Positions 1 through 64,000 of a stretch of DNA of 64,000 bases are shown here, piece by piece. Made by a program: the position numbers and the translations under genes. Positions within the stretch are counted from its first letter, which is position 1; every line of letters starts with the position of its first letter. This stretch comes from Defluviitaleaceae bacterium (GTDB lineage: Bacteria > Bacillota > Clostridia > Lachnospirales > WRAX01), in assembly GCA_009779935.1 (NCBI GenBank), contig WRAX01000002.1:1-64000 (forward strand). Reading direction: 5' to 3'. The notes beneath the pieces were generated by a model, which was not told the DNA's origin, searched no databases, and saw only the letters and a program-made list of their open reading frames with translations.

Positions 1-2
1 CA

Positions 3-107
3 GACCTCAATAAAATCGAAAAATACTGGGCATGGCTGAAAGGTAGGTTGAGAAAAATACTACCAGAGTATGATGATTTTATGGAGGCTTTGTGTGGGAT
101 TTTTTAA
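3..107 (+). mobile_element. IS630-family transposase, C-terminal fragment (5' end outside window)
   Basis: The open frame that enters the window encodes DLNKIEKYWAWLKGR and ends at a TAA after 34 visible residues. This matches the C-terminal signature of IS630/Tc1-type DDE transposases (DLNPIE..W..LK), whose Glu is the third catalytic acid. The rest of the gene lies upstream of position 1, so completeness cannot be judged. No clear terminal repeat was identified in the following AT-rich stretch, although the segment around 110-140 is where it would be expected. Confidence 0.8.
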
Positions 108-267
108 GTTAAAGGGGTATACAATGTTGTTATCGGTAGTATTTGTAAATTAAAAAACAATGTCAAATTGAACAATTTAATATTTTAACACATAGCACGG
201 TGGCTGTCAATTCTAATACGTATTTTTGCTTATAGTTATTTTGAATAGATATCTTTAAGGTTTTTTA

Positions 268-296
268 TTGACAAAACAACATTGGGAGAATATAAT
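268..296 (+). promoter_or_regulatory. Consensus sigma-A promoter for the secreted protein gene
   Basis: TTGACA (268-273) and TATAAT (291-296) are separated by exactly 17 bases, a perfect 12/12 vegetative promoter. The upstream 150 bases are AT-rich. The leader to the ATG at 383 is about 80 bases. Confidence 0.85.
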
Positions 297-382
297 GATA
301 GTGTACAAGGCGATAAGGGTGCGTACGGCCTGCGTTGCCACCAAAGCGGCTTTGCCGCCAACTACATAAAGAGGTAATTTTT

Positions 383-1045
383 ATGAAGCGCAAGGTTTTA
401 TCTTTGGTAATGGTTATGGTTATGGTGTTTTCTGCTGTGCAGGTTATGGCACAATCGATCGCATATGCTTCCAATTCAACAGAGGAAGCTTTGTATCACT
501 TTAACAGCATTGATTTTGGAAGAGAAGTCGAATTCTTTTTCTTGGAAGCGGATGAGCGCTCTCAAAGCAACACAGATACCATACTGCATTTCGACACCAT
601 GGAAGAATTTATCAAATTTACATGGGAAGCCATTGCTTTTATCGAAAGCATGGAAAACCCAGTGACAATTTGCCATAATTTTTATTATGGAGAGATTGGA
701 ATTACCCCATTTGCCGGCAATACATTTCACAGGCACCGTGAATGGGTGCCTACCCCAGCCAGCATCTGGACTTGGCTTGAGGTGAATTTTACAACTGAAA
801 ACTTTAGTGACGGATTGCCGTTTAGGGCTCACGTAGTAAGTTCTCATCTTCAAGGTTTTAGCATAGGTTTAGACTGGCAACATGTATTGGGAGAAGCCCG
901 AACTTGGGTTAGCACGATAAATAGAACAGCAAGGGTTGAAATGGAGGTGCACGGAAACTGGTTTGTTACCGTTATCATTGGCGATTCGGGGGTGCCCGGA
1001 ACTTTGCGTGCACCAGGGCTTTGGCGGCCAACAGTACACTTCTAA
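383..1045 (+). CDS. Secreted protein of unknown function
   Basis: The product is 220 residues. The ATG at 383 was chosen because an AAGAGG ribosome binding site lies just upstream and because it places a classic signal peptide at the N-terminus: MKRK, a Leu/Val/Met-rich core, then a VMAQS-type cleavage site near residues 22-26. The mature part is rich in aromatic residues (Trp, Phe, His) and has no motif I recognise. It sits behind a perfect consensus promoter and just upstream of a small membrane protein, with an IS630 remnant before it, so the pair may belong to a variable locus. Function is unknown; secretion is inferred from the signal peptide alone. Confidence 0.7.
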   Translation: MKRKVLSLVMVMVMVFSAVQVMAQSIAYASNSTEEALYHFNSIDFGREVEFFFLEADERSQSNTDTILHFDTMEEFIKFTWEAIAFIESMENPVTICHNFYYGEIGITPFAGNTFHRHREWVPTPASIWTWLEVNFTTENFSDGLPFRAHVVSSHLQGFSIGLDWQHVLGEARTWVSTINRTARVEMEVHGNWFVTVIIGDSGVPGTLRAPGLWRPTVHF

Positions 1046-1086
1046 AATAAGTTTTCAAAGCGGAGTGAGGAGGGGCAGGCTCAAGG

Positions 1087-1416
1087 ATGTTTAAATGGAT
1101 TAAAGAAAAATGGAAAACTATAACACCCAAGCGTAGATTTGTCTTGGTGTCCTTCATTATAACACTCATTAGTTTTCTGGATAATCTATTTCACTATCTT
1201 CGCCTAAGGTCACAAATTTTCTTTCCCGAACTTAATATTAGGGCTCCCTTTGAACCCTTTTTTAGGCCGCTATGGGATTTGCCTGATAATCAGCTTCTGC
1301 GAGCCGGCGCTATAACACTAAGTGCCGTCATAAACATAGCCGTTCATTGGCTTTTTATGTATTTCATTCTATGGTATTTACGCAAATTTTTAAATTGGCT
1401 TGCCAAAGAATATTAG
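1087..1416 (+). CDS. Small membrane protein of unknown function
   Basis: The product is 109 residues. A basic N-terminus (MFKWIKEKWK) is followed by a hydrophobic segment at about residues 19-38 and a second one at about 80-100, which suggests two membrane passes with a short external loop. A GGAGG lies about 14 bases before the ATG, which is rather far, so the start is not certain. It follows the secreted-protein gene by 41 bases on the same strand and is probably cotranscribed with it. No family is recognised. It ends one base before the convergent EamA transporter gene. Confidence 0.55.
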   Translation: MFKWIKEKWKTITPKRRFVLVSFIITLISFLDNLFHYLRLRSQIFFPELNIRAPFEPFFRPLWDLPDNQLLRAGAITLSAVINIAVHWLFMYFILWYLRKFLNWLAKEY

Positions 1417-1417
1417 G

Positions 1418-2290
1418 TTAATAAAAAAACAAAGGCATTAGGGTGCCAACAGTTAGCAAGGCAAGCCCCAGCAAGCTTTTGCGTGTAAACCGCTCGCCGA
1501 GGAAGATGCGGGCAAATGCCATTGTAAGCAAAATGCTTAGCTTGTCAATGGGCACAACGTGGCTGGCAGAGCCTGTTTTCAGGGCGTGATAGAAAAACAG
1601 CCAACTTGCACCCGTTGCCACCCCTGATAAAATTAAAAATAACCATGACTTGCCGTCAATTGCTTTGGCGGCTTTTTGGTTGCCTGCCTTAAAAACCATT
1701 AGCCAAGCAAGGGGCAAAACAACCATGGTGCGCAGGGCTGTCCATAAATTGGCATCCATATCTGCCACGCCAATTTTACCAAAAATGGCCACCAAAGCCG
1801 CAAACACCGCCGATAAAACAGCGAAAAATAGCCAACCCCTGCCTTTTTCGGCCTTTTGGTTATCCTTTTTAATTTCCAGCATCAGCCATGTGCCAATACC
1901 CATAAGCACCATGCCAATGCCCATAACCACACCAACAGGCTCACCTAAAAAAATGAAGGCAAGCAGCATGGTTAGGATGGTGCTGGACTTGTCAATGGGG
2001 ACAACCTTGTTTACATCACCTAATTTTAGGGCGTGGAAGAAGCATAACCAAGACCCGCCCGTGGCAAGGCCCGAAAGGATGAGAAAAACCCATGTTGTAC
2101 CACTTATGTAAGCAAAACCACCACCAGAGCCTGTTATCAGCACCATAAGCCACGCAAAAGCCACCACCACCCCTGTTCGGATGGCGGTTGCTAAATGGGA
2201 ATCCACACTACCTATGCCTATTTTTGCAAGGATGGTGGTTAGGGCAGCAAAAACTGCCGCAAGTACTGCATATATCAACCAAATCTCCAT
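1418..2290 (-). CDS. EamA-family (DMT superfamily) transporter
   Basis: This 290-residue, very hydrophobic protein consists of two homologous halves (about 1-138 and 150-290). Each half carries the EamA pattern of an AxxT.R...V....WLMV segment followed by a LSG.ATG.SW.xFx.ALK loop, the duplicated five-helix architecture of drug/metabolite transporters. These proteins move small metabolites or amino acids across the cytoplasmic membrane; the substrate cannot be deduced here. Its 3' end abuts the convergent membrane protein gene, and it lies 43 bases downstream of the Na+/Ca2+ exchanger gene, so the two may share a transcript. Confidence 0.85.
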   Translation of the reverse strand: MEIWLIYAVLAAVFAALTTILAKIGIGSVDSHLATAIRTGVVVAFAWLMVLITGSGGGFAYISGTTWVFLILSGLATGGSWLCFFHALKLGDVNKVVPIDKSSTILTMLLAFIFLGEPVGVVMGIGMVLMGIGTWLMLEIKKDNQKAEKGRGWLFFAVLSAVFAALVAIFGKIGVADMDANLWTALRTMVVLPLAWLMVFKAGNQKAAKAIDGKSWLFLILSGVATGASWLFFYHALKTGSASHVVPIDKLSILLTMAFARIFLGERFTRKSLLGLALLTVGTLMPLFFY

Positions 2291-2333
2291 AATTTAATTA
2301 GCACCTCCACACCACTGTCATTGCCTGCCCGTG

Positions 2334-3302
2334 TTACGATGCGGCGGGGTTTAACAGCACAAACGTCATGTAACCCGTAAAAATCAGCACCATCAATAGA
2401 CCTTCCAAACGGGCAAGGCGGCCGCCTGTTTTGCAAAACAGGAAAAATAGGGCGGTTGTGGCGGTTAGCACTGCCATATCAAACAGCATGGATGCGTCAA
2501 AGCTAAGGGGAGCAATAACCCCCGCAATGCCCAGCACAAACATTAAATTAAACAGGCAGGAGCCCACAATGAAGCCAAGGGCAAATTCCCCCTCGTTTTT
2601 TTTGCAGGCGATTAGGGTTGTTACCAGCTCCGGCAGGCTTGTTCCCATGGACACAATGGTTAAACCAATAATGCGCTCGCTAACCCCTAAAGTTTCTGCA
2701 ATATTGCTGGCAGAAAATACGGTAAGCTGTCCGCCACCCACAATAAGTGCACCACCCACAATGGTTAAAATGATTGAAAGCCACAAAGGTTTGGACTTTT
2801 TGCCATCATTTCCCTCCACCTCTTCGGGCTGGGCATTTTTATTTTTCATGGTGTTACGTACCAGCAAAATCATGTAAACGGCAAAACCAACAAGCAACAA
2901 TGCACTGCCCCATTGTGGTATATAGTCGCCAAAAATCAGCATCAAAGCCAACACCACCGCCGTGGATAAAAGGCACACCCAAAAATCCCGGGAAATGCGG
3001 TTAAGCTTTACATAAAACGGGAAAATGAATGTGCACAAACCCACGATAAACAACATATTAAAGATATTTGAACCCGTAACATTTGCCATGGCCAGTTGGC
3101 TACTGCCGCCCAAAGCGGCAGAAACGCTGATGACAACTTCGGGCGCACTGGTACCCATGGCAACCACAGTAAGCCCAATTATCACCTTGGGTATTTTAAG
3201 GTGGCGGGCAATACCCACGCTGGAATTTACAAACAAGTTGGCGGATTGGACAAGAAGAACCAAGCCGCCTATTAACATAACTATGTTTAGAAAAATTCCC
3301 AT
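2334..3302 (-). CDS. Calcium/sodium antiporter, CaCA family (YrbG-like)
   Basis: The product is 322 residues. The ATG at 3302 is preferred over a TTG two codons upstream because AAAGGATG then lies at normal spacing. The two alpha-repeats that form the ion-binding core are present: GTSAPE near residue 50 and GTSLPE in the second half. Each is followed by a GS.IFN/GS.LFN helix, and about ten transmembrane helices are predicted. CaCA exchangers couple Na+ or H+ entry to Ca2+ export. A P-type Ca2+-ATPase is encoded elsewhere in this window (44101-46740), so two calcium-efflux routes may exist. A hydrophilic loop with an acidic stretch separates the halves, as usual for YrbG relatives. Confidence 0.87.
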   Translation of the reverse strand: MGIFLNIVMLIGGLVLLVQSANLFVNSSVGIARHLKIPKVIIGLTVVAMGTSAPEVVISVSAALGGSSQLAMANVTGSNIFNMLFIVGLCTFIFPFYVKLNRISRDFWVCLLSTAVVLALMLIFGDYIPQWGSALLLVGFAVYMILLVRNTMKNKNAQPEEVEGNDGKKSKPLWLSIILTIVGGALIVGGGQLTVFSASNIAETLGVSERIIGLTIVSMGTSLPELVTTLIACKKNEGEFALGFIVGSCLFNLMFVLGIAGVIAPLSFDASMLFDMAVLTATTALFFLFCKTGGRLARLEGLLMVLIFTGYMTFVLLNPAAS

Positions 3303-3343
3303 TAACAATCATCCTTTGTGTGATTTTGTGTAGGGGGTTGATT

Positions 3344-5707
3344 CTATTCACTCTCGGCTTTTTCGTTAAAGTCTTTTAGTTTGTTGTAGACCAATTCTTC
3401 CACATCTTCCGGGGCTTTACCCATTAGCAGCTTCATGGCTTCGCAGATGGCGGTAATGGTGTAGATGTGGAATTTACCATCCGCCACCGCCTGTATCACG
3501 CTGTCTTTCAGCGTCAGGTCGCTGGTGTTTTGGTGGGGGATGATAACGCCCTGTGTGCCCGTTAGCCCACGGCTTTGGCATAGGTCAAAAAAGCCTTCTA
3601 TTTTGGGGGTTATGGCACCTACCGCCTGTATTTCGCCCCGTTGGTTAATGGAGCCTGTAACGGCAATTTCTTGGTTAATTGGCAAATTTGATAGGGATGA
3701 CAATATTACATACAATTCCGCCGCCGAAGCCGAATCCCCATCAACAGTGGCGTAGCTTTGCTCAAAACACACACGGCAGGACAGGCTCAAAGGAAAGTCC
3801 TGTGCGTATTTTTGACCAAGATAGCCAATTACAATCTGCACGCCTTTATCATGTATTTCGCCGCTTAGCTGTGCTTCGTTTTCGATATTTACAATACCTG
3901 CCTTGCCGACATAGGTGGTTGCGGTAATTTTGGTGGGTTTTGCAAACACCATTTCACCCGTGTCCATGGCGGCAAGGCCGTTTATTTCGCCAACCTTTGC
4001 ACCTTTGGTGTTTATCATTATAATGCCGTCCTCAATCAACTCCGTCAGCTTTTCTTCGTACATGCCGTGGCGGTATTCCCGCTCCTTTATGGCCTTGGCA
4101 ATATATTGCCCGGTAACCTGTGTTGCATCATCGGTTTTTGCCCAAAGGGATGCTTCCACAAGCACCTCCGCAATACGGTTGAAGCGGGCGGACAGCTTTT
4201 TTTGGTTCCCTGCCAAACGGCTGGAAAATTCGATAACAGCCGCTGCGGCGCAGGGGGTAAAGGGCAAGATGTCCTCCTCCCCGGCAAAGCGTTTGATAAA
4301 GCAACAAATCTCCGCTGTGTTTTCGCTGGTTGCGGGCATTTCGTAATCAAAGTCCGCACTTACTTTGAAAAGGTCGTTAAAATCCTCATCAAACTCCAAA
4401 AACAGATTGCGGTAGTGGTGGCTGCCCACCATAATAATCTTAATGTCCAGCGGTATATTTTCCGGGTGTATGGCGGATAGGGCGGTGTTTTGATGCTCTT
4501 TGGGGTTTTCCATAACTACTTGGCGTATTTTTAAGGCGCGCTTTATGGCTTCCCATAAAAAGGGCACTGCAAGCACATCGGCGGCTTGCAAAATCAAATA
4601 ACCCCCGTTGGCGGTGTGTAAAAGCCCGCCTTTCACCTTCATATAATCCGTGGTTAGGTTGCCAAATTCGCTGTCATACTCCACCTCACCCATAATGTCG
4701 GCAAAGGTGGGGTTTACGGCAACTTCCACCGGGGCGGCAGTTTTTTCGCTATTATCCGCAATTATGTTGATTTGGTATTTACAAGCGGTCTCATCACGGC
4801 TTTTTTTGCCTGCCCATGGTATTATATGGGCTATACCGTCATCATCATCCCCATTGCCTGCGTTGCCCCCTTGAAAATCTTGAATATTATCCAAAATATC
4901 TTCTTTTAACAGGGAAAGATAGTCTAATATATTCTGCTCATCTTGATATTTTTCTTGCAAGCGTGTTATTTGCCCGCCCACAAGGAAAAGGAATGTGTTA
5001 TACTCCAATTTCTCCACTTGTTTGCGGGTTTCGTTGTCAAAATGGCGCAACTTGGTTAATATTTCCGTTGCTGTTTCCTGTATTTTACTGGATGCTTCGC
5101 CTATTTGGTCACGTAGTTCGGGGGGCAATTTGTTAAAATCTTCCACACCGATAACTTCCCCTTCCAAAATAGGGGCAAAGGTTATGCCCTTGTCTATAAG
5201 GCGCATTTCAAAGCCCTGCTCCCTTGCTATTTTGGAGAAGGTTTTCATCTCCTCATCCCGCTGGTGGTCGATTTTGCGGGTTATTTCCCCCCGTTGGCTT
5301 TCAAAATCAGCACTTTCAAAGGTTTTTGGGGTTTCCATCACTAAAATATCCAAAGCTTCCCGCAAATCATCTTTTAATTTGCGCAAAGTGCCTGCTGTGG
5401 CGGTTATAAGTTTGGGCTTTTTAGGCTCGCTAAAATTATAAACATATGCCATATCGGGTGGGATTTGGTTTTGTTTTGCCGCCTGACTTGCGTAATAGGT
5501 GGCAAAGGTGGTTTTGCCGCTGCCCGAAACACCTGCGGCGTAAATATTGTAGCCGGGGCGGCGGGTGCCAAGGGCAAACAGGAAGGCGGAGCGAGCCCTG
5601 CCCTGCCCAATAATTTCCTTGGTTGTACCCGCAAGGGGGACAGAGTCAAAGTTAAGACTTGCCGGGTCGCAAAATCTCTTTAGCTGGGTGTGGTCAAGTC
5701 TTTTCAT
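3344..5707 (-). CDS. Lon-related AAA+ ATP-dependent protease (YcbZ/LonH type)
   Basis: The product is 787 residues. An N-terminal AAA region carries a Walker A motif GVSGSGKT at residues 59-66, and the region after it is rich in charged coiled-coil sequence. The C-terminal Lon peptidase domain has the catalytic Ser in GDSASAAE (S659) and the Lys in TPKIEG (K702). Their spacing of 43 residues is the same as in classical Lon. There is no N-terminal LAN substrate domain, which places it with the YcbZ-like branch rather than LonA. It is predicted to degrade cytoplasmic proteins using ATP. Its ATG overlaps the rimI stop by four bases (ATGA), so it is the last gene of the tepA-tsaE-tsaB-rimI operon. 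Confidence 0.88.
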   Translation of the reverse strand: MKRLDHTQLKRFCDPASLNFDSVPLAGTTKEIIGQGRARSAFLFALGTRRPGYNIYAAGVSGSGKTTFATYYASQAAKQNQIPPDMAYVYNFSEPKKPKLITATAGTLRKLKDDLREALDILVMETPKTFESADFESQRGEITRKIDHQRDEEMKTFSKIAREQGFEMRLIDKGITFAPILEGEVIGVEDFNKLPPELRDQIGEASSKIQETATEILTKLRHFDNETRKQVEKLEYNTFLFLVGGQITRLQEKYQDEQNILDYLSLLKEDILDNIQDFQGGNAGNGDDDDGIAHIIPWAGKKSRDETACKYQINIIADNSEKTAAPVEVAVNPTFADIMGEVEYDSEFGNLTTDYMKVKGGLLHTANGGYLILQAADVLAVPFLWEAIKRALKIRQVVMENPKEHQNTALSAIHPENIPLDIKIIMVGSHHYRNLFLEFDEDFNDLFKVSADFDYEMPATSENTAEICCFIKRFAGEEDILPFTPCAAAAVIEFSSRLAGNQKKLSARFNRIAEVLVEASLWAKTDDATQVTGQYIAKAIKEREYRHGMYEEKLTELIEDGIIMINTKGAKVGEINGLAAMDTGEMVFAKPTKITATTYVGKAGIVNIENEAQLSGEIHDKGVQIVIGYLGQKYAQDFPLSLSCRVCFEQSYATVDGDSASAAELYVILSSLSNLPINQEIAVTGSINQRGEIQAVGAITPKIEGFFDLCQSRGLTGTQGVIIPHQNTSDLTLKDSVIQAVADGKFHIYTITAICEAMKLLMGKAPEDVEELVYNKLKDFNEKAESE

Positions 5708-6159
5708 GGATTGCCTCCAAGGTTGGATTTTTGCATAATTACGGCATCTTCTTTGGGGGTGCGGTAATAACCTTCACGCACAGCAATTGCTGCAAAACCG
5801 TGGCTTTGGTATAGTTTTTGTGCGGGTGCGTTGCTCAAACGCACCTCCAAAGTGATGGTGGTTACGCCAAGCTCCAAAACCTGCGCTTCCAAAGTATTTA
5901 GCATGGCGGATGCAATGCCCATGCGGCGGAAATATGGGTGCACAGCTATGTTTACAATATCTGCAGCATCCTCTACATGGTGCATCCCTGCATAACCAAC
6001 CACTTTGCCGTCCGCAAGTGCCACTATGTAAAAAGCTACACTTTTGGACAGTTCCAGCATAAAGGCAGTTTTAGGCCAAGTGTCCTGGGGGAAGGATATT
6101 TGCTCCAATACATGGACATCATCAACATGTTGGGCTGTCATCTTAACTATTTCAAGCAT
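5704..6159 (-). CDS. rimI: Ribosomal-protein-alanine N-acetyltransferase (GNAT)
   Basis: The product is 151 residues. The ATG at 6159 is chosen because GGGAGAAGG lies seven bases upstream; this start overlaps the tsaB stop by eight bases. A longer frame exists but has no better site. The GNAT fold is clear: VALADGKVVGYAG, then the acetyl-CoA loop region NIAVHPYFRRMGIASAML (R-x-x-G-I-A), then LEVRLSNAPAQKLYQSHGF, typical of RimI. RimI acetylates the N-terminus of ribosomal protein S18 in Enterobacteria. Clustering with tsaB and tsaE is the usual arrangement in Bacillota, although the substrate in this organism is inferred. Confidence 0.88.
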   Translation of the reverse strand: MLEIVKMTAQHVDDVHVLEQISFPQDTWPKTAFMLELSKSVAFYIVALADGKVVGYAGMHHVEDAADIVNIAVHPYFRRMGIASAMLNTLEAQVLELGVTTITLEVRLSNAPAQKLYQSHGFAAIAVREGYYRTPKEDAVIMQKSNLGGNP

Positions 6160-6817
6160 TTTGTGCCTTCTCCCTCTCTGCCTGACTTTGGCGGATATAC
6201 ATAAGCTCAAAACCCTCCGCATTTAGGGCTTTGTGCTGGCTTCGATATGCCAGCATTGCCGTTGCGGATGCCCTTTGCAAAAGCAGGTGGGGTGGGGCAA
6301 TGGCGTGGCCGGCATGCAAAATGGCCGCCTTGTGAACATCCACTCCATCCCCCAAAAACACAGCAGAGGCATGCAGCTTGGCTAACACCTCACCAATTTC
6401 ACAAGCTACGGGGGGCATAATATATTCCAAATTTTGGTTGTAAATAGCGGCATAAACCTGGTTGCGGCGGGCATCCATAATTGGCACGGTTAAAGCATTT
6501 TGCTGTATGGCATTATATGCCAGCGCATCTAAAGCTGAAACTGGTACGATTTTAAGCCCAAGGGCAAATGCAAGACCCTTTGCCACGGCCGCCCCGATGC
6601 GCAAGCCTGTAAAAGAACCGGGGCCGGTTACACATGCCAAAAGCCCCAAATCCCCCTTATCCATACCGCAGGTTTCCAAAAGGGTGGTAATGGCAGGCAT
6701 TAGGGTTTGGGAATGGGTTTTGCCGCAAGCCACAACAATTTCGCCTAAAATTACGCCGCTTGATGATATTGCCACGGTGGATGTGCCGCCGGATGTGTCT
6801 ATTGCTAAAATGTTCAA
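6152..6817 (-). CDS. tsaB: tRNA threonylcarbamoyladenosine biosynthesis protein TsaB
   Basis: The product is 221 residues, starting at a TTG with a GGGTG site nearby. The N-terminal ILAIDTSGGTSTVAI is the ASKHA phosphate-1 region, and VTGPGSFTGLRIG is the TsaB hallmark. TsaB is the inactive paralogue that dimerises with TsaD to form the t6A transferase, which modifies A37 of ANN-decoding tRNAs; TsaE drives the cycle. tsaE lies four bases upstream and rimI overlaps its end, so translation is probably coupled. tsaD and tsaC are not in the window and must lie elsewhere. Confidence 0.93.
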   Translation of the reverse strand: MNILAIDTSGGTSTVAISSSGVILGEIVVACGKTHSQTLMPAITTLLETCGMDKGDLGLLACVTGPGSFTGLRIGAAVAKGLAFALGLKIVPVSALDALAYNAIQQNALTVPIMDARRNQVYAAIYNQNLEYIMPPVACEIGEVLAKLHASAVFLGDGVDVHKAAILHAGHAIAPPHLLLQRASATAMLAYRSQHKALNAEGFELMYIRQSQAEREKAQNA

Positions 6818-6821
6818 AATG

Positions 6822-7250
6822 TCACCCGCCTGTCACCGTAATTTTTCTATAACCTTCGTCCCGCCCCAAATCCCGCTGAAAATTAAGGATTTTGGCGTGG
6901 GGCGGCAGTATATCTTTAATCAAATTTGCCCATTCCACAAGCACAATGCCATTGTTGCTGTAAAAATAATCCTCAAAGCCTGTATCCTGCATATTTTCGG
7001 CGTTTTGGATGCGATACACATCAAAATGATACAAAGGCAAGCGCCCGCTGTCATATTCATTAACAATAGCAAAGGTGGGGCTGGATATGGATCCCGAAAT
7101 ACCCAAACCACGGGCAAAGCCACGGGTAAAGGCGGTTTTGCCCGCACCAAGGTCGCCTATCAGCGCAAAAAAGCTGCCCACATCGGCATTTTGTGCCAAT
7201 ATGCAGCCTAAATCTTCCGTTTCTTGTTGGGAAAAACTGTCATAAACCAA
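6822..7250 (-). CDS. tsaE: tRNA t6A biosynthesis ATPase TsaE
   Basis: The product is 142 residues, with a TTG start nine bases after a GGAGG. Walker A is GDLGAGKTAFTRG near residue 33. SSPTFAIVNEY and HFDVYRI follow, then VLVEWA, all diagnostic of the TsaE P-loop fold. TsaE hydrolyses ATP and resets the TsaB-TsaD complex after threonylcarbamoyl transfer to tRNA. It lies 15 bases after tepA and four bases before tsaB in one operon. Confidence 0.93.
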   Translation of the reverse strand: MVYDSFSQQETEDLGCILAQNADVGSFFALIGDLGAGKTAFTRGFARGLGISGSISSPTFAIVNEYDSGRLPLYHFDVYRIQNAENMQDTGFEDYFYSNNGIVLVEWANLIKDILPPHAKILNFQRDLGRDEGYRKITVTGG

Positions 7251-7265
7251 GGCCGTTTCCTCCGC

Positions 7266-7982
7266 TTACGATTCTACCACATCCCCCGACATTTTACAAC
7301 GCTTTTCTTCAATCATTTCGTAAAGTTTTTCCATGGCATCATTAAGCCCGCCAACACGGTCAATAAGCCCCACGTCAACCGCCTCTTGCCCAATTAAAAA
7401 TGTGCCTATATCCATTGCCATGGTGGTGCTGTCCATCATCAGTTCTTTTAAGCGGTTTTTGGCAATTTTAGCATTGGCAATGGTAAAGTTCAAAATCCGC
7501 TCCTGCATTTTGTTAAAGTAGTCATAGGTTTGCTGTGCGCCAACCACTGTGCCGCTCATACGTACCGGATGAATAGTCATAGCCGCCGATGCACTGATGA
7601 AGGAGTATTTAGCCGCAACCGACAAAGGCACCCCAATAGAATGCCCGCCGCCCAAAACCAGCGAAACCGTAGGCTTTGTAAAGTGGCTGATAAGTTCTGC
7701 AATGGCCAGCCCCGCCTCCACATCGCCCCCCACGGTGTTTAGCACAACCAACATCCCGTCGATAGACCGGGATTCGGCAGCATTTAAAAGCATCGGGATA
7801 AGATGCTCGTATTTGGTGGTTTTATGCTCTGCGGGCATGGTCATATGCCCTTCTATATGCCCAATAATGGGCAAGTACCAAATGTTGCCACGTGGATTGT
7901 CTCCCTTAGATGCTAAGTTGCCGGGAAAATCAATCTGCCCCAACTGTTCTAAATTTTCTGCTGATTTATTGTCCTTATCCAT
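7266..7982 (-). CDS. tepA: ClpP-fold serine protease TepA-like
   Basis: The product is 238 residues. The start is supported by GGGAGGCG eight bases before the ATG. The ClpP/crotonase fold shows LNTVGGDVEAGLAIAE (oxyanion region), the nucleophile Ser in GGGHSIG (S115) and a His in MTIHPVR (H138). Length and the N-terminal polar extension fit TepA (YmfB), the ClpP-like protein called translocation-enhancing in Bacillus. It is the first gene of the tepA-tsaE-tsaB-rimI-lon run and is divergent from cheB. It has no ClpX-partner motifs, so it probably acts without an AAA+ unfoldase. The physiological substrate is unknown. Confidence 0.85.
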   Translation of the reverse strand: MDKDNKSAENLEQLGQIDFPGNLASKGDNPRGNIWYLPIIGHIEGHMTMPAEHKTTKYEHLIPMLLNAAESRSIDGMLVVLNTVGGDVEAGLAIAELISHFTKPTVSLVLGGGHSIGVPLSVAAKYSFISASAAMTIHPVRMSGTVVGAQQTYDYFNKMQERILNFTIANAKIAKNRLKELMMDSTTMAMDIGTFLIGQEAVDVGLIDRVGGLNDAMEKLYEMIEEKRCKMSGDVVES

Positions 7983-8039
7983 ACTTGCGCCTCCCTATGG
8001 TCATTTTCAGTATTTTTCCAATATGCTGTAAAAATAAAC

Positions 8040-8068
8040 TTGAAAATTGGGCAAGCTTCTGATATAAT
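8040..8068 (+). promoter_or_regulatory. Promoter of the cheB-methyltransferase-endonuclease transcript
   Basis: TTGAAA (8040-8045) and TATAAT (8063-8068) are 17 bases apart, followed by the ribosome binding site and start of the CheB-like gene about 30 bases downstream. Confidence 0.75.
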
Positions 8069-8101
8069 GGAAACAAGCCCGTTTTGAAGAGAGGTGATGT
8101 G

Positions 8102-9082
8102 TTGAAGCCCAATGTTATGATTTTGTCCCAGGACAGGAATATTAAAGCCTTTTTGGAGGCGGAGCTTGCCAAGAAAGGTTGGGGCAGCAATGCACGCCTT
8201 AATAATGTTTTTGACCTTGCCGCAAATGTACGGCGCAGCATGGTAAATGTGCTTATTTTTGATGCAGAAACTGTAAGTGACTCCCCAAGTGGCCTTAAAA
8301 ACCTTGTGGATATATACGATGTGTTTGTAATACTTCTCGACACCAAAGCCGCAGTGCCTTATATGCAAAGCGGCGTGCGAGGCGCAGTTAATAAACCGGA
8401 TGCTGACAATTCCTTTGCGAGGAGGGTTTTTATCCGTAATATATTTGACCGTATAGGCACCTATGAGCGTGTAAGTGCCCCTGCACCTATTTTGGATATA
8501 CGCTCTGCCGCAAATACAACAGACCAAGTTATAGCCATAGCCGCCTCCACAGGCGGTACAGAGGCTTTGGTTACAATGCTTTCCGCCCTGCCTGCCAATG
8601 TGCCGCCTATTATTATTGTGCAGCATATGCCGGGTGGCTTTACAACACAATTTGCCATGCGCCTTAGTCAGTTGTGCAAATTTACTGTTAAAGAAGCGGA
8701 TAAAAAAGACTTGATTAAGAAAAACCAAGCCCTGCTTGCCCCGGGCGGCCTGCATATGAAGGTTAAACAAGAAAACCAAAAACTGATCGTGGAATGCGCC
8801 TCCGGCGAAAAAGTGCATGGGGTTATTCCGGCCGCCGATGTAACATTTAACACCATGGCGGAATTTATGGGCAAAAATGTTATCGGTGTTATACTTACAG
8901 GCATGGGCAGGGATGGTGCAAGGGGGCTTTACAACCTAAAAAAGCGGGGCGCAACCATTTTTGCGCAAGACAAAGAATCATGCGTGGTGTATGGCATGCC
9001 CGATGCTGCCGTAAAACTTGGTATTGTGGATTTTCAAATGCCCCCGGACCAAATTGCCGCAAAAATTGCCGAAATGATTTAG
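8102..9082 (+). CDS. cheB: CheB-type protein-glutamate methylesterase with receiver-like N-terminus
   Basis: The product is 326 residues. TTG at 8102 is preferred because GAGGTGATG sits directly before it. Residues 1-115 look like a response-regulator receiver domain, with a candidate phospho-acceptor Asp at residue 54 (LIFDAE) and a Lys in VNKPD. The C-terminal methylesterase domain has the catalytic triad: Ser in AASTGG, His in VQHMPGGF and Asp in GMGRDGA. CheB removes methyl groups from, or deamidates, chemoreceptors. No CheA, CheR, CheW or receptor gene is nearby; the downstream neighbour is a restriction-modification pair nine bases away, which is odd for a chemotaxis gene. Its partner system must be elsewhere, or its role may be non-chemotactic. 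Confidence 0.87.
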   Translation: MKPNVMILSQDRNIKAFLEAELAKKGWGSNARLNNVFDLAANVRRSMVNVLIFDAETVSDSPSGLKNLVDIYDVFVILLDTKAAVPYMQSGVRGAVNKPDADNSFARRVFIRNIFDRIGTYERVSAPAPILDIRSAANTTDQVIAIAASTGGTEALVTMLSALPANVPPIIIVQHMPGGFTTQFAMRLSQLCKFTVKEADKKDLIKKNQALLAPGGLHMKVKQENQKLIVECASGEKVHGVIPAADVTFNTMAEFMGKNVIGVILTGMGRDGARGLYNLKKRGATIFAQDKESCVVYGMPDAAVKLGIVDFQMPPDQIAAKIAEMI

Positions 9083-9091
9083 GGAGATGAC

Positions 9092-10387
9092 ATGCTTCAT
9101 CCAAAAACCACCCACACCATAATAAATGGTGATTGCAGAGAAATGGATACATTAGCCGACAAAAGTATTGATTTAATTATAACGTCACCGCCGTATTGGC
9201 AACTAAAAGACTATGGCAGCGGCGATAACCAGATAGGCTTTAACGATAGCTATGAAAACTATATAAACAACCTCAACCTTGCCTGGCAGGAATGCTACCG
9301 GGTGCTGGCTGACGGTTGCCGTTTGTGTATAAATATAGGGGACCAATTTGCCCGTTCTGTATATTACGGGCGATACAAGGTAATCCCAATACATAGTGAA
9401 ATTATCAGGTTTTGCGAAACACTGGGTTTTGATTTTATGGGGCAAATTATATGGCAAAAAACCACAACAATGAACACCACAGGCGGCGCAAGTATTATGG
9501 GCAGCTTCCCCTACCCCCGCAACGGCATTGTTAAGTTTGATTTTGAGTATATTTTGCTGTTCAAAAAGCCGGGAACGGCAAAAAAGCCCGCACCGGAGCA
9601 AAAAGAAGTATCCAAAATGACAAAAGAGGAATGGAATACATATTTTGCAGGGCATTGGTATTTTTCCGGGGCAAAACAGGACAAGCACTTGGCAATGTTT
9701 CCTGATGAGTTGCCACGGCGGCTTATTAAAATGTTTTCGTTTGCAGGCGAAACCGTGTTGGACCCTTTTGCGGGAAGCGGCACAACCGCAAAAGTTGCAA
9801 AAGAACTTGGGCGCAATTCCGTAAACTACGAAATAAACCCCGATTTTATTAGGATTATTGAAAACAAGATTGGGGAAGATTTGTCATCGGAAATAAATAT
9901 TACAAATGCTACCCGGGTATCAGAATGGCAACTTGAAAAACGTATATCTAAACTGCCTTATCACTTTATTGATGTACATAAATTGGACAAGAAAACAGAT
10001 GTTAAAAAAGACACATACGGTTCCCGTATTGACGCAAAAGGTGCAACAAAACGAGAAGAATTGCATACGGTGCGCAAAGTTATATCGCCGGAGCTTGTGG
10101 AATTAAATAACAACACTGTAATTAGGCTTATTGGCATAAAGCAGGACGATGAACAATATGAAGCAGCTAAGGACTTTCTTGTTTCCAAGTTTAAGGGCAG
10201 GCGTGTTTTTATGAAATATGATGATGTAAAACACGACAAGGACGGCAACTTGCTTGCCTATCTTTACCTTGATAACAAAACATTTATAAATGCCCATTTG
10301 CTAAAATATGGATATGTAGAAGTGGATGATTCTGCGCCGTTTAAGCATACGAAAAAGTTTAGCAAATTAAGATATGGAGGCGAGTGA
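9092..10387 (+). CDS. Site-specific DNA methyltransferase (SPPY type, probably N4-cytosine) fused to an SNase-like domain
   Basis: The product is 431 residues, with an AGGGAG site before the ATG. The N-terminal part is a beta-class methyltransferase: motif IV TSPPY at residues 31-35 comes before the AdoMet motif I DPFAGSGTT at 224-232. The SPPY form is typical of N4-cytosine enzymes. From about residue 325 the sequence changes to a staphylococcal-nuclease-like fold: NNTVIRLIGI, then EQYEAAKDFL, then DGNLLAYLYLDNKTFINAHLLKYGYVEV. The positions matching SNase D21 and R87 are Asn here, so nuclease activity is unlikely and a DNA-binding role is inferred. The next gene is an MjaI-like endonuclease, so the probable site is CTAG. 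Confidence 0.85.
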   Translation: MLHPKTTHTIINGDCREMDTLADKSIDLIITSPPYWQLKDYGSGDNQIGFNDSYENYINNLNLAWQECYRVLADGCRLCINIGDQFARSVYYGRYKVIPIHSEIIRFCETLGFDFMGQIIWQKTTTMNTTGGASIMGSFPYPRNGIVKFDFEYILLFKKPGTAKKPAPEQKEVSKMTKEEWNTYFAGHWYFSGAKQDKHLAMFPDELPRRLIKMFSFAGETVLDPFAGSGTTAKVAKELGRNSVNYEINPDFIRIIENKIGEDLSSEINITNATRVSEWQLEKRISKLPYHFIDVHKLDKKTDVKKDTYGSRIDAKGATKREELHTVRKVISPELVELNNNTVIRLIGIKQDDEQYEAAKDFLVSKFKGRRVFMKYDDVKHDKDGNLLAYLYLDNKTFINAHLLKYGYVEVDDSAPFKHTKKFSKLRYGGE

Positions 10388-10388
10388 T

Positions 10389-11024
10389 TTGCCGAAAGAA
10401 TGGATTTTGAACAACACAATGAACCGCTTCCAACTAAACTTTAAGCGCAATGTGGGGCCCACCAGCGAATCCATACGAAAATGCGAGCCCAAAACCTTGG
10501 AACAATGGCGGGAATATTATTTTGCAAATGTAAAATCAAAAGAACACATTGAAGAGCTTGGCAGAAAACTATACACAAAAATCACAGAAGTTGTGCAAGC
10601 AGAAATTGAAGATGTAAATGAGCAAGACTGTATAGATTATATGCTTGGTATGGTGATAAACCGCACCTTTGATGGATACATGACGGAAATTACCACAATT
10701 TACGGGCAGTTAGAAGGTTTATTGGGCATCAAAATACAACCCGCCCCTGATGAATGGGACAGACTTTATAATGTGGATTTTTTTATAGAGATTAATGAAA
10801 AGTATATTGGCTTACAAATTAAGCCCGCAGGTGATGGGATACAGCTTTCCCAAATTTTCAAAGAACGGGAATTGCAAGAAAAAACCCACCAAAAATTTAC
10901 AGAAGAGTTTGGCGGGAAGGTGTTTTATATTTATTCTACAAAAATAAATGGCCGTAAAGAGATTGCCAATATGGATGTTGTTGATGAAATATCTGTTGAA
11001 GTGCAACGTTTGGGTGCAATTTAA
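10389..11024 (+). CDS. Type II restriction endonuclease, MjaI-like family
   Basis: The product is about 211 residues if TTG at 10389 is used, which GGAGGCG precedes by eight bases. An ATG at 10374 would add five residues but has no ribosome binding site. The conserved opening EWILNNTMNRFQLNFKRNVG and the segment YNVDFFIEINEKYIGLQIKP resemble the MjaI family (PF09568); the D-x(n)-E-x-K-like elements there could form the PD-(D/E)XK metal site. MjaI cuts CTAG. The gene begins one base after the methyltransferase stop, the usual arrangement for a type II pair. Family assignment is from memory of the sequence pattern, and the cleavage site is inferred. Confidence 0.75.
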   Translation: MPKEWILNNTMNRFQLNFKRNVGPTSESIRKCEPKTLEQWREYYFANVKSKEHIEELGRKLYTKITEVVQAEIEDVNEQDCIDYMLGMVINRTFDGYMTEITTIYGQLEGLLGIKIQPAPDEWDRLYNVDFFIEINEKYIGLQIKPAGDGIQLSQIFKERELQEKTHQKFTEEFGGKVFYIYSTKINGRKEIANMDVVDEISVEVQRLGAI

Positions 11025-11885
11025 TCACACACTACCCGAACCATAGGTAAAGCCACGGCCATGCACATCAGACACCACATCTGTTACCATAAAAGCTTGC
11101 TTATCGTGCTTATCCACAATTTCTTTTAGCTTGCGATAGTCCCCGCTGTCCATGGTAACCATCAGCATGGGCATTTGCTCGTTTTGATAGCTTCCCACGG
11201 TGGGTATGGTTGTAACGGATTTGCCAAGCTCTTTCATCACATCAGCCACAATGGCATCGGATTGTTTGCTGATAATATGCACCCTCTTTTTCTTGCTCAT
11301 ACCATTTTCAATATAACCCATTACAACCATGGTGATGAAAATAGACAGGATGGCGAAGAAAAACGAATCCACATCAAAAACATACAGACTAAAGATAACC
11401 ACCGCACCATCCGTAACAAAAAGCCCAATGGATGGCTTTAAGCCGGTATATTTTTGCAATATAAGGGGTGGGATGGCGGTGCCGCCGCTGGATGCCCTGT
11501 TTTTATACAAAATGGATACGGCAACACCGAATATAACGCTGCCAACCACCATGGCAAGCATCCTATCCTGCACCAATGTATGGTTTGGCACAAAATTAAT
11601 TGCCACAGGCAATAACAATGCGCCGATTACGGTGTTTACAAACACTTCACGCCCAAGGAAAATTAGGGTGGCGATGACAACAATGCCATTACCAATCCAC
11701 ACGCTGATGGAGCGGTCGATTGCCCCTTCGGTGGCGGATTCCAGTATAATAGCAAGCCCTGTTAGCCCGCCTGCTGCAATTTCGTGGGGTGCCATAAACA
11801 TATTTACAGCAACCGCAATTAAGGTGATGGAAAAAACTATCCACCACAAGCGGATTACCAGTTGACTCATTTTGGATTTTGTCAT
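11025..11885 (-). CDS. YitT-family membrane protein (DUF161 plus DUF2179)
   Basis: The product is 286 residues, with AAAGGAG before the ATG. About five or six transmembrane helices occupy residues 10-200, with the YitT patterns GGLTGLAIIL near the N-terminus and NRASSGGTAIPPLIL in the middle. The last 80 residues are the soluble DUF2179 domain (HIISKQSDAIVADVM..., TVGSYQNEQMPMLMVTM). Members are common in Bacillota and often present in several copies; their transport role is not established. The gene converges on the endonuclease gene with no intergenic bases, suggesting that the restriction system was inserted flush against it. Confidence 0.87.
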   Translation of the reverse strand: MTKSKMSQLVIRLWWIVFSITLIAVAVNMFMAPHEIAAGGLTGLAIILESATEGAIDRSISVWIGNGIVVIATLIFLGREVFVNTVIGALLLPVAINFVPNHTLVQDRMLAMVVGSVIFGVAVSILYKNRASSGGTAIPPLILQKYTGLKPSIGLFVTDGAVVIFSLYVFDVDSFFFAILSIFITMVVMGYIENGMSKKKRVHIISKQSDAIVADVMKELGKSVTTIPTVGSYQNEQMPMLMVTMDSGDYRKLKEIVDKHDKQAFMVTDVVSDVHGRGFTYGSGSV

Positions 11886-11955
11886 AAAATCACTCCTTTA
11901 GAGTTGAGTTTAATTGAAGCGGATAATATTGTCAAGATTTTTTTGGAGGTGCATT

Positions 11956-12603
11956 GTGGGAAAAGCAGAGCGGGTAAAAGCGGTTTTGGCTGCACTGGAT
12001 GCGCATTATCCTTTCGAGGACAAGTGCTACTTAAATTATACCCAAGCCCACGAGCTTTTAATTGCCACAATTTTATCCGCACAGTGCACCGATGACAGGG
12101 TGAATATTGTAACGGCGGATTTGTTTTCCAAATACCCCACACTGGAAGCCTTTGCAGCGGCGGATTTGGCACAAATGGAGCAGGATGTGAAGTCCACAGG
12201 GTTTTACCGCAACAAGGCTAAAAACATCATCACCTGTGCCAAGCGGTTGCTGGAAGAATTTGGCGGCCAGCTACCCTATTCAGTGGAGGAGCTGACAAGT
12301 TTGGCGGGTGTGGGGCGCAAAACCGCCAATGTGGTGCGATGCCACATTTTCGGCTTACCCAGTGTGGTGGTGGATACCCATGTAATGCGAATTTCCCGCC
12401 GCTTGGGGCTAACAAAACATAGCGACCCCGTAAAGATAGAATTTGACTTGATGAAATGCCTGCCAAAACATAGTTGGATACGCTACAACCACCAAATTAT
12501 TGCCTTTGGGCGGGAAATTTGTAAAGCACCCAAGGCAAAATGCCACCTGTGCTTTATGACGGAATTTTGCCCGTCTCATAAAAAATCGCCAAAGGCCAAT
12601 TAA
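11956..12603 (+). CDS. nth: Endonuclease III
   Basis: The product is 215 residues, starting at GTG 11956 with GGAGGTG five bases upstream; the longer frame has no site. The helix-hairpin-helix LAGVGRKTANVV contains the catalytic Lys, and VDTHVMRISRRLG contains the catalytic Asp. The C-terminal C-x6-C-x2-C-x5-C set (CKAPKAKCHLCFMTEFC) binds the [4Fe-4S] cluster. The enzyme removes oxidised pyrimidines and cleaves the abasic site in base excision repair. It is divergent from yitT and is followed by a promoter and a structured repeat. Confidence 0.95.
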   Translation: MGKAERVKAVLAALDAHYPFEDKCYLNYTQAHELLIATILSAQCTDDRVNIVTADLFSKYPTLEAFAAADLAQMEQDVKSTGFYRNKAKNIITCAKRLLEEFGGQLPYSVEELTSLAGVGRKTANVVRCHIFGLPSVVVDTHVMRISRRLGLTKHSDPVKIEFDLMKCLPKHSWIRYNHQIIAFGREICKAPKAKCHLCFMTEFCPSHKKSPKAN

Positions 12604-12622
12604 CGATTTTTTTAGATTTTGC

Positions 12623-12651
12623 TTGCTATTGCTTACTTGGTTTGGTATAAT
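12623..12651 (+). promoter_or_regulatory. Promoter-like sequence immediately before structured repeat copy 1
   Basis: TTGCTA (12623-12628) and TATAAT (12646-12651) are 17 bases apart. The expected start point falls at about 12658, the first base of the structured element, so the element would form the 5' end of the transcript that continues into lgt. Confidence 0.6.
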
Positions 12652-12657
12652 TGCCCT

Positions 12658-12809
12658 TATACCCATTTCCCGCTAAAATTGCAACAATAAACTTGTCTTT
12701 TTGTCCGATTGACCCAGCACGTACTTTTGGGTACGCACGGAACCTTGCTCCTTGCAATCGAACAAAAATAATGCGTTTCTTGCAGCGATTTTAGCGGGAA
12801 ATGAGTATA
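12658..12809 (+). repeat. Structured imperfect-palindrome element, copy 1
   Basis: The outer arms 12658-12679 and 12788-12809 pair at 21 of 22 positions (for example TATACCCATTTCCCGC with its near-complement at the right end). Inside, 12698-12711 pairs with 12755-12768 (13 of 14, one C/A mismatch). A hairpin CGTACT-TTTG-GGTACG lies at 12720-12735. A conserved single-strand block follows (ACCTTGCTCCTTG). A second copy at 62746-62911 has the same core and architecture but a different outer arm sequence. It lies in the leader of lgt. The strand is given relative to the promoter and lgt. Family unknown. Confidence 0.85.
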
Positions 12810-12833
12810 CGACATAACAACGGAGGTTTTATT

Positions 12834-13718
12834 TTGGCTGATATAATTTTTCCAAATCTGGGCATTACTATCGAAAATTTGCATAGGGTGGCGTTTTCTA
12901 TTGGAAATTTTGATATTTACTGGTATGCCGTTTTTGTAATGGTAGGAATTGCGGCGGGCGTGTTTTTTGGTGCGCATTTTGCACCTAAAAAGACAGGTCA
13001 AAACCCCGAAATTTATTTCGACTTTGCTATCTGGGTAATCCCTGCCGCCATTGTGGGTGGGCGGTTGTTTTATCTTATTTTTAGCCCATGGCCTGCGGGT
13101 GTCGGTTTTTTCCATATTTTCAACATTAGGTCGGGGGGCATTGCCATTTTCGGTGTTATCATCGCAGCCCTTGCCACCGCCATTATCTTCTGCTGGCGTA
13201 AGAAAATTTCTTTTTTTAATTTTGCAGATACTGCCGTGGTAGGTCTTATCATTGGGCATGTTATCGGGCGTTTTGGCAACTTTACCAATCGGGAGGCCTT
13301 TGGCGGCTTTGCTTCCGATAGTGCCCCATTTGCCATGCAAATACGCTTGGACCAAGTGCATAATGCAAGAACCGTAACAGATGAAATGCTGAGCAACCAA
13401 ATAATCCAAGGCGGCTTAACCTATATACAAGTGCATCCAGTGTTTTTTTATGAAGCCGCCATAAACCTGGCTCTATTTATTTTCCTAAACATATACCGCA
13501 AACACAAAAAGTTTGATGGCGAACTTATTGCAATATACTTCCTGTCCTATGGCATAACCCGCTTTTTCTTAGAAACAATGCGTACGGACCAGTTACACAT
13601 CGGCGGCACAAACATAGCCATTGCCCATATTATTTCCGCAATTTTGGTGGGTGTTGGCGGGGCAATCCTTGCCCGTGGATACATTCGCTACTTCAAAAAT
13701 CGTAAAAAGCCTGCATAA
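12834..13718 (+). CDS. lgt: Prolipoprotein diacylglyceryl transferase
   Basis: The product is 294 residues from TTG 12834, which CGGAGG precedes by seven bases. An upstream in-frame ATG at 12801 lies inside the repeat arm and is unlikely to be used. There are about seven transmembrane helices, and the Lgt signature GRFGNFTNREAFGG lies in the middle. The enzyme moves diacylglycerol from phosphatidylglycerol to the lipobox Cys of prelipoproteins at the membrane; the predicted lipoproteins at 22988 and 56852 would be substrates. Its leader contains the structured repeat, so a regulatory link is possible but unproven. Confidence 0.93.
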   Translation: MADIIFPNLGITIENLHRVAFSIGNFDIYWYAVFVMVGIAAGVFFGAHFAPKKTGQNPEIYFDFAIWVIPAAIVGGRLFYLIFSPWPAGVGFFHIFNIRSGGIAIFGVIIAALATAIIFCWRKKISFFNFADTAVVGLIIGHVIGRFGNFTNREAFGGFASDSAPFAMQIRLDQVHNARTVTDEMLSNQIIQGGLTYIQVHPVFFYEAAINLALFIFLNIYRKHKKFDGELIAIYFLSYGITRFFLETMRTDQLHIGGTNIAIAHIISAILVGVGGAILARGYIRYFKNRKKPA

Positions 13719-13771
13719 ATCTTCCCTTATCTGTCAAAAATATTAATGCAAAGCAAACAGGGAGGAATATT

Positions 13772-13921
13772 ATGGGAAAATTTACCAGCGGACTTATTGC
13801 AGGTTCTGCCCTTGGGGCTGTAGGCTTAGCGCTTGCCATGAGCGATAAACGCACAAGAAAACGCTTGTTGCGTGACGGGCGCAAGGCCATAAGCCGTGCC
13901 AACGATTTTTTAAGAAGTTAA
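13772..13921 (+). CDS. Small YtxH-like protein
   Basis: This 49-residue protein has GGGAGGAAT before its ATG. A Gly/Ala-rich hydrophobic segment (SGLIAGSALGAVGLALAMS) is followed by a basic tail (DKRTRKRLLRDGRKAI). This matches the layout of YtxH/YvlB-like small membrane-anchored proteins of Bacillota, whose function is unclear. It lies between lgt and another tiny gene, each with its own strong ribosome binding site. The family assignment rests on layout only. Confidence 0.6.
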   Translation: MGKFTSGLIAGSALGAVGLALAMSDKRTRKRLLRDGRKAISRANDFLRS

Positions 13922-13933
13922 GGAGGATTTATT

Positions 13934-14062
13934 ATGTCCAAGAAAAGTACAGCAACTGTGGATTTACACTATCACGGCGGTAACGGGAATTTAACGCCTG
14001 AAAACGGAAAAGAACTGCCCGACACAGGTAAGAAGAAAAAAGAGAAAAAAGTGTATAACTAA
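13934..14062 (+). CDS. Small polar protein of unknown function
   Basis: The product is 42 residues, with AGGAGG seven bases before the ATG. It is hydrophilic, contains HYHGGNGN, and ends in a run of Lys/Glu (KKKKEKKV). No family is recognised. The strong ribosome binding site, the 12-base gap to the previous small gene and the terminator directly after its stop support a real gene. Confidence 0.55.
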   Translation: MSKKSTATVDLHYHGGNGNLTPENGKELPDTGKKKKEKKVYN

Positions 14063-14068
14063 TCATCG

Positions 14069-14097
14069 GGGACGGCCGGAAACTTTGCGGCCGTCCC
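14069..14097 (+). terminator. Hairpin terminator after the lgt small-gene run
   Basis: GGGACGGCCG and CGGCCGTCCC form a perfect 10 bp stem with a nine-base loop. The following TAAATATTT is only a weak U-tract. Confidence 0.65.
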
Positions 14098-14118
14098 TAA
14101 ATATTTCCAAAATACTTG

Positions 14119-14147
14119 TTGACCTTTTTTGAAATATCATGTACAAT
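14119..14147 (+). promoter_or_regulatory. Promoter of the GGDEF two-gene operon
   Basis: TTGACC (14119-14124) and TACAAT (14142-14147) are separated by 17 bases and lie 37 bases before the ATG at 14184. Confidence 0.7.
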
Positions 14148-14183
14148 AGAATAGAGAAAGACTGACAAAATTGAGGTGAGTGT

Positions 14184-15599
14184 ATGATTGAGCTTTTGAC
14201 AGCCGTAAAACCGCAACTATCATCAAATCCGCTGGAAAATTTGACTATGATTGCCAATACCCTGTCCCATGCGACGGGTGGTAGTTGTTTTGTTGTCGCA
14301 TACAAAAGCGGTAATTTTAGGGTTGTTACCCCGAACGCTTACCCCGGGTGTTTTGATGAATGCGACATAAAGCAATCTTACGCTACCCGCGAGCCTGTCA
14401 TAAAAGACGGGTTTGTTTGTGTCCCAATAACCCCACAAAACCATCATTTTGATTTTGAAGAGATAGAAGATATGCGCCAATATATTGAAGATATGTACCC
14501 AACGGGCTTTGTTTGCATATCCGGCACAATCGCCGACCCCCGTGGCATCTTGGCTGATGTTATGGAGCTTAATAACCTAATCGCCACCTGTTTGGAATTT
14601 TACACGCACCTGCACGATATTACAACCGACAAACTAACGGGAGCCCTAACCCGTAAATATATGGAGCAAGCCTTGGAAACACGCCTAAAATCAGATAGTC
14701 CCTTTGCCCTAATTATGGGGGATATGGATTTTTTTAAGCATATAAACGACAACTTTGGGCATGCCGTAGGTGACGATGTTCTGCGCTTTGCAGCGGACAA
14801 CATACGCAAAAATTTAGGCGAAAAAGGTGTGCTTGGCAGATACGGCGGGGAAGAATTTGTTATCATGCTTGATAATGCCGATACCCCTGCCGCCGAAGAA
14901 TTTGCGGAAAATCTACGCCTTTCAATCCAAGATGCTGATATTTTGGAGGGCAAGCGGGATGTTACCATTAGCTTGGGCATTGCCGTTTACCCTGCCCACG
15001 GCAACACCATAAAAACTTTAACAGACAAGGCGGATAAAGCCCTGTATGTGGCCAAAAACAGCGGGCGCAACAAATACCAAACTTGGCAAGATGATTTTGA
15101 TGCACATACAGTTACAAAAACCCCCGAACAGGAGTTTTTTACAGGCGATGCGGACAAAGACGCCCGGCATACACGCTCGCTTTACAAAATAATGTCAATC
15201 AGCGCAGGAGATGTGGATGGTGCCGAAAAAATAAGCTTGGTTTTGGACGAAATTGCCAATAACCTTATGGCGATTGATGTGGCATATTATCCCAAAAACA
15301 AACCGCCACACAGGCTTAAAGCATCCAATTTTTTGCAGCACAACCTAAGCTTGGTAGAAAAAACCATGGCCAAGGCAGAAATATTTTGTGAGGTAGATTG
15401 GGACAACAAAAATGTTGATAATAGGGCAGGTTTTTACAATTGGCAATCCGTTATCGTGGTGCCCGCTGTGATAAATGGCGAAATTGCAGGGGTTTTATAT
15501 GTTAGCACATCGGTTGCATCTAAGGCATTTACAAGGGACGAAGCCGGATATGCCTACAATGTGGCACAGCTTGCGGCAATGATGATGGATAGGGGGTAA
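14184..15599 (+). CDS. GGDEF diguanylate cyclase with N-terminal sensor and C-terminal GAF-like region
   Basis: The product is 471 residues, with TTGAGGTGAGTGT before the ATG. Residues 1-140 look like a soluble sensor domain. The GGDEF domain starts at DKLTGALTRKY and has an intact active site, GGEEF at 221-225, with the metal-binding D of GDMDFFK. No RxxD inhibitory site stands five residues before GGEEF, so product inhibition is not expected. The last 130 residues are GAF-like (VAYYPKN ... SVIVVPAVINGEIAGVLYVS). The linker just after GGDEF (FFTGDADKDARHTR) closely resembles that of the next gene (IITGDALVDAMRMR). It should make cyclic-di-GMP in the cytoplasm. Its stop overlaps the next start by one base. 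Confidence 0.88.
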   Translation: MIELLTAVKPQLSSNPLENLTMIANTLSHATGGSCFVVAYKSGNFRVVTPNAYPGCFDECDIKQSYATREPVIKDGFVCVPITPQNHHFDFEEIEDMRQYIEDMYPTGFVCISGTIADPRGILADVMELNNLIATCLEFYTHLHDITTDKLTGALTRKYMEQALETRLKSDSPFALIMGDMDFFKHINDNFGHAVGDDVLRFAADNIRKNLGEKGVLGRYGGEEFVIMLDNADTPAAEEFAENLRLSIQDADILEGKRDVTISLGIAVYPAHGNTIKTLTDKADKALYVAKNSGRNKYQTWQDDFDAHTVTKTPEQEFFTGDADKDARHTRSLYKIMSISAGDVDGAEKISLVLDEIANNLMAIDVAYYPKNKPPHRLKASNFLQHNLSLVEKTMAKAEIFCEVDWDNKNVDNRAGFYNWQSVIVVPAVINGEIAGVLYVSTSVASKAFTRDEAGYAYNVAQLAAMMMDRG

Positions 15600-18500
15600 T
15601 GGCAATGTCGATTATCAATAACAGATATAGGATAGTGCGCCAGCGCAATGTGGTGCATCCTCAAGTTTCATCCTACCTAACCCGTGATATGGCAGATGAC
15701 AATAAAGAGCGGGTTGTGCATTTGCTGGATGGGGATTTTTTGCCTAATGCGGTGGGTTTTTACAGTAAGGAATTTGCCCTATACAAAAATATAAACCATC
15801 ATTCCATACTAAAAAATTATGATTTGGAGCTGGTGCGCTTTATCGGGGACAAGCCCGCAACCACAACCCAATACCTAATTTCTGCGGAATTTGCACCGGA
15901 TGCGGCACCACTGTCAGGCGCAGCTGTGTATCTTAAACTAAAACCAAACCAAGTTTTGGATACTTTTGTGTGCCTGTGCCGTGCTGTGGGCTATTTGCAT
16001 TCCAAAAACATCATACATGGCAATATCCACGCAAATACGGTGTTTATAAACCATACAGGCAACCGTATGGGGCTTATTGATATGGCGATGACCAATTTAT
16101 TTTTCAAAGACAAGGCAGATATTTACTTCCAAGCACCCGAAATTTTGGCAGGGGGCGAAGCCAGCGTAAAAGGTGATATTTATGCTCTTGGTGCTACTTT
16201 GTTTTATCTAATTTCCGGCAAAAGCGGCGTAGTAAATTTTAAGAAGGAATTGGAAGAATTTACTATGGCAACCAAGCCGGCTATGCAGGCTTTTTTACCA
16301 ATTATCCAAAAGGCAACAGAAAAAGCAGAAAACCGTTTTGAAACTGTGCCGCAGTTGATAGAAGCCCTAAATAGCGCTTTTAATAAGACATTTGCAACCA
16401 TTGAAGTGGATGAGCTAAGGCACCTGATGCTGGGTGCAGACTTTATCGGCAGACATAGCCAGCTGGACACCATAATTAAAAACTTTGACGAAGTGGCTGT
16501 GGGCAAATCCCGTGCCCGATATGTGTATATAAGCGGCGTGCAGGGTATTGGTAAATCCACCATAGTCGGGCAGCTTAAAAACCATCTTAGCTTACAAAAT
16601 GCCCCAATTTTTGCATCTTTTGACAGTAGGGGCGACAATGCCATGCGTACCATACTGCGCCAAATGTTGGATTTGCACACGTCCAAAGCTTATGATGGGG
16701 ATTTTTTGCAATATATAACCGCCGTGGCAAACGGCACGTCTTTGGAAGGCAGCACAAAATCTTACGGGCAAAGCTCCATTATGCGGTTTATGTATGACCG
16801 TGTTAAGGATGTGCCCGCCATGATAATACTTGATGACATAGAATTTGCCGATTTTAGCACAATAGAGCTTTTCCAGCGGCTTGCTGCCATTTGCAAAAAC
16901 CTTTGCCTTGTATTGTCCACCCGCCCTGATTTTGAAAACACAAAACTAACGGAATTTTTTGCGTCCCTAACGGATGAAAACCTAATTACCTTAACCCTTG
17001 ATAATTTAACGAAAGATGAAACAGCAAGGCTGGCAAAAAGCATCCTTGCTGCCGATGAAGTTTCTGACCAGTTTGCTGATGTGCTGCACAAAAATACAGG
17101 GGGCAACCCGCTTTTTGTAGAAGAAGCCCTTAAATCCCTTATGTTGAATGGCACCATCTATATAAATTCCGAAAACGGATACTGGTATGCCGATTATGAG
17201 CGGGAGGATTTCTATAAAATCCCAATACCGCAAAATTTGATGGATGCAGTTAAAAATGTGGCGGACGCCCTTGAAGGGGATGAATACAGGGTGGTGCAAG
17301 CCATTTCTGTTTTTGACAAAATTTTGCCAACAGCAGATATGCTTGCAAGTATTTTACAAACAGATGCAACCGAGCAATTAGCAAGCCTGTCCAAACAAGG
17401 CACTTTAACTGTTCACAGCACAGGTATCGGCCGTGCCACCACCTATGCCATAACTAACAAAGCTCTAAACCAAGTGGCTTATGATCAAACAAGTGAAGAA
17501 GAAGCAAAGAAACTGCATATCCGTGCGGCGGATGTTTTGATTGGCGAAAAAACCCAAACAGACGCAATGATGGAAGAAATTGTTTATCATTTGGGTGTGG
17601 CCGATGACAATCGAAGGCTGTTAGAGTGGCTGGAAAAAATTGGCGATGCCCACTACAAAGTACTTAACATGCCAAAGTCCATAGAAATTTATGAAAAGGC
17701 CATAAAAATATGCGGCTTGCTGGGTGATGGCGAAAAAGAGATTGATGTAAGGCTAAAATTGCGCCCCGCCCAAAGGGTTACCAACCTTGTGTCGAAAGCC
17801 ATCGAAAATATGGAAAAAACAGCAGACATGGCTAAGGATTTGGGTTTGATTGAAAAGCACATCCGGGCGGCTTCGTCACTAATTAACTTGCATGTTGTAT
17901 TAAGTAATTTGGAAGCGGCAAAGGCGGTCGCAGCAAAAGTGAAGCCATTTTTCGAAGATGAAGCATTTAGGCAAAAATATCTAAAAGCTTACGTTGTGTT
18001 TAGATATTCTTCTTTTGATTTGCTGCTTACAGATGCAAAAGAAATGCCCAAAGGCATTGCGGATGAAAAGGCGGGGGAGGAGTTGCGCCGCCTGCAAGCC
18101 TTATGCCAAGAAGACTGGCTGGAAGAAAGAATTACTATAGCGGATTATATTAACCGCCACCACTCCCTTCTCGGCGAATATGCAAAATGTGCGGAAATTT
18201 TGACAGAAGCCATAGAAATGTGCCGCAAAAGCGGGGATACAAGGCTGGAGTCCGTATTCCTCTCCAATCTTGCTATCAACCATATCCATACAGGGCAGGG
18301 CAAGTTGGGATATCAAATGGGGATGGAGCAACTTTCAAGCGGCTTTACCCAGCCCAATTTGAAGATGGAGCTGGTAATGATTTTGGCGATATGTGACTAT
18401 GTCTTTTTTTTCCGGGTGGATGATGCCCTGATGAAATTAAAAGAAGCCCAAAATGAAGGCATGCTTATGGGGCTGGATATTTATACTTCTGATAACATTA

Positions 18501-20569
18501 TCACAGTGCAGAGTGTTATGCTGGAGCGTAGCATGTTTACGCAAATACACGGTTTTGCGGAACTTTATTTGGAGGCTTTGGAAGCGGGAGGGATGCTCGC
18601 AAACAGCCACAAACAAGCTGCCTATGTAGTGCTTGGCCGATGCTATCTAATGATGGGGGACCTGGAAAAGGCAAAGCAGTTGACTGCCATCTTTTCAAAC
18701 TGGATTAAAGAAAGGGGGGTGCTTTCGGAACACAAGCACACTGCCCTTTTGACGGAAACCGTGTATGACATTTTGATGGGCAACCCAAGCGAAATGGATG
18801 CTAACCAATTGGCAGAAGAGACCATTAAGCAGTATTTGGCGGAAGGTAGCCACATTTGGATGCATAAAATGGGCGAAGCTGTAGATTTTGCTTTCATACT
18901 TCACCAATACGGCCACAAAATACCTGCCGCAACCATTTTAACCCGTGTATTGGAAATGGCTGACGGCATTGAAAACATCAGCGATTTTATGCGCCTTAAA
19001 ACACTGTATGCCCAAAGCCTGCTTTCAGAAAGTGGAGAAGAAGCTGCAGATTATTTGGTGCGGGCACAACAAATTGCCGCAAGGCATGAGCACTATCTAA
19101 TGCTTGCCATAATTTGCCGGGATTTAAGTTTGATTTACACCGAAAAAGCCCCTTATGTTGCCACGGATTACGCCGTGCGGGCTTGCGAGGCAGTGCAAAA
19201 CCTGCTAAACAATACACCACCGCAATTTTGGGCAAGTATCATGCGTTTCCACGGGTTGCTTTCCATTTTTAAGGATGTCGTGGAAATTGATGAGCAAAAC
19301 CCTGATTTTGACATAATTATGTCCCCTGATATTTTTGACGGGCTTTTGGAAGACGAAAATTTGGCAAGGGCGAAAAAGGACAGCTTTTTATCAAGAATGC
19401 CCAGCGGCATGAAAGATGCGGGAGGTATCATACGCAACCTAAGCAGCACCAGTAACGACAACCTTATGTTGCTTGCCAGGTATTTTGCGGCGGTTGCTTG
19501 TGCGCCCAAATGCTTTATTGTGGTGGAAGATGATGGGGCGGAAACCGGCTTTTCTATAATTGCCGACAATGACGGGCATCGCCATGAGGTTGAAACAAAA
19601 AGCATTTTGCGCCATACAAAGGCTTTGGGGCAAGATGTGTTTGCCACAGTGGAAGGGGACAACATGGCAATATTGCCCGAAGGGGCAAAGGTTGCTATGT
19701 GCTTGCCAATCGACCATAATGCGTATATCTTAATCTACACCGACAGTATTTTCCATAACATCAACGAAGATGCGGTTGCAGAAATCAAAACCCTGCAAAA
19801 ACCTTTGGAAATGAGCGTTTTGATGAATGTTACAAAGGCGCAATCCATGCTGGATAAGCTTACGGGGGCGTTAAACCGCAGATATTTGGATTTGGCACTG
19901 GAAAACAGCGTAGCAAAAACATTGGAAGCCGGCTTGCCCCTATCCCTAATTATTGCGGATTTAGACAACTTTAAGGGCATAAATGACACATATGGCCACA
20001 CGGTGGGCGATGAGGTTTTAACCGCTGTTGGCAAAATTATCCGTGAGCATTTGCGTAAAGACACCCCCTTCGGGCGTTTTGGCGGGGAAGAGTTTATGAT
20101 TGCTTTGGAAAATGTGTGTGAGGAGGATGCCTTGAAATTGGCGGAAAAACTGCGCACATCTATTGAAGAAGCACGGATTTTGGGCAGCAAGCGGGCTGTA
20201 ACTGCCAGCTTTGGAATTGCCGTTATGCCAGCCCACACCCAGAACAAGAAAGAACTGATAGACAAAGCGGACAAAGCCCTGTACGCCAGTAAATATGAGG
20301 GGCGCAACATGTCCACTGTGTATAGGGAAGATTTGGAAGCCCCAAGCAAAAATAAGCACCAAACAAATGATATTATTACAGGCGATGCGTTGGTAGATGC
20401 CATGAGGATGCGCCTTACCTTGGAAATTATCCAGCTAACCAGAAGCGAGATGACATCGGAAAACAGAAAAAACGTGGCGCAGGACAAAATTAAGCAAATG
20501 GTGGATGCGGGTGACCATATAAACCAAGAAGCCTTAAACGCACTAAATGCTTTGGTGGAAGCCATGTAA
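15599..20569 (+). CDS. Giant pseudokinase-ATPase-TPR-GGDEF signalling protein
   Basis: The product is 1656 residues. (a) Residues 1-265 are a Ser/Thr-kinase-like domain, but the catalytic HRD is HGN (from H140) and the DFG position reads DMA, so it is probably a pseudokinase. (b) A STAND/AAA-type ATPase follows, with Walker A GVQGIGKS at 313-320 and a Walker B-like MIILDD. (c) A long helical TPR-like region covers about 630-1250. (d) A GAF-like stretch covers about 1280-1410. (e) A GGDEF domain has DKLTGALNRRY and intact GGEEF at 1495-1499, then a short helical tail. The layout resembles AfsR/PknK-type scaffolds joined to a diguanylate cyclase. No membrane segment is seen, so it is probably cytoplasmic. 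It is translationally coupled to the preceding cyclase. Confidence 0.85.
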   Translation: MAMSIINNRYRIVRQRNVVHPQVSSYLTRDMADDNKERVVHLLDGDFLPNAVGFYSKEFALYKNINHHSILKNYDLELVRFIGDKPATTTQYLISAEFAPDAAPLSGAAVYLKLKPNQVLDTFVCLCRAVGYLHSKNIIHGNIHANTVFINHTGNRMGLIDMAMTNLFFKDKADIYFQAPEILAGGEASVKGDIYALGATLFYLISGKSGVVNFKKELEEFTMATKPAMQAFLPIIQKATEKAENRFETVPQLIEALNSAFNKTFATIEVDELRHLMLGADFIGRHSQLDTIIKNFDEVAVGKSRARYVYISGVQGIGKSTIVGQLKNHLSLQNAPIFASFDSRGDNAMRTILRQMLDLHTSKAYDGDFLQYITAVANGTSLEGSTKSYGQSSIMRFMYDRVKDVPAMIILDDIEFADFSTIELFQRLAAICKNLCLVLSTRPDFENTKLTEFFASLTDENLITLTLDNLTKDETARLAKSILAADEVSDQFADVLHKNTGGNPLFVEEALKSLMLNGTIYINSENGYWYADYEREDFYKIPIPQNLMDAVKNVADALEGDEYRVVQAISVFDKILPTADMLASILQTDATEQLASLSKQGTLTVHSTGIGRATTYAITNKALNQVAYDQTSEEEAKKLHIRAADVLIGEKTQTDAMMEEIVYHLGVADDNRRLLEWLEKIGDAHYKVLNMPKSIEIYEKAIKICGLLGDGEKEIDVRLKLRPAQRVTNLVSKAIENMEKTADMAKDLGLIEKHIRAASSLINLHVVLSNLEAAKAVAAKVKPFFEDEAFRQKYLKAYVVFRYSSFDLLLTDAKEMPKGIADEKAGEELRRLQALCQEDWLEERITIADYINRHHSLLGEYAKCAEILTEAIEMCRKSGDTRLESVFLSNLAINHIHTGQGKLGYQMGMEQLSSGFTQPNLKMELVMILAICDYVFFFRVDDALMKLKEAQNEGMLMGLDIYTSDNIITVQSVMLERSMFTQIHGFAELYLEALEAGGMLANSHKQAAYVVLGRCYLMMGDLEKAKQLTAIFSNWIKERGVLSEHKHTALLTETVYDILMGNPSEMDANQLAEETIKQYLAEGSHIWMHKMGEAVDFAFILHQYGHKIPAATILTRVLEMADGIENISDFMRLKTLYAQSLLSESGEEAADYLVRAQQIAARHEHYLMLAIICRDLSLIYTEKAPYVATDYAVRACEAVQNLLNNTPPQFWASIMRFHGLLSIFKDVVEIDEQNPDFDIIMSPDIFDGLLEDENLARAKKDSFLSRMPSGMKDAGGIIRNLSSTSNDNLMLLARYFAAVACAPKCFIVVEDDGAETGFSIIADNDGHRHEVETKSILRHTKALGQDVFATVEGDNMAILPEGAKVAMCLPIDHNAYILIYTDSIFHNINEDAVAEIKTLQKPLEMSVLMNVTKAQSMLDKLTGALNRRYLDLALENSVAKTLEAGLPLSLIIADLDNFKGINDTYGHTVGDEVLTAVGKIIREHLRKDTPFGRFGGEEFMIALENVCEEDALKLAEKLRTSIEEARILGSKRAVTASFGIAVMPAHTQNKKELIDKADKALYASKYEGRNMSTVYREDLEAPSKNKHQTNDIITGDALVDAMRMRLTLEIIQLTRSEMTSENRKNVAQDKIKQMVDAGDHINQEALNALNALVEAM

Positions 20570-20622
20570 CAAAAAGGCAACAATTATTAGGGGTCGGTTC
20601 GGCTTACAAGCAAACACTAGGA

Positions 20623-20814
20623 TATAATCTGTGAAGGGCGGAAATAACACCACAAGCTGAAAAAGTAGCGGTGTATCGTTGCTTCGAGGCAAGGGTGCAC
20701 TTATGTACCACAACGAGCGTGGGGGTGCGTGAAATTTATATTCGGTACAGTAAGGAGTTGTAATGAGCGGTTTATGTTAAAGAGGTAAATATGCAGTAGA
20801 AGGGATAGATTATA
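20623..20814 (+). promoter_or_regulatory. Structured leader upstream of the M3 peptidase (possible riboswitch or ncRNA)
   Basis: A TATAAT at 20623-20628, with a weak -35, would start transcription near 20635, giving an unusually long leader of about 180 bases. It contains several helices: ACACC (20647-20651) with GGTGT (20670-20674) enclosing GCT/AGC; CGTTG (20677-20681) with CAACG (20711-20715); and within that GGTGCA-CTTA-TGTACC (20694-20709). The 245-base gap holds no open frame. I cannot match it to a known riboswitch class. Confidence 0.45.
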
Positions 20815-22500
20815 ATGAAATTTGCAGATATGCAGTATACAAGACCCGAGCTGGAGTCAACACAGGCAAGGTATCGGGAGCTGCTTAAAAACTTTAAGGC
20901 AGCAAAGACCGCTGATGAGTGTTTTGCATCGCATAAGGAAATTAACGATTTTACTGAATATGTAAACACCATGATTAACCTTGCTTATGTGCGCAAAACA
21001 CTTAATACCAAGGATGAGTATTATGCGGCAGAGTATGAATATTTGGATGAGGTAAGGCCGCATTTTAAGGAAGTTTTGCAAGAAATTTTTGCGGCTATGC
21101 TCAACTCGCCTTTCCGCAAGGAAATGGAGGCGGCATGGGGCAAGATAATGTTTTCCAATCTTGAGATTGAGTTAAAAACCTTTTCGCCTGAAATTATTGA
21201 AGATTTGCAAGAGGAAAACCGGCTTTGCAGTGAATATGCCGACCTTCTGGCTTCTGCTGAAATTGAGTTTGATGGAAAGACTTTGAACTTATCCGATATG
21301 TCGGCTTACTTTGAAAACAAAGATAGAGATATGCGCGTGCAAGCCTGCGAGGCTTTGTCTAACTGGTATACAAGCCATGCGGAACAGTTTGACACAATTT
21401 TTGACAAGCTCGTAAAATTGCGCACAGGCATTGCTAAAAAACTCGGCTATGAGAGCTTTACAGAGCTTGGCTACTATCGTATGCAAAGAAATTGTTTTGA
21501 CGAGGCTATGGTTACAAAGTTCCGCCAAGGTATTATAGAGCATATAGTGCCGCTAATATTAAAAATAAAGGCTGAACAGGCAGTTCGTATAGGTGTGGAT
21601 AAAATAGACATTGCCGATTTGTCTTTTAACTATCCTGATGGTAACCCCACGCCCAAGGGCACACCGGATGAGATTTTTGCCCATGGCAAAAAGATGTTTG
21701 CCGAGCTATCTGATGAAACAAGCGAATTTTTTAACTTTATGCTTGAAAACGATTTATTTGATGTACTATCTAAGCCCGGCAAAGGGGTGGGCGGCTACCT
21801 GGAGGAGTTTCACATTTACAAGGCACCGTTTATTTTCGCAAACTTTAATGGCACGTCGAATGATATTTATGTGCTTGCACACGAGGCGGGACATGGATAT
21901 GCTTCCTATGTTGCATACGACATTTACCCCTATGAGCTGCGTGAAGGAAGCCCGGAGATAAGCGAGATACATGCCATGGCCATGGAGTTTTTTGCTTGGC
22001 CTTGGATGGAAGGGTTCTTTGGTGCAGATACGCAGAAATATTACCATAGGCATTTATCCAAATCTATAGAATTTTTGCCTTATGGCTCAATGGTGGATGA
22101 ATTTCAGCACCTTGTTTATGCCAAACCCGAAATGACACCTGCCGAGCGTAATGCACTATGGCTTGAGCTGGAGGCAAAATATCGCCCATGGATTGATATG
22201 GCAGGCATACCCTATTGGGCAGAAGGCCGCTGTTGGCATAGACAGGCGGCTATTTATGAAATGCCTTTTTACTACATTGACTACTGCTTGGCAGGCATAA
22301 TGGCTCTAAATTTTTGGGCTTTGAACCAAAGTGACCATATGAGTACGTGGGAAAAGTATGTGCGCCTTGTAAAGTTTGCCGCAACTAAAAACTTTGTAGA
22401 GCTTGTTAGCGACAGCGGACTGCCTACGCCCTTTGAGCCGCAAAACTTGAAGATGGTTGCAGATATGGCGGCGGAATGGCTTGAAAAAAATAGAGTATAG
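20815..22500 (+). CDS. M3-family oligoendopeptidase (PepF-like)
   Basis: The product is 561 residues, the usual length for the shorter M3 oligoendopeptidases. The zinc motif is HEAGH in LAHEAGHGYASY, followed by the downstream Glu ligand region EISEIHAMAMEFF. The N-terminal half is helical, as in the family. The enzyme hydrolyses short peptides in the cytoplasm. The start ATG has AGAAGGGAT about eight bases upstream. It is preceded by a long structured leader, suggesting post-transcriptional control. A peptide-binding lipoprotein is encoded on the opposite strand nearby, consistent with peptide use. Confidence 0.9.
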   Translation: MKFADMQYTRPELESTQARYRELLKNFKAAKTADECFASHKEINDFTEYVNTMINLAYVRKTLNTKDEYYAAEYEYLDEVRPHFKEVLQEIFAAMLNSPFRKEMEAAWGKIMFSNLEIELKTFSPEIIEDLQEENRLCSEYADLLASAEIEFDGKTLNLSDMSAYFENKDRDMRVQACEALSNWYTSHAEQFDTIFDKLVKLRTGIAKKLGYESFTELGYYRMQRNCFDEAMVTKFRQGIIEHIVPLILKIKAEQAVRIGVDKIDIADLSFNYPDGNPTPKGTPDEIFAHGKKMFAELSDETSEFFNFMLENDLFDVLSKPGKGVGGYLEEFHIYKAPFIFANFNGTSNDIYVLAHEAGHGYASYVAYDIYPYELREGSPEISEIHAMAMEFFAWPWMEGFFGADTQKYYHRHLSKSIEFLPYGSMVDEFQHLVYAKPEMTPAERNALWLELEAKYRPWIDMAGIPYWAEGRCWHRQAAIYEMPFYYIDYCLAGIMALNFWALNQSDHMSTWEKYVRLVKFAATKNFVELVSDSGLPTPFEPQNLKMVADMAAEWLEKNRV

Positions 22501-22532
22501 AGTACAGTGTATAGAGGATAGAGCGGATTTAA

Positions 22533-22733
22533 CAGTATATTGAAAGAGGTGCTAAAGCAAGTGATACACTTGCTTGGTTAGGAATCCGGCTTCCCTTGTC
22601 TCTGTTTATATTAGTATCTATTATATTTACAAGAATCGGTGCAGGAATTGGATTCCTTTTGCATTTAACAAAAAAAGCGCACGTAATAAGCATTAGTAGT
22701 GTTATTTCCACCCTTCACAGAATACATCCTATA
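22533..22733 (+). pseudogene. Possible membrane-protein remnant without a start codon
   Basis: A plus-strand frame after a stop near 22530 encodes ERGAKASDTLAWLGIRLPL followed by a strongly hydrophobic segment and TKKAHVISISS. It looks coding but has no ATG, GTG or TTG in frame at its beginning, and it runs into the hairpin at 22733. It may be a fragment of a small membrane protein, or chance. Evidence is weak. Confidence 0.25.
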
Positions 22734-22770
22734 ACTTGCCCGCCATCCCAAAAAGGGAGGCGGGCAAGTT
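22733..22770. repeat. Strong GC-rich hairpin without a U-tract
   Basis: AACTTGCCCGCC pairs perfectly with GGCGGGCAAGTT, and inside it TCCC pairs with GGGA across one bulged base. Neither side has a run of T, so it is not a standard terminator. It sits between the converging M3 peptidase and binding-protein genes and could still end transcription. Confidence 0.6.
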
Positions 22771-22847
22771 AATGCTTGGAGTGAAAGCGAAGGATTTATA
22801 AAGCCACACTAGAAACATGAAACTATATTGAATATTTGAACAACCAA

Positions 22848-22949
22848 TACCAATTCCATTCTCAATCATGGAAAAGCACATTTTTGAAAACGCACTGAAA
22901 CCTGCGATTTTCAAAATATCCTTTTCCATGTTTCGAATTGGAATTGGTA
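22848..22949. repeat. Long imperfect inverted repeat
   Basis: The arms begin TACCAATTCCA on the left and end TGGAATTGGTA on the right. Both also contain CATGGAAAAG (or its complement) and TTTTGAAAA. Nearly 45 bases per arm pair with scattered mismatches around a loop of about 10 bases (ACTGAAACCT). The AT-rich sequence is non-coding on both strands. A MITE-like element or a large terminator hairpin is possible. Confidence 0.6.
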
Positions 22950-22987
22950 CAAGATGCTCTGTGCCATTCACAAAATTCTCCAAGTCC

Positions 22988-24565
22988 CTAATGCAAACGC
23001 CAACTGCTGGCATTGCGGAAAATATCACCGGCAGTTGGGGTGAAGCTGCCATATACACGGTTTGTTGTGTACAAAAATTGGTTGTGGAATGCAATGGTTA
23101 TTATTGGCAAATTATCGGAAAAATACTGTTGCAATTCGGCGGCGGCGGATTGGAGAGCCGCCGGGTTGGCAGCATTATTTGCCATACTTTGCAATGCCAA
23201 CAAATTATGAGAGCTGTATCCCATAGAAAAGCCCAAGTTGGGGCGCATACCCACGGGGGCAGTGCCCACAACAAGGTCATAATCACCTGCTTCCAGTCGG
23301 CTTTCAAAGTCGTAAAAAGGCAGGGTGTGCAGGGTTACGTTTGCACCTTCTGTCGCCAGCACTTCTGCCAACAATTGGGCTATTGGGGCGGTTTGTGAAT
23401 TATCAACATTTACAATGATATCAAGGGTAAGTGGCATGGGTGGCAGGGCAGGGGAAATTTGGCGTTGTAAAAAGCCATCCTCACCCCTCACAAAGCCTGC
23501 ATCTGCAAAGGTTGCGGCTTCGGCGGGCTGTGGATGTATATGCATCCAACACATGGGATTGATGGGGGAACGCAAACGATGCCCGTCCATGGCACCGTCA
23601 ATTGCCCTGCGCACTTGATATTCGGCGAATATGGTGCGTTCCATATTAAATCCTATAAAATCAAAATAGTTTGCGGCAATGGGTGCTGCATTTTTTTTGC
23701 CCATAGCACGAAACCTGCCGTATTCGGCGGGGGATGCGGGCAAAATGTCAATCAACCCCTGCTCGAAAGCGTGGGTGGCATCGCCCATATCCCGCAGGAT
23801 TAGGGCGGTTACTTGCTGTATATAAGGCCTACCGCCTACCGCATTGGCATTGGCAATGAATTCCAAGCGATTGGCCAAGGTGTGGCTGTAAAAACGAAAT
23901 GGCCCATTGCCCACAGGGTGCATATTTCTGGGGGCTTGCAAATTCGTCATAGACACCGGGTGGTAATAATGCTCGGGAATTATGGGAAAATCCAATAAAT
24001 ACTTAAACTGCCACATGGGGGAGTTGAGGTTGATGTGTAGCGTGCGTGAGTCTACCACGTTATGGCTGGCAACATATGCCACATTTGGCCGGTAAACGGC
24101 TGTTTGAGGGGCTTGGTTGCGAAGCACATCAATGCTAAACGCCAAGTCTGCAGATGTGATGGGCATACCATCTTCCCAAAAAATGTTGGGGCGCAGGGTT
24201 ATGGTCAAACTTTGCCCGCTGGGCGCAAAGGTGATGTTTTCGGTAATTGCAGGGTTTGTGATTGGTCGTAGCTCCTCATCAAAAATTACGATTGGTTCAA
24301 AAACAAGGCGCAGCACCTGCGCCAGATAGGGGTCGCTGTTTAGCAAGGGGTTTAAGGTGGCTGGCATGGGCATGGCTATTGTGAGATGGTTAGGTAAAGC
24401 TGGCGGTTGCGCTGTTTGTTCTTGCTGGGCGGGGGCTTGCGCCTCACCGCTTTCTTGTGCCGGGTAGGCGGCAAAATTGGGATCCAGCCGGGCTAAATCA
24501 GGGCTTTCGCCGCCGCAAGCCGCCAATATTAACAACAATAATGGCAATAGCAAAAGTCTCTTCAT
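22988..24565 (-). CDS. Peptide/nickel-type ABC transporter substrate-binding lipoprotein (SBP family 5)
   Basis: The product is 525 residues. A lipoprotein signal (MKRLLLLPLLLLILAAC) has its lipobox Cys at residue 17, followed by a Gln/Pro/Ala-rich linker. The mature domain follows the DppA/OppA pattern: TLNPLLNSDPYLAQVLRLVFEP, then TLRPNIFWEDGMPITSADLAFS, then NGPFRFYSH and VRRAIDGAMD. It should bind peptides outside the membrane after lipidation by Lgt. No permease or ATPase gene is next to it; instead its ATG overlaps the coaE stop by four bases, an unusual operon for a binding protein. Its transport partners must be encoded elsewhere. Confidence 0.85.
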   Translation of the reverse strand: MKRLLLLPLLLLILAACGGESPDLARLDPNFAAYPAQESGEAQAPAQQEQTAQPPALPNHLTIAMPMPATLNPLLNSDPYLAQVLRLVFEPIVIFDEELRPITNPAITENITFAPSGQSLTITLRPNIFWEDGMPITSADLAFSIDVLRNQAPQTAVYRPNVAYVASHNVVDSRTLHINLNSPMWQFKYLLDFPIIPEHYYHPVSMTNLQAPRNMHPVGNGPFRFYSHTLANRLEFIANANAVGGRPYIQQVTALILRDMGDATHAFEQGLIDILPASPAEYGRFRAMGKKNAAPIAANYFDFIGFNMERTIFAEYQVRRAIDGAMDGHRLRSPINPMCWMHIHPQPAEAATFADAGFVRGEDGFLQRQISPALPPMPLTLDIIVNVDNSQTAPIAQLLAEVLATEGANVTLHTLPFYDFESRLEAGDYDLVVGTAPVGMRPNLGFSMGYSSHNLLALQSMANNAANPAALQSAAAELQQYFSDNLPIITIAFHNQFLYTTNRVYGSFTPTAGDIFRNASSWRLH

Positions 24566-25158
24566 AAAATCACCCTGGTAATTTTTGTAATTTGGTTGTA
24601 TAAGTGTTGAAAATCCCCGTCATTATCGACTTTGTGGGTGATGTGGCGGGCCAATTCTGCATCGGGCATTTGGCTGTTAATTCTTGCCAATGCCGACTTG
24701 CGGGTTAACCCATCCCTTGCTATAATGCGATTGATGCGCATTTCATGGGGGGCAAAAACACCAATAACCGCATGACACATTTTGTCCACGCCCGCCTCCA
24801 CAAGCACAGGCGCATCAATGGCTATTACGGAATTATCACTGGTTTTTACAGCTTTATTTATGGCGTAAATTACATGCTTGTGAACAATTTGCGATAGTTG
24901 GGCAAGTTTGCCTTTGTCTGCAAAAACAATGTCGCCTAAAATTTTGCGGTTTATTTCGTTACCTGCACCTAAAATTTGATTGCCAAAAACCGCTAAAATC
25001 TCATCATAGGCGGGGGTGGCACCTTTTTTTATTACGCTATGGGCAATTTTGTCCGCATCCAAAATTTGGGCACCAAAATCTGCCAAAACACGACAAACCT
25101 CGCCCTTTCCTGCGCCACTTCCCCCTGTCACACCTATGATTAATTTATTTTGACTCAT
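24562..25158 (-). CDS. coaE: Dephospho-CoA kinase
   Basis: The product is 198 residues. ATG 25158 is preferred over an upstream TTG because GGGAG lies about nine bases before it. The P-loop is GVTGGSGAGKGEV, followed by LDADKIAH (substrate site) and the lid segment NRIIARDGLTRKSALARINSQM. It phosphorylates dephospho-CoA at the 3'-hydroxyl, the last step of CoA synthesis. The start lies inside the 3' end of polA (14-base overlap), and the stop overlaps the next gene, so the polA-coaE order common in Bacillota is kept. Confidence 0.93.
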   Translation of the reverse strand: MSQNKLIIGVTGGSGAGKGEVCRVLADFGAQILDADKIAHSVIKKGATPAYDEILAVFGNQILGAGNEINRKILGDIVFADKGKLAQLSQIVHKHVIYAINKAVKTSDNSVIAIDAPVLVEAGVDKMCHAVIGVFAPHEMRINRIIARDGLTRKSALARINSQMPDAELARHITHKVDNDGDFQHLYNQITKITRVIL

Positions 25159-27766
25159 ACCAATTTCTCCCAACGCTTATATCGATTGCTAATACCACGG
25201 ACAAGTCCACTGCCCGCTCCATTTCGTCCCTTAAAATGTCGGTTACGGCGGCAACTTCACCCTCTGCCGCTTCTATCAACAATTCGTCATGCACCTGCAA
25301 AATAAGGCGGGATTTAAGCCCTTCGGCATGCAGACGATTATAGACTTTTACCATTGCAATTTTCATAATATCGGCGGCAGAGCCTTGTACGGGCATATTC
25401 ATTGCTGCACGCTCGCCAAAGCCACGGGTTACAAAGTTGCCGCTTGCAAGCTCCGGAATTTGGCGGCGGCGGCCCCACAAGGTTTCTGCATAACCATCCA
25501 ATTTGGCACGGCGCACAGCATAATCCATATATTTTTTAACCTTTGGATAACGTTGGAAATAATTGTTAATAAACCCGTCCGCTTCTTTAACGGATACGCC
25601 AATATCCTCCGCCAGCGAAAAAGCCGAAATGCCGTACACAATGCCAAAATTTATGGCCTTTGCAAAGCTTCTGGTTTGCTCGTCCACCTCTTCCAATGGG
25701 ATTTGGAAGGCACGTGCGGCTGTGATGCGGTGAATATCCTGATTTTGGGCAAAAGCATCCAAAAAAGTTTCATCCCCCGATAGCTCTGCTAAAATGCGCA
25801 GTTCAATTTGGCTGTAATCCGCATCTACCAGCACAAAACCGGGGCTTGCCACAAAGGCACGGCGAAGCTCCCTACCCAAATCGGTACGTATTGGGATGTT
25901 TTGTAAATTAGGCTCGGCGGAGGATAGGCGACCCGTGGCTGTTAAAGCTTGGTTAAAGTTGGTGTGTATTTTACCAGACTTGGGATTTATTGCCGCCAAA
26001 AGCCCATCCACATAAGTAGAGCGCAATTTGGAAAAGCTGCGATATTCCAATATTTTGTCAGCGATAGGTTCGGTTTTTGCCAATTTTTGCAAAACATCTA
26101 CATTGGTGGAAAAGCCCGTTTTGGTCTTTTTGCCGCCTTTTAGCCCCATATCCTCAAAAAGCACCTTTGCAAGCTGTTTGGGGGAGTTTATATTAAATTC
26201 CTGCCCTGCAAGGGCGTAAATTTCCAACGTTAAGCGGTCAATTTCCACCGTCAGCTTATCGCCATATTCCTTGATAAATTGGGCATCGATGGCGATGCCG
26301 TGATGCTCCATATCTGCCAAAACACCCAAAAGGGGCATTTCCACATCATGGAAAAGTTTGGACATGCCTGTTTGTTCCAAGTTTTCTGCCATAATGGGGT
26401 ATGCCCTGTAAATGGCGGAAACATGGGCAAAAGATGTCTGCGATAAGTCCTGAGAAGACTCTTGCGGCTCATCCAGCAGACTTAGTTGTGCATCGCCTTT
26501 TTCGGGCAAATTCAGTGTTTCGCCTAAATACTGCAAGCTTAAATCCGCAATGCCGTCACCATCCTTTAAGTTGCCCAGCAGGTAACCGCCCAAAAGTAAG
26601 TCAAATGCCAAATTATTTACATTTATGCCCATTTTGCGCAATTTGCGAATGTCTTTTTTGGTATCAAAGGCAATTTTAGGTGCTTCCCCCTCAAAAAAAC
26701 TTGCTAAATCAAGGTGTGGGGGTGCAAATGCCACATGCCCATCCTTAGCCAAGCCCAGCCCCAAAATCCGGTCAGCATCCCACAAAATATGAAATGCAAC
26801 GGGGTCGGTTGATGTGGAAAAATCAGTTAAATCCTGCAAAATGCTTCCATTTATGGTTTGGCTGGCGGTAGGTGCAACCCCGCCAAACTTATCCCCAAAC
26901 TTTTTAAGTACACTTTTTAATTCCAGCCGCCCAAGTTCCTCAAAAGCGGCCTGTGTAAACATTTCACCCAACAGCAAGCCACCCACATCCGCATCCACAT
27001 CCGCATCAGTAATAATTGTTGCCAATTCTTTGGAAAGTCTTGCAATCTCAGCAAATTCCTGCAAATTTTCGGCGGCTTTTTTGGGTTTGATGGCGGTGGG
27101 GTTGGCGGTAACGGCTTCAATGGCCGCTTCGATATTTTTGTAATCCTGTATGATTTTTAGGGCGGTTTTTTCACCAATGCCCGCCACGCCGGGGATATTG
27201 TCGCTTGCATCCCCCATTAACGCTTTCATGTCAATGTATTCGGTGGGTGTAATACCCATTTTCTCCACAAAATCAGCTTCAAAATAATCCTCTGTGGTGG
27301 TTGTGCCGCCACGGGTTTTGGGTATACGTATTTTTATGCGGCCTGTTGCAACTTGCAATAAATCCTTGTCACCGGTGATGATGGTGGTTAAAAAGCCTGC
27401 ATTTTGGGCTTTGTGGGCAAGGGTTGCCATCACATCATCCGCCTCAAAACCTTCCAGGGATACGATTGGTATATTCATCATCCCCAACAAATCCTTTAAG
27501 ATGGGGATTTGCGCTTTCAACTCGCTTGGAAAAGGTTTGCGTGTTGCCTTATAATTAGCAAACTTAATATGTCGGAAGGTGGGTGCGGGCAGGTCAAAAA
27601 CAACTGCGCCGTAATCGGGCAACTCCTCCTCCAACAACTTAAAATATATATTTAGAAAGCCTAAAATTGCATTGGTTGGCACGCCTGCCTTGTTGCTCAT
27701 GGGTGGCAGGGCATAAAATGCACGGTTTATAAGGGACATTCCGTCCAGTAGCATTAATTTTTTCAT
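25145..27766 (-). CDS. polA: DNA polymerase I
   Basis: The product is 873 residues from ATG 27766, which has GGAG six bases upstream. The N-terminal 5'-3' exonuclease is intact (LMLLDGMSLINRAFYA, FEADDVMATLA, GDKDLLQ, GDASDNIPGVAGIGEKTA). The middle 3'-5' exonuclease domain lacks the DxE metal ligands (AFHILWDADR at that position), so proofreading is probably absent, as in Bacillus Pol I. The polymerase domain has DYSQIELRILAELSGD, the RSFAKAINFGIVYG finger helix and VHDELLIEA. It acts in repair and Okazaki-fragment processing. coaE follows with a 14-base overlap. Confidence 0.95.
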   Translation of the reverse strand: MKKLMLLDGMSLINRAFYALPPMSNKAGVPTNAILGFLNIYFKLLEEELPDYGAVVFDLPAPTFRHIKFANYKATRKPFPSELKAQIPILKDLLGMMNIPIVSLEGFEADDVMATLAHKAQNAGFLTTIITGDKDLLQVATGRIKIRIPKTRGGTTTTEDYFEADFVEKMGITPTEYIDMKALMGDASDNIPGVAGIGEKTALKIIQDYKNIEAAIEAVTANPTAIKPKKAAENLQEFAEIARLSKELATIITDADVDADVGGLLLGEMFTQAAFEELGRLELKSVLKKFGDKFGGVAPTASQTINGSILQDLTDFSTSTDPVAFHILWDADRILGLGLAKDGHVAFAPPHLDLASFFEGEAPKIAFDTKKDIRKLRKMGINVNNLAFDLLLGGYLLGNLKDGDGIADLSLQYLGETLNLPEKGDAQLSLLDEPQESSQDLSQTSFAHVSAIYRAYPIMAENLEQTGMSKLFHDVEMPLLGVLADMEHHGIAIDAQFIKEYGDKLTVEIDRLTLEIYALAGQEFNINSPKQLAKVLFEDMGLKGGKKTKTGFSTNVDVLQKLAKTEPIADKILEYRSFSKLRSTYVDGLLAAINPKSGKIHTNFNQALTATGRLSSAEPNLQNIPIRTDLGRELRRAFVASPGFVLVDADYSQIELRILAELSGDETFLDAFAQNQDIHRITAARAFQIPLEEVDEQTRSFAKAINFGIVYGISAFSLAEDIGVSVKEADGFINNYFQRYPKVKKYMDYAVRRAKLDGYAETLWGRRRQIPELASGNFVTRGFGERAAMNMPVQGSAADIMKIAMVKVYNRLHAEGLKSRLILQVHDELLIEAAEGEVAAVTDILRDEMERAVDLSVVLAIDISVGRNWYESK

Positions 27767-27824
27767 GGGCATCTCCAAATGTAGTGTTTGGGATATTTTA
27801 TCACAGTGCAGGCAAGATGTCAAT

Positions 27825-27863
27825 TCATCACCCCATCATTTTATTTAATTGATGGGGTGATGA
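27825..27863. terminator. Perfect 14 bp inverted repeat between divergent polA and ptb
   Basis: TCATCACCCCATCA and TGATGGGGTGATGA form a perfect 14 bp stem around 11 bases of AT. It lies about 60 bases outside the polA start and just before the ptb promoter. Because both genes point away from it, an operator or an insulating terminator is equally possible; the type given here is provisional. Confidence 0.5.
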
Positions 27864-27873
27864 GAAATTCTGC

Positions 27874-27902
27874 TTGCGTAAATTTTACAGATATGTTACA
27901 CT
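27874..27902 (+). promoter_or_regulatory. Probable promoter of the ptb-buk operon
   Basis: TTGCGT (27874-27879) and TACACT (27897-27902) have a 17-base spacer, about 28 bases before the ribosome binding site of ptb. Confidence 0.5.
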
Positions 27903-27940
27903 AATTACATAGAAAACTATCCTACCTAAGAGGTGATAAT

Positions 27941-28834
27941 ATCAAAGGTTTTTACGAAATTTTTAACCTTGCACGCAACAAAGAAAATGCTGCCGTAGCC
28001 GTAGCTGTGGCGGGTGCGCCCTATGTGATGGAAGCCGCCTACGAAGCCACAAAGCTGGGCATTGCCACTATGATTTTGGTGGGTGATGAGGCGAAAATTA
28101 GCCAAATTGCCCATGAAAGAGGCATAGACCTTAGCCAGTTTAAGGTGGTGGACGAGCCTGACCCGATTGCCGCTTGTAAAACCGCTGTAAGTCTTGTTTC
28201 CAGCAGGCAAGCCAGCTCCCTAATGAAAGGGGATATTGACACATCCACTGTCATGCGGGCGGTTTTGGATAAGGAAACGGGCTTGCGCAGCGGCAAAAAG
28301 CTAAGCCATATTGCCGCTTTTGAAACCGAGGGCTACCACAAAATGCTCTTTGCCACCGATTGTGCCATTAACATCGCCCCCGATTTTGATACCAAAATCG
28401 ATATTATCGAAAATGCGGTGGCGGCTTTGCAAAACTTAGGCATTGCAAAGCCAAAAGTTGCCTTAATGGCCGCCAAAGAAACTGTGGATGATAAAATGCC
28501 CGTAACCGGGGAATGGGCGAAGATTGTGGATTTGCACAAGTCCGGTGAGCGGATGACGGGTTGCGTTGTTGATGGCCCCCTGGCTTTGGACAATGCCGTT
28601 TCCGAAGATGCTTGCCGTATAAAGGGTATAAACAGCCCCGTGGGCGCAGATGCGGATATTTTGGTTGCCCCGTCCATCGAGGCAGGCAATATGCTTTATA
28701 AATGCTTATCATTTATCACCAAAGCCAAAAACGGCGGGGTGGTGCTTGGGGCAAAACGCCCAATCGTACTAACCTCCCGTGCGGACACGGCAGAAAGTAA
28801 GCTAATTTCCATTGCATTATCAGTTTTGTTTTAA
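27941..28834 (+). CDS. ptb: Phosphate butyryltransferase (apparent ATC start)
   Basis: The product is about 297 residues. The frame contains no ATG, GTG or TTG from its opening stop down to GTG 28007, yet IKGFYEIFNLARNKENAAVAVAVAG upstream of that GTG matches the family N-terminus. AGAGGTG lies five bases before an ATC at 27941, exactly where the start should be. Family features include the phosphotransacetylase-type fold, SSLMKGDIDTS and GVVLGAKRPIVLTSRADTAESKL at the end. The enzyme converts butyryl- or branched acyl-CoA plus phosphate to acyl phosphate. It precedes buk by 90 bases. If AUC is not used, a shortened protein would start at 28007. Confidence 0.85.
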   Translation: MKGFYEIFNLARNKENAAVAVAVAGAPYVMEAAYEATKLGIATMILVGDEAKISQIAHERGIDLSQFKVVDEPDPIAACKTAVSLVSSRQASSLMKGDIDTSTVMRAVLDKETGLRSGKKLSHIAAFETEGYHKMLFATDCAINIAPDFDTKIDIIENAVAALQNLGIAKPKVALMAAKETVDDKMPVTGEWAKIVDLHKSGERMTGCVVDGPLALDNAVSEDACRIKGINSPVGADADILVAPSIEAGNMLYKCLSFITKAKNGGVVLGAKRPIVLTSRADTAESKLISIALSVLF

Positions 28835-28869
28835 GGAAAACTTTTTTCGTATTTGGCGAAAAACCACTA

Positions 28870-28906
28870 CGCAATTGTTGAAGTGGAACGTTTCAACAAT
28901 TGTTGC
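28870..28906 (+). promoter_or_regulatory. Intercistronic hairpin between ptb and buk
   Basis: CAATTGTTGAA (28872-28882) pairs perfectly with TTCAACAATTG (28892-28902), flanked by further complementary bases. It lies just before the buk ribosome binding site GAGGAG. It could protect the mRNA or tune the ptb-to-buk ratio; no U-tract follows. Confidence 0.5.
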
Positions 28907-28924
28907 GTTGTTGAGGAGATTTAG

Positions 28925-30007
28925 ATGAAAATTTTAATTGTAAACCCGGGCTCCACATCCACCAAAATGGGCTTGTATGATGGAGAAACCCCTATCTTTG
29001 AAAAAACCCTGCGCCACCAAACCGAGGAATTAAAGCCTTTTGAGCGGGTAGGGGATCAGTATGATTTTCGTAAAAACATTATCCGTGATGAGCTAAAAGT
29101 GCAAGGTGTGGAACTTAGCGACTTGGCTGGTATTGTAGGCATGGGTGGCTTGCTTGCGCCCCTTGCCGGCGGTACATATATCGTCAACGATGTGATGGTG
29201 GATGATTTACGTAGCGGCAAATACGGCGAACATGCATCCAACTTAGGCGGGCTTATTGCCCGTGCCATGGCGGACGAGGTGGGTATACCCGCCTATATTG
29301 TAGACCCCGTTGTGGTGGACGAAATGGAGGATGTTTACCGTTTTAGCGGCCATCCCGAAATTACCCGCCGCAGCATCTTCCACGCCCTTAACCAAAAGGC
29401 CATTGCCCGCAAATACTGCGCCGAGCAGGGCAAGCGTTATGAAGATGTTAATTTGATTGTTGCCCATATGGGCGGGGGCATTTCTGTGTCCTTCCACAAC
29501 AAAGGGCGGGTTATTGATACCAACAATGCCCTTGATGGCTGTGGTCCGTTTACGCCAGAGCGAAGCGGGGGACTGCCCGCAGGGCAATTGGCCACATTAT
29601 GTTTTAGCGGCAAATACACCCATGCCCAAATTAAAGGCATGATAACGGGCAAAGGCGGCGTTTCGGCCTATATCGGCTCCAACTCCATGTTAGAATTGGA
29701 GCAAAGGGCGGAAACCGAGCCTGATATGAAGCTGTTGATGGATGCTATGTGTGTGCAAATTGCCAAAGAAATTGGTGGTTTATCCGCATCTGCTTGCGGC
29801 CGGCTGGATGCCATACTGCTAACGGGCGGCATTGCCTACGGCAAGCCTGTTGTAGCAGAAATCACCCGCAGGGTGGGCTTTATCGCCCCTGTCCACGCTT
29901 ATCCCGGAGAGGACGAGCTTCTTGCACTATCGCAAGGGGCTTTGCGTGTGTTAAAAGGTGAGGAAGAAGCTAAAATTTACCAAGGCAAACCCATTTTTGG
30001 CGTTTAG
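28925..30007 (+). CDS. buk: Butyrate kinase
   Basis: The product is 360 residues, typical for the family, with GAGGAG before the ATG. The ASKHA acetokinase fold is shown by the N-terminal ILIVNPGSTSTKMGLYDG, then VAHMGGGISVSFH, then GPFTPERSGGLP and the C-terminal LTGGIAYG. It transfers phosphate from butyryl- or branched acyl phosphate to ADP, yielding acid and ATP. Next to ptb, leucine dehydrogenase and a VOR complex, it probably provides substrate-level ATP from branched-chain amino acids, possibly also from butyrate formation. Confidence 0.94.
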   Translation: MKILIVNPGSTSTKMGLYDGETPIFEKTLRHQTEELKPFERVGDQYDFRKNIIRDELKVQGVELSDLAGIVGMGGLLAPLAGGTYIVNDVMVDDLRSGKYGEHASNLGGLIARAMADEVGIPAYIVDPVVVDEMEDVYRFSGHPEITRRSIFHALNQKAIARKYCAEQGKRYEDVNLIVAHMGGGISVSFHNKGRVIDTNNALDGCGPFTPERSGGLPAGQLATLCFSGKYTHAQIKGMITGKGGVSAYIGSNSMLELEQRAETEPDMKLLMDAMCVQIAKEIGGLSASACGRLDAILLTGGIAYGKPVVAEITRRVGFIAPVHAYPGEDELLALSQGALRVLKGEEEAKIYQGKPIFGV

Positions 30008-30016
30008 GTGGTGAAA

Positions 30017-30580
30017 ATGAAAAGCTGGTTGGCTGATAAAAGCAAAGTTGTAATACTTATAATCACGATGGCCTTGCTTCTGTTGGGCAGTTTTGGGCTT
30101 GGCGTTTACTTCTTTACCTCATTCTTCGTAGATATTATTAATACGGAAAGTGTGAGGATGGAAAATGGCGAAATTATCACAATGGAGCGTGGTGGAACTT
30201 TCCATATATACTTGGAAGATAATCGCCCACCTATTCATACCAACCACGGTTTTACCTTCACCAACACCGTAACCGGGCAGATTGTTTATAGCCGCCCAAT
30301 GCCTGCCAATTTTAGTGTTATATACAACATTGGTAATGTCCACGGTAGGCGAATTGCTTTGGCAGAGCTGGAACAGGGCGACCATATTTTAGAATTTGCC
30401 CCATGGCAAGGCACTGGATATTTTACTCAAGGCGTGGAGTTTATACAACCCGCTTTTATGCTTTTTATGCAGATGGGGCTTATTGGGCTCGCCATAATGG
30501 TGTTTTTCATTTTTATAACTTTACTTTCGGTGCGCCTTTACAAGTTAAGTAAATTACAGCAAAGACAATTAAATTTTTAA
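30017..30580 (+). CDS. Membrane-anchored protein of unknown function
   Basis: The product is 187 residues from ATG 30017, with GGTGG five bases before it; a GTG at 30008 is the alternative. It has a basic N-terminus, one transmembrane segment at about 12-36, an external domain of about 110 residues with the charged TMERGGTFHIYLEDN, and a second transmembrane helix near 145-175. No family is recognised. Its position between buk and leucine dehydrogenase (nine bases after buk, 22 before the next gene) suggests cotranscription, but its role is unknown. Confidence 0.6.
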   Translation: MKSWLADKSKVVILIITMALLLLGSFGLGVYFFTSFFVDIINTESVRMENGEIITMERGGTFHIYLEDNRPPIHTNHGFTFTNTVTGQIVYSRPMPANFSVIYNIGNVHGRRIALAELEQGDHILEFAPWQGTGYFTQGVEFIQPAFMLFMQMGLIGLAIMVFFIFITLLSVRLYKLSKLQQRQLNF

Positions 30581-30602
30581 CATATTTTAGGAGGATTTTA
30601 TA

Positions 30603-31694
30603 ATGGACAAATTCGGCTACATGGAAAAGTATGACTTTGAGCAATTGTCCTTTTTCCAACACAAAGCAACAGGGCTAAAGGCAATTACAGCAATCCACAA
30701 TACAGTGCTTGGCCCATCCCTTGGCGGTACACGCTTTTGGGTTTATGATGATGAGGAAGCGGCAATTGAGGACGCTTTGCGCCTTGCCCGTGGCATGACA
30801 TATAAATCCGCCTTGGCGGGACTACCCCTTGGTGGTGGTAAGTCGGTAATTATTGGTGATGCTACCGTTCTTCGTAAAGACCCTGTTAAGCGTGAAGCTT
30901 TCTGGCGTGCTTTCGGTCGTTATATTGAGGGGCTAAATGGTCGCTATATCACCGCTGAGGACGTGGGAACAACCACCCAAGACATGGTTTATGTAAACAT
31001 GGAAACCAACAATGTGGTGGGGCTTCCAGGGCGTTCTGGCGACCCAAGCCCGTATACTGCCCGTGGCGTATTTAAGTCTGTTTTAGCTTGTGCAAAACAC
31101 GTTTACGGCAGTGACGACATCACTGGCAAGGTTATTGCAGTGCAAGGTCTTGGAAATGTGGGTTATCACCTTTGCAAAAACCTGCACGGTGCAGGGGCAA
31201 AGCTGATTGTAACAGACATCAACCAAACCAACCTTGACCGTGTTGTAAACGAGTTCGGTGCGACCCCTGTTGCACCCGATGAAATTTATGGGGTAGAATG
31301 TGATATTTACGCACCATGTGCTTTGGGTGCGACTGTAAATGATGACACAATCCCACAATTTAAGTGCAAAATCGTTTGTGGCGGTGCAAACAACATTTTG
31401 AAGGATGCACCAAAACACGGCAAAGCCTTAGAAGAGCGTGGCATCGTTTACGCACCTGACTATCTTGCCAATGCTGGCGGTGTTATTAACGTATCCTACG
31501 AAATTAGAGAAGGCGGGTATAACGAAGAAGCTTCTCTACGTGATATTGACTATATTTACCACAGAATGTTGGAAATACTTACAATTTCTAAAGAAACAGG
31601 CCGCCTTACCTATGAAGTGGCGGACAAAATGGCAGAAGACCGTGTGGAAGCCATGCGCAATATTAAATCTATTATGACAAGCAATAAAAATTAG
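30603..31694 (+). CDS. Leucine dehydrogenase (Glu/Leu/Phe/Val dehydrogenase family)
   Basis: The product is 363 residues, with TAGGAGG before the ATG. The catalytic residues of leucine dehydrogenase are at their exact positions: K68 in MTYKSA and K80 in LPLGGGKS. The Rossmann motif [13 protein letters not shown] follows. It oxidatively deaminates Leu, Ile or Val to 2-oxoacids with NAD+. Its placement between ptb-buk and the VOR genes supports a catabolic role in amino-acid fermentation. In Bacillus the equivalent gene (bcd) also sits with ptb and buk. The substrate preference among branched-chain acids is inferred. Confidence 0.92.
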
Positions 31695-31695
31695 T

Positions 31696-32346
31696 ATGAC
31701 CTATGTAATTACAGGCTTTTACGGCAGCGGTAAAACGGAATTTTCCCTTAACCTTGCCTTGGAGCTTGCCGGGCAAGGCGGGCAAGTTACCCTTGCGGAT
31801 TTGGATGCTATAAACCCCTACTTCCGATCCCGAGAGCGGCTGGATGATATGGCAAAGCATGGCATAACCGTGGAAAGTGACCATTTGGATAACAACACAG
31901 GCTATGATTTGCCTGCCATCAGCTTTGCCTTCCTGTCCAAAGTGCGGAGGGGTGAAAATGTGATAGCCGACCTTGGCGGGGGTGATATGGGCGCAAGGCT
32001 TTTGGCTTACTGTCACGAGGCGGTTTTAAGTGTGCCGCATCAGTTTTTGTGCGTGCTTAACCCCTTTCGCCCGGACACGGATACGGTGGATAAAATGCGG
32101 GGTTTTATTAAAACCATTAATGCCGCAAGCCCCCTTAAAATTACTGGGGTGGTGTGCAATGGGCATATGTTGCACCATACCACGGCAGAAGATGTTTTGC
32201 AATCCGAAAAAATGGTGGCGCAGGTGGGCTTGCCTGTAAAATACACCATGTTGCGCCGTGATATTTACAATCAGATTAATGACAAATTATTGTCAGAAAA
32301 AGCCATGGTTTTTAACAAACTGCAAATGCGTGAGGAATGGCAATAG
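31696..32346 (+). CDS. P-loop ATP-binding protein of unknown function
   Basis: The product is 216 residues. The Walker A motif is at the very N-terminus (ITGFYGSGKTEFSLNLA), followed by DLDAINPYFRSRE and a Walker B-like VIADLGGGDMGARLL. The fold resembles MinD/CobQ/ArsA-type nucleotide-binding proteins. It begins one base after the leucine dehydrogenase stop and is surely cotranscribed with it. Similar P-loop proteins accompany 2-oxoacid ferredoxin oxidoreductase genes in some Clostridia as I recall, but a role in cofactor assembly would be a guess. Confidence 0.7.
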   Translation: MTYVITGFYGSGKTEFSLNLALELAGQGGQVTLADLDAINPYFRSRERLDDMAKHGITVESDHLDNNTGYDLPAISFAFLSKVRRGENVIADLGGGDMGARLLAYCHEAVLSVPHQFLCVLNPFRPDTDTVDKMRGFIKTINAASPLKITGVVCNGHMLHHTTAEDVLQSEKMVAQVGLPVKYTMLRRDIYNQINDKLLSEKAMVFNKLQMREEWQ

Positions 32347-32381
32347 CTCTCCAAACCGCCATTTTATGAGGAGGAATTAGC

Positions 32382-32596
32382 ATGTACGAATATAAAAGCG
32401 AGGCAGTTAGAGTAAATTTTAATCTTACCAAAAAAGAAAAGATGCAGATATCTGTCAAGCCGAGGTTGTTGATGAAATAATTAACGAATTAGCCTTGGAA
32501 GGGCGGGAGCTTGTAACCCACTCTATGGCAGTGGCATATGGCATTGCAGACTTGGTCCACACGGTTTTGCTTACATTCAAAAGATTGAAAAAATAG
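32382..32596 (+). pseudogene. Frameshifted small protein resembling DUF4177
   Basis: A GAGGAGG precedes ATG 32382. The first 20 codons (MYEYKSEAVRVNFNLTKKEK) are then followed, after a shift to the -1 frame near 32441, by a convincing continuation: VVDEIINELALEGRELVTHSM and a hydrophobic end, with a stop at 32594-32596. Without the shift the protein would be only 32 residues. The pattern MYEYK...EIINELA.EGWELV fits DUF4177 small proteins. The A-rich tract CAAAAAAGAAAAG at the break point is a likely indel site; it is not a canonical slippery heptamer in the reading frame. The remaining 140 bases to the next gene hold nothing I can identify. Confidence 0.6.
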
Positions 32597-32739
32597 AAGC
32601 AATACACCAATGAGCTACTATTAAATGACAACTAAATGATGACGAGGATTGGCAATAAGAATAATATAGACACAAGGAAGGTGAAACCATTGGGAGCAGA
32701 ATCCGCATAATATAACTTTTATTAAACGGAGGAAAAGGA

Positions 32740-33171
32740 ATGCTTACAATTTCATATGCAACACCGGAAGATGCACCATATGTGCTGTCCATGGGTCACT
32801 GGCCGCCTTCACCGCTGGGTGAGCATGAAGTGGAGATGAAGATAAGGGACGAGCGTTGCTATATATTACGGGAAAATGGGCAAATCATCGGCATTTTGCG
32901 ATGGAATATGATGTTTGAATTCGTGCCCTTTCTCACACTGATGTGGTTTGATAAGCCCCATCGTGGCAAAGGTTATGGCAAACAAGCCATAACCCATTGG
33001 GAAGATGAGATGCGCAGGCTTGGGTACAAAATGATAATGGTATCCACCCAGGTGGATGAGGATGGCCAGCATTTTTACCGTAAAATGGGATATAAAGATA
33101 TGGGCAGCATTGTAATGGATATTGCACCGTATGAGCAACCCCTTGAAATGTTTTTAGGCAAAGCTTTATAA
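32740..33171 (+). CDS. GNAT-family N-acetyltransferase
   Basis: The product is 143 residues, with GGAGGAAAAGG before the ATG. The GNAT core is visible: ILRENGQIIGILRW, then the beta4/alpha3 acetyl-CoA loop KPHRGKGYGKQAITHWEDE (R-G-K-G-Y-G), then VSTQVDEDGQHFYRKMGYKDMGS. The substrate is unknown. It lies alone between a decayed small gene and the VOR operon, with a 13 bp hairpin after it that would separate it from the downstream ferredoxin gene. Confidence 0.85.
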   Translation: MLTISYATPEDAPYVLSMGHWPPSPLGEHEVEMKIRDERCYILRENGQIIGILRWNMMFEFVPFLTLMWFDKPHRGKGYGKQAITHWEDEMRRLGYKMIMVSTQVDEDGQHFYRKMGYKDMGSIVMDIAPYEQPLEMFLGKAL

Positions 33172-33196
33172 AGATACAGAGGCAAAGATGCACCAA

Positions 33197-33230
33197 CCCA
33201 CCGCTGCGGTTACAATGCCGCAGCGGTGGG
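33197..33230 (+). terminator. 13 bp hairpin between the GNAT gene and the VOR operon
   Basis: CCCACCGCTGCGG pairs perfectly with CCGCAGCGGTGGG around an eight-base loop. The downstream sequence (TAATGGTGTTG) is not a strong U-tract, so termination efficiency is uncertain. It could also act as a leader structure for the ferredoxin gene 38 bases later. Confidence 0.55.
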
Positions 33231-33268
33231 TAATGGTGTTGTAATAGCAATATACGAGAGGTGATAAA

Positions 33269-33505
33269 GTGAGCGTTTCAACATACACCGCAAAACACAG
33301 GCTGGTTTTTGCGGACAATTTGTGCAAGGGCTGTGACCTTTGTGCAGTAGCATGCCCAAAAGATATTATTAAAATGGACAAAACACGGGTAAATGAAAAA
33401 GGCTACAACCCCGCCATGTGTTTTGACATGGATGCCTGCATAGCCTGCGGGATATGCGCTAAAATCTGCCCGGATTCGGTTATAAAAGTGGAGCGTGATA
33501 TATGA
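33269..33505 (+). CDS. 4Fe-4S dicluster ferredoxin subunit of 2-oxoacid oxidoreductase
   Basis: The product is 78 residues, starting at GTG with GAGAGGTGATAAA before it. Two classical motifs bind two [4Fe-4S] clusters: CKGCDLCAVACP and CIACGICAKICP. It corresponds to the delta subunit of VOR/KOR complexes and passes electrons from the TPP site to ferredoxin. Its stop overlaps the vorB start (ATGATG...TGA), which points to translational coupling. Confidence 0.9.
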   Translation: MSVSTYTAKHRLVFADNLCKGCDLCAVACPKDIIKMDKTRVNEKGYNPAMCFDMDACIACGICAKICPDSVIKVERDI

Positions 33506-34557
33506 TGAGCAAGGTTTTGATGAAAGGTAACGAGGCTATTTGCGATGCGGCAATACGTGCCGGTTGCAAGGCGTTTTTTGGCTATCCCATAACGCCGCAA
33601 AACGAAGTGCCCGAGTATATGACGAAAAAATTGCCCGAGGCGGGCGGTGTTTTTGTGCAAGCGGAAAGCGAAACATCCGCCATCAACATGGTGTATGGGG
33701 CAGCGGCGGCAGGCATTAGGGTGATGACCAGTTCCAGCTCGCCGGGTATTGCGCTAAAACAGGAGGGCATCTCCTATCTTGTGGGGGCGGATTTGCCTTG
33801 CGTTATTGTGTCCGTATCCCGTGCGGGCCCCGGGCTTGGCGGTATTTTGCCGGCTCAGTCCGACTATTTCCAGGCTACCCGTGGCGGCGGCAATGGGGAC
33901 TATTATTTGCCTGTTTATGCCCCATTCAGCATACAAGAGGCCATGGACTTGGTTTTTAAGGCCTTTGATGTGGCGGATGAATACCGCACACCCGTAATGG
34001 TGCTGTTTGATGGTATGCTTGGACAAATGATGGAGCCTTGCACCCCCGTGGACAAAAAGCCCGGCAATTTTGATAAAAAATGGGCGGCAAACGGCAATTC
34101 GGATGGCCGTGCGCCCAATGCAGTATCATCTCTTAGCCTAAAAGGCGAAGTTTTAGAGCAGATGAACCTGCGCCGTTTTAAGACCTACGATGATATTAAA
34201 GCAAAAGAAACTATGGTGGACAACCGTGTGACAGATGGGGACGAGGTGGCAATTGTTGCTTACGGCACGCCTGCCCGCATCGTCCTAAATGCCATTGAAA
34301 TTTTGAAGGAGCAAGGGATTAAAGCAGGCCTTGTGCGCCCGATTACCCTATGGCCCTTCCCCTATGCGGATTTTGCAAACCTGCCCGCCAGTGTTAAAAA
34401 TGTGGTGGTTTGTGAGCTATCCATGGGGCAAATGGTGGAGGATGTGCGCCTTGGCGTAAACGGCAAACTTCCTGTGCACTTCTACGGGCGCACAGGCGGC
34501 ATGATTTTTGAGCCGGAGGAGATTGCGGAGCAAATTAAGAAGATTATCGGTAAGTAA
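33502..34557 (+). CDS. vorB: 3-methyl-2-oxobutanoate:ferredoxin oxidoreductase subunit VorB
   Basis: The product is 351 residues. The opening KVLMKGNEAICDAAIRAGCKAFFGYPITPQNEVPEYM is the VorB/KorA signature. SSSSPGIALKQEGISYLVGADLPCVIV and LPAQSDYFQATRGGGNGDY follow, typical of the pyrimidine-binding domain of 2-oxoacid ferredoxin oxidoreductases. With the gamma, delta and TPP subunits it should oxidise branched 2-oxoacids to acyl-CoA, CO2 and reduced ferredoxin. 2-oxoglutarate is a possible alternative substrate, but leucine dehydrogenase and ptb-buk upstream favour branched-chain acids. The next complex subunit is displaced by about 700 bases of decayed sequence. Confidence 0.9.
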   Translation: MMSKVLMKGNEAICDAAIRAGCKAFFGYPITPQNEVPEYMTKKLPEAGGVFVQAESETSAINMVYGAAAAGIRVMTSSSSPGIALKQEGISYLVGADLPCVIVSVSRAGPGLGGILPAQSDYFQATRGGGNGDYYLPVYAPFSIQEAMDLVFKAFDVADEYRTPVMVLFDGMLGQMMEPCTPVDKKPGNFDKKWAANGNSDGRAPNAVSSLSLKGEVLEQMNLRRFKTYDDIKAKETMVDNRVTDGDEVAIVAYGTPARIVLNAIEILKEQGIKAGLVRPITLWPFPYADFANLPASVKNVVVCELSMGQMVEDVRLGVNGKLPVHFYGRTGGMIFEPEEIAEQIKKIIGK

Positions 34558-34616
34558 TTCGGAGGGCGGGTAATAGCTATAATTGAGGAGTGTTTTAAGG
34601 AAGCCGAAGAACGCTT

Positions 34617-35051
34617 GTGCGCATACAACTGATCGAACCAAACCAGTGTCCAGTTTGCAAGAAAGCTATAAAACCACATTTTATTGCTGGGCTTGCAAAC
34701 CCTTATGCACAAAAAGCGTATGCACTTTTTGAGTATAGAGCCTGCTTTGATGGTTTCATAAAAACGATGCCGATTAGCAAATCCAGAGAAAGATAAGGCG
34801 AACTCCAAGAGGTTAAGGAAGCGATAAAAAGCAAGTCCTTAGCCCACTGCATCAGTAATGATGTCAGTAATGATAATATTAAGCTTGTAGCAACAAGGGC
34901 ATCTTGGATTGGCAATGATGAAACCCATTATGTGCGAAAACGCGAAGATAAGGATATAACAGATTTGAAAAGGCTTGTAAACCTGACAGTGCGCTGGATC
35001 GAAAATGAATGCGAGACCCTTGAAGCACAAGAAATACCCTATAAAAAGTAA
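34617..35051 (+). pseudogene. Decayed DUF4145-like protein gene inside the VOR operon
   Basis: One frame reads MRIQLIEPNQCPVCKKAIKP (GTG at 34617) with a CxxC pair and KAYALFEYRACFDGF. It is then interrupted by an in-frame TAA near 34797 and continues in the same frame through KLVATRASWIGNDETHY and DITDLKRLVNLTVRWIENE to the stop at 35049-35051. The order of a zinc-type N-terminus, GND.TH and a helical WIE end resembles DUF4145 proteins, which are often found near mobile or defence genes. There is no good ribosome binding site. It separates vorB from its TPP subunit gene. Confidence 0.6.
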
Positions 35052-35071
35052 GTGGCTATCCAAAATAGTAT

Positions 35072-35239
35072 GGTGAGGCAACAAAACCCATAACCTTAAA
35101 AGAGCAAAGCAAGGAGATGCTGGATGAAGAGTTTTGTTTGGCATTATGCAATCGCAACCCCGCTTTTAACGAAAATGATTTCACGCCTATCGAAATTCTC
35201 ACCGAAAAATGGGGCATCAATTTAGGTTATAAGGATTAG
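35072..35239 (+). pseudogene. Second gene remnant inside the VOR operon
   Basis: After an in-frame TAG the frame encodes YGEATKPITLKEQSKEMLDEE and LCNRNPAFNENDFTPIEIL, ending at TAG 35237-35239. It looks coding but has no start codon before the internal ATG. No family is recognised. With the preceding DUF4145-like remnant it fills the gap between vorB and the TPP subunit gene. Confidence 0.4.
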
Positions 35240-35292
35240 GCTTCACAAATCTGTAATTTAGGAAATATTTACAAGTGAAAGGACGGAATTTA

Positions 35293-36039
35293 ATGGCAAA
35301 AGTTGTATATGAAAAAACCCGTGGACTGACGGAAAATCCCCTGTCCTATTGCCCGGGTTGTACCCACGGCATCATCCACAAGTTGATTGGCGAGGTATTA
35401 GTGGAGCTTAATGTGTTGGAGCGCACAATTGCCATTGCACCTGTGGGTTGCTCGGTTTTAGCTTATAATTATTTTAATTGTGACGGGGTGCAGGCGGGGC
35501 ATGGGCGTGCGCCGGCGGTTGCCACGGGCATAAAGCGCACCAACCCTGATAAAATTGTATTTACCTATCAAGGGGATGGGGATTTGGCGGCAATTGGCAC
35601 GGCAGAAATTGTACATGCCGCCCACCGTGGCGAAAATATAACCGTGTTTTTTGTCAACAATGCTATTTACGGTATGACAGGGGGACAAATGGCACCCACC
35701 ACCCTAATTGATATGAAAACATCCACCAGCCCCGCAGGTAGGCAGCTGGATGGTGCCGGCATGCCCATTTTGGTAAGCGAAATGCTGTCCCAAATACCCT
35801 CGGTTACGTATATTGAGAGGGTTGCCACCCACGATATTGCTAATTTAGACAAGACCAAAAGGGCGATACGCAAGGCATTGCAAAACCAAATGGATGGCAA
35901 GGGTTTTTCCATGGTGGAAATACTTGGCACATGCCCCATTGGCTGGGCAAAAACCCCCGCCGATGCCATGGATTTTGTTAAAGAAAAGATGATTCCCTAT
36001 TACCCGCTGGGCGTGTACGCAGATAAGGGGGCGAGATAA
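35293..36039 (+). CDS. 2-oxoacid:ferredoxin oxidoreductase TPP-binding (beta) subunit
   Basis: The product is 248 residues from ATG 35293, with AAAGGACGG upstream; a GTG at 35275 is the alternative. Hallmarks are the N-terminal CPGCTHGIIHKL, then PVGCSVLAYNYFNCD, the TPP/Mg motif region QGDGDLAAIGTAEIVHAA with VNNAIYGMTGGQMAPTT, and ILGTCPIGWAKTP. It binds thiamine diphosphate and catalyses decarboxylation together with the VorB subunit. It overlaps the following gamma subunit gene by one base (TAATG). The remnant-filled gap upstream may weaken its coupling to vorB. Confidence 0.92.
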   Translation: MAKVVYEKTRGLTENPLSYCPGCTHGIIHKLIGEVLVELNVLERTIAIAPVGCSVLAYNYFNCDGVQAGHGRAPAVATGIKRTNPDKIVFTYQGDGDLAAIGTAEIVHAAHRGENITVFFVNNAIYGMTGGQMAPTTLIDMKTSTSPAGRQLDGAGMPILVSEMLSQIPSVTYIERVATHDIANLDKTKRAIRKALQNQMDGKGFSMVEILGTCPIGWAKTPADAMDFVKEKMIPYYPLGVYADKGAR

Positions 36040-36578
36040 TGGGTACCACAAAGATTATATTTTCGGGCTTTGGCGGACAGGGCGTGCTTACCCTTGGGCA
36101 AGTTGTGGCGGATATTGCCCTAAACCAAGGCAAAGAAGTTACGTGGATGCCATCCTATGGCGCAGAAATGCGCGGGGGAACGGCAAACTGCTCCGTTATT
36201 ATATCCGACAAGGTTATCGGCAGCCCCATAATCCTCAGCAATATTGATATTCTGTGCGCTATGAACCAACCATCCGTTGACAAGTTTTTGGACAAGACAA
36301 GGGCAGGGGCTAAGGTATTTATCAACTCCTCCATCGTAACCGACACTGTGGTTAAGGATGATGCGGAAATTATTGCAATTGATGCTACCAATATTGCTGT
36401 AAAAGCAGGCAATGCCCGCACCGCTAATATGGTGATGATGGCTGGCTTTTTGGCGCAAACAGGTCTGTTTACAATTGATGAATTGGAAGCTGCTCTGTCC
36501 CGCCGCTTTAAGGGTAAGGCGGAGCTTGTTGAGGTAAATATGAAAGCAATTAAAGAAGGGTTGCAAGCCCTTGCTTAG
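36039..36578 (+). CDS. 2-oxoacid:ferredoxin oxidoreductase gamma subunit
   Basis: The product is 179 residues. The N-terminal IIFSGFGGQGVLTLGQVVAD is the diagnostic nucleotide-binding loop of the gamma domain, followed by PSYGAEMRGGTANCSVIIS. It completes a four-subunit VOR-type complex (delta at 33269, alpha at 33502, beta at 35293). Its start overlaps the beta stop, and recD2 follows 20 bases later. Confidence 0.92.
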   Translation: MGTTKIIFSGFGGQGVLTLGQVVADIALNQGKEVTWMPSYGAEMRGGTANCSVIISDKVIGSPIILSNIDILCAMNQPSVDKFLDKTRAGAKVFINSSIVTDTVVKDDAEIIAIDATNIAVKAGNARTANMVMMAGFLAQTGLFTIDELEAALSRRFKGKAELVEVNMKAIKEGLQALA

Positions 36579-36598
36579 TATGCTGTATCGGTGATGGT

Positions 36599-38854
36599 AT
36601 GGACAATTTTTTGCAATTAGAAGGAACCGTGGAGCGTGTAATTTTTGCCAGCGATGATGGTAATTACACGGTTTTTTCTATGCTTATGGAATTGGATGAT
36701 GGCGACATCGCCGGGGTTGTTTGCACAGCATCCAGCAGCGTTACAGAAGGGGATGATGTGCGGGCTTACGGCCAATTTACCATCCACCCTACATATGGCC
36801 AGCAGTTTAAGGCCGCCGCCGTGGAGCAATTGTTGCCCCAAACAGCCTCCGGCATGGAGGCTTATTTGGCTACCGGCAATATTAAAGGCATTGGTAAAAA
36901 GCGGGCAAAAACTATCGTGGAAACCTTTGGGGTTTCCACCTTTCAGGTGATTGAGGAAAACCCCGCCATGCTTGCCCAAATAAAGGGCATAACCTACGAA
37001 AAAGCCATGGAAATTGGCGCATCCTTTGCGGAAAAAGGTGCACAGCGTAACACAATTATGTATTTGCAGGCATTGGGGCTTACCCTAGGGCAATGCGAAA
37101 AGATTTACAAGCGGTATGAGGCAAGAGCTGTGGAAATTGTCAAAAACAACCCCTATGTGTTGGCAAGAGATGTTTTTGGCATTGGCTTTAAGATTGCCGA
37201 TGGCATTGCTGCCCGCATTGGCATCGCTACACATTCTCCCCACCGTATTTTTGCGGGCATTTGCCATGTGCTGATAGAGGGGTTAGGGGAAGGGCATGTG
37301 TGCCTGCCACGGGAATCCCTTATAGGTCGTGCAGTGGATCTTTTAGAGCTGGATATGAGTGAGGTGGAAAACCAGCTGTTGCAAATGCAGGTTGACGGTG
37401 ATATTAAGCAGGATAAGGTGGGGGATTTGACCCTCATTTACCTTGCGGCCTATTATCACGCCGAAACCTACATCGCAAGACGTTTACTGGAAATTAACCA
37501 AATTCCCACCGAATCCACTTTGGATATCCAAAAGGAAATTAAGTTGGTGGAAAAGCAAGAGGGCATAACCCTTGCACGCAAGCAAAAAGAAGCGGTGCAA
37601 GTGGCTATGAGGCACGGCGTAACAGTGGTTACAGGCGGGCCCGGTACAGGTAAAACAACAACTATCAAGACGATTATTGCCATGCTTGATAAGCTTGGCC
37701 AGCGGGTTGCCCTATGTGCCCCCACAGGCAGAGCAGCAAAGCGAATGAATGAGGCGACAGGCAAACCTGCCGCAACAATCCATCGCCTTTTGGGTATTTT
37801 CCAAGCGGAAAGCGAACACAACCTGCAAGGGGAAGTGGATGATGATATGAAAATCCAAGCGGACTGTATTATTATGGATGAGGCGAGTATGGTGTATTCC
37901 ATGTTGCTTTTTCGCCTGTTGAAAGCAATGGGTCAGCGCACAAGGTTAATTTTGGTGGGGGATGTAAACCAGCTACCCTCCGTAGGGCCCGGTAATGTGC
38001 TAAAAGATATAATTAACAGCGGCAAAATACCCACCGTTTATTTGGATGAGATTTTTAGGCAGGGGCAACAATCCGCTATTGTGATGAATGCCCACCGCAT
38101 TAACCGTGGCGAATACCCTATTATTAACGAACGCTACAACGATTTTTACTTTATCAAAGAATCCAGCATGAGCGGGGTGGTGGACATTGTTGCCGACCTA
38201 AACCAGCAACGCCTACCAGATTTTTTGGGCATTTCACCTTTTACGGACATGCAGGTGCTTTGTCCCCAACGCAAAACCCTTTGCGGCGTGGAAAACCTTA
38301 ATAAAGTGCTGCAAGAAAAGCTTAACCCGCCCCATCCCGATAAAACTGAAAAACAGGTTGGCTTTAACCTGTTTAGGGAAGGGGATAAGGTTATGCAAAT
38401 AAAAAACAACTACCAAACCCAGTGGCGGGTATTTGATGATTTTGATAATGTTTTGGAAGAGGGGCTTGGGGTTTTTAACGGCGATGAAGGCATGGTAAGC
38501 TTTATTGATAACCAAGAGCGTTTTATGCAGGTGGTATTTTGTGATGATAAGGTGGTAGACTATCCCTTTAAGCAGTTGGATGAGCTGGTTTTGGCCTATG
38601 CCATAACCATCCACAAATCCCAAGGTTCGGAATATGATGTGGTAATTTTGCCCCTGCATAGCGGCACGCCCCTGCTGTTTAACCGCAATTTATTATACAC
38701 GGCCATAACACGTGCTAAAAAGCTGGTGGTGATTGTGGGCATGGAAGGCACCCTGCACCGTATGGTGGACAATACACGGGAAAGCGTGCGCCATTCCGCT
38801 TTGCGCCATAGGATAGAGAGGTTTTATGACCAACTTTTTGCTGACAAAGAGTAG
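36599..38854 (+). CDS. recD2: RecD2-type DNA helicase
   Basis: The product is 751 residues. An OB-like N-terminal part (LEGTVERVIFASDDGNYTVF) is followed by helix-hairpin-helix repeats (GIGKKRAKTIVETFG). The superfamily 1B helicase core has Walker A GGPGTGKTTT from residue 346, DEASMVYSMLL and VGDVNQLPSVGPG, and the C-terminal motif AITIHKSQGSEYDVVILPL. RecD2 is the 5'-3' helicase of bacteria that lack RecBC partners and acts in DNA repair and mismatch tolerance. It starts 20 bases after the VOR gamma subunit gene and overlaps comF by 29 bases. Confidence 0.92.
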   Translation: MDNFLQLEGTVERVIFASDDGNYTVFSMLMELDDGDIAGVVCTASSSVTEGDDVRAYGQFTIHPTYGQQFKAAAVEQLLPQTASGMEAYLATGNIKGIGKKRAKTIVETFGVSTFQVIEENPAMLAQIKGITYEKAMEIGASFAEKGAQRNTIMYLQALGLTLGQCEKIYKRYEARAVEIVKNNPYVLARDVFGIGFKIADGIAARIGIATHSPHRIFAGICHVLIEGLGEGHVCLPRESLIGRAVDLLELDMSEVENQLLQMQVDGDIKQDKVGDLTLIYLAAYYHAETYIARRLLEINQIPTESTLDIQKEIKLVEKQEGITLARKQKEAVQVAMRHGVTVVTGGPGTGKTTTIKTIIAMLDKLGQRVALCAPTGRAAKRMNEATGKPAATIHRLLGIFQAESEHNLQGEVDDDMKIQADCIIMDEASMVYSMLLFRLLKAMGQRTRLILVGDVNQLPSVGPGNVLKDIINSGKIPTVYLDEIFRQGQQSAIVMNAHRINRGEYPIINERYNDFYFIKESSMSGVVDIVADLNQQRLPDFLGISPFTDMQVLCPQRKTLCGVENLNKVLQEKLNPPHPDKTEKQVGFNLFREGDKVMQIKNNYQTQWRVFDDFDNVLEEGLGVFNGDEGMVSFIDNQERFMQVVFCDDKVVDYPFKQLDELVLAYAITIHKSQGSEYDVVILPLHSGTPLLFNRNLLYTAITRAKKLVVIVGMEGTLHRMVDNTRESVRHSALRHRIERFYDQLFADKE

Positions 38855-39479
38855 GGCAGGGCGGTTTGCGAATCTACTATACACTACAATATATCCCAGT
38901 AAATGCCTATTTTGTCGCCGTGTGCTGGATGGGGCGGAACTTTATTGCAGCAACTGCCAAGCAACTACGGCGGATATGGAGCATTATACGGAGCATGTGG
39001 GCTGGCTATATGCACCCTTTGCCTATGAAAGTGAAGTTGCGGGGGTTGTGCATCGCTTTAAGTATGGCGGGGCAAGGGCTTTGGCAAAGCCCATGGCGCA
39101 GGCAATTTGCACCCATTTTCCTGATATTTACGGTGATTTTCTTGTGCCGGTACCCCTGCACCCCAACCGTCTGCGCCAAAGGGGTTTTAACCAAGCGGCA
39201 CATTTGGCGATGGAACTTAGCGAAATACTTAATTTGCCGGTTTTTGACGGGCTGGAAAGGCTAAGGGAAACTGCCAAGCAATTTGACCTTGCAAGGGAGC
39301 AACGCATGACCAACTTAGCGGGCGCAATGGGCATAAAAACAGGTTTTGATGTAGCAGAAAAGCATATATTGCTGGTGGATGATATTTTTACCACAGGCGC
39401 AACCGCAAATGACTGTGCCCGTGCCTTGTTGGAAGCCGGCGCAAAGCAAGTGGATATGATAGCCTTTGCCCGTGCGTGA
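38826..39479 (+). CDS. comF: ComF-family phosphoribosyltransferase-like protein
   Basis: The product is 217 residues. The start overlaps the recD2 end, with GATAGAGAGG before the ATG. The N-terminal zinc site is CLFCRRVLDGAELYCSNC, and the C-terminal PRTase loop is ILLVDDIFTTGATANDCA. VPLHPNRLRQRGFNQA lies between them, as in ComFC. In competent bacteria ComFC takes part in processing incoming single-stranded DNA. No other competence genes are in this window. It converges on topB with a 25-base gap and no obvious terminator. Confidence 0.9.
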   Translation: MTNFLLTKSRAGRFANLLYTTIYPSKCLFCRRVLDGAELYCSNCQATTADMEHYTEHVGWLYAPFAYESEVAGVVHRFKYGGARALAKPMAQAICTHFPDIYGDFLVPVPLHPNRLRQRGFNQAAHLAMELSEILNLPVFDGLERLRETAKQFDLAREQRMTNLAGAMGIKTGFDVAEKHILLVDDIFTTGATANDCARALLEAGAKQVDMIAFARA

Positions 39480-39504
39480 TGAACAGATTATAAACCCAAG
39501 GGCA

Positions 39505-41628
39505 TCAGGATTTGATGATGTTTACATTTACAAACCGCAGAACCGACAGAGACTCAACATCAATTATCATTTGGGCTGTGGCATTTTCTCTTGTATCGGG
39601 CATGGTTATTTGGATTGTGGGGGTTTCACCTTTCAACATGCTTGCCACATCTGCGGGGGTTAGGATGTAGCCGTAACGAGCCGTTTCGCTTTTCCATATG
39701 GTTATTTTGCAACCCTCCCGCCATTTGGCGCAGTAAAAGGATTTGCTGTTTTCCAGCACATCGCCGCCGCATTTGGGGCACTTTCCTAAACCGCCTTTCC
39801 TTTTGGCGGTTTTTTTGCCCCTGCGCTCTTCTGCTGGGAAAACCACATCTTTGGGATTATTACTTGCATCCGCCACTAAATAGCGCACAAATTTTTCGAT
39901 GCTGCCCTTAAAGCGGTCGGGTTGCATTTTGCCTTGATGGATGCTGTTTAAGCCTTTTTCCCACCGACCTGTGGTTTCGGCGGATGTGATTTCTGTTGGA
40001 AGGATTTGGATTAGCAACTTTGCCTTGTCTGTGGGTGCCAATGCCTTGCCTTTTCGGATTATATAGCCCACTGCCAACAACCTTTCGATAATGGCGGCAC
40101 GGGTGGCGGCTGTACCAAGACCGCTGCCCTTCATTTGGGCGGCAATTTCTTCATCATCTACCAATTTGCCGGCATTTTCCATGGCGGATAACAAGGTGGC
40201 TTCTGTATAGGGTTTAGGTGGCTGTGTTTTCTTAGCTTTTACGGCAATTTTTAAGGTTTGCGCCGCCTCTCCTTCGGTTATGGGCGGCAGGGTTGGCTCA
40301 TCCGCTTTTTCGTTGCCATAGAGCTGTTTCCAGCCCAATTCTAAAACCACGGCCCCTTTTGATGCGAAGGTTTCGCCGGCCACTTCCGTCACAACCTCTG
40401 TCACATCCTGCACATGGGCGGGGTAAAATGCCGCCAAAAAGCGGCGCACAATAAGGTCATACAACTTGGCTTCGTCACTTGTAAGTGTGCCTGCCCGCTT
40501 GTGGGTGGGGATTATTGCGTGATGGTCCGTCACCTTGGCGGCATCCACAATGCGCTTGGTAATGGGCAGCTTTGGTAGTGACTGGATGTATCCGGCATAA
40601 TCCCCATATTCAGCAGACCCAACCAGTGCAGTGATTATGGGTGGTAATTTGATGTCGGGCGGTAGATGGCGGCTGTCTGTTCTTGGATAGGTTATTAGTT
40701 TACGTTTTTCATATAAATCTTGCGCAATGGACAGGGTTTTGGCGGCGGAGAAATTGTAGCGGCGGTTGGCTTCCCTTTGCAGGTCGGGCAGGTCGTGTAA
40801 TAGTGGTGGGGATAGGTGCTTGGTGTGTGCCGCTACGGACTTAATGTGCCCGGTTTTGCCTTTTACTTTTGCGGCAATTTCTGCGGCTTTGCCTTTGCTG
40901 TCCAGCCACCCGTCTTTAATATCGTCATTAAACCATTTGCCCAAATATTGCCCATGCTGCACTGCAAAATCCGCATGTATTTCCCAATAATCTTTGGGGA
41001 TAAAATTATCAATTTCTGCTTGTCGTGTTACAATCATGGCAAGGGTTGGGGTTTGCACCCGCCCGATGGATAAATTACTGTTATTTGCGATGGAATAGGC
41101 ACGGCTGGCGTTTATGCCCACCAGCCAATCGGAATGGCTGCGGGCTAATGCGGAATGGTAAAGGTTGTCAAAGTCTGCTAATGGGCGTAAATTGGCAAAA
41201 CCTTCACGTATCGCCTCATCTGTCATAGAAGAAATCCAAAGGCGGTGCACAGGCTTTTTGCAGCCTGCATGGTGGTAAATATAACGGAAAATAAGCTCCC
41301 CCTCCCGCCCGCTGTCCGTGGCGCAAATGATGGAGCTAACCTCCTTATCCTTCATCAGGCGTGTTAAAATGCGCAGTTGCCCCGCCGTTTTTTTGATGGG
41401 CTTGGTGCGGATTTGTTGCGGCAAAATGGGCAAGCTTACGGCCGTCCACTTTTTTAGGGTTGGGTCATAATCCTCGGGCTCGCAAAGGGTAAGTAAATGC
41501 CCAATTGCCCACGAAATTATGTAGCTACTACCGTAAATAAAGCCATCACCCTTAGATGTGGCTTTAAGCACCCGCCCAATGTCCCGCCCCACGGAGGGTT
41601 TTTCTGCAATTATCAAGGTTTTTGACAT
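39505..41628 (-). CDS. topB: DNA topoisomerase III
   Basis: The product is 707 residues. The TOPRIM start is TLIIAEKPSVGRDIGRVL with ATDSGREGELIFRYIY. The active-site Tyr lies in KLITYPRTDSRHLP. The C-terminus has a zinc-ribbon-like segment, CPKCGGDVLENSKSFYC with a further Cys in REGCKITIW. It is a type IA enzyme that decatenates DNA through single-strand passage. It is the last gene of a minus-strand run with an M32 peptidase and a membrane protein; its ATG is one base after the preceding stop. Confidence 0.93.
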   Translation of the reverse strand: MSKTLIIAEKPSVGRDIGRVLKATSKGDGFIYGSSYIISWAIGHLLTLCEPEDYDPTLKKWTAVSLPILPQQIRTKPIKKTAGQLRILTRLMKDKEVSSIICATDSGREGELIFRYIYHHAGCKKPVHRLWISSMTDEAIREGFANLRPLADFDNLYHSALARSHSDWLVGINASRAYSIANNSNLSIGRVQTPTLAMIVTRQAEIDNFIPKDYWEIHADFAVQHGQYLGKWFNDDIKDGWLDSKGKAAEIAAKVKGKTGHIKSVAAHTKHLSPPLLHDLPDLQREANRRYNFSAAKTLSIAQDLYEKRKLITYPRTDSRHLPPDIKLPPIITALVGSAEYGDYAGYIQSLPKLPITKRIVDAAKVTDHHAIIPTHKRAGTLTSDEAKLYDLIVRRFLAAFYPAHVQDVTEVVTEVAGETFASKGAVVLELGWKQLYGNEKADEPTLPPITEGEAAQTLKIAVKAKKTQPPKPYTEATLLSAMENAGKLVDDEEIAAQMKGSGLGTAATRAAIIERLLAVGYIIRKGKALAPTDKAKLLIQILPTEITSAETTGRWEKGLNSIHQGKMQPDRFKGSIEKFVRYLVADASNNPKDVVFPAEERRGKKTAKRKGGLGKCPKCGGDVLENSKSFYCAKWREGCKITIWKSETARYGYILTPADVASMLKGETPTIQITMPDTRENATAQMIIDVESLSVLRFVNVNIIKS

Positions 41629-41629
41629 G

Positions 41630-42451
41630 TTACTGCTGCTTGCCTATTATATCGAAAACGCCAAAAAGCAGGTCAACGTTAATAACATTTTGGATGCTGA
41701 TATTTATCGCCGCCCCATCCCTTCCCTTTTCGTTAATGGCGAAAAATGACATGGTACCGTCATCGGTGTTTATATTGGTAACATCCCCAATGGGCAGGCG
41801 AATATCGCCTTTGCGGTGTTTGTGGACTAAGGTGCCCCGCTCCAATACCAGCTCGTCCCCAAAGGGTATGGTAAGGTTTGGCAAGTTAGCTTTGGTGATG
41901 CCCTTTTCCTTTATCAACCAAGCGGTGTAAATTTCGGAAAGGTGGTCGCCGGCGGTATTTACCACACTAATGGCCGCCCCCGACCCTGCGGGGATTATGT
42001 TGATACTGCGAAGGCGATTGTTGCGCCTATGGGCATCCGCTGCACCACTTGCAACAGCAGATGCTACACCGGCCACAATTGCCCCTGCAATACCAAAGCC
42101 GCCGGGTACAATAAAAACACCGCCGCTACCGGGCACATCTTGTAAGCCCCTAATTTGGCTGAAATGCAAACTATGCTCCTTGCCCTTTGCTTTCACCATA
42201 ACACCCTGCTGATGTATGGCAACTTCCGCTTGCATGCGGGCGGTTACAAACCATAAAACGGCGGGCAAAGTCACAGCCATGCCAAGGGCTACAAAGCCCA
42301 TAATTGTATCTTCGGCATCAATGGGGTTTAACAGAAAATAAACCCCGCCAACCCCAAGCCCAACAAAAAGAACAACGGCCAAAACACGCAACCATATAAC
42401 CGAGCTTGCCTTGTTTTTATGCAAGGCAAGCCGGCTTCCGAAATCTAACAT
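41630..42451 (-). CDS. Membrane protein of unknown function
   Basis: The product is 273 residues. Two transmembrane helices occupy about 20-42 and 50-70. They are followed by a beta-rich region (VAIHQQGVMVKAKGKEHSLHF), a Gly/Ala-rich hydrophobic stretch (PGGFGIAGAIVAGVASAVAS) that may form another membrane or hairpin segment, and a second beta-rich part with ISIQNVINVDLLFGVFDI. The alternating pattern around the hydrophobic core could be a PH-like domain, but I cannot assign a family. It shares TAATG overlaps or near contacts with both neighbours (M32 peptidase and topB). Confidence 0.6.
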   Translation of the reverse strand: MLDFGSRLALHKNKASSVIWLRVLAVVLFVGLGVGGVYFLLNPIDAEDTIMGFVALGMAVTLPAVLWFVTARMQAEVAIHQQGVMVKAKGKEHSLHFSQIRGLQDVPGSGGVFIVPGGFGIAGAIVAGVASAVASGAADAHRRNNRLRSINIIPAGSGAAISVVNTAGDHLSEIYTAWLIKEKGITKANLPNLTIPFGDELVLERGTLVHKHRKGDIRLPIGDVTNINTDDGTMSFFAINEKGRDGAAINISIQNVINVDLLFGVFDIIGKQQ

Positions 42452-43956
42452 TAAATCTTAACCTCATACAACGCTTCAAACTTTTCTTTTAGATAGGCAG
42501 TGTAATGGCTGGCATCCAGCCCGCCACCGCAAACCTGCTGTAAAAGCTCCCCCGGGGTGTAGATGGAGCCGTGGCGGTGTATTTTATCCGTCATCCACTT
42601 AGTTATTGCGGCAAAGTCGCCTTTTTCCACTAATGCATCAAAATCCAAATCCTTTTTCATTTCCGCTACAAATTGGCTGGCATATGCCGTACCAAGGGCG
42701 TAGGTTGGGAAATATCCAAATGCACCCATGGACCAATGCACATCCTGCAAAACACCAAGGGCATTGTTTGGCGGTGTAATACCTAAGTATTCTTGATATT
42801 TGGCATTCCAAACCTTGGGTAAATCCCGCACGGGCAGGTTTTCCATAAACAGCATCCGCTCAATTTCATAACGTATCATAATATGCAGGGAATAGGTCAA
42901 CTCGTCCGCTTCTACACGGATAAGGGATGGACCTGCTTGGTTTACAGCCTCGTAAAACTGCGCTGGGGTAATATCACCAAATGATTTTGGTAAATACTCC
43001 TTCAACTCCTCGGCTATGTAATTCCAAAAGCCACGGCTGCGGCCGATTACATTTTCGTAAAAACGGCTTTGGCTTTCATGTATGCCCATGGATGCGCCAC
43101 GGGACAATTCGGTTTCCGCAATGCTGTCGCAAGTAGACTGTTCGTAGATGGCGTGGCCGCATTCGTGTAAAATGCTGTAAAAGCTGGAAATAAAGTCCCT
43201 TTCATCATAACGGGTGGTTATGCGTATATCGGTTTTGTGGGTGCCGCTGCAAAATGGGTGGGTAGATTCGGTGATATATCCTCTTGACAGGTCATACCCA
43301 ATCTTTTCAGCAGTAAAGGTGGAGATTTTTTCCTGCATTGCTTTTTCCACCGGGGCGTGCATAAAGCCTGCATCTATCTGCTTTTTGGAGCTTACAACCG
43401 CTTTTAACAAAGGCACAACAACCTCCCGCACCTCTGCAAAAAACTTGTCATAAATTTCCATGTTCATACCTTCTTCGTAGTCATCCAGCATTACATTATA
43501 CACTTCCTGCCCGGCTTCCAAGCGGTGGCCAACCATTTCCTTGCTTTTTGCCACAATTTGCTCTAAAATTGGGGCAAATGCATCAAAATCATCATTTTTG
43601 CGTGCCTGCTCCCACACCACATGGGCTTTTGCCCGCAATTCACTAAATTCCTTTACCAACTGGCTGGGTATTTTTGTATTTTTATCAAAATTTTTCTTCG
43701 CTTTTTGGTAGCGGGCGGCGGTTATGGGGTCCAGTTTATCCTTAATGGCTTCCAAGGCTTCCAAATAACCCTTCATCTTATCTGATGTGGTCATAATAAA
43801 TATTTTTTCTGAAAAAAAGCCCTGCCGCTTAGCACGGGCGGCAACCCCTGCTTTTGGCGCAACTGTGTTGGCATCAAAGCCGGCAACGCCCATTAGTTGG
43901 TTGTACATGCGTATCCTGTCCATGTAGGCGTTAAAATCTTTTGCAACTTGTTCCAT
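42451..43956 (-). CDS. M32-family (Taq-type) carboxypeptidase
   Basis: The product is 501 residues, the normal length for the family. The zinc motif is HECGH in SILHECGHAIYEQ. The family motifs are DIRITTRYDERDF just before it, GIHESQSRFYENVIGRS and the C-terminal GYFPTYALGTAYASQF. It is a cytoplasmic metallocarboxypeptidase with broad specificity. With the M3 oligopeptidase and the peptide-binding lipoprotein it fits a peptide-fermenting lifestyle. Its promoter is at 43995-44023. Confidence 0.93.
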   Translation of the reverse strand: MEQVAKDFNAYMDRIRMYNQLMGVAGFDANTVAPKAGVAARAKRQGFFSEKIFIMTTSDKMKGYLEALEAIKDKLDPITAARYQKAKKNFDKNTKIPSQLVKEFSELRAKAHVVWEQARKNDDFDAFAPILEQIVAKSKEMVGHRLEAGQEVYNVMLDDYEEGMNMEIYDKFFAEVREVVVPLLKAVVSSKKQIDAGFMHAPVEKAMQEKISTFTAEKIGYDLSRGYITESTHPFCSGTHKTDIRITTRYDERDFISSFYSILHECGHAIYEQSTCDSIAETELSRGASMGIHESQSRFYENVIGRSRGFWNYIAEELKEYLPKSFGDITPAQFYEAVNQAGPSLIRVEADELTYSLHIMIRYEIERMLFMENLPVRDLPKVWNAKYQEYLGITPPNNALGVLQDVHWSMGAFGYFPTYALGTAYASQFVAEMKKDLDFDALVEKGDFAAITKWMTDKIHRHGSIYTPGELLQQVCGGGLDASHYTAYLKEKFEALYEVKI

Positions 43957-43994
43957 AAGTTTTTCCTCCCAATATTCCGAAATTTGATGCTTTA

Positions 43995-44023
43995 ATTATA
44001 CCCCACCCAGGGTAATTGCGCAA
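43995..44023 (-). promoter_or_regulatory. Promoter of the M32 peptidase operon
   Basis: On the minus strand TTGCGC and TATAAT are separated by 17 bases. The spacer contains a small inverted repeat (TACCC..GGGTA). Confidence 0.65.
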
Positions 44024-44057
44024 GCATAATTTGGCTCGTCCCTCATATAATTCACCA

Positions 44058-44081
44058 AGTACAAATGTTAGTACAAATGTT
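44058..44081 (+). repeat. Two tandem 12-base repeats before the Ca2+-ATPase gene
   Basis: AGTACAAATGTT is repeated twice without a gap, 20 bases before the ATG at 44101 and within its leader or promoter region. It may be a regulator site or a chance duplication. Confidence 0.5.
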
Positions 44082-44100
44082 AATAATGTGGAGGGATTGT

Positions 44101-46740
44101 ATGGACTGGCATAATATGGATTTAGGGCGGGCTTTAGGGGAAATTGGGACAAGCACCGCCCAAGGGCTTGCAAAAAGCGAGGCTGATGAACGACTGCAGC
44201 AATTTGGGCGCAATGCCATAAAGCAGAAGCGGGAAGCCCCGCTGATTTTGCGCTTTTTTGCCCAGTTTAAGGATTTTATGGTAATTGTGTTGTTATTTGC
44301 GGCAGGGCTATCCTATGCCGCCGGGCGGTTGCATGGGGAAAACAGGATTACCGATGCGCTGATTATCCTTGCGATTGTATGCCTTAATGCCGTTTTAGGG
44401 CTTGTGCAGGAGTCCCGTGCGAAAAAGGCATTGGAAGCCCTGCGGGACATTTCCAGCCCCGAAGCACGGGTTTTGCGGGATGGACAAGTTGTTACCATCA
44501 AGGCGGAGGAGATTGTGGCAGGGGATATTGTTTATCTTGAAACAGGGGACATTGTACCCGCCGACCTGCGCCTGATAAACACCATAAACTTACAGGTGGA
44601 AGAAGCGGCATTAACAGGCGAATCCCTTCCCGTGGATAAAGATGCCCATGCCATTGCAGAAGCGGGTGCGCCTTTGGGGGACAGGCTTAATATGGCATTT
44701 TCGGGTGCATTTATTACCTATGGTCGGGGTGCGGGCATTGCAGTTGCCACAGGCATGGATACAGAAATGGGCAAAATTGCCAGCTTGATAATGGAAGAAA
44801 AATCTCCCGAAACGCCATTGCAGAAGAAATTAGTGGAAACAGGCAAAGTACTGGGTATTGCTGCCCTTATCATATGCGCTGCCATTTTTGCCATTGGCTT
44901 GTGGCGGCAAATACCGCCGCTGGATATGTTTGTAACGTCCGTATCCCTTGCTGTTGCGGCTATTCCCGAGGGTTTGGTGGCCATTGTAACAATAATGCTG
45001 GCAATTGGCGTTACCCGCATGGCAAGGCGCAATGCCATCATCCGTAAGTTGCCTGCGGTGGAAACTTTGGGGTCTGCCACCGTTATTTGCTCTGATAAAA
45101 CAGGCACATTAACCCAAAACAAGATGAAGATTGTGGAAATTTCCGATGGGCGGTCCATATTGCGCAAAGATGCGGTGGATGCCATGGATATTATCCGCCT
45201 TGGCAGCTTATGTAATGATAGTTTTGTAAGCGGGGGCGAAATTGTAGGCGACCCCACAGAAGCCGCCTTCGTGTCCGCTTTGCACGTATACAACATGGAC
45301 AAAGCCGGCCTGGAAACGGACAAGCCGCGATTGGCAGAAATCCCCTTTGACAGCAAACGTAAACTGATGACTACCATACATAAAGATGGTGAGGGCTTTC
45401 TTGCCATTACCAAGGGTGCGCCGGATGTGCTTTTGGGGCTTTGTGCGGCTTATCAAACGGGCGGGCGTGTGCAAAATTTGAACAATGCCAGTCGTGGCGC
45501 AATCCTCACAAATGTGGCAAAAATGGCTGATAGAGCACTGCGGGTTTTGGCCGTTGCCGTCAAACCTTTAAGTCAAATTCCATCCAATCCTAACGACATG
45601 GAGAATGGGTTAATTTTTGTAGGCTTGGTAGGTATGATGGACCCGCCCCGCCCCGAGGTGAGGGATGCGGTTGCAATTTGCAAACAAGCGGGCATACGCC
45701 CTGTAATGATAACGGGGGACCATGGGGCAACGGCACTTGCAATTGGGCGCAGCATCGGCATATCCGCCACGCAAGTTGTAACGGGTGAGGATTTGAATAA
45801 GATGACCGCTGATGAATTGGGCAACGCTGTTGACCATGTAAACATTTTTGCCCGTGTTTCACCGGAAGATAAATTGCGCATTGTGCGGGCTTTTCAAGCA
45901 AAAGGGCACACGGTAGCGATGACGGGGGATGGGGTAAACGATGCCCCTGCCCTAAAAGCTGCCGACATCGGTTGCGCCATGGGCATAAACGGCACGGCAG
46001 TTGCCAAAGCTGCATCAGATATTGTGCTTACGGATGACAACTTTGCCACCATCGTATCTGCCGTGCGGGAAGGGCGTGGCATTTTAACAAATATCCGCAA
46101 GGCAGTGCATTTTCTGCTTTCCTCCAATATTGGGGAGATAATTACCATTTTTGTAGCTATCTTACTGGGCTGGCCCGTGCCTTTGCTTGCTATCCACCTA
46201 CTTTGGGTAAATCTGGTAACAGACAGCCTGCCTGCCATTGCACTGGGGTTGGATCCCGCCGACCCGAAAATAATGGAAGGGCGTTCTACCGCCAAACGAA
46301 AGGGGCTTTTTGGGCGCAAGGTGTGGTATCGCATTTTCATTGAAGGTGCGATGATTGGCATGTTGTCACTAATTGCTTTTGCAGTGGGATATACCATTTT
46401 AGGCGGCGAAAATCCTGCGCAAATGGGGCGCACCATGGCGTTTACAACCCTTTCCCTGTCACAATTGGTGCATGCCTTTAATATGCGCAGCGAAAACAGT
46501 ATTTTTAGCATCAAGTTGTTTGAAAACCGCTATTTGGTGGGCGCACTGATAATTGGTACATTGTTGCAAGTTGGCGTCATCTCCATCGAGGCTGTTGCGA
46601 ATATTTTCCATGTTGCCCCAATGCCGACTAATGCTTGGCTGGTGGTTGCTGGCCTGTCTTTACTACCTATTGTTATTGTGGAGCTGGAAAAGCTACTGCT
46701 GAATGTTGCAATCAAATGGCGCAATCGCACACATGCGTAG
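44101..46740 (+). CDS. P-type Ca2+-transporting ATPase
   Basis: The product is 879 residues from ATG 44101, with GGAGGG seven bases before it; a longer frame upstream has no site. The order is that of P2 ATPases: a cation ATPase N-terminal domain, an actuator with ALTGES, VAAIPEGL in the fourth helix (calcium-binding PEGL), the phosphorylated Asp at D332 in CSDKTGTLT, the hinge TGDGVNDAPALKAADIG, and C-terminal helices with NLVTDSLPAIALG. It should export Ca2+ at the cost of ATP. A bidirectional terminator follows. The YrbG-like antiporter at 2334 is a second candidate calcium exporter. Confidence 0.92.
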   Translation: MDWHNMDLGRALGEIGTSTAQGLAKSEADERLQQFGRNAIKQKREAPLILRFFAQFKDFMVIVLLFAAGLSYAAGRLHGENRITDALIILAIVCLNAVLGLVQESRAKKALEALRDISSPEARVLRDGQVVTIKAEEIVAGDIVYLETGDIVPADLRLINTINLQVEEAALTGESLPVDKDAHAIAEAGAPLGDRLNMAFSGAFITYGRGAGIAVATGMDTEMGKIASLIMEEKSPETPLQKKLVETGKVLGIAALIICAAIFAIGLWRQIPPLDMFVTSVSLAVAAIPEGLVAIVTIMLAIGVTRMARRNAIIRKLPAVETLGSATVICSDKTGTLTQNKMKIVEISDGRSILRKDAVDAMDIIRLGSLCNDSFVSGGEIVGDPTEAAFVSALHVYNMDKAGLETDKPRLAEIPFDSKRKLMTTIHKDGEGFLAITKGAPDVLLGLCAAYQTGGRVQNLNNASRGAILTNVAKMADRALRVLAVAVKPLSQIPSNPNDMENGLIFVGLVGMMDPPRPEVRDAVAICKQAGIRPVMITGDHGATALAIGRSIGISATQVVTGEDLNKMTADELGNAVDHVNIFARVSPEDKLRIVRAFQAKGHTVAMTGDGVNDAPALKAADIGCAMGINGTAVAKAASDIVLTDDNFATIVSAVREGRGILTNIRKAVHFLLSSNIGEIITIFVAILLGWPVPLLAIHLLWVNLVTDSLPAIALGLDPADPKIMEGRSTAKRKGLFGRKVWYRIFIEGAMIGMLSLIAFAVGYTILGGENPAQMGRTMAFTTLSLSQLVHAFNMRSENSIFSIKLFENRYLVGALIIGTLLQVGVISIEAVANIFHVAPMPTNAWLVVAGLSLLPIVIVELEKLLLNVAIKWRNRTHA

Positions 46741-46746
46741 CTATAA

Positions 46747-46788
46747 CAAAACACCCCCGCGAAGCGCAGTCTTCGTGGGGGTGTTTTG
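46747..46788. terminator. Bidirectional rho-independent terminator
   Basis: CAAAACACCCCCGCGAAG and CTTCGTGGGGGTGTTTTG form a long stem with one G/T pair, with A/T runs at both feet. It serves both the Ca2+-ATPase gene (plus) and the RND gene (minus), which converge here. Confidence 0.88.
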
Positions 46789-46789
46789 T

Positions 46790-49700
46790 CTACTCAATTT
46801 CCGGCGCATCCAAATCCTCTTTGGTAATATCTTTGTTTTTGTGGAACATATCGTACAAAATCGGTACCACGTAAAGGGTGGTTATGGTGGCGTACAGCAG
46901 GCCGCCGATGGTGGCAACTGCCATGGGCTGCATCATTTCTGTACCTTCGCCGAAACCAAGGGCAAGTACGGACATGGCAAAGATGGTGGATATCGCCGTC
47001 ATCAATATAGGGCGCAGGCGTTTGCGGCCGGCATCCACAATTGCTTCCACCTTGGTCATACCTTCCCATCTATCTTGCACAATACGGGAAACCAGCACAA
47101 TGCCGTTATTTATGGCAACGCCGCTAAGCAGTATCAAACCAATCATAGCTACGATGGAAAGGGGCATGCCCGCCACCATAAGGGACACAAAACCGCCTGT
47201 AAACGCCAGCGGTATGGTAAACATAATAACAAATGGTGCGCTGATGGATTGGAACTGGGCAACCATGATAAGGTAGGTTAGTAATAGCCCAAGGGCAATC
47301 ATCAGTATAAGGTCGTTCATGGCATCGGTTATCATTTCCATTTCGCCTGCTATTACTATGCGTGTGTCACCCATAGGCTCAAAATCTTCCAGCAGGGCTT
47401 CAATTTCCGCATTTACAAGAGCCACGTTAAAACCATCTTCCAGCCCGCCTGATATGGTTACAAAACGGTTGCGGTTTACACGGCTTATGCTGGCGAATCC
47501 TATATCCTCATGCACGGCGGCTATGGTGGAAAGGGGCACATAGCCGCCCGCTGTGGTGATTTGCATATTTTCAATGCTTACGCGGTTTGGCTCCACAAAA
47601 TCCCCGTAAGTTATTACGATTTCATAATTTCTGCCTGAAAGGGTCATATTCATGGTTTGCTCGTTAGCAGAAAGGTTGTTCATGGCTTCCATAAAAACTT
47701 GGGCTACTGTTAGGCCGTGAGCCATTGCCGCATCTTTGTCCACCACAATGCGCAACTCCAAATTAGCATCTTCTGTCAAGTCTGTTACATTGGTTGTGCC
47801 TTCTACGCTGTTTATAAGGCCTGCAAGGGCAATTGCCGTATCACGGATATGGTCAAGCTCCGTCCCCTCTACCCGAAGGGATATGGCATCGCCCATCATC
47901 ATACCCATGCCGCCATCGGCACCTTCTACGTGCACATCAAGCCCAAGGTTTTCGCCAACTTCTTGTATTTGGCTTGCCAAATCCCATTGGGTTATGGTGC
48001 GGTTTTCTGTCATAAGCAAGTCCATGTTGATATTGGTGGATTGGGTGCCGCCGCCAAACAAGCCACCACCGCCCATGGCCGCTATAAAACCACCACCGCC
48101 GCCAACGGAAACACCAACTGTTTCCACGTCATCAATTTCCAGCACAAGGGCGGCAAATTCCGCCGCAACCTCCCTCGCTTCCTCAAAAGTGGCATCTTCC
48201 GGCATTTCTGCAGATACATGCACTTGCGGCATATCCATATCCGGGAAAAGCTCCATACCCTGTTGCAAAATGGCCCATGTGGCAAAGCCAAAAGCGACGA
48301 TGGTTGCAACAAGTACAGGCCACTTAAAGCGCAGGGACCAGCGCAGGGTTTTTTCATAAAAATCCAACATTTTTTGGTGCATCTTGCCCCCTGTGTGCTT
48401 TTTAACCCCACGTAGCATGGTGGATGCAGCTGCCGGCACAACAGTCATAGCCACAACAAGGCTGGCAAGCAGGGCATAGGCTATGGTTAAACCTAAATCC
48501 CCAAAAATTTGGCGGGTTATGCCGCTGGTAAACACAATGGGCAAAAACATGGCTGTTGTGGTTAAGGTGGCAGCGGCAATGGCACCTGCCACCTGCTTTG
48601 TGCCGTAAACGGCCGCACGGGCGGCAGATTTGCCATCCGCCTTCATGCGGTAAATATTCTCAATAACTACGATGGAGTTGTCGATAAGCATACCCACCGT
48701 TAAGGCAAGGCCGCCCATGGATATCATGTTTAATGTGATGCCGCTGAAATACATGGCCGTAAAAGCAAGCATAATGCTGACAGGGATGGATATGGCGACA
48801 ACCAGCGTCGGGCGGATATCCCGCAAAAACACCAGCAACACGATAATGGCAAGTACGCCGCCAATAAGCAAATTATCCACAACGGAGCTTACCACCATGT
48901 CAATCATTTCACCTTGGTCCATTAACACGGTAAAGGCAAGCCCTTCATGCTCTGCGGACAGGGCTTCCATGCGGGTACGCACATCCGCCGTCACATCCGC
49001 CGTCACAAAGCCGGATTGGGCTTGTAATGTAAACATTATACTGTCATTACCATTTACTTGTGTAAATGTTAAAAGGCTGTCATCAGTTTCAAACACATGC
49101 GCCACATCCGACAGGCGTATGGCTTCTATGCCGTAAAGCCCCATCATTGCGGGGTCAAAAATAAGCATACTCTTAATTTCATCAAGGGTTTCAAAACGGT
49201 CCCCTACACGCACCATGTATTCGCTTGTGCCATCAACAAGCAAACCTGCAGGCATGGAGAAGTTTTGGGCGAACAGGATGCCCGCAATGGTGTCAACACT
49301 TATCATTTCGGCAGGTATACCAATTTCGGGCATTTCGCCGCCATGCATGTCCGTGCCGCCCATCATTTCGGCAACTTCTGCTTGTGCCTGCTCTGCGGCA
49401 GCTTCCATTGGTGTGCCTTCCAGCATCAGCTCCATTACACGGGCTTCTACCATTATTTCCATTTGCGCCATCATTTCCGTAATGGGTGCCATAACGGCTT
49501 CTAAAATACGGGCATTAACGGCTTGCAAATACTCACCCCTAATAACCACATGCAGTTGGTTTTGCACCAGCCCCGACAGGCTGACAGTTGCAACACCGGG
49601 CACCCCCTCTATGGCGGGGGCAACCGCATCTTGCGCAAACATGGAAAGGTCAGCAATCTCCATACCTTCCACATGTATGTTTGCGGTCATTATTGGCATC

Positions 49701-50095
49701 ATATCGGGGTTTAGGCGCATGGTCATCGGGCGGCTTACCCCGTCGGGCAAGGTAATGGAATCCAGCGTTTCCCGCAATTCCAATGCTGCCGAATCCATAT
49801 TGGTGGCTCCCGTAAATTCTAACATAATAATTGATACATGCTCGTTGGAAATGGATGTTACATTGGCAATGCCGCTAAGGGTTGCCAAACGCCCTTCTAA
49901 GGGGATGGACACATCCCTTTCCACCTGCTCGGGGGTGGCACCCACATAAGTGGTAAAAACCACAGCAAAAGGCAGGTCCATGGAGGGTAAAAGGTCCGTG
50001 GATGTGCCCATGAAGGACACTATGCCCAAAACAATAACCAATATCACCCCTACAAGCACGGTAAGGGGTTTGCGCACACTAAATTTCTCTATCAT
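46790..50095 (-). CDS. RND-family efflux transporter (AcrB/MmpL-like, HAE2-type)
   Basis: The product is 1101 residues with twelve transmembrane helices in the duplicated RND layout. It opens with IEKFSVRKPLTVLVGVIL. The first periplasmic-type loop is about 350 residues and includes a Met/Glu/Ala-rich insertion around 215-265. The TM4-like segment has GMLIDNSIVVIENIYR, and the second half has ISTIFAMSVLALGFG. RND pumps use the proton gradient; in monoderm bacteria they usually move lipids or drugs without an outer-membrane partner. No membrane-fusion protein gene is adjacent. It forms an operon with the marR gene just upstream. Confidence 0.88.
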   Translation of the reverse strand: MIEKFSVRKPLTVLVGVILVIVLGIVSFMGTSTDLLPSMDLPFAVVFTTYVGATPEQVERDVSIPLEGRLATLSGIANVTSISNEHVSIIMLEFTGATNMDSAALELRETLDSITLPDGVSRPMTMRLNPDMMPIMTANIHVEGMEIADLSMFAQDAVAPAIEGVPGVATVSLSGLVQNQLHVVIRGEYLQAVNARILEAVMAPITEMMAQMEIMVEARVMELMLEGTPMEAAAEQAQAEVAEMMGGTDMHGGEMPEIGIPAEMISVDTIAGILFAQNFSMPAGLLVDGTSEYMVRVGDRFETLDEIKSMLIFDPAMMGLYGIEAIRLSDVAHVFETDDSLLTFTQVNGNDSIMFTLQAQSGFVTADVTADVRTRMEALSAEHEGLAFTVLMDQGEMIDMVVSSVVDNLLIGGVLAIIVLLVFLRDIRPTLVVAISIPVSIMLAFTAMYFSGITLNMISMGGLALTVGMLIDNSIVVIENIYRMKADGKSAARAAVYGTKQVAGAIAAATLTTTAMFLPIVFTSGITRQIFGDLGLTIAYALLASLVVAMTVVPAAASTMLRGVKKHTGGKMHQKMLDFYEKTLRWSLRFKWPVLVATIVAFGFATWAILQQGMELFPDMDMPQVHVSAEMPEDATFEEAREVAAEFAALVLEIDDVETVGVSVGGGGGFIAAMGGGGLFGGGTQSTNINMDLLMTENRTITQWDLASQIQEVGENLGLDVHVEGADGGMGMMMGDAISLRVEGTELDHIRDTAIALAGLINSVEGTTNVTDLTEDANLELRIVVDKDAAMAHGLTVAQVFMEAMNNLSANEQTMNMTLSGRNYEIVITYGDFVEPNRVSIENMQITTAGGYVPLSTIAAVHEDIGFASISRVNRNRFVTISGGLEDGFNVALVNAEIEALLEDFEPMGDTRIVIAGEMEMITDAMNDLILMIALGLLLTYLIMVAQFQSISAPFVIMFTIPLAFTGGFVSLMVAGMPLSIVAMIGLILLSGVAINNGIVLVSRIVQDRWEGMTKVEAIVDAGRKRLRPILMTAISTIFAMSVLALGFGEGTEMMQPMAVATIGGLLYATITTLYVVPILYDMFHKNKDITKEDLDAPEIE

Positions 50096-50097
50096 AA

Positions 50098-50559
50098 TTA
50101 AAAATCTCCTTGTCTTTCATTTGACATTTGGCTAATAACATCTGCAAAACGGGTAAAAAGGCGTACGGTTTGCCTTGCATCCTCATCCCCCAGCTGCTGT
50201 ATAAATTGGGTTAGGGCTTTGTCAAACTCTTCTTCGGCCTCTTGCAAAACCTGGTGCCCTAAGGGGGTTAGCACAATGGTTGTCTTTCGGCGGTTGGTCT
50301 TCTTCACCTCACGGGATAGGTATCCCTTTTTTTCCAAATGGTTTGCCATTTGGGATATGGCGGCCTTGGATACATGTAGCTGGTCCTGTAAATCAACCAT
50401 GTAAACATTACAATCACTGTCCGCCGAATTGCAGGAAATGCAGCGCATAAGCCCCAATGCTGTCAAATCCATATCCGCATTTGCAAAAAGCCCTGCCCAC
50501 TTGGTTTTGTGCAAACGGTGAAACACTTGCACCATTTGCTCTTTTAATGAGCCATCCAT
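50098..50559 (-). CDS. MarR-family transcriptional regulator
   Basis: The product is 153 residues, with AGGGAGG before the ATG. The winged helix-turn-helix is LHVSKAAISQMANHLEKKG followed by the wing REVKKTNRRKTTIVLTPLG. Before it stand three Cys in a short segment (CISCNSADSDC), uncommon in MarR proteins and a candidate redox- or metal-sensing site. The gene is two bases upstream of the RND pump gene, so it very likely represses its own operon. A GTTAATT/AATTAAC inverted repeat overlaps the promoter region. Confidence 0.9.
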   Translation of the reverse strand: MDGSLKEQMVQVFHRLHKTKWAGLFANADMDLTALGLMRCISCNSADSDCNVYMVDLQDQLHVSKAAISQMANHLEKKGYLSREVKKTNRRKTTIVLTPLGHQVLQEAEEEFDKALTQFIQQLGDEDARQTVRLFTRFADVISQMSNERQGDF

Positions 50560-50573
50560 TTTATCCTCCCTAT

Positions 50574-50602
50574 GTTAATTTCTAAACAGTAAAGCAATTA
50601 AC
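50574..50602 (-). promoter_or_regulatory. Candidate MarR operator
   Basis: GTTAATT (50574-50580) and AATTAAC (50596-50602) are perfect inverted arms separated by 15 bases. They lie directly downstream of the -10 box of the marR promoter, where binding would block transcription. Confidence 0.45.
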
Positions 50603-50631
50603 AGTATAACGCAAAACCATGTGCATGTCAA
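50603..50631 (-). promoter_or_regulatory. Promoter of the marR-RND operon
   Basis: On the minus strand TTGACA (50626-50631) and TATACT (50603-50608) are 17 bases apart, about 40 bases before the ATG. Confidence 0.8.
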
Positions 50632-50644
50632 CCTTAAATTTTTT

Positions 50645-50682
50645 TTGAAATAAATAAAAAGCGGCACATATTGTGCGCCGCC
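50645..50682 (-). terminator. Terminator of the hypothetical gene at 50709-51626
   Basis: Read on the minus strand, a stem GCGG..CACAATATGTG..CCGC (with a two-base bulge) is followed by TTTTTATTTATTT, a good U-tract. Confidence 0.75.
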
Positions 50683-50708
50683 ACGAAGATTAAAAGCCAC
50701 CCCGAAAC

Positions 50709-51626
50709 CTAAAAATACTTTATCCAGTATCCCGGGCTGCCCTGTTCTTGATTATTTGGATGGCATAACTTAAAAGCATCAAAATCTTCATGTGATGTGG
50801 TGTGAGTGCCCAAAACATCGGGTATTGCCACGGCATGGGTAAAGCTTGCACCATCTTCCGCTTGCCCGATTAGTGCATGGCGGTACTGCCCTGCCTTTTC
50901 CACCACAAATGGGTGGTTGCAAAGGGTTTCGCCACCCGGATTTAGGGCTTGCAATTCCTGTAAACCGGCGGCATACCACTTTATATGTGGCTTATGGTCG
51001 CTAAAAATGTCCACAGGGTGGTTATTTGCAAAAAAAGCTTTCAAATGGGCGTTTGGCGGGCGTTGTTCATGGGTGTGGATAAAATCCGCCACCCCTTCTT
51101 TATACACCGGTTCCGGCACCTCTTCTGCAACAATGTTTGCAATGGTTGCGGCAGCATCATGGATGTGGATGGGTTCGGAAATTTCTTCCGCCGCATCTGC
51201 TTTAGGCGTAAATTGTGGAAAGCGCAAACTAACACGCCAAGAATAGGGTGCACCAACAAATCCGCTTAATGCCACGGCAATGTCGCCTGTGCCGTCAAAA
51301 CTGCTGCCCGCCTGCACAATGGCTGCACCCGCAATATTTTCAACCACAAGGCCGGACCCTGCAATGTTGCTTCTATCAAAGTCAAACTTACCTTCAAAAC
51401 GGCGGCTTTCCCCCACGGGTACCAACCCGGCATCTGCGGCAAAATTTTCCCCTTCACCTTTTACAAATAGCACAAGGCGGTATAAACCCTCCGCCGCATC
51501 TTGCAAAAATACCGTGGCACGCCCACCGCCTTCACGTGCTTCTAAAACTACCCGCCCTGTGGCGTCCCTGCCACCCACAGGCCTATCCGCCGAAAGGATT
51601 ATAAACTGCCTAAAATAATTACGCAT
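50709..51626 (-). CDS. Protein of unknown function, beta-rich N-terminal domain
   Basis: The product is 305 residues from ATG 51626, which AAAGGCGG precedes; a TTG seven codons upstream is less likely. The first 130 residues alternate short hydrophobic strands with charged turns (GRVVLEAREGGGRATVFLQD, GLYRLVLFVKGEGE). A Glu/Pro/His-rich linker follows, then a C-terminal part with CNHPFVVEKAGQYRHALIG and SPGYWIKYF. There is no signal peptide or membrane helix. Similar N-terminal domains occur in uncharacterised Clostridia proteins as I recall, but I cannot name a family. It is divergent from the nusA operon and has its own terminator. Confidence 0.6.
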   Translation of the reverse strand: MRNYFRQFIILSADRPVGGRDATGRVVLEAREGGGRATVFLQDAAEGLYRLVLFVKGEGENFAADAGLVPVGESRRFEGKFDFDRSNIAGSGLVVENIAGAAIVQAGSSFDGTGDIAVALSGFVGAPYSWRVSLRFPQFTPKADAAEEISEPIHIHDAAATIANIVAEEVPEPVYKEGVADFIHTHEQRPPNAHLKAFFANNHPVDIFSDHKPHIKWYAAGLQELQALNPGGETLCNHPFVVEKAGQYRHALIGQAEDGASFTHAVAIPDVLGTHTTSHEDFDAFKLCHPNNQEQGSPGYWIKYF

Positions 51627-51675
51627 ATAAAATACCGCCTTTGTCAAATTAAATATTAAAGTATATGCAGGGGTG

Positions 51676-51705
51676 TGGACAATAGACCCTGATATATGAT
51701 ATAAT
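51676..51705 (+). promoter_or_regulatory. Promoter-like sequence before a decayed gene
   Basis: TGGACA (51676-51681) and TATAAT (51700-51705) have an 18-base spacer. What follows is only the remnant described next. Confidence 0.4.
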
Positions 51706-51714
51706 GAGGGGAAT

Positions 51715-51917
51715 TTAAGCGGTGTTTTTATCGATAAGGATGAGCCAAGAAGCCCTTGAGTTTGGTATGGCAGGAAAGGATGCCTTTTTTACAGGGTTTG
51801 AGTATAGACAACACTTACGAACATTATGTGACCAAGCCCGATTTGGACACGAATATACCGAACACAGGCTTTAAGGAAATTAAAAATATACAAAAAGATA
51901 CAGATAAGCGGACGTGA
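51715..51917 (+). pseudogene. Gene remnant upstream of nusA
   Basis: Two frames carry coding-like sequence that would join after a frameshift: FIDKDEPRSP near 51730, then PLSLVWQERMPFLQGLSID and NTYEHYVTKPDLD to a TGA near 51915. No intact start and frame combine, so it is probably a decayed gene. The family is not recognised. This occupies the locus where rimP is usually found, but the residues do not resemble RimP. Confidence 0.35.
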
Positions 51918-51993
51918 TGGACGTTTCCATATTATTTTGGGTGCGCTGAAAAATTTTTAACAGGGCTTTATCCAAAGATAAGCAAAAAACCCC

Positions 51994-52022
51994 TTGCATT
52001 TTGTGTCATGGTATGTTAAAAT
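51994..52022 (+). promoter_or_regulatory. Promoter of the nusA-infB operon
   Basis: TTGCAT (51994-51999) and TAAAAT (52017-52022) are 17 bases apart. A perfect palindrome TCATATGACATATGA (52036-52050) lies just after the expected start point and may be an operator. Confidence 0.6.
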
Positions 52023-52050
52023 GTATGTGTTCTTATCATATGACATATGA

Positions 52051-52084
52051 GAGGGGCGAGCGCAACATGGCTCGCTCTTTTATT
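52051..52084 (+). terminator. Terminator-like attenuator in the nusA leader
   Basis: GGGCGAGC and GCTCGCTC pair over 8 bp (one G/U), extendable to 11 bp, with an eight-base loop and a following TTTTATTAT. It stands between the nusA promoter and its ribosome binding site, so it should terminate part of the transcripts. Confidence 0.65.
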
Positions 52085-52126
52085 ATAGTAGGGCATTATG
52101 CACAATACCAAGGAGGGTGATAGCAC

Positions 52127-53389
52127 TTGTCGGGCAACAGCGAGTTTATAAACACCATCAATCTCATCGAGAAAGAGAAGGGGATTGAGAAAGAAACACT
52201 TTTTGAGGCCATAGAAGCATCTTTGCTTGCGGCATGCAAAAAGCATTATGGGGCAAGCGAAAATGTGCAAGCCACCATAAGCCGGGAAACAGGGGAAATG
52301 AAGATTTTGGCGTATAAAACTGTGGTGGAAGAGGTGGAAAACCCTCTCACAGAAATCAGCTTAGAAGATGCCAAAGCCATTAGCGTTGAATACAATATCG
52401 AAGATATTGTGGAAATACCCCTAACACTGGAAGGGGTTGGCCGTGTGGCAGCCCAAGCCGCCAAACAGGTAGTTGTACAAAAACTGCGGGAGGCGGAGCG
52501 CAGCAAGGTTGTAAACCAATTTAAGGATAGAGAGTTGAAAATTTTAAGCGGCGTGGTGGATAGGATTGACAAGCGCAATGTACACATCATAGCCGACAAA
52601 ACCGACCTTGTGCTGTTGCCTGTGGAACAAATACCGGGTGAGGAATACTTCCAAAACCAGAGGCTGAAAGTTGTAGTGCTGGATGTGCGGGAGGGGGGCA
52701 AAGGCTCGCCTACCATCAGCGTTTCCCGCTCCCACCCCGAGCTTGTAACAAGGCTTTTTGAACAGGAGGTGCCCGAGGTTGCTGATGGTACTGTGGTTAT
52801 CCGTGCTGTTGCCCGCGAGGCAGGCTTTCGCACAAAAATTGCCGTTTCCAGTGAGAATGAGAATGTGGATGCGGTGGGTAGCTGCGTTGGCGGCAGCGGC
52901 CAGCGTGTAAATATGGTGGTAAACGAGCTTAATGGAGAAAAAATTGACATAATCCACTTTTCTGATGACCCGAGGGAGTTTATAGCCGCCGCCCTAAGCC
53001 CTGCCCAAGTACTTGCTGTTGTGCTGGAAGAAGGCGGAAAGATGGCAAAAATCGTCGTACCTGACAACCAACTGTCATTAGCCATTGGTAGGGAGGGGCA
53101 AAATGCCCGCCTTGCCGCCAAGCTTACAGGCTACCGCATTGATATTAAAAGCGAAACAAAGGCGGCGGCCGAAGGCTTTATTACCAAGGCGGACTATCTT
53201 GCTAATATGACCAAAGAAGCACCCGTTAGCGTTTCGGAATATGCCGAGGCTGCTGCGGAGTATTATGAATACAACATCAGCGACGAATATTATGACGATT
53301 ACTACGATGATGAATATGACGACGACTATGAATACGAATATGGCGATGAAAACAGCAACCCGTCTGTGGGGAGTGGTAACAATCAATAA
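52127..53389 (+). CDS. nusA: Transcription termination/antitermination factor NusA
   Basis: The product is 420 residues, starting at a TTG about ten bases after AAGGAGGG. The order is: the N-terminal RNA-polymerase-binding domain (INLIEKEKGIEKETLFEAIE), an S1 domain (LSGVVDRIDKRNVHIIADK), and two KH domains (GSCVGGSGQRVNMVVNELNGE and AIGREGQNARLAAKLTGYRID). The C-terminal tail after residue 370 is unusually acidic and Tyr-rich (DEYYDDYYDDEYDDDYEYEY). NusA controls pausing and termination. It is first in the operon; rimP, its usual upstream neighbour, is missing here. The attenuator in its leader suggests autoregulation. Confidence 0.95.
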   Translation: MSGNSEFINTINLIEKEKGIEKETLFEAIEASLLAACKKHYGASENVQATISRETGEMKILAYKTVVEEVENPLTEISLEDAKAISVEYNIEDIVEIPLTLEGVGRVAAQAAKQVVVQKLREAERSKVVNQFKDRELKILSGVVDRIDKRNVHIIADKTDLVLLPVEQIPGEEYFQNQRLKVVVLDVREGGKGSPTISVSRSHPELVTRLFEQEVPEVADGTVVIRAVAREAGFRTKIAVSSENENVDAVGSCVGGSGQRVNMVVNELNGEKIDIIHFSDDPREFIAAALSPAQVLAVVLEEGGKMAKIVVPDNQLSLAIGREGQNARLAAKLTGYRIDIKSETKAAAEGFITKADYLANMTKEAPVSVSEYAEAAAEYYEYNISDEYYDDYYDDEYDDDYEYEYGDENSNPSVGSGNNQ

Positions 53390-53414
53390 AAGCAAAGGAA
53401 GCCCAAAAGGTAAG

Positions 53415-53660
53415 ATGACAAGCTTGCGACGATGTGTTGGTTGCCGCCAAATGGTTGATAAAACCCGGCTTTTGCGTGTTGTGCGCAATCCCGAAGGCAA
53501 CTTTGTGCTGGATGCCACAGGCAAAGCTAATGGGCGGGGGGCATATATGTGCAAAACTGCCGATTGTTTGGCGGCAACCATTAAGCGTAATGCCTTTAAC
53601 AACTCATTCAAAACAAAAGTGCCGGCAAATGTTTATGAGGAGCTTAAACAATGGATATGA
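53415..53660 (+). CDS. ylxR: YlxR-family RNA-binding protein (RnpM)
   Basis: The product is 81 residues from ATG 53415, four bases after AAAAGG; a longer form starting upstream is possible because the N-terminus is basic. The YlxR signature is RRCVGCRQMVDKTRLLRVVR, and GRGAYMCKTADCL contains the second Cys pair. RnpM has been described as an RNase P RNA-binding modulator. It lies between nusA and ylxQ as in most Bacillota and overlaps ylxQ by ten bases. Confidence 0.9.
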   Translation: MTSLRRCVGCRQMVDKTRLLRVVRNPEGNFVLDATGKANGRGAYMCKTADCLAATIKRNAFNNSFKTKVPANVYEELKQWI

Positions 53661-53971
53661 TGGAAAAACGCTTATTGTCCATGGTTTCGCTGGCGAAAAA
53701 GGCAGGCAAGTTGGTAACGGGGGAGGAAGGTTGCGAAAAAGCCATACAAAAAGGGCAAGCCACCCTTGTGCTGATAGCAACGGACGCATCTGCCAACACC
53801 AAAAAGAAATTTACAAATAAAACGAATTTTTATAAAGTGCCGATGATTAGCCTTTTTACCAAGGATGAAATGGGAGGGGCAATTGGCACCCACAGCAGGG
53901 CAACCATTGTTGTTGCCGACGAAGGATTTGGAAAAAGCATATTGGAAATTATAGCGATGATGCAGTCGTAG
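53651..53971 (+). CDS. ylxQ: YlxQ-type L7Ae/L30e-family protein
   Basis: The product is 106 residues. The L7Ae fold is shown by MVSLAKKAGKLVTGEEGCEKAI, then LVLIATDASANTKKKF, then GGAIGTHSRATIVVADEGF. Such proteins bind kink-turn RNA; the cellular target of YlxQ is not settled. It overlaps ylxR at its start and precedes infB by 17 bases. Confidence 0.88.
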   Translation: MDMMEKRLLSMVSLAKKAGKLVTGEEGCEKAIQKGQATLVLIATDASANTKKKFTNKTNFYKVPMISLFTKDEMGGAIGTHSRATIVVADEGFGKSILEIIAMMQS

Positions 53972-53988
53972 AAAGAAAGGGTGGCTAA

Positions 53989-56892
53989 ATGGCCAAAAAA
54001 CGCATACACGAACTGGCAAAGGAGCTTGGGGTGGGCTCATCAGACATAATGAAATTTTTACCCCAATTAAACATAGAAGCAAAAACCCACTTTTTAGGGC
54101 TGGATGCGGATGTGGCGCAGAAGGTAGCAAACCATTTTGGTAAAGCTGTCCCGGTTGCCACAGACGGCGAAAAAAAGGTTAAACAGCAGGCGGAAAAGCC
54201 TGTTGTTTCTGCGCCTGCTGAGAAGAAACCTGCACCCGCCCAGAAAGCGGAGGAAAAACCTGCCGAAAGACCTGCGGCAAGGGCGGCAGAACGCCCTGCG
54301 CCAAGGCAGGACAGGGAACGCCCCGTGCGTTATGATAAAGACGGCAATGTGGTGCCATACCGCCCACGCCCCGTGGATGAGCATGGCAACCCATTGCCAC
54401 GCAAACGCCCTGTGGGGCCGGATGGTAAGCCATTGCCGCCGCCTGTATATTATGATGCACAAGGCAACCCAATACCCCGTAAACCCCGCCCGATAGGAGC
54501 AGACGGTAAGCCAATGCCCCGCCCGCCACGCCCCTTGGGGCCGGATGGTAAGCCTGTGCCGCCCCCTGTACGCTATGATGCACAAGGCAACCCAATACCC
54601 CGCAAACCCCGCCCATTAGGGACGGACGGCAAACCACTACCAAGACCCGACAGACCCCATGGAAGCGGAGACCGCCCACAAAGACCTTACGGCGACCGTC
54701 CGCCACGCCCACAAGGAAGCAGTGATAGACCTCACAGCGACCGCCCACGTGGGCAATTTGGTGACCGCCCGCCACGCCCACAAGGCGATAGACCCCAGTA
54801 CGGCAACCGCCCGCAAGGCGATAGACCACCCCGCCCCGGTGGTGACAGGCCTTCTTTTGGCGGCCGTCCGGGAGGTGGCGGACAAGGCGGCTTCCGTCAA
54901 GGCGGCCATGGCAGCGGCAGAGCGGGTGGTAGCGATATTCCCGCTGTTGGAGGCGGTGGCTTTAACAAAGGCAAACAAGGTGGCGGAAAGACCGCTGAAG
55001 CTCCCGATAAGCAAGGGCGCAAGCAAAGACTTGAAGCTGGTAAAAAAGACCGCAGGCACGACCGTGGCGGCGTTGACAGGGAAAAGGACTTGGATTTCAG
55101 ACCGCAAGTAAAATCCTATGCCAAGCCGGAAGCCCCAAGCATTATTCAAATTCCGCCACAAATCACCCTTAAAGAACTGGCGGAGCTTATGTTAAAACAA
55201 GGCTCGGAAGTGGTTAAGGCACTTTTCAAAAAGGGTGAGATGATAAAGATAACCGATACCATCTCCTTTGAAAAGGCCGAAGAAATTGCCATGGATTACA
55301 ATATCCTTGTTGAAGAAAAAATTGAAATCGATATACTTGAAGAGGTTTTTGCTGAGGAAGAAGAAGCCCATGCTGTTTTAGCGGAGCGGCCCCCGGTTGT
55401 GGTGGTTATGGGCCACGTAGACCATGGTAAAACATCGCTGCTGGATGCCATACGCAAAACTGACGTGGTTGTGGGTGAAGCCGGCGGCATAACCCAGCAT
55501 ATCGGCGCATACCAAGTTAATATTAACGACCGTCAAATAACATTCCTTGATACACCCGGCCACGAAGCCTTTACAGCAATGCGTATGCGTGGTGCCCAGG
55601 TGACGGATATTGCAATACTTGTGGTTGCGGCGGATGACGGGGTTATGCCGCAAACCATCGAGGCCATAAGCCATGCCCGTGCCGCTGGTGTTGAAATTAT
55701 TGTTGCCATCAACAAAATTGATAAACCGGCCGCCAATAAGGATCGTGTAATGCAGGAACTTACCGAGTATGAGCTGGTTGCAGAAGATTATGGCGGCGAA
55801 ACCATTATGGTGCCTGTTTCTGCCCACACCAAAGAGGGGCTTGATACCCTTTTGGAAATGATAATGCTTGTAACCGATATGAAGGAATACAAGGCAAACC
55901 CCGACAAAAACGCCCGTGGCACGGTAATAGAAGCCCAGCTGGACAAAGGCCGGGGGCCTGTTGCCACAGTGCTTGTAAAATCAGGCACTTTGGAAGTTGG
56001 CCAGCCCATTGTGGCGGGCACAGCCCATGGCCGTGTACGTGCCATGGTAAACGATAAAGGGCAAAAGGTTAAAGCGGCAGGCCCATCCATGCCTGTGGAG
56101 ATTTTAGGCTTAACCAGTGTACCTTCTGTTGGTGACTTGTTTTTTGCAGCAAAATCCGAAAAAGAAGCCCGCTATGTGGCGGAGCATATTATCGCCAAAA
56201 ACCGTGTTAAGATGATAGAGGAAACCCCTCAAAAAGTGTCCCTTGATGATTTGTTTAACCAAATCCAAGCAGGAAAGGTTAAAGAGCTTAATGTTATCAT
56301 CAAAGCGGACGTGGGCGGCAGCGTGGAAGCCATGAAGGCGAGCTTAGAGAAGCTTTCCAATGAAGAGGTGCGCATACGCACCATCCTTGGTGGCGTAGGT
56401 GCCGTTACGGAAAGCGATGTAATGCTTGCCTCTGCATCCAATGCTATCATCATCGGTTTTAATGTGCGCCCCGAAAATGCCGCAAAAAGTGTGGCGGAGG
56501 AGCAACAAGTGGACATCCGCTTGTATCGTGTAATTTACAATGCCATTGATGATGTTAAAGCCGCTATGATTGGTATGTTAGACCCGATTTTTGAAGAAAA
56601 AGTTATCGGCCACGCCAATGTACGCCAAATCTTTAAGGCATCGGGCATTGGCACGATTGCCGGCTGCTATGTAACCGATGGTAAAATTACCCGATCTGCG
56701 CAAGTGCGTGTGTTGCGTGATAATATTGTTGTTTACGAAGGCGAGCTTGCAAGCCTTAACCGCTTCAAAGACCAAGTGCGGGAGGTTTTGCATAACTACG
56801 AATGTGGTATTGTGCTTTCCAAGTTTAACGATGTTAAAGAAGGTGACGTAATTGAAGCCTTTGTTATGGAAGAGATTAGGCGTACGGAATAA
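53989..56892 (+). CDS. infB: Translation initiation factor IF-2
   Basis: The product is 967 residues. An IF2N domain ([21 protein letters not shown]) opens it. Residues 70-370 are a low-complexity Pro/Arg/Gly region with repeats of the type [19 protein letters not shown] and then GDRPPRPQG/GGxGG units. A second IF2N domain lies near 388-440. The GTPase has G1 GHVDHGKTS from residue 475, DTPGHEAF and NKIDKP. Domains II to IV complete it. IF-2 places initiator tRNA on the ribosome. The basic linker is longer than usual. The next gene starts inside its 3' end in another frame. Confidence 0.95.
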
Positions 56893-57463
56893 GGCATTGT
56901 GGGTTTTGGCGGCGGCGTTGCTTGCATTAACGGGTTGTGCCACGGTGTACGAGGTATTAGAGTATCAGCGTTGCGGTTGCGATGGCTGGTATTTAAGCGA
57001 AATTGCCCGCCGCCCCACGCCGCCCCTAAATTTTCGTGAACTGTTCTGGGAAAGTGTGGATTTGGACGGTTTTAACACCGTGCACCAATTTACCTTCATC
57101 GAATGGGAAAATCACGCCGCCCATTATGTTACCGATTGGGAATATGCCTTCATCCTCTTTCCGGATCAAAATTTACGGGATTTCTCTCTGCATCATCTTG
57201 GACTTAATGGTGGTGGAGACGAAATGGCGTTTTACACCAAGGAAATCCTGCTAACGATTCCGGAATTTGCAGCGGGCGATGCGCTTGCCCTAAATTTACA
57301 CCTTTCCCATTACCTAATTCCAAGGGCTGGCTTCACCTTTGTTGATGAAAGTGGCCAGATGCACAGAATGTTAGTACAAGACGGCACACCCCGTGGCGGC
57401 TGTGGACCGCATTTTGGGATAAGCCACCACGACCCCCAGTGGGGCTTTGGCTGGGCAGATTAA
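56852..57463 (+). CDS. Putative lipoprotein inserted between infB and rbfA
   Basis: The product is 203 residues from TTG 56852, which GAAGGTGA precedes by eight bases; this overlaps infB by 41 bases. A basic N-terminus and hydrophobic core lead to the lipobox LTGC ([12 protein letters not shown]). The mature part is aromatic- and His-rich ([31 protein letters not shown]) with CGCDGW near the N-terminus. No family is recognised. A secreted lipoprotein in the middle of this translation operon is unusual; expression would track ribosome synthesis. Confidence 0.65.
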
Positions 57464-57476
57464 AGGAGGAGTATAC

Positions 57477-57827
57477 ATGAAAAACCGAATGATTAGAATA
57501 AACGATGAAATTATGAAAGAACTAAGCGAAATTTTGCGTGGCGGCATTAAAGACCCACGCATGACTGCCATGGCAAGTGTTGTGCGTGTGGAAACCACAC
57601 AGGATTTGAAATTTGCCAAAGCATTTATCAGCGTGATGGGTACGGATGAAGAAAAGCAAAAAACTATGGCGGCATTGGAAAACGCCAAGGGTCACATCCG
57701 CTCTCAGGTAGCAAAGGCAATTGACTTGCGCCAAACCCCCGAATTTACCTTCATCTTGGACGATTCCCTTGACCATGGCATGAGAATTGACCAAATTTTG
57801 GATGATGTGAATAAGTTGGAGGAATAG
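57477..57827 (+). CDS. rbfA: Ribosome-binding factor A
   Basis: The product is 116 residues, with AAAGGAGGAG before the ATG. RINDEIMKELSEILRGGIKDPR and the KH-like core (TTQDLKFAKAFISVMG) with a RQTPEFTFILDDSLDHGMRI end are typical. RbfA helps 30S maturation near the 5' end of 16S rRNA. It lies in the standard infB-rbfA-nrnA-truB-ribF order, apart from the lipoprotein gene before it. Confidence 0.94.
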   Translation: MKNRMIRINDEIMKELSEILRGGIKDPRMTAMASVVRVETTQDLKFAKAFISVMGTDEEKQKTMAALENAKGHIRSQVAKAIDLRQTPEFTFILDDSLDHGMRIDQILDDVNKLEE

Positions 57828-57830
57828 CCT

Positions 57831-58787
57831 ATGGCATTTTCCACAAAAGAAGCCTGGGATAATATGACCAAAAACGGTGAAAACATTGTAATCGTCACCC
57901 ATTACGGGCCCGATGGCGATGCTGTGGGGTCTTGTTTTGCTTTGGCTTATGCCCTTAAAAAAGCAGGCTTTTCACCCAAAGTTGTGTTGGATAATTATAA
58001 TGATAAATTAAATGTTGTAGATGGTAGCGAATTTATTTTCAAAGGCGATACCCGTATTATGCCCATAGACTTGTTAATTTGCCTTGATTGCGGGGATTTT
58101 GCACGTGTTGCCGCCCCCGGGGATTTGTTTGCCCGTGCCTTTGTAACCATTAATGTGGACCACCACATGGGTAATGACGGTTTTGCCACCCACAATTATG
58201 TGGATACAACGGCCCCCTCTACCTGCGAGATAGTTTTTAGCATCATAAACCCCTTTGTGCCTATGACAAAGGACATGGCATCGGCACTTTATTTGGGTAT
58301 GGTTACGGATACAGGCGGTTTTCGCTATTCCGCCACCACCCCCAAAACTATGGAAATTGCGGGCAAACTAATGTCCGTGGGTATTGATTTTACCACAATC
58401 CAGCAACGAGCCGTTTATACCCGAAGCAAAGTAGAAAATGCCATTTTTTCCAAAGCCTTGCAAAATTTGGTACATATGCCCAATGGGCTAACCTACACCA
58501 CCATAACACAAGTGGAAATGGCGGAAGCTGGTGCAGATTACAGTGACTTGGAAGGTATTGCGGAACATATGTTAAGCATAGAAGGCACAAAAATTGCCGC
58601 ATTTTTTAATGAGAGGCCTGTGCGTACAAAAGTTAGCTTCCGTAGTAAGGAATATGAGATAAACACCATTGCGGCGAAATTTGGCGGCGGCGGGCATAAA
58701 TTTGCGGCAGCTGCCAGTTTTGAAAGTAATTTTGATGAAGGCGTGGCGGCTGTTTTAGCGGCGACGGAGCGGTTTTTGGATGCTTAA
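57831..58787 (+). CDS. nrnA: DHH/DHHA1 bifunctional oligoribonuclease/pAp phosphatase
   Basis: The product is 318 residues. The DHH domain has THYGPDGDAVGS, LLICLDCGD and VDHHMGN, the metal ligands of the family. The DHHA1 domain ends with KFGGGGHKFAAAASF. NrnA degrades short RNA oligonucleotides and dephosphorylates pAp. It starts three bases after rbfA and overlaps truB by eight bases. Confidence 0.92.
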   Translation: MAFSTKEAWDNMTKNGENIVIVTHYGPDGDAVGSCFALAYALKKAGFSPKVVLDNYNDKLNVVDGSEFIFKGDTRIMPIDLLICLDCGDFARVAAPGDLFARAFVTINVDHHMGNDGFATHNYVDTTAPSTCEIVFSIINPFVPMTKDMASALYLGMVTDTGGFRYSATTPKTMEIAGKLMSVGIDFTTIQQRAVYTRSKVENAIFSKALQNLVHMPNGLTYTTITQVEMAEAGADYSDLEGIAEHMLSIEGTKIAAFFNERPVRTKVSFRSKEYEINTIAAKFGGGGHKFAAAASFESNFDEGVAAVLAATERFLDA

Positions 58788-59658
58788 TGGTGTGCTTAAT
58801 ATATATAAACCAAGGGATTTTACATCCAATGATGTGGTGCAGGTTGTTAAACGCCTAACCAAATCCAAGGCGGGGCACACAGGCACACTGGATCCGCAGG
58901 CCACGGGGGTTTTGCCCATTTGCTTGGGCCGTGCCACCAAAATTGCGGACTATATCATGAATGGGGATAAGGAGTATATTGCGCAAGTTGTCTTGGGAAT
59001 AGCTACCGATACAGGCGATGCCCATGGTGCAGAAATTGCCCATGGGGGACTTGTAGACGACAAAGCCCGCATACAAGGGGCTTTATCCCGTTTTGTAGGC
59101 GAAATTAACCAAATGCCGCCCATGTATTCCGCTATAAAAGTTGGGGGGAAAAAACTGTACCAATACGCCCGTGAAGGGGTGATGGTGGAGCGTAAAACCC
59201 GCCAAATCACCATTTTACAGCTGGATGTGCTGCACTGGGATTTGCCCCAAAGTTTCGTTATGCGTGTTAAATGCTCCAAAGGCACATATATCCGCACTTT
59301 GTGCGAGGATATTGGGGTGGCACTGGGAACGGTTGCCCATATGGGCAAGCTATTGCGTACCGAAACCGGGGGATTTGCCACACAGGGCAGTATTAGCTTG
59401 GCTGTGCTGGAAAAAGCCGTACCGGCGGGCAATTTAGGTGATTTGCTAATCCCAATCGAAAGGGCTTTGGCGCATATGCCAAAAATTTACATTGCGGAAG
59501 ATGCCCAAAAACTTCTGATAAACGGCAACAAAATCCCATTGGAATATGTTGCGGGCTTGGTTGGTGGACCATCCTTAGCATTTGACCATACAGGGCGGCT
59601 GGCAGGTATTTTCCACGCTGACGGTGTTTTTTTGCGGCCATTAACAATGTTGCTATAA
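58780..59658 (+). CDS. truB: tRNA pseudouridine-55 synthase
   Basis: The product is 292 residues. GVLNIYKPRDFTSNDVV opens the protein, and the catalytic Asp is in GHTGTLDPQATGVLP. KCSKGTYIRTLCEDIG and a C-terminal PUA-like segment follow. It isomerises U55 in the T-loop of tRNAs. It is translationally coupled to nrnA by an eight-base overlap and followed by ribF. Confidence 0.94.
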   Translation: MLNGVLNIYKPRDFTSNDVVQVVKRLTKSKAGHTGTLDPQATGVLPICLGRATKIADYIMNGDKEYIAQVVLGIATDTGDAHGAEIAHGGLVDDKARIQGALSRFVGEINQMPPMYSAIKVGGKKLYQYAREGVMVERKTRQITILQLDVLHWDLPQSFVMRVKCSKGTYIRTLCEDIGVALGTVAHMGKLLRTETGGFATQGSISLAVLEKAVPAGNLGDLLIPIERALAHMPKIYIAEDAQKLLINGNKIPLEYVAGLVGGPSLAFDHTGRLAGIFHADGVFLRPLTMLL

Positions 59659-59669
59659 CGGGGTGCCGA

Positions 59670-60413
59670 ATGAAACAATTTACTAATGAAAATGTGAACA
59701 TCCACAGGCCGACTGCCATCACCATAGGCAAGTTTGATGGCCTGCACCGTGGGCATGTAACTTTGATTGAAGAAATGAAGAAAATGGCGACCTTACAAGG
59801 TCTGGCAACCGCTATTTTAACTTTTTCCCCCCATCCCATGGCATTTTTTACCAAAACCCATATGCCCCTTATTTTGGATCCCCACGAAAAGGCGGAATTG
59901 TTTGGGCAGTTAGGTATTGACTACTATATCCAATATAAATTTGACGAAAACTTTGCCCACACCACACCCCGGGACTTTATAGAGAAAATTTTGTGCACCC
60001 AATTAAACGCTAAAATGCTGGTGGTTTCTTCAGATTATCGCTTTGGCAAAGGTGGGGCCGGGGATGTGGATTTTGCTCGAAAAGCAGGCAAAGATATGGG
60101 CTTGGAGGTTCATGTTATCCAAAACCTGCTAAACCAGCAGCAACAAAAAATCAGCTCCAATTTATTACGGGGGCTGATTATGGATAAGGAATTTAAGTTG
60201 GTTGCCCAGTTGTGCGGCAGGCCATTCTTCATCAGCGGCAAAACTGATGAAAACGGCATAATAACCCCCCACCCTGACAAAATTTTGCCGCCTGACGGGG
60301 TGTATGAAGTGGACATTCATGGTCACGGCAACACCGTCATCAAAATCGGGGGCGGCGTTGTCAAATCGGATATCAAGCAGAGTCAAGCCCTAAAAATCCA
60401 TTTTATGGTATAG
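59670..60413 (+). CDS. ribF: RibF-like FAD synthetase with degenerate, shortened kinase domain
   Basis: The product is 247 residues; bifunctional RibF is usually near 305-315. The N-terminal nucleotidyltransferase is intact: TIGKFDGLHRGHVTLIEE, then LTFSPHPMAFF and VVSSDYRFGKGGAGDV, and the SSNLLRGLI linker. The C-terminal riboflavin kinase region keeps LPPDGVYEV but lacks the GRxxGFPTAN motif and the last 60 or so residues. It therefore probably adenylates FMN without phosphorylating riboflavin, and a separate kinase would be required. Its last 24 bases overlap the convergent ABC permease gene. Confidence 0.85.
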   Translation: MKQFTNENVNIHRPTAITIGKFDGLHRGHVTLIEEMKKMATLQGLATAILTFSPHPMAFFTKTHMPLILDPHEKAELFGQLGIDYYIQYKFDENFAHTTPRDFIEKILCTQLNAKMLVVSSDYRFGKGGAGDVDFARKAGKDMGLEVHVIQNLLNQQQQKISSNLLRGLIMDKEFKLVAQLCGRPFFISGKTDENGIITPHPDKILPPDGVYEVDIHGHGNTVIKIGGGVVKSDIKQSQALKIHFMV

Positions 60414-61043
60414 GTTTCTGGTTATAAAATAGGATATGATGAAAACCACTGCTGATATCCCAAAAGCTGATAATGGCAGGATGTATGGTGCAAAATCCAG
60501 TCGCTCGCTTAACATGGGCACAATGACGTTGATACCAACAGCAAAAAGCAGACACATACTGGAAATTAACTCATCCCTACCCTTACCGATTTTGGAGGAT
60601 GCAAGGGGAAAGCACAAACCCGCAAACCACAATGGTGTGCTAAACGCATGGGCGGAAGATGTTAAGGCGGCAAAAAGGTTATCGCCGAATGCTTCCGGGT
60701 GCAGGACGACGTTTGCGGCAAAAACAATTGTTGCCAACACCCAGCCAAACAAAGCGCAAATGGCTATGGTTATATATTGTGCCGCAAGCAAATCCCCCCT
60801 TTTGATGGGCATGGACAGCTGATAACGCTCCCAAAGCCCATTTTTGCTTGCCATTGTTGTAACAAGCAGCAAGGGTAGGCTTGCCATGGCAATCAACAAA
60901 GACATGTTAAAAATAAACAGGTTTCCTGTGATTACACTAACAACAGCCGCCGCTATGGCAATGAAGGCAGCGGGCAAAGCGTTGCCCCGTGATGCTTGAA
61001 ATTGAAAGTACAACAAACCCCGTATTGGTGCGGTTTTAGCCAT
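60390..61043 (-). CDS. ABC-2 type transporter permease
   Basis: The product is 217 residues with six hydrophobic segments, typical of small ABC-2 permeases in YtrA-type cassettes. RGLLYFQFQASRGNALPAAFI forms the amphipathic start. It overlaps the ATPase gene by eight bases and is last in the GntR-ATPase-permease operon. The substrate is unknown; cell-envelope stress and antibiotic export are the usual associations. Its 3' end overlaps ribF by 24 bases on the other strand. Confidence 0.8.
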   Translation of the reverse strand: MAKTAPIRGLLYFQFQASRGNALPAAFIAIAAAVVSVITGNLFIFNMSLLIAMASLPLLLVTTMASKNGLWERYQLSMPIKRGDLLAAQYITIAICALFGWVLATIVFAANVVLHPEAFGDNLFAALTSSAHAFSTPLWFAGLCFPLASSKIGKGRDELISSMCLLFAVGINVIVPMLSERLDFAPYILPLSAFGISAVVFIISYFITRNLYHKMDF

Positions 61044-61905
61044 TACTTCTCCCCCTTACCATCATAAGCATAATTTCTTCAATTGTTACATTATCAGTGG
61101 CAATGCCACGGTATTTTTGCTCCATTGCCTGCCTGTCTATCACCAACACATCGGTTTGATAGTCGTGTTTGCGATATGCCAGCATATCTGCTTTGTCAAT
61201 TTCTGCAAACTGGGCGGCTGTGCAGCGCATAATGCCATACTTGTAAATCAAAACATCCTTACTTTCGCTGAAAATTATCTGCCCGTCGTGGATAAATGTG
61301 ATATAATCCGCCACCTTTTCCAAATCCGAAGTGATGTGGCTTGATAGTAGGATTGAGTTATTTTCGTCCTGCACAAAATCCAGAAAAACATCCAAAATAT
61401 CATCCCGCACGATAGGGTCCAGCCCGCTGGTGGCCTCGTCTAAAATCAGCAGTTTTGGGCGGCGGGCAAGGGCTGCTGCCACCCCCAATTTCATGCCCAT
61501 ACCACGGGAAAATGACTTAACCTTCTGCTTTTCGGGTAATTTGAATTTTTGCAAATAATTTTGAAACAAGGTATCGTCCCATTTGCTGTACATATGGCGC
61601 ATGGCAGAAGCGATTTTGTCAGGTGTTAAATGGTCGGGAAAAGCATTACTGTCGTACACAACCCCCAAATCATCACGGATATTTGTTGCGCCATCACCCA
61701 TCTCTTTCCCGAAAATTTTTACCATGCCACCATCTTTTACCAGTGTATTAAGAATGCAGCCTATGGTTGTGGACTTGCCCGCGCCATTTTCCCCAACAAA
61801 GCCCATAATTGCGCCGGCCGGCAGGTTAAAAGACACGTCCCGCAGCCCGAAAGCAGAGTTTTCGTATTTTTTGTGCAAACCCTGCACTTCTAAAATCGCA
61901 CCCAT
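61036..61905 (-). CDS. ABC transporter ATP-binding protein
   Basis: The product is 289 residues. Walker A is GENGAGKST, the signature is FSRGMGMKLGVAAAL (a variant of LSGGQ), Walker B is LLILDEATSGLDP, and the switch His is in LLSSHIT. This variant signature is frequent in the YtrB-like subgroup of the GntR cassettes. A C-terminal extension of about 80 residues follows the nucleotide-binding domain. It starts directly after the GntR stop. Confidence 0.9.
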   Translation of the reverse strand: MGAILEVQGLHKKYENSAFGLRDVSFNLPAGAIMGFVGENGAGKSTTIGCILNTLVKDGGMVKIFGKEMGDGATNIRDDLGVVYDSNAFPDHLTPDKIASAMRHMYSKWDDTLFQNYLQKFKLPEKQKVKSFSRGMGMKLGVAAALARRPKLLILDEATSGLDPIVRDDILDVFLDFVQDENNSILLSSHITSDLEKVADYITFIHDGQIIFSESKDVLIYKYGIMRCTAAQFAEIDKADMLAYRKHDYQTDVLVIDRQAMEQKYRGIATDNVTIEEIMLMMVRGRSNG

Positions 61906-62289
61906 CTAATCATCCCCCTCATAAAATAATTTCAAAATTTCCACTAACTTGTCGATTGCAATATGGTATGTTCTGCCAATCTCAGCGGCTTTTTGCAGAT
62001 ATTCTTCTGCTTGCCTTTGCTGCTCTTCCTGCACAAAATCCTTGTTGCGGGCGGATACAAAACTTCCACGCCCCACAGTGGTTTCAATAAACCCATCCCT
62101 TTGCAAATTTTCATATGCCGTTTGCACAGTGATAACACTTACATGGATTGATTTTGCCAATGCCCGCATGGACGGTAATGGCGCACCTGTTTCCAATTGG
62201 CCGCTCATTATCATCGCTTTTATTTGGCTTGCTATTTGCTCATAAATAGGTTTGCCTGTGTTGCTGGTGATTATAATATCCAAAGCCAC
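61906..62289 (-). CDS. GntR-family regulator, YtrA subfamily
   Basis: The product is 127 residues, starting at GTG with AAGGGGG before it. The winged helix is KPIYEQIASQIKAMIMSGQLE, then LPSMRALAKSIHVSVITVQTAYENL, then GRGSFV. The short C-terminal helical tail without an effector domain marks the YtrA branch. It heads an ATPase-permease operon and should repress it through the palindrome overlapping its promoter. Confidence 0.92.
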   Translation of the reverse strand: MALDIIITSNTGKPIYEQIASQIKAMIMSGQLETGAPLPSMRALAKSIHVSVITVQTAYENLQRDGFIETTVGRGSFVSARNKDFVQEEQQRQAEEYLQKAAEIGRTYHIAIDKLVEILKLFYEGDD

Positions 62290-62307
62290 CCCCCCTTACG
62301 TCTTATA

Positions 62308-62328
62308 TGTACTTATTGAATAAGTACA
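62308..62328 (-). promoter_or_regulatory. GntR (YtrA-type) operator
   Basis: TGTACTTATTGAATAAGTAC plus a final A makes a perfect 21-base palindrome. It starts at the edge of the -10 box and covers the transcription start. Confidence 0.8.
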
Positions 62329-62356
62329 TTATATCAGGTGCGGTTTAATTTGTCAA
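62328..62356 (-). promoter_or_regulatory. Perfect consensus promoter of the gntR-ABC operon
   Basis: On the minus strand TTGACA (62351-62356) and TATAAT (62328-62333) have a 17-base spacer. A perfect promoter with an overlapping operator fits tight repression with strong induction. Confidence 0.88.
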
Positions 62357-62417
62357 GAAGTTTTTTCATATTGCAAAAATGTCGCCGCCATGGTATAATT
62401 ATGTGGGAGGTGGTGGC

Positions 62418-62627
62418 ATGAAGCCAACACAAAAATATGTTCCGCTTACAAAACAATCCAAACGCAAACAAAGGGAGTTTTATGCAAAACAGCGGCAAGA
62501 TTGGGGCAGCATAAACCCTGCAACCAAGCAAGCACCAAATGGCAAGGCATATAACCGAAAAAAATCCAAACACCGCCACTCGTCAGATTTTGAGCCGTGT
62601 TTGGATTTTTATTTACTTAAATTTTAG
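62418..62627 (+). CDS. Small basic protein of unknown function
   Basis: The product is 69 residues, with GGGAGGTGG before ATG 62418. It is Lys/Arg/Gln-rich (TKQSKRKQREFYAKQRQDW) and contains NPATKQAPNGKAYNRKKSK, a pattern I associate with small uncharacterised Clostridia proteins. It may bind nucleic acid, judged by charge only. A 13 bp hairpin (62561-62573 with 62597-62609) lies inside its 3' end and probably acts as its terminator. Confidence 0.6.
   Translation: MKPTQKYVPLTKQSKRKQREFYAKQRQDWGSINPATKQAPNGKAYNRKKSKHRHSSDFEPCLDFYLLKF
62561..62615 (+). terminator. Terminator overlapping the end of the small basic protein gene
   Basis: AAAATCCAAACAC and GTGTTTGGATTTT pair over 13 bp, followed by TATTTACTT. 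The loop of 23 bases is long, and the hairpin is within the reading frame. Confidence 0.5.
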
Positions 62628-62745
62628 GGTTCCTCCTCATTGCCTTTTTGGTATTATCTGACTGCATTTGGTTTTGAAAATACTTTGCACCCGTTATATT
62701 AATAATCACAAGGCTTTCTGGGTCAAATACCGCCCTTCTCTATAT

Positions 62746-62911
62746 TATACTCAAACAACCCCAAAACAGTATCACTAAACTTGTCTTTTTATCCGATTTA
62801 CTGCGTCCCAAGAACCCGCACATACCTCTGGGTATGCACGGGAACCTCGCTCCTTGCAATCGAATAAAAATCCTGCGTTTTCTGATACTGTTTTGGGGTT
62901 GTTTGAGCATA
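62746..62911. repeat. Structured imperfect-palindrome element, copy 2
   Basis: The outer arms 62746-62774 and 62883-62911 pair at 28 of 29 positions (left arm begins TATACTCAAACAACCCC). The inner stem 62786-62798 pairs with 62858-62870 with the same single C/A mismatch as copy 1. The hairpin CATACC-TCTG-GGTATG is at 62821-62836, and the conserved CTCCTTGCAATCGAA block follows. It fills the 370-base gap between a small plus-strand gene and the minus-strand MATE gene; I see no gene in that gap. Confidence 0.85.
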
Positions 62912-62999
62912 ACAACCAATGCGTGAGTATTGAGACAAGTGCATCCCCGAGCATGATTAGGGTTACAGCACCTTAGCGATAGTTGCTTGGCCGTTACCG

Positions 63000-64000
63000 T
63001 TATGAGCGACCCTCCATTTTAGCTTTACGGGCGGCGGCTTTGGCCTCCCGCACCGCCTTCATGCCCCGCCATTTGCCGCTGTTGAAACGATGTTTAACTA
63101 CAATAGAGCGCACGGTTTGATCCAGGAAAAAGGCAAACCAGCCGCCGGCAACGCCCATGTTAAATACGAACACGAACAGGGCGGTAAGCAACAGGCGGGT
63201 GCCCCAAATACCCACAATGGACGCATAAAGGGGGTACATGGTATCACCGCTGCCCCGCAATGCCCCTGCCGTGGACATATTGCTGGACTGTACAAATTGA
63301 GTCAGCGCCATAAAGTAAAACACAGGTATGCCGTATTGGATGACGACGGGATTATCCGTATAAATACCCAAAATCGGGCGGGAAAATACGATGAAGGAGA
63401 TGGTGACAACGGATGTTACCAGCCTTGCCGTGCGTGCGGAAAATATTGCCATGCGATGGGCTTCGTCATAATCATCCCGCCCAACGGCTTGCCCAACAAG
63501 GGCAGTGGTGGATACGCCAAAGGCAAAACTGACGGCAAAGGCCAGCATATTAATGTTTATGGCAATGGTGTGTGCGGCAAAGGCGTAATAGCCCAGCGAT
63601 GCCAACATGGCAGTGTATACCATAAGCCCCGTTTGTATTGCAAACTGTTCCCCTGCCGACGGCAGGCCTATGGAGAAAATATTACGCACCGTGCGGAAAT
63701 TGGGCTTCCAGCTGGACAGTAATTTTAGGCGTATTGGGGATTTTTTCCAAAACAGCAGCAGGGACATTGCCGCCAAAAAGGTTACACCACGGGCGATGGA
63801 TGCAGAAATTGCCGCACCCTGCACCCCAAGGGCGGGAAAGCCCAAATTGCCGTGGATAAGCATAAAATTAAGAAGCAGATGCAGGGCATTGCCTGCCAAA
63901 TTGTAAAACATGGAAATTTTTGTTTGCCCAGCCCCGCGGAATGCTGCCGTAATACCCATGGAAACAGCATGAAAGGCAAGGCTTAATGTTATAATTTGGA
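63000..64000 (-). CDS. MATE-family efflux transporter (5' end outside window)
   Basis: The frame is open to the window edge, with at least 333 residues visible of a family of about 450. Visible features are GITAAFRGAGQTKISMFYN and GNLGFPALGVQGAAISASIARG in the first half, and SSNMSTAGALRGSGDTMYPL in the second half, all MATE hallmarks, with about nine transmembrane segments. It has a basic C-terminal tail. MATE proteins export cationic drugs or metabolites using Na+ or H+. The substrate is unknown. Confidence 0.9.
   Translation of the reverse strand, partial: QIITLSLAFHAVSMGITAAFRGAGQTKISMFYNLAGNALHLLLNFMLIHGNLGFPALGVQGAAISASIARGVTFLAAMSLLLFWKKSPIRLKLLSSWKPNFRTVRNIFSIGLPSAGEQFAIQTGLMVYTAMLASLGYYAFAAHTIAININMLAFAVSFAFGVSTTALVGQAVGRDDYDEAHRMAIFSARTARLVTSVVTISFIVFSRPILGIYTDNPVVIQYGIPVFYFMALTQFVQSSNMSTAGALRGSGDTMYPLYASIVGIWGTRLLLTALFVFVFNMGVAGGWFAFFLDQTVRSIVVKHRFNSGKWRGMKAVREAKAAARKAKMEGRS

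Follow-up and report, generated by a model that had tools for sequence, protein, structure and literature searches.

A short multi-copy insertion in the lgt leader and a core of predicted fold that recurs within different ends

Introduction

Within a 64,000-nucleotide stretch of a Defluviitaleaceae genome (contig WRAX01000002.1, here denoted the window; the genome is denoted G000), a sequence with paired arms lies between a promoter and the start of lgt, and a second copy lies near the other end of the window. A first-pass annotation, made from the letters alone, described the two as a two-copy element with a common core and with arms that differ in sequence yet pair. It inferred selection on structure, and guessed at an ncRNA family, a hairpin-DNA mobile cassette or a regulatory leader. 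The locus thus raises the question of what this element is, whether it serves lgt, and how its arms can change while their pairing is kept.

Results

The element between the lgt promoter and the lgt start

Copy 1 occupies 12660..12807 (148 bp) and has its better fold on the minus strand. The interval given initially, 12658-12809, contains the element, the rest being TA target flanks at 12658..12659 on the left and 12808..12809 on the right. Its terminal inverted repeats, denoted type 1 (TACCCATTTCCCGCTAAAATTGCAACAATA), lie at 12660..12689 on the plus strand and at 12778..12807 on the minus strand, and the outer 25 bases of the two sides (12658-12682 and 12785-12809) form 23 of 25 possible pairs. 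Copy 1 is a decayed member of its family: in the minus-strand core, at 12690..12777, the outer loop has decayed and about 13 bases of the inner stem have been lost relative to copy 2, and the family-model score is 51 bits, versus 98.5 bits for copy 2.

The promoter that the annotation had placed at the 5' edge of copy 1 is there (TTGCTA-17-TATAAT, 12623..12651, plus strand), adjoining the element from just outside. Downstream of the element, and likewise outside it, is lgt, encoding prolipoprotein diacylglyceryl transferase (12834..13718, plus strand; PF01790, E 1.9e-57), so that a transcript of lgt would carry copy 1. The search for an empty site, suggested in the annotation, succeeded in the lgt leader of a genome of the same genus, G001. 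There the sequence reads uninterrupted from the -35 box to the lgt start, in the order TTGCTA-17-TATAAT, about 12 bases including ACGACA, a ribosome site and TTGGCTGAT, whereas its counterpart in the window is interrupted by copy 1 with TA on either side. The comparison rests on this one genome and on about 60 alignable bases, the sequence farther upstream being different. Judged by this alignment, copy 1 is an insertion. Since G001 has the promoter without the insert, the promoter is lgt's own and older than copy 1. The insert in the lgt leader is most likely a passenger.

Copy 2 and a decayed IS630-type element

Copy 2 (62748..62909, minus strand, 162 bp) has an intact core and is flanked by TA at 62746..62747 and 62910..62911. 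Neither copy is long enough to hold a transposase gene. The core of copy 2 (62778..62879, minus strand) consists of two internal loops and a hairpin (62821-62836). One loop sets TTGTC (62781-62785) against TCCTGC (62871-62876), the other CGTC (62804-62807) against TCCTTGC (62851-62857). The arms of copy 2 pair across 25 contiguous bases. Aligned to each other, the two copies agree at 89% over 88 bases of core and at 52 and 58% in the arms, which bears out the description of a common core within differing yet pairing arms. The compensatory changes reported between the copies are also present: G12703-C12763 and G12721-C12734 of copy 1 are both A-T in copy 2, T12725-G12730 is C-G, and a C/A mismatch of the inner stem is kept in both.

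The left terminal inverted repeat of copy 2 is of a second type (62748..62777, plus strand). Starting at 62746, 28 of 29 positions agree with the right end of a decayed IS630-type element found elsewhere in the genome. This remnant (C19:1181-2066; PF13358, E 9.6e-25) has one stop inside. Over 29 positions, the two arms of copy 2 share 28 and 27 with the right end of the remnant, and 22 and 21 with the left. This hints that both arms derive from the same transposon end, as though one end had been copied in inverted orientation, although the left end of the remnant may simply have decayed. The annotation had counted a match to a known transposon family against its reading; the ends of copy 2 have such a match, and none was seen for the core. 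For copy 1, whose arms are of type 1, no cognate element was seen. A family search found IS630-type transposase loci in 5 of 12 element-bearing genomes, and at two of these loci (L281 and L283) the ends, compared by eye, resemble those of the MITE without equalling them.

Copies in the host genome

In two DNA searches against all of G000, core sequence was found at no fewer than 14 places, so that the element is not limited to two copies. Two places are in the window, two on C8 and one each on C5, C11, C14, C16, C23, C26 (half an element), C38, C42, C53 and C7 (split by other DNA); contig ends cut six of the 14. The arms fall into two main types. Being short, without a complete gene, present in at least 14 places, bounded by terminal inverted repeats and matched by an empty site, the element is a MITE. 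The contrast with ordinary MITEs drawn in the annotation is only partly right: the ends and target flanks of a MITE are present, while the core is conserved and the ends are exchanged.

Copies adjoin many different genes. Among 121 places, 72 had distinct flanks and 700 bases to either side of the element; with genes called by an ORF heuristic, the orientations to neighbouring genes were distributed 16/24/17/15, without bias, and none of the 72 insertions lay inside a long ORF.

Two further arrangements were observed in G000. On C7 a composite of 2.4 kb (L032:1020-3454, corresponding to G000:C7:83519-85953) comprises, in order, the left half of a type 1 element, transposase-like remnants (IS3-like by eye), a gene whose product has signalling domains of AraC type and of chemotaxis receptors, and the right half; it is an element that has been split or else one that carries a passenger. 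Separately, positions 54405-54785 of the window hold repeats, namely 114-nt units 84% alike followed by 47-nt units 79% alike.

Ends of several types enclose related cores

Across the genomes examined, the ends include TA-flanked types (TATACTC-like and TATAGTC-like) and types flanked by TTA or TAA (GGAACGTGCAC-like and GGAACTGTC-like). For GGAACGTGCAC-like ends the 3-base flanks are identical in 53 of 61 cases, compared with 25.5 after shuffling; in small sets of other end types they are identical in just 2/3, 2/6 and 2/4. Ends of the TACTCCTTCCC type have CTAG flanks in two of three cases, the third being probably unrelated. TA-type ends have TA flanks in 29 of 31, yet shuffled pairs agree as often, and for this reason the target-site case for the TA type is carried by the empty site.

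Related cores occur within ends of different types. In one genus, g45, cores within TTA-flanked ends (L116 and L102) or TA-type ends (L115) are 86-87% alike, and in a gapped alignment the arms of these three elements are 43-69% alike; L315, from the same genome as L115, has clean TA on both sides. In one termite-gut genome the cores of L074 and L153 are 96% alike and the arms 55 and 76%. By these comparisons the ends are exchanged around a core that stays. From what is established about insertion sequences, a difference in target flanks implies that different transposases are at work. Among the matches listed, none was an autonomous partner of the GGAACGTGCAC ends or of the CTAG ends; a candidate partner stretch, L284, has one open frame of 174 residues, which we do not take for a transposase. 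In the same stretch (G295:C193) two copies stand back to back with one TTA in common, and a third lies about 1 kb away.

Fold and covariation of the core

In an alignment of 54 rows (E up to 1e-12, from 53 chosen loci, one row being a viral contig and none gammaproteobacterial), two-sided changes occur in 47 of 49 modelled pairs and 91.9% of the cells pair; the alignment was fitted to the model and therefore leans to the structure. The covariation score is 0.667, compared with 0.186 when shuffled and 0.09-0.12 with the partner slid. A MAFFT alignment of ten copies, which was not fitted to the model, has two-sided changes in 15 of 45 predicted pairs. The loop bases are kept while the helices vary, the minus strand reading GCAGGA opposite GACAAG in one loop and AAGGA opposite GACGnAG in the other. 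A kink-turn reading of these loops, checked by hand only, was rejected: AGGA opposite GACG on the minus strand (tandem G.A next to a G-C pair) misfits the k-turn plan.

Some variants (L303, L305-L307 and L143) have no outer loop, and it is thus dispensable. By eye, the four from G003 (L303, L305, L306 and L307) have TAGACCTGTCCGG ends, a similar inner loop and hairpin, and a helix replacing the outer loop, while L143:2200-2373 has GGAATGTGCATG ends and is a near-perfect palindrome of about 70 bp per arm, likely a case of arm homogenisation. In L068 and L057 extra DNA appears, also by eye, to be inserted in or near the hairpin apex. An Aquificaceae MAG holds a core-less hairpin of GGAACGTGCATG ends only (L286:94-144) and partial cores that resemble deletion derivatives (L285, L287 and L288).

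The Rfam comparison proposed in the annotation did not bring out an ncRNA family. Rfam 15 gave no match in the window and, in 14 homologue loci, no element at gathering, the sole hit above it being a tRNA beside one of them. Membership of a known RNA family was rejected: weak miRNA rows overlapping a few elements score far below gathering, and the sub-threshold miRNA and sRNA rows are at the level of chance.

Wobble pairs differ between the strands

If the two strands were equivalent, isolated wobbles within helices would appear as G.T and as A.C equally often. On the minus strand the cores have 72 G.T and 10 A.C, and the arms with adjoining host flanks 98 G.T and 41 A.C, in 52 representatives of 91 elements. 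This set was obtained from 138 model matches in 98 chosen loci, which were reduced to one strand per place and distinct cores (93), restricted to cores of at least 85 bases (91) and clustered at 85% core identity. When clustered at 70%, giving 21 representatives, 18 cores are G.T-rich, none is A.C-rich and three are tied. Successive distance bins of the trimmed arm out to 32 bases from the core have G.T/A.C counts of 22/0, 14/3, 21/4 and 14/2 (total 71/9). Beyond the element end, at 33-48 bases, which serves as a built-in control, the counts are 7/10 and 5/10 (total 12/20).

The covariance model itself favours G.T over A.C on its own strand, for which reason loci found by pattern, and arm positions that the model does not cover, were considered separately. 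Because the outer arm lies outside the model, this preference cannot explain the outer-arm bias. Loci found by pattern only have 27 G.T and 6 A.C in the core, with 15 G.T-rich elements versus 2 A.C-rich (p 0.0023); in their arms the counts are 41 and 21, and the difference between elements (12 versus 4) is not significant by sign test (p 0.077), nor is it at 70% clustering (5 versus 2, p 0.45). Folded singly with RNA parameters, 18 of 18 elements are more stable on the minus strand. Counter to the minus-strand bias, a kept wobble in the gammaproteobacterial apical hairpin points, by eye, to the plus strand. Together, covariation and the strand asymmetry of the wobbles support the selection on structure that the annotation had proposed.

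Distribution across genomes

DNA similarity found the element in 8 of 96 genomes, G000 counted. The annotation had called for a covariance-model search for further copies, and this found them. The model was made from seven sequences belonging to three other genera, in the orientation corresponding to the window's minus strand. Within the order it detected the element in 53 of 295 genomes, which represent 33 of 129 genera (at most 11 candidates were scored per genome). In a sample of 398 genomes from the phylum it detected the element in 7; both counts include G000.

An exact two-part pattern of 27 positions matched at least 116 stretches in the genome collection, compared with fewer than 0.01 matches expected by chance (our own arithmetic for random sequence of even composition). 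The 80 listed among these, from which the taxa were read and which give a lower bound on the spread, come from Defluviitaleaceae and other Bacillota MAGs, and from Leucothrix, Cocleimonas (including the isolate C. flava DSM 24830), other Thiotrichaceae, a Methylomonas MAG, a Bathymodiolus methanotroph and an Aquificaceae MAG. The last of these labels is a MAG assignment and may reflect an error of binning. In 11 genomes chosen because the pattern had matched them, the covariance model found the element in all 11 at E up to 1, with best E values from 6.8e-18 to 9.6e-4. According to these matches the core recurs in bacteria of at least two phyla, gammaproteobacteria included.

One contig of the viral collection carries the element (L242). 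With copy 2 as the only query, blastn gave no match at E 0.01 in the plasmid and phage collections. In G295, a Leucothrix MAG, the load is very high: the GGAACGTGCAYG end has 168 forward and 165 reverse matches in 2.9 Mb, allowing up to two mismatches, compared with 1 and 0 for the control. Some copies hold other palindromic repeats nested inside (L160 and L200).

Discussion

The reading that we favour, by a modest degree, is that of a short multi-copy insertion whose core recurs within other ends and of which one folded strand is likely used by the machinery that moves or copies it. Of the three initial guesses, the hairpin-DNA mobile cassette comes closest. Copies 1 and 2 would be mobilised in trans by IS630-type transposases recognising TA-type ends; elements with the remaining types of end would depend on different transposases. 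The unbiased gene orientation of the 72 insertions disfavours a role in host transcripts, and the wobble bias, because it spans the whole arm, disfavours an RNA made from an internal promoter; what is left is that the whole element folds as a single strand, DNA being the simplest case. The minus strand may thus fold, probably as single-stranded DNA, its two ends pairing into one double-stranded transposon end, and selection would keep this folded strand because it helps the element to spread. Spread might proceed through survival as, and re-insertion from, single-stranded DNA, or through fold-back copying, in which the end of a nearby transposon would be made into a new matched pair. Such copying would account for the matching arms as well as for the gain of new ends by a core.

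A bolder form of this reading is distinctly speculative and, in our estimate, rather unlikely. It would make the element a cross-phylum parasite of transposons: a one-strand, structured single-stranded DNA module with neither transposase nor ends of its own, which acquires matched ends from an adjoining DDE transposon by fold-back copying and is spread by unrelated transposase families.

The most serious rival, though one we doubt, takes the element for an ordinary MITE belonging to IS630-type and other transposons, with arms kept paired by the needs of the transposase and by template-switch correction around a functionless core. Ends, flanks and copy number fit this account. The near-perfect long arms of L143 and L168 suggest that homogenisation occurs, and deletion derivatives and a core-less hairpin persist (L285-L288). 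Homogenisation would, however, erase internal loops, yet the loop bases are kept while the helices change; it is blind to strand, yet the wobbles of the core are strongly biased; and related cores are found across phyla and inside different ends. As a full account, palindrome homogenisation alone was rejected. If the folded strand were instead a structured noncoding RNA from the minus strand, acting in trans or stabilising its host transcript, covariation and an excess of G.U would be expected, both being typical of RNA. We consider such an RNA improbable: the wobble bias reaches arm bases 25-32 from the core (14 versus 2), hardly reachable by transcription from an internal promoter, consensus scans around both copies found no minus-strand promoter and no terminator on either strand, gene orientation is unbiased and no Rfam family corresponds. 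That the element acts as a leader regulating lgt, as its position between promoter and start would allow, is barely credible. G001 has the promoter and the lgt start without the insert, the sense strand has the less stable fold, and copies stand beside many different genes. We therefore rejected the leader reading, the promoter being ancestral, and the absence of orientation bias likewise weighs against the annotation's guess of a regulatory leader.

Integron attC sites are comparable: in them one strand folds with conserved unpaired bases between paired boxes and with variable helices; their R boxes are RYYYAAC/GTTRRRY. The element resembles attC in its proposed folded single strand, conserved unpaired bases and variable helices, and differs in having terminal repeats and target flanks. 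Membership was rejected, the bases adjoining AAC/GTT varying and AAC/GTT itself being found in only part of the family and replaced elsewhere, as by TTGCG/CGCAA in L115.

By their ends, the nearest known elements, according to the portions of the literature available to us, are RUP of Streptococcus pneumoniae and Correia/NEMIS, MITEs with 5'-TA-3' termini; IS630-Spn1 has been proposed as the mover of RUP (PMC2229807, PMC3049150). The likeness extends to a size of about 100-160 bp, terminal inverted repeats, TA targets and a long stem-loop, with the ends of RUP being IS630-like (PMC2229807, PMC3049150). Unlike RUP and Correia, which as described are confined to a species or genus and have a single set of ends, the present element has a core found across phyla, several sets of ends, conserved internal loops and strand-biased wobbles. 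The CGTC-tagged REPs of Di Nocera (2013) carry CGTC or TGTC 5' of the stem, occur in several phyla and, in the text accessible to us, have no dedicated transposase known; their stems are of 8-9 bp, mostly with a CCA tail, and they have no dedicated terminal repeats (PMC3733652). Here, in contrast, the CGTC-like bases make up one strand of an internal loop, and the element around them is longer and has terminal repeats. We rejected membership of this class on account of the long helices, terminal repeats, target flanks and TCCT instead of CCA. Thiomargarita nelsonii, a MITE-rich sulfur bacterium, has TATA-ended hairpin MITEs; the likeness is one of description, and the portion available makes no claim of a shared core (PMC4853749). 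A shared structured core with exchanged ends was not described in the open-licence literature searched or in the accessible text of a 2024 review (PMC10969869), which is weak evidence of absence.

The covariance model and the loop motifs offer a direct route for annotating this element family. A MITE is usually taken for an eroded insertion sequence and identified by the ends borrowed from a single parent. In this family it is the core that stays stable, whereas the ends vary, across kinds of target flank and across phyla. Two questions are thereby made testable: whether short palindromic elements are kept for their folded single strand, and how non-autonomous elements switch from one transposase host to another.
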